The position numbers and the translations under genes are program-made. This document shows positions 1 through 7,724 of a stretch of DNA of 7,724 nucleotides, in pieces; positions within the stretch are counted from its first letter, which is position 1, and each line of letters begins with the position of its first letter. The DNA is from Clostridia bacterium (GTDB lineage Bacteria; Bacillota_A; Clostridia; Christensenellales; Aristaeellaceae): positions 1 through 7,724 of the forward strand of contig JAFUPT010000113.1 of assembly GCA_017481065.1 (NCBI GenBank), written 5' to 3'. The notes beneath the pieces are model-generated. The model made no database searches, had not been told where the DNA came from, and saw only the letters and a program-made list of their open reading frames with translations.

Positions 1-9
1 CCCATTCTC

Positions 10-53
10 AAGGGGAGCTGTCTGCGCAGCAGACTGAGGGGTTGTCATCCCCC
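10..53 (+). repeat. 44-bp intergenic repeat, copy 1
   Basis: This segment recurs at 194-237 with a single mismatch (position 46 C against 230 T). It begins AAGGGGAGCTG and ends in a run of Cs. Its centre is a perfect short hairpin, GTCTGC / GCAGAC (20-25 and 29-34) with a GCA loop. No reading frame across it looks coding. From memory, elements of the form GGGGAGCTG-hairpin-GACTGAGGGG are scattered between genes in many Clostridia; that recognition was not checked by search. Confidence 0.8.
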
Positions 54-68
54 AATGGCTGGCTCCAC

Positions 69-96
69 TGTAGGGGCGCACCTATGTGTGCGCCCG
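69..96 (+). repeat. 28-bp hairpin repeat, copy 1
   Basis: These 28 bases are identical to 6786-6813. The unit contains an inverted repeat GGGCGCAC / GTGCGCCC (74-81 and 88-95) around a 6-nt spacer. Here only this part is present. The copy near 6786 sits inside a longer element bounded by TTGTAGG and CCTACAA, so this copy may be a fragment. Confidence 0.8.
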
Positions 97-105
97 TCCC
101 CTGGG

Positions 106-190
106 TTCCCCTGTGCAGAGCCATCTGCGCTGCGCCCAAAAAGGCTCCCCTGTACAGAGCCATCTGCGCGGCGCCCAAAAGGCTCCCCTG
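106..190 (+). repeat. 38/39-bp tandem direct repeat, about 2.2 units
   Basis: A unit starting CCCCTGT, then CAGAGCCATCTGCGC, then GCGCCCAAAA starts at 108 and again at 147 (period 39). A third partial start lies at 185 (period 38, one A fewer). The two complete units differ at only a few positions. The third start runs directly into the 44-bp repeat at 194, and CTCCCCT (183-189) pairs with AGGGGAG (195-201). The array may therefore have grown from the left arm of that element. Confidence 0.75.
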
Positions 191-193
191 TGT

Positions 194-237
194 AAGGGGA
201 GCTGTCTGCGCAGCAGACTGAGGGGTTGTTATCCCCC
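194..237 (+). repeat. 44-bp intergenic repeat, copy 2
   Basis: This is the second copy of the element at 10-53, 43 of 44 bases identical. Its hairpin GTCTGC / GCAGAC is intact. Its left end also forms a stem with upstream sequence: GCTCCCCT (182-189) pairs with AGGGGAGC (195-202). The longer foldable unit is therefore about 182-237, more complete than copy 1. Nothing coding is seen in the whole 1-240 stretch. Confidence 0.8.
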
Positions 238-249
238 CTTCCTCAGAGC

Positions 250-281
250 AAAAAAGCCCCCCACTCCCGTCGGAGTGGGGG
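250..281 (-). terminator. Rho-independent terminator of the SipW-class protein gene
   Basis: A perfect 10-bp GC-rich stem (258-267 with 272-281) encloses a 4-nt loop. Read on the minus strand it is followed by C and six T residues (the A-run at 250-255). It lies about 55 bp beyond the stop codon of the minus-strand gene ending at 337, which is the expected position and direction. Confidence 0.9.
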
Positions 282-336
282 ATATGATCAAGAACCTACG
301 GAAACGAGGAAGAACCTTCGGTTCAGGATCACGGGG

Positions 337-1800
337 TTAGGCGGTAGGGGTTTCGCTTGCGGGCTTTGCGCTTACGGTCCAAGTGGCGTTCGAATCAGTG
401 CCAGTCTTGACTGCCTGATAGTTTTCAGCAACATAAGAAGATACATCGCAATCGAAGGTACCGCCGTAAATCTTGATGCTGCCATCGCCGTTCTGGACGA
501 AGAGGGCATTCGAACTGTTATTGAACTTGAATGTACCGCCATAGATATTAACGGTGCTGCTCTGATCCTTTACCGCGCCGTAAGTATCGTTAATCTGGAT
601 ACGGGGGCTTATTTTATTCGTAGTATTCCAAGTATATTCACCGTCCATAATGTTCAGCTCAGAGCCGCCGCAGACGATAAAGGTCATAGCGCCTGTAAGA
701 TTGACTTTGCCTACGTTTTTAAGGGTAACCTTTGCACCATCGGCCACATAGTAGGCGATGGTCGATGAGGTGTATCCGTCAGCACCCGTGCTGGAAAGGT
801 TCATATCATTACCACCCATGTCGATGGTAGAGTCCGTATCAGAGCCGGTTGCGCCGAAGGTGTATTTATAGGTGGTACTTCCTACCTGAGCAGTGTCGCC
901 AACCTCATTCATATCAATATCTTCAGTCACGTTTACATCGCCGCCGTTCTTCAATGCATCCACGACTTCCTTCGAGTTAGAAACATATACGGGGATGGTG
1001 ATTTCAGCTTCAATCCACGGATGTGCAGCGGCAGTGATATCGCCGAAGGCCGCGTTGAGCGCAATCTTGGCGCGCTCAAGCTCGGTGTCCGCTGTGTATT
1101 CAAAGCCATTGGCCTGCACAGCCTGGGAGAGGGCCAGGATTTCAAAGCTGCTGCCGTACTTGGCCACATCTTCATTGGTGGCGGCCTTGTCCATGTAAAC
1201 CTGCTTCAGGCTGGGGATGGTTTCCTTGCCCGATTCCAGAATGCCGGTGTAGGTGCCGACATAGAGTTCGTAATATGCGCCGTTGATCTTGACAACGGCG
1301 GTTTCGCCGTCATCGCCCTTTACCCATTCCCAATCCCAGGTAGCACTGCCTTCGGAAATATTGCTGCCATTGTGAATGAGATGAACATAAGGATCATTCA
1401 CACCATTCTCGCCAACCTCAATTGCCAGAATGGTGCGCACATAGGCATTGGTCTTGCCCGTGTTTTCAACGGTGATAAACTTATCTACCACGTTGGGATT
1501 GTCCTGAACAACCTTCCATGCCTGATCGCCGGACTTTACCCATTCAGTCTCGGGAGCCCACGGAATGCTGCTGCCCTCGTAATGGGCGGGATAGAGCTTC
1601 ACGCCGGAAGAGAAGGGCTCGAGCAGGTTCTGTGCAGTGCCATCATTCTTGCGCTTCTGCTCGATCTGGTCGATCTTAACCTCGCCCATGGTCATCACGT
1701 TTACCGCGCTGTCTTCTGCCTGCAGATAAGCAACCGTGCCGGTGATTGCCAAGCTCGCCACGATGGCTACGCTCAGCACCATTGCCAGTATCTTTTTCAT
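337..1800 (-). CDS. SipW-dependent-type signal peptide protein with C-terminal beta-repeat region
   Basis: A 487-residue predicted exported protein. The N-terminus MKKILAMVLSVAIVASLAIT (1-20) is a positively charged start plus hydrophobic core. It is followed by GTVAYLQAED and then VNVMTMGEVKI (to about 43). This is the pattern of SipW-class substrates such as TasA and camelysin, cleaved by the ER-type signal peptidase SipW. Residues about 105-130 (FITVENTGKTNAYVRTILAIE) resemble the TasA-like beta-sandwich core. Residues about 325-455 are rich in short strands and contain VNIYGGTF (417-424) and IKIYGGTF (442-449), suggesting a parallel beta-helix or similar repeat fold. There are only two cysteines (377, 451). 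It ends without a sortase motif or membrane anchor. No sipW or tasA lies in the window, so the processing enzyme must be elsewhere. A role in biofilm matrix or cell surface is inferred from the family. Start choice: this ATG is 9 nt from AGGAGG; the ATG two codons upstream (1806) is only 3 nt away. Confidence 0.85.
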   Translation of the reverse strand: MKKILAMVLSVAIVASLAITGTVAYLQAEDSAVNVMTMGEVKIDQIEQKRKNDGTAQNLLEPFSSGVKLYPAHYEGSSIPWAPETEWVKSGDQAWKVVQDNPNVVDKFITVENTGKTNAYVRTILAIEVGENGVNDPYVHLIHNGSNISEGSATWDWEWVKGDDGETAVVKINGAYYELYVGTYTGILESGKETIPSLKQVYMDKAATNEDVAKYGSSFEILALSQAVQANGFEYTADTELERAKIALNAAFGDITAAAHPWIEAEITIPVYVSNSKEVVDALKNGGDVNVTEDIDMNEVGDTAQVGSTTYKYTFGATGSDTDSTIDMGGNDMNLSSTGADGYTSSTIAYYVADGAKVTLKNVGKVNLTGAMTFIVCGGSELNIMDGEYTWNTTNKISPRIQINDTYGAVKDQSSTVNIYGGTFKFNNSSNALFVQNGDGSIKIYGGTFDCDVSSYVAENYQAVKTGTDSNATWTVSAKPASETPTA

Positions 1801-1809
1801 GTTCATTTT

Positions 1810-1816
1810 CCTCCTC
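1810..1816 (-). promoter_or_regulatory. Shine-Dalgarno site of the SipW-class protein gene
   Basis: On the minus strand GAGGAGG precedes two nearby ATG codons, at 1806 (spacing 3) and 1800 (spacing 9). The spacing, together with the usual MKK signal-peptide start, favours 1800. The longer frame back to 1854 has no such site. Confidence 0.75.
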
Positions 1817-1862
1817 GTAACGCTGCCTTTTTGGGGCCATCTTTTCCATGTCATTCTACTGC

Positions 1863-1874
1863 AAAAAAAAAAAA
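1863..1874 (-). repeat. 12-bp A/T homopolymer in the leader or promoter region
   Basis: Twelve consecutive A residues (T on the sense strand of the minus gene) lie 47-58 nt upstream of the ribosome binding site of the SipW-class protein gene. A TAGAAT box lies just downstream on the minus strand (1853-1858). If that box is the -10 element, the tract fills the promoter spacer. No good -35 element supports this, so the promoter itself is unproven. Confidence 0.5.
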
Positions 1875-1913
1875 CGACCGCGAAAGTGTTGCGAAATGGT
1901 GAAGATATGGATA

Positions 1914-1929
1914 ATTTATGGTCATAAAT
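1914..1929. promoter_or_regulatory. 16-bp AT-rich palindrome, possible operator
   Basis: ATTTATG and CATAAAT form a perfect 7-bp inverted repeat around GT. It lies about 114 bp upstream of the SipW-class protein start, on the far side of the homopolymer. The composition contrasts with the GC-rich surroundings. It could be a binding site for a dimeric regulator or part of an AT-rich promoter. No regulator is identified. Confidence 0.35.
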
Positions 1930-1986
1930 AAGGCCGCCCCAAAAACCATGCCCGAAAGGCGGTCAAAATCCAATCAAAAACCTGCT

Positions 1987-2017
1987 GCAAATCGTGCCGC
2001 CGTCCGGCACGATTTGC
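1987..2017 (-). terminator. Hairpin downstream of spoIIID, likely terminator
   Basis: A perfect 13-bp stem (1987-1999 with 2005-2017) has a 5-nt loop. Read on the minus strand, five T residues follow after a 6-nt gap, so the U-tract is offset and the terminator is imperfect. The inner stem and part of the loop (ATCGTGCCG..GTCCGGCACGAT) match the terminator at 6871-6905, suggesting a repeated terminator module. It lies about 77 bp past the spoIIID stop, beyond the repeat at 2021-2114. Confidence 0.6.
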
Positions 2018-2020
2018 TGT

Positions 2021-2114
2021 AACAGAGGGGTCCAGGGGAAATCATTTCCCCTGGCGGGGATTTTTAAGGGGCAGCGCCCCTTAAACATGGGTTTCAGGGA
2101 ACTGCGTCCCCTGA
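2021..2114 (+). repeat. Three-hairpin intergenic repeat, copy A
   Basis: Three hairpins lie in a row. Hairpin 1 (2032-2054) has a perfect 10-bp stem with a TCA loop. Hairpin 2 (2063-2085) has 10 bp with an AGC loop. Hairpin 3 (2094-2114) has a 6-bp stem TCAGGG/CCCTGA with a larger loop. The blocks ACAGAGGGG, the CCCCTGG-type stem followed by CGGGG, and GGGGCAGCGCCCC recur in reverse orientation at 6649-6705. Related hairpins recur in this orientation at 6908-6993. Its right end overlaps the last codons of spoIIID. Confidence 0.75.
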
Positions 2115-2369
2115 CTGTTCCCCGTCCCTACGATACTTCGCCCGGGTCGCCGCCCCGCCGCGCAGGTGGCGCTCCTCCAGGTTTTTCCTGAGCACGGCGT
2201 CCACCTCGCGAAAGAGCACGCCGTCCAGCTGGGGCAGGCGGTCGCGCATATCCTTGTGGATGGTGGTTTTGCTCACGCCGTATTTTGCGGCGCAGGAACG
2301 AACGGTCGCGCCGGTCTCCAGTATGTATTCCGCGGCCTGCATCACCCGCAGGCGCACATCTTCCCTCAC
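2094..2369 (-). CDS. spoIIID: Sporulation transcriptional regulator SpoIIID
   Basis: A 91-residue DNA-binding protein that in the SpoIIID family activates or represses many mother-cell genes of the sigma-E and sigma-K stages of sporulation. Recognisable family motifs in order: AAEYILETGATVR (12-24), the helix-turn-helix CAAKYGVSKTTIHKDM (26-41), RLPQLDG (43-49), and the basic end ERHLRGGAATRAKY (66-79). It aligns from residue 1 with the B. subtilis protein as I remember it, and the length is normal. The start is GTG at 2367-2369, with AGGGG 8 nt upstream. The last residues, about QSGDAVP, are encoded by the repeat at 2021-2114, so the extreme tail is probably not conserved. It is transcribed alone, divergently from the LysM protein gene across a 101-bp gap. 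Sigma-E control is expected from the family, but I could not find a convincing sigma-E promoter. Confidence 0.95.
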   Translation of the reverse strand: MREDVRLRVMQAAEYILETGATVRSCAAKYGVSKTTIHKDMRDRLPQLDGVLFREVDAVLRKNLEERHLRGGAATRAKYRRDGEQSGDAVP

Positions 2370-2470
2370 CGGATCATCCCCTCTCAGCTTTGCTCCAAGC
2401 TATGCATCCGGCGGATGTGCTAGACTCCGGTGCGGCCGCATAGAATCGCCGCAGGAAAGGGTGTGAGGAT

Positions 2471-3475
2471 ATGTCCAAAGCATTGCCCGCAACGGGCGAA
2501 ATTCTGTTTCAGGGCATCACGGTAAACGAATTTTCCACGGGGTATAATTTCCAGCAAGCGAGATCATCCGGCATTGATGCGGTGGTTCTGCGGGCCACGG
2601 CGGGCCGGGATTATGCCGATTCCCAGCTCAGCGCCGCCGTACAGGCCGTGCAGGATGCCGGGCTGCGGCTGGGCTTCTACCATTATCTCCTCGCCGAGGA
2701 CGAGGCCGACGCCCGGGAGCAGGCGCAGTTCTTTGCCCGGACGATTGCAAATTACGATTATACCCTGCGCCCGGCGATGCTCTTCATGGCGGCGCGGAGC
2801 ATGAGCGCCGATATGGCGAACCGCGTGGCCCTGGCATTTTTGAGCACCGTGGAGAGCGCCACCGGGGTCGCCCCCGCGGTGTATACCGATGCGGATCTGG
2901 CGAATGTGCTCTGGAACCGCTCCATCGCCGACCGCTATCCCCTCTGGGTGATCGATGATACCAGCGCGGATGCGCCGCTGGCGGGCAATTCCCCCTGGAG
3001 CGGCTGGGTCGGCTGGCAATACCGCAAATCGCTGGACCCGGCCTGCGCCTGCAACGGCACGCCCCTGAGCCGCTTCACCGCCGGCATGCTCCGCTCCCAG
3101 ATCGTTGTGCCCACGCCGCCCAGCAGCGGAAACGGCTCCACAAGCGGTATGAAGCTGATCTGCGTCACGGTCTCCTACGGCGATACGCTCACCGCCATCG
3201 CCCGGCTCTTCAATACCACGGTCAATTCCATCGTCCAGCTCAACGATATCGAAAATCCCAACCTCATCTATCCCGGCCAGCGGCTCTATCTCTGGGTGAA
3301 TGCCTCCGTGCCTTACGCCTGCTGCGATCAATATATCGTGCGCCGGGGCGATACCCTCTCCGCCATCGCCGCGCGCTTCGGCCTGAATTGGCGGCGCATC
3401 GCATCGATCAACGAAATCGCAAACCCGGATCTCATCTATCCGGGGCAGACCATCAAGCTGGGGCTCTGCGATTGA
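2471..3475 (+). CDS. GH25-like (probably catalytically dead) protein with two LysM domains
   Basis: A 334-residue protein. Residues about 14-205 follow the glycoside hydrolase family 25 (muramidase) fold: GITVNEFSTGYNF start, SGIDAVVLRATAG (33-45), AGLRLGFYHYL (63-73), a helical segment, APAVYTD (134-140), and GWVGWQYR (178-185). The acids of active GH25 enzymes appear lost: the usual GIDVS is GITVN (15-19), and the usual LDxE after the conserved proline is LFMA (104-107). A Ser/Gly/Pro linker (212-226) leads to two LysM peptidoglycan-binding domains, about 231-275 and 286-331. Each has GDTL near the start and NLIYPGQ or DLIYPGQ near the end. No signal peptide or membrane segment is seen, unusual for a wall-binding protein. 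Like the mother-cell LysM proteins SafA and YaaH it might act on the spore cortex or coat; divergence from spoIIID fits that weakly. The ATG has GAAAGGG 9 nt upstream. No terminator follows. The domain calls are firm; the role is inference. Confidence 0.85.
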   Translation: MSKALPATGEILFQGITVNEFSTGYNFQQARSSGIDAVVLRATAGRDYADSQLSAAVQAVQDAGLRLGFYHYLLAEDEADAREQAQFFARTIANYDYTLRPAMLFMAARSMSADMANRVALAFLSTVESATGVAPAVYTDADLANVLWNRSIADRYPLWVIDDTSADAPLAGNSPWSGWVGWQYRKSLDPACACNGTPLSRFTAGMLRSQIVVPTPPSSGNGSTSGMKLICVTVSYGDTLTAIARLFNTTVNSIVQLNDIENPNLIYPGQRLYLWVNASVPYACCDQYIVRRGDTLSAIAARFGLNWRRIASINEIANPDLIYPGQTIKLGLCD

Positions 3476-3510
3476 TCCTCCGGGCCTGCCATCCGGGGCG
3501 GAAAGTTCTC

Positions 3511-3540
3511 TGGACACAAGCCGTGCTTTGATGCTATAAT
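3511..3540 (+). promoter_or_regulatory. Sigma-A-type promoter of the UroD/MtaA-family gene
   Basis: TGGACA (3511-3516, five of six consensus bases) and a perfect TATAAT (3535-3540) are separated by 18 nt. They lie about 40 bp upstream of the ATG at 3578. A second perfect TATAAT lies at 3546-3551 without a good -35 at proper distance, so there may be an alternative start. Together they suggest this gene is transcribed separately from the LysM gene. Confidence 0.65.
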
Positions 3541-3577
3541 ACCTGTATAATCACCGAAATACCGCAGGAGGTGCGCC

Positions 3578-4582
3578 ATGAATTCCCTCGAAAGATTGTT
3601 CAACCGCATCCAGGGCAAGCCGGTGGACCGGGTTCCCAACATGAATATCGTTATGCAGTTTGCCGCCCGGGAAACCGGCCATACTTATGGCCAGGTGGTG
3701 CGCAATGCCCGGCTGCTGGCCGATGGCATGCTGCGCTGCCATGAAAAATACGGCATCGATTGCCTCTGGACCATCTCCGATTCCGTGCGCGAACCCCAGG
3801 ATATGGGCGCGGATGTGATCGTGCCGGAAAATGGCGTTCCCTACCTGCGCGTGCCCTTCATCACCGGCCCGGAGGACTTCCATAAGCTCAAGCTGGTGGA
3901 GCCCTCCATGGGCCGCGCTATGAGCGACCGCGTGGAGGCCGTGCGCATCCTGAAGCAGGAGGCTGGGGGAGAGGCGCCCGTGGTCGGCTGGATTGAGGGC
4001 GCCTTCGCCGCTGCCTGCAACCTGATGGGCGTGGCCGATTTCCTCTACCTCATGATGGATGAGCCGGAGGCCGCCCAGGAACTTCTCGACTTCTGCCAGG
4101 AGCAGGAGCGCCTCTTCGCCATCGCCCAGATCGATGCGGGCGCGGAGATCATCGGCCTTGGCGATGCCGCCACTTCCCTGATCGGCGCGGCGCGGTACAA
4201 AGAATTCGCCTTCGAGCGGGAAAAGAAGATGTTTGCGGAAATCCATGCCCGGGGCGCGCTCGCCAAGCTGCACATCTGCGGCAATATCAATCCCTTCCTG
4301 GAGCTCGCCGCCCAGACCGGCTGCGATATCCTGGACTGCGACCACATGGTGGATATGAAGCGCGCCGGCGAGCTGATGCTGGGCAAGGGCTGCGCCTGCG
4401 GCAATTTCGATCCCGTGGCCATATCCCTCCAGGGAACGGCCGGCGATGTGAAAAATGCCAGCATCGCCTGCGCCCAGCTCTGCCCGGAAAACAGCATCGT
4501 GGCCGCAGGCTGCGAGATTCCCATTGATACCGATCCGGCGAATCTCCTGGCCACCCACGAAGCCCTGTGCGCTCTGTCCTAA
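3578..4582 (+). CDS. Uroporphyrinogen decarboxylase / MtaA-CmuA family protein, probable methyltransferase
   Basis: A 334-residue soluble TIM-barrel-type protein of the UroD superfamily. The N-terminus MNSLERLFNRIQGKPVDRVP is typical of the family. The C-terminal half carries the zinc ligands of the methyl-transfer branch: HIC (His232, Cys234) and GCEIP (Cys312). This matches the His-X-Cys...Cys site of MtaA/MtbA-type methylcobamide:coenzyme M methyltransferases. IIGLGDAATS (191-200) and CGNFDP (274-279) are also family-like. A true HemE would lack the Cys-based zinc site, and no haem genes are nearby, so methyl transfer to or from a corrinoid protein is more likely than haem synthesis. No corrinoid protein, activating ATPase or substrate methyltransferase is in the window. 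The acceptor is unknown; coenzyme M is unlikely in a bacterium of this type. The ATG has AGGAGGT 5 nt upstream. It is apparently monocistronic: own promoter upstream, proS promoter 14 bp after its stop, and no clear terminator between them. Confidence 0.85.
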   Translation: MNSLERLFNRIQGKPVDRVPNMNIVMQFAARETGHTYGQVVRNARLLADGMLRCHEKYGIDCLWTISDSVREPQDMGADVIVPENGVPYLRVPFITGPEDFHKLKLVEPSMGRAMSDRVEAVRILKQEAGGEAPVVGWIEGAFAAACNLMGVADFLYLMMDEPEAAQELLDFCQEQERLFAIAQIDAGAEIIGLGDAATSLIGAARYKEFAFEREKKMFAEIHARGALAKLHICGNINPFLELAAQTGCDILDCDHMVDMKRAGELMLGKGCACGNFDPVAISLQGTAGDVKNASIACAQLCPENSIVAAGCEIPIDTDPANLLATHEALCALS

Positions 4583-4595
4583 ACGGAAAATTCAC

Positions 4596-4623
4596 TTGCA
4601 TTTGCCCGCCAATTTGGTATAAT
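4596..4623 (+). promoter_or_regulatory. Promoter of the proS T-box leader
   Basis: A perfect TATAAT (4618-4623) is preceded after 16 nt by TTGCAT (4596-4601), which matches the -35 consensus only in TTG. It starts 14 bp after the stop of the preceding gene. Transcription from about 4630 would give a leader of about 258 nt ahead of proS. Confidence 0.65.
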
Positions 4624-4629
4624 GGTAGG

Positions 4630-4855
4630 GAACGTTGACGGAGAAAGCCCCTCGAAACTGCCTCCAGAGAGCGCGCACATGGCTGCAAGGCGCGCGGCGG
4701 GGAAGAGACCGGCTCCGGCCTCCCGAGTTCATGAGAGAACCCATGCCCATGCATGAAATCTCACGGGCGCTCCCGTTACAGGGCATCCAAGCACCAAGCA
4801 AGGTGGTACCGCGAAGCAATCCTTCGCCCTCGCAATCCGGGGGCGAAGTTTTTTT
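4630..4855 (+). ncRNA. T-box leader (tRNA-Pro sensing) of proS
   Basis: An RNA switch that reads the charging state of tRNA. Uncharged tRNA binds by its anticodon to a specifier codon and by its acceptor end to the T-box, stabilising an antiterminator so that the synthetase gene is expressed. Diagnostic here is AAGGTGGTACCGCG (4800-4813), the conserved T-box, whose UGGN pairs with the tRNA 3' end. AAGG (4800-4803) can pair with CCTT (4821-4824) to form the antiterminator; the same CCTT is used by the terminator stem, so the two are exclusive. AGAGAG followed by a GCGCGC stem with GGCTGCAAG in its loop (about 4667-4696) looks like the distal part of stem I. ACGGG/CCCGT (4763-4776) looks like stem III. 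The downstream gene predicts a proline specifier. One reading places CCG at 4709-4711, but other CCN triplets lie nearby and I could not fix the fold. Confidence 0.93.
4822..4855 (+). terminator. Regulated terminator of the T-box leader
   Basis: CTTCGCCC (4822-4829) pairs with GGGCGAAG (4841-4848), extendable by two more pairs, and is followed at once by seven T residues (4849-4855). Its 5' arm overlaps the antiterminator strand CCTT. This is the off-state structure of the T-box switch, 32 bp before the proS start. Confidence 0.92.
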
Positions 4856-4887
4856 ATTTGCAAATCAACTCCAAGGAGGAAACATAC

Positions 4888-6615
4888 ATGAAGGTACGCA
4901 ATCTTATCTCCAAGCGCTACAAGGAAACCCCCGCCGATTGCCAGATCGCCAGCCAGGCGCTCATGATGCGCGGCGGCTACATCAAGCCCGTCGGCAATGG
5001 CATCTTCACCCTCTTCCCGGCAACCAAGCGCATCACCACCAAGATCGAAAAGATCATCCGCGAGGAAATGGATCGCATCGGCGGCCAGGAACTCATGTTC
5101 CCGGTAGCCATGCCCGCCACCCTCTGGCGCGAATCCGGTCGCTTTGAGGCCATCGGCAGCGAGCTGCTCCGCTTCAAGGATCGCTCCGGCGCCGATATGG
5201 TGCTCGGCATGACCCACGAGGAAGCCTCCGTGCATTTCGTGCGCGATGTGGCCGATTCTTACACCCAGTATCCCTTCATGATCTACCAGATCCAGACCAA
5301 GTTCCGCGATGAGCCCCGCTGCCGCGGCGGCCTGATCCGCGTGCGCGAATTCACCATGAAGGACGCCTATTCCTTCCACACCTCCCAGGAGGATCTGGAA
5401 TCCTACTACATGGAGTGCTACGAGGCATACAACCGCGTCTATCGCCGCGCAGGCGTGGGCGAGGTCGTGGCCGTCGCTTCCGACAGCGGCATGATGGGCG
5501 GCAAGGTCTCCCATGAATACATGCTGCTCACCCCCGTCGGCGAGGATACCATCGTGCTCTGCCATGATTGCGATTACCGCGCCAACATGGAGGCCGCTCC
5601 CTGCATCGTGAACAACGAGTCCGGCGAAATTGCCGAGCTCGCCAAGGTGCCCACCCCCGATGTCAAGACCATCGAGGATCTGGCCAAGTTCCTGAACATC
5701 GATGCCAGGCAGACCTGCAAGGCCGTCGTCTACCAGGAGAACCTCACCGATAAGTATGTCGTGGCCTTCCTCCGCGGCGACCTGGACATCAACGAAACCA
5801 AGCTCCGCAACTACCTCAAGGCCGAAATCCATCCCGGCGAAATCACCCCCGAGTGCGGCCTGTCCGCAGGCTTCATCGGCCCGAAGGGTCTGCCGCAGGA
5901 TGTGAAGGTGGTCTTCGACGCCTCCCTCAAGGGCATCAACTGGCTCGCCACCGGCGCGAATGAAACCGATATGCACTACACCGGCTTCAACATCGCCCGC
6001 GATATCGGCGAAGTGGAGTATGTGGATGTGGCCAAGGCCTTCGATGGCGGCATCTGCCCCGTCTGCGGCAAGCCCAGCGTATACACCTCCCGCGGCATCG
6101 AGGTCGGCAATATCTTCCAGCTCGGCACCAAGTACACCGAGTCCATGGGCATGACCTATGTCGACCAGGACGGCGCCCTCAAGCATCCCATCATGGGCTG
6201 CTACGGCATCGGCGTCGGCCGCCTCGCCGCTTCCGTCTGCGAAGCGCACCGCGATGATTACGGCCCCATCTGGCCCATCTCCATCGCTCCCTGGCATGTG
6301 CAGATCTGCTCCCTCCGCGCAGACAATGAGGAAGTGGCCGCCATGTCCCAGAAGATCTACGATGAACTCACCGCCCGCGGCGTGGAAGTCCTCTGGGATG
6401 ACCGCCAGGTTTCCGCCGGCTTCATGTTCTCCGATGCCGATCTCTTCGGCGTGCCGGTGCGCATCGTCGTCAGCCCCAAGGGCCTCAAGAACGGCACCAT
6501 CGAAATCTCCTCCCGCGATAAGTCCCTCAAGGAAGTTAAGCCCGCGGAAGAGGCTGTCGATTTCGTATACAACTATGTCGTAGACGAGCTTGCCAAGCTG
6601 GAGTGCCGCCTGTAA
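4888..6615 (+). CDS. proS: Proline--tRNA ligase (bacterial type with INS editing domain)
   Basis: A 575-residue class II aminoacyl-tRNA synthetase that attaches proline to tRNA-Pro in the cytoplasm. Motif 1 lies around 57-76 (ending GGQELMFPVAMP), then THEE (109-112) and YQIQTKFRDEPR (133-144). Motif 2 continues through RVREFTMKDAYSFH (151-164). Motif 3 is GCYGIGVGRLAAS (437-449). An inserted editing (INS) domain, which clears mischarged Ala-tRNA-Pro, spans roughly 225-395. It is flanked by CHDC (225-228) and CPVC (390-393), possibly a metal-binding pair. The HGTP-type anticodon-binding domain runs from about 465 (IAPWHVQICSL) to the end. The length is normal for this type. The ATG at 4888 has AAGGAGGA 7 nt upstream; the in-frame ATG at 4753 lies inside the T-box and would disrupt it. 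Codon choice is strongly C-ending (ATC, CTC, GGC), as expected for a highly expressed gene in a GC-rich genome. Expression should rise when tRNA-Pro is uncharged. Confidence 0.98.
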   Translation: MKVRNLISKRYKETPADCQIASQALMMRGGYIKPVGNGIFTLFPATKRITTKIEKIIREEMDRIGGQELMFPVAMPATLWRESGRFEAIGSELLRFKDRSGADMVLGMTHEEASVHFVRDVADSYTQYPFMIYQIQTKFRDEPRCRGGLIRVREFTMKDAYSFHTSQEDLESYYMECYEAYNRVYRRAGVGEVVAVASDSGMMGGKVSHEYMLLTPVGEDTIVLCHDCDYRANMEAAPCIVNNESGEIAELAKVPTPDVKTIEDLAKFLNIDARQTCKAVVYQENLTDKYVVAFLRGDLDINETKLRNYLKAEIHPGEITPECGLSAGFIGPKGLPQDVKVVFDASLKGINWLATGANETDMHYTGFNIARDIGEVEYVDVAKAFDGGICPVCGKPSVYTSRGIEVGNIFQLGTKYTESMGMTYVDQDGALKHPIMGCYGIGVGRLAASVCEAHRDDYGPIWPISIAPWHVQICSLRADNEEVAAMSQKIYDELTARGVEVLWDDRQVSAGFMFSDADLFGVPVRIVVSPKGLKNGTIEISSRDKSLKEVKPAEEAVDFVYNYVVDELAKLECRL

Positions 6616-6648
6616 GCGGGGAGAGATGCTGGCTTACATTGGGTTATG

Positions 6649-6705
6649 CTGGGGCGCTGCCCCAGACCCCGCCAAGGGGAATGATTCCCCTTGGAACCCT
6701 CTGTA
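6649..6705 (-). repeat. Hairpin intergenic repeat, copy B (two-hairpin form, inverted)
   Basis: Read on the minus strand this matches copy A (2021-2085): TTACAGAGGG, then a CCAAGGGGAAT stem, GGCGGGG, then GGGGCAGCGCCCC. Hairpins on the plus strand are 6649-6665 (7 bp, loop GCT) and 6672-6694 (perfect 10 bp, loop TGA). The third hairpin seen in copies A and C is missing; 6616-6648, between the proS stop and this copy, shows nothing recognisable. The element runs straight into the proS terminator. Confidence 0.75.
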
Positions 6706-6707
6706 AG

Positions 6708-6738
6708 AAAAAATGACCTCGGAGCGAGGTCATTTTTT
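6708..6738 (+). terminator. Rho-independent terminator of proS
   Basis: TGACCTC (6714-6720) pairs with GAGGTCA (6726-6732). The stem extends through six A-T pairs and ends in TTTTTT (6733-6738). The A-run on the left means it could also work for minus-strand transcripts. It lies 93 bp after the proS stop, with repeat copy B between. Confidence 0.9.
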
Positions 6739-6784
6739 AATTGGAGACAGGAAAACCAAAAGGTAGATGTATCCCTAATAGCCC

Positions 6785-6862
6785 TTGTAGGGGCGCACCT
6801 ATGTGTGCGCCCGAAAAAGAAAATGATGCTCTGCGAGCGATCACATAGAATTCGTCCTACAA
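6785..6862. repeat. 78-bp MITE-like element containing the 28-bp hairpin repeat
   Basis: The ends are perfect 7-bp inverted repeats, TTGTAGG (6785-6791) and CCTACAA (6856-6862). Inside the left end is the hairpin GGGCGCAC / GTGCGCCC (6791-6798, 6805-6812), and 6786-6813 is identical to 69-96. No coding capacity is seen. The small size and terminal inverted repeats suggest a non-autonomous mobile or REP-like element. No target duplication is evident and no transposase is nearby. The adjoining bases 6739-6784 hold nothing I can identify. Confidence 0.5.
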
Positions 6863-6870
6863 TTTTCCAT

Positions 6871-6905
6871 TAAAAAATCGTGCCGTTGTCCGGCACGATT
6901 TTTTA
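6871..6905 (-). terminator. Terminator downstream of the sugar permease gene (bidirectional)
   Basis: A perfect 15-bp stem (6871-6885 with 6891-6905) has a TTGTC loop on the plus strand. It has A/T runs at both feet, giving six U residues in either direction. It lies about 88 bp past the permease stop, beyond repeat copy C. The inner stem and GTC of the loop are shared with the hairpin at 1987-2017. Confidence 0.85.
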
Positions 6906-6907
6906 TT

Positions 6908-6993
6908 CGAAGGTTTCCAAAGGGGATCATCCCCTTTGTCGGGGGTTTGGGGGCGGAGCCCCCAACGGGGTTCCAAGGGGCAGAGTCCCTTGG
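6908..6993 (+). repeat. Three-hairpin intergenic repeat, copy C
   Basis: Hairpin 1 (6919-6937) has 8 bp with a TCA loop. Hairpin 2 (6947-6965) has 8 bp, GGGGGC/GCCCCC, with a GGA loop. Hairpin 3 (6973-6993) has 7 bp plus a G-T pair. Order, spacing and loop positions match copy A, but the sequence is more diverged (purine-rich GGGGGCGGAGCCCCC). It ends one base before the stop codon of the permease gene (6994-6996). Confidence 0.7.
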
Positions 6994-7724
6994 TTACTTC
7001 GCCTTCTTCTTGCTGCGGATGAAGTCTACATAAACCGCGCCAAGGATAACGCCGCCCTTGATGATGAACTGCCAGTCGGAGTTCACGCCCATCAGGTTCA
7101 GGCCGTTGTTCAGAATGCCGATGATCAGGGCGCCGATCAGGGTGCCGCCCAGCTTACCGGAGCCGCCGGCCATGGAAGTACCGCCGATAACTACTGCGGC
7201 GATGGCGTCGTTTTCAGCGCCGTCACCGGAGGTGCAGGTACCGGAGTACAGGCGGGAAGCGATGGTGATACCGGCCAGACCGGCCAGCAGGCCGCTGATG
7301 GTGTGCACAACGAACTTCACCTTGGTGGTGTTGATACCGGAGAACTTCGCAGCGGTGGCGTTGCCGCCTACTGCGTAGATGTGGCGGCCCATGCGGGTGC
7401 GGTTCAGGAACAGCACGCACACGATGAACACGATGAACATGGTGATCACGGGGGTGGGGATGCCGGCAACATAGCCTGCGCCCAGGAACTTCCAGGCATC
7501 GGTCATGCAGCGGATCGGCTTACCGCCGGAGAATACATAAGCGATACCCTTTGCAATGTTCTGGGATGCCAGGGTCACGATGAACGGCGGGATGGTGGTC
7601 TTGGCGATCAGGAAGCCATTGAACATGCCGAACACGCCACCGGACAGGATGCCGATCAGGATGCCGACGATCTCAGGCATGCCGCCCCATACAACTGCGC
7701 CAGCGCCCAGGCAGCCGGACATAG
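6994..7724 (-). CDS. Sugar ABC transporter permease, RbsC/MglC type (partial, N-terminus outside window)
   Basis: The last 243 or so residues of an integral membrane permease of the BPD_transp_2 family, which forms the channel of importers for ribose, galactose and related sugars. Counting from the ATG at 7722, hydrophobic segments lie at about 16-40, 46-65, 89-106, 133-157, 172-183 and 190-211, with a final one at 217-234. Family motifs are NGFLIAKTTIPPFIVTLAS (35-53), YAVGGNATAAKFSGI (116-130), and DAIAAVVIGGTSMAGGSGKL (172-191), the loop thought to contact the ATPase, as well as GVNSDWQFIIKGG (212-224). The C-terminus SKKKAK is basic, as expected for a cytoplasmic tail. Intact relatives are about 310-350 residues, so the true start lies beyond 7724 and the ATG at 7722 is probably internal. 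ATPase and binding-protein genes are expected upstream, outside the window. The substrate cannot be told from this part. It is the last gene of its transcript: a terminator follows at 6871-6905. Confidence 0.92.
   Translation of the reverse strand, partial: MSGCLGAGAVVWGGMPEIVGILIGILSGGVFGMFNGFLIAKTTIPPFIVTLASQNIAKGIAYVFSGGKPIRCMTDAWKFLGAGYVAGIPTPVITMFIVFIVCVLFLNRTRMGRHIYAVGGNATAAKFSGINTTKVKFVVHTISGLLAGLAGITIASRLYSGTCTSGDGAENDAIAAVVIGGTSMAGGSGKLGGTLIGALIIGILNNGLNLMGVNSDWQFIIKGGVILGAVYVDFIRSKKKAK

Follow-up and report, generated by a model that had tools for sequence, protein, structure and literature searches.

The window, by which we mean the whole stretch of 7,724 nucleotides that was analysed, carries three hairpin arrays, located behind spoIIID, proS and a sugar permease gene. 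The arrays probably represent a lineage-restricted, dispersed and modular palindromic repeat, which is similar to REP/BIME elements, is untagged and has no evident RAYT transposase. In the initial annotation, it was suggested that the cassette could be a 3'-UTR module and not a passive REP element. This suggestion was supported only in part. The insertions are patchy, the hairpins vary between near-identical relatives, and a test for strand-specific selection failed. A dispersed palindromic repeat is the better fit.

All three arrays have the same direction relative to the preceding gene. Folding confirmed the initial observation that they share one orientation behind their genes and that a terminator-like hairpin lies beyond each of them (Table 1). 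The sense-strand folds of copies A, B and C gave z = -6.96, -6.83 and -7.53, and for each copy none of the 200 shuffles was as stable. Read on the sense strand, each unit is a palindrome with a GGG..CCC stem and, in most cases, a 3-base loop, and short C-rich spacers (ACCCCGC, AATCCCCGC and similar) link the units. The outermost hairpin of copy A overlaps the end of the spoIIID gene and encodes the last 6 residues of SpoIIID plus the TGA stop. A motif filter recognised the SpoIIID C-terminus in only 1 of 27 spoIIID orthologues. Using an alignment of 18 two-hairpin modules, we built the covariance model R1, which describes two neighbouring hairpins. It matched copy A at 2025-2087 (minus, 61.6 bits), copy B at 6644-6701 (plus, 63.7 bits) and copy C at 6910-6969 (minus, 67.1 bits). 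Chance hairpins were rejected as an explanation on the basis of the shuffled-sequence folds and of same-lineage genomes without any model match.

Table 1. Positions of the hairpin arrays, the terminator-like hairpins and the neighbouring genes in the window.
Feature	Positions	Strand	Basis
Terminator-like hairpin behind copy A	1987..2017	minus	repeat comparison, fold
Copy A, hairpin 1 (CCAGGGGAAATGATTTCCCCTGG), then ACCCC	2032..2054	minus	fold, model R1
Copy A, hairpin 2 (TTTAAGGGGCGCTGCCCCTTAAA), then spacer AATCCCCGC	2063..2085	minus	sequence, fold, model R1
Copy A, hairpin 3 (head)	2094..2114	minus	fold, ORF, sequence
spoIIID	2094..2369	minus	Pfam PF12116, 100.5 bits
proS (proline--tRNA ligase)	4888..6615	plus	Pfam tRNA-synt_2b, tRNA_edit, HGTP_anticodon on longer ORF 4753-6615
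Copy B, hairpin 2 (CTGGGGCGCTGCCCCAG), then ACCCCGC	6649..6665	plus	fold, model R1
Copy B, hairpin 1 (CCAAGGGGAATGATTCCCCTTGG), then AACCC	6672..6694	plus	fold, model R1
Intrinsic-terminator-like hairpin of proS (behind copy B)	6708..6738	plus	fold
Terminator-like hairpin behind copy C	6872..6904	minus	same core as behind A; fold
Copy C, hairpin 1 (CAAAGGGGATGATCCCCTTTG), then GAAACC	6918..6938	minus	fold, model R1
Copy C, hairpin 2 (TTGGGGGCTCCGCCCCCAA), then ACCCCCG	6947..6965	minus	fold, model R1
Copy C, hairpin 3 (head), immediately after permease TAA stop	6973..6993	minus	sequence, fold
Sugar-type ABC permease, partial	6994..7722	minus	Pfam PF02653 (BPD_transp_2)

Relatives were found by a ProS search with one genome per species. 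The best 80 of 572 loci were taken, and 56 of these 80 have 80-89% identity. According to the record titles, the ProS loci come from Clostridia/Clostridiales MAGs, many of them from ruminant, deer, horse or rabbit gut. Arrays behind proS occur in a minority of the loci. Among the 29 loci listed, they are clear in L006, L011, L016 and L020, and L022 and L021 have weak model matches on the opposite strand. In the window and the 80 loci, R1 gave 36 matches at E<=1, and in the genome of L016 it gave 81 matches at E<=1e-3. At E<=1e-5, 27 of 41 genomes were matched, with 4 to 124 matches each, and the remaining 14 had no match. Among 100 genomes around G020 (G020 included), 32 had a match at E<=1e-6. 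When 298 further genomes from the phylum were scanned at low sensitivity, none had a match at 1e-7, which says only that strong matches are rare elsewhere. The numbers of candidates scored per genome were at most 135, 55 and 18 for the sets of 41, 100 and 298 genomes, respectively, so the counts for these sets are lower bounds. The closest proS relative, G002 (89%), had no R1 match at 1e-5 genome-wide; two weak matches lie near its proS (32.8 and 28.5 bits). Scanning the relatives with a covariance model had been suggested in the initial annotation, and the scan revealed many copies and a bias in their orientation relative to genes.

The array family is patchy and probably lineage-restricted, with an uneven copy number within part of a gut Clostridia lineage. 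An array consists of 2 to 5 GC-rich hairpins arranged head to tail, with C-rich spacers of about AAyCCCGC and loops mostly of 3 bases. The commonest units are 17-24 bases long plus the spacer. In 123,704 bases of array-bearing sequence, no Rfam family scored at its gathering threshold or above. The Clostridiales-2 RNA (RF02937) weakly matches the plus strand over the copy A region (2018-2102; 17.5 bits at a gathering score of 58.6). A known Rfam family was rejected on this basis. We found no description of this repeat family in the open-licence PMC literature, and the available parts of PMC8040213 and PMC6006769 name REPs and describe no such family. Four IMG/VR contigs (L257-L260) bear the hairpin-plus-spacer word, and three of them have model matches of 32-49 bits.

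We assessed the placement of the arrays on long contig stretches of G020, G006, G045 and G015. Several of these contigs were already known to bear at least one array; the sample is fair for orientation, not for density. The 79 model matches were merged into 71 arrays, and 69 were left after the removal of two at a contig edge. Of the 36 matches at E<=1, the placement tables leave out the 10 whose E value exceeds 0.00095, as well as the 3 of L020, which were counted on G020 contig C4. An 80-kb stretch of G012 gave no model match. None of the 74 placed matches was inside a called gene. The retrained gene caller, which was seeded with proS, placed proS correctly in 40 of 40 loci. Co-directional gaps hold 44 arrays; 31 of them are sense, with the head at the stop codon, and 13 are antisense, with the head toward the start codon (p = 0.0096). 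In an earlier, smaller count restricted to contigs of G020 and G006, 26 arrays were sense and 13 antisense (p = 0.053). Another 25 of the 69 arrays lie in convergent gaps. It turned out that none lies in a divergent gap, although divergent gaps make up 201 of the 779 gaps of 80 bases or more (26%; p = 2e-9). One exception is known beyond the placed sample: an array of two adjacent matches in a divergent gap in L016.

Thus, the statement of the initial annotation that the arrays always have the same orientation relative to the gene was upheld as a bias and not as a fixed rule. The 13 antisense arrays break such a rule, and 10 of them lie within 75 bases ahead of a start codon. The 21 non-sense matches have 19 head-side genes. 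Of the 17 genes that were checked, 15 have Pfam domains on the called strand. Most of the antisense cases therefore do not stem from errors in gene calling. In 62 of the 69 arrays, it is the head and not the tail that lies closer to a gene, and the same holds for 48 of 51 after extension of the array ends on the G020 and G006 contigs. Part of this rule may be due to a longer element of which the model detects the head alone. The sense bias, the absence from divergent gaps and the three sense arrays of the window also speak for a dedicated 3'-UTR RNA module, that is, for arrays kept behind chosen genes to stabilise or process mRNA 3' ends. The antisense arrays ahead of start codons speak against such a module.

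Comparison of orthologous sites in near-identical genomes gave further evidence. The four genomes compared with G020 (G019, G044, G046 and G034) encode TGT proteins with 98-100% identity to the G020 protein. The site upstream of tgt is empty in G019, where the genes overlap. In G020, G044, G046 and G034, the same site is filled with an antisense array that immediately precedes the ribosome-binding site. The tail hairpin is common to the four filled sites, and the set of head hairpins is different in each. At the gap 186629-186949 of G020 contig C4, the native terminator stands alone in G019 and G034, and G044 has one array between the terminator and the ribosome-binding site. G020 and G046 have a second, sense array between the stop codon and the native terminator, and the two arrays are opposed. 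These differences between the genomes indicate that the opposed arrays are separate insertions and that the terminator belongs to the site. In the pheS-pheT gap, G044 has one more hairpin than G020. G034 has two hairpins in swapped order when compared to G020 and G044, plus its own head hairpin.

At the compared sites, the flanking proteins are 90-100% identical, while whole hairpins have been gained, lost, replaced and reordered. These comparisons show that the arrays have inserted at gene borders, into sites that are otherwise orthologous. Polar growth, with the old hairpin at the tail and new ones at the head, was considered and rejected: it fits tgt and pheS-pheT but fails upstream of pheS, where the shared hairpin is the head one. 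An array inserted between a stop codon and a native terminator is probably transcribed. This position, seen at one site in two genomes, is in line with a 3'-UTR module. Such a module is difficult to reconcile with hairpins that vary freely at one site and with near-identical relatives that have no array at the same gene.

The terminator-like hairpins are a separate matter. Those of copies A and C are identical at 25 of 27 bases, and that of copy B is unrelated to them. The word of the A/C terminator hairpin was not found elsewhere among the loci examined. In the relatives, a T-run stands immediately behind only 2 of 152 arrays, in a permissive set that includes some unrelated hairpins. The terminator is not part of the array module in the relatives. 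Intrinsic (Rho-independent) terminators resemble the arrays in having a GC hairpin behind the stop codon. However, they have a T-run, and 150 of the 152 arrays have none directly behind them. In addition, at the gap compared above, G020 and G046 keep the native terminator beyond the array. The idea that the arrays are intrinsic terminators was therefore rejected.

The initial annotation noted that the conservation of the stems would fit selection on RNA structure. A palindrome can pair as DNA and in the RNA of either strand. If selection acted on the sense RNA, G-U mismatches would be expected to outnumber A-C mismatches on the sense strand. In 50 distinct copies, 92.2% of the stem cells were paired versus 73.1% in shuffles, and 15 of 18 stem pairs had double changes; the alignment used for both figures (A3) was fitted to the model structure, so the pairing is inflated. 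At one orthologous site, a hairpin in the pheS-pheT gap, G034 has GGA/TCC where G020 and G044 have GGG/CCC. The G034 word occurs only once among all loci examined and therefore looks like a true compensatory change and not a copy. The sense-strand mismatches gave the opposite of what is expected from selection on RNA: 20 were of the G-U type and 41 of the A-C type (p = 0.0099). With distinct words, the numbers were 19 and 32 (p = 0.09), and at least 13 of the 32 A-C cases proper came from one hairpin type, CCAAAGGG..CCCTCTGG. Since G-U does not exceed A-C, the counts give no support for strand-specific selection on the sense RNA.

Thus, paired changes in the stems were confirmed, and the wobble excess that should accompany selection on the sense strand was absent. 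Both an orientation bias and compensatory stem changes are seen in the relatives; the initial annotation had regarded the lack of these two features as fatal to its idea. The sense bias and the paired stem changes also fit selection at the RNA level, which is a point against our reading of the arrays as a repeat. With the paired stems on its side and the mismatch counts against it, we consider a dedicated 3'-UTR module unlikely.

We compared the arrays with REP/BIME elements. In the available part of PMC3733652, REPs are defined and divided into GTAG and CGTC super-families by their tetranucleotide tags. The same source reports REPs chiefly from gaps between unidirectional or convergent genes and from sites downstream of coding regions, and our arrays are placed likewise. 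The arrays are similar to REP/BIME elements in several other respects. A REP is a palindrome of 20-40 bp, and our units of 17-24 bases plus the spacer correspond to this size. REPs have a high extragenic copy number, and the arrays reach 124 matches per genome, all placed ones being outside genes. Both are patchy across species, plausibly transcribed, and found 3' of coding regions, mainly in co-directional and convergent gaps. The differences are also clear. Terminal GTAG or CGTC is typical of REPs. On the 732 flanks of 366 hairpins, we found GTAG/CTAC or CGTC/GACG tags only 20 times on either strand. Inverted dimers (head-head or tail-tail) predominate in REP/BIME, and REP doublets (REPINs) are inverted pairs according to the available part of PMC3116915. 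In contrast, the arrays described here are direct head-to-tail repeats of unlike hairpins. Judging by the spacers, the units within one array share their orientation, with no clear call in 3 of 21 family arrays. Opposed arrays do exist here, but the pair in the gap 186629-186949 of G020 contig C4 results from two separate insertions. A shared C-rich spacer that joins the hairpins and the swapping of modules at one site also distinguish the arrays from REP/BIME.

GTAG-class REPs are explained by RAYT transposases. Y1_Tnp domains were found in 22 of 42 genomes. Among the 22 genomes with at least 15 array matches, 9 have Y1_Tnp and 13 have no Y1_Tnp (RAYT) match, although their assemblies may be incomplete. 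Y1_Tnp is also present in 9 of 14 genomes without array matches, and the rank correlation between array matches and Y1_Tnp is -0.33. Neither a target-site duplication nor a mobilising enzyme was found for the arrays. Judged by its presence in the genomes, the link to RAYT that marks the GTAG class of REP/BIME is thus not seen here, with the same reservation about incomplete assemblies. If a RAYT (Y1 HuH) transposase mobilised the arrays as in a classical REP/BIME system, this would account for the size, the copy number, the extragenic position and the mosaic structure (REP-like in terms of the available part of PMC3733652), as well as for the Y1_Tnp domains in about half of the genomes. We nevertheless rejected this explanation as very unlikely, because Y1_Tnp gave no match in 13 of the 22 array-rich genomes and is present in array-free ones, the tags are rare, and the units do not alternate.

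An untagged palindromic repeat is not without precedent. Tagged REP families come so far mostly from Proteobacteria, and untagged REP-like families exist, as stated in the available part of PMC3733652. Together with the available part of the stem-loop catalogue PMC2267715, this source describes stem-loop repeats that are likewise untagged and intergenic. Those families belong to other organisms, whereas the repeats found here form arrays of 2-5 units with a polarity toward the gene. The part of the PMC2267715 catalogue available to us holds no family of this array shape.

The modules may be copied or exchanged via palindrome-driven recombination or template switching, or by a mobilising enzyme. 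Copies in promoters and coding DNA would be removed by selection. Those behind a stop codon and ahead of the terminator would be transcribed and could passively hinder 3'-to-5' decay, as E. coli REPs do. REPs near a stop codon can also reduce translation in E. coli. Hairpins at 3' ends slow 3'-to-5' decay (PMC7509114, available part). It is plausible that mRNA stabilisation by the arrays is a secondary role, perhaps a side effect. We can go further only tentatively and with considerable doubt: the arrays might form a transposase-independent class of repeats in which the single hairpin is the unit of exchange. Polar arrays, head to the gene, would insert at the edges of coding sequences (at the stop codon or a short way before the ribosome-binding site). 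Their hairpins would be reshuffled as discrete modules via recombination or template switching, at a pace exceeding that of change in the proteins encoded nearby. A dense, recently active, untagged family in gut Clostridia makes the spread of palindromes without RAYT a testable question. Natural pairs with and without an array at one gene are suitable for measuring the effect of a 3' hairpin array on mRNA.

In the first 400 kb of G020 contig C39 (L152-L171), there were no model matches in 92 non-divergent gaps, versus 28 in 110 such gaps elsewhere (rough p = 8e-9). This array-free stretch is partly syntenic in G045 contig C10, 0-335 kb (L280-L296). It is also poor in other repeats, and the GC skew turns near 275 kb in G020. 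The stretch may reflect the position of the origin or terminus; searches for dnaA, ribosomal L2 and dif-like sites did not fix the replication map. The stretch could be taken as a sign that the palindromes act as DNA, being a nucleoid, gyrase or recombination site. Their symmetry on both strands and mismatches without preference for the sense RNA agree with this. However, other repeats are also thin there, so the gap is not specific, and the many relatives without any match in the genome speak against an essential role in DNA. An element acting at the DNA level is very improbable.

Several other features of the window were observed. The protein encoded at 337-1806 (minus) has a start that looks by eye like a signal peptide and gave no Pfam match. 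Upstream of proS, a stretch similar to a T-box leader lies at 4626-4834 (plus; 43.9 bits at a gathering score of 93). Palindromes GTAGGGGCGCACCTATGTGTGCGCCC, identical over 28 bases, are located on the plus strand at 70-95 and 6787-6812. They are shaped like GTAG-tagged REPs, and the second copy lies between arrays B and C. Similar words of the GTAGGGGCG..CGCCC type occur in 9 of 81 sources. The beginning of the window contains a 44-base repeat at 10-53 and 194-237 (98% identical) and a 38-base repeat at 104-141 and 143-180 (92% identical). Words of the GGGGAGCTG..GACTGAG type, which are similar to these repeats, are present on G020 contig C4.
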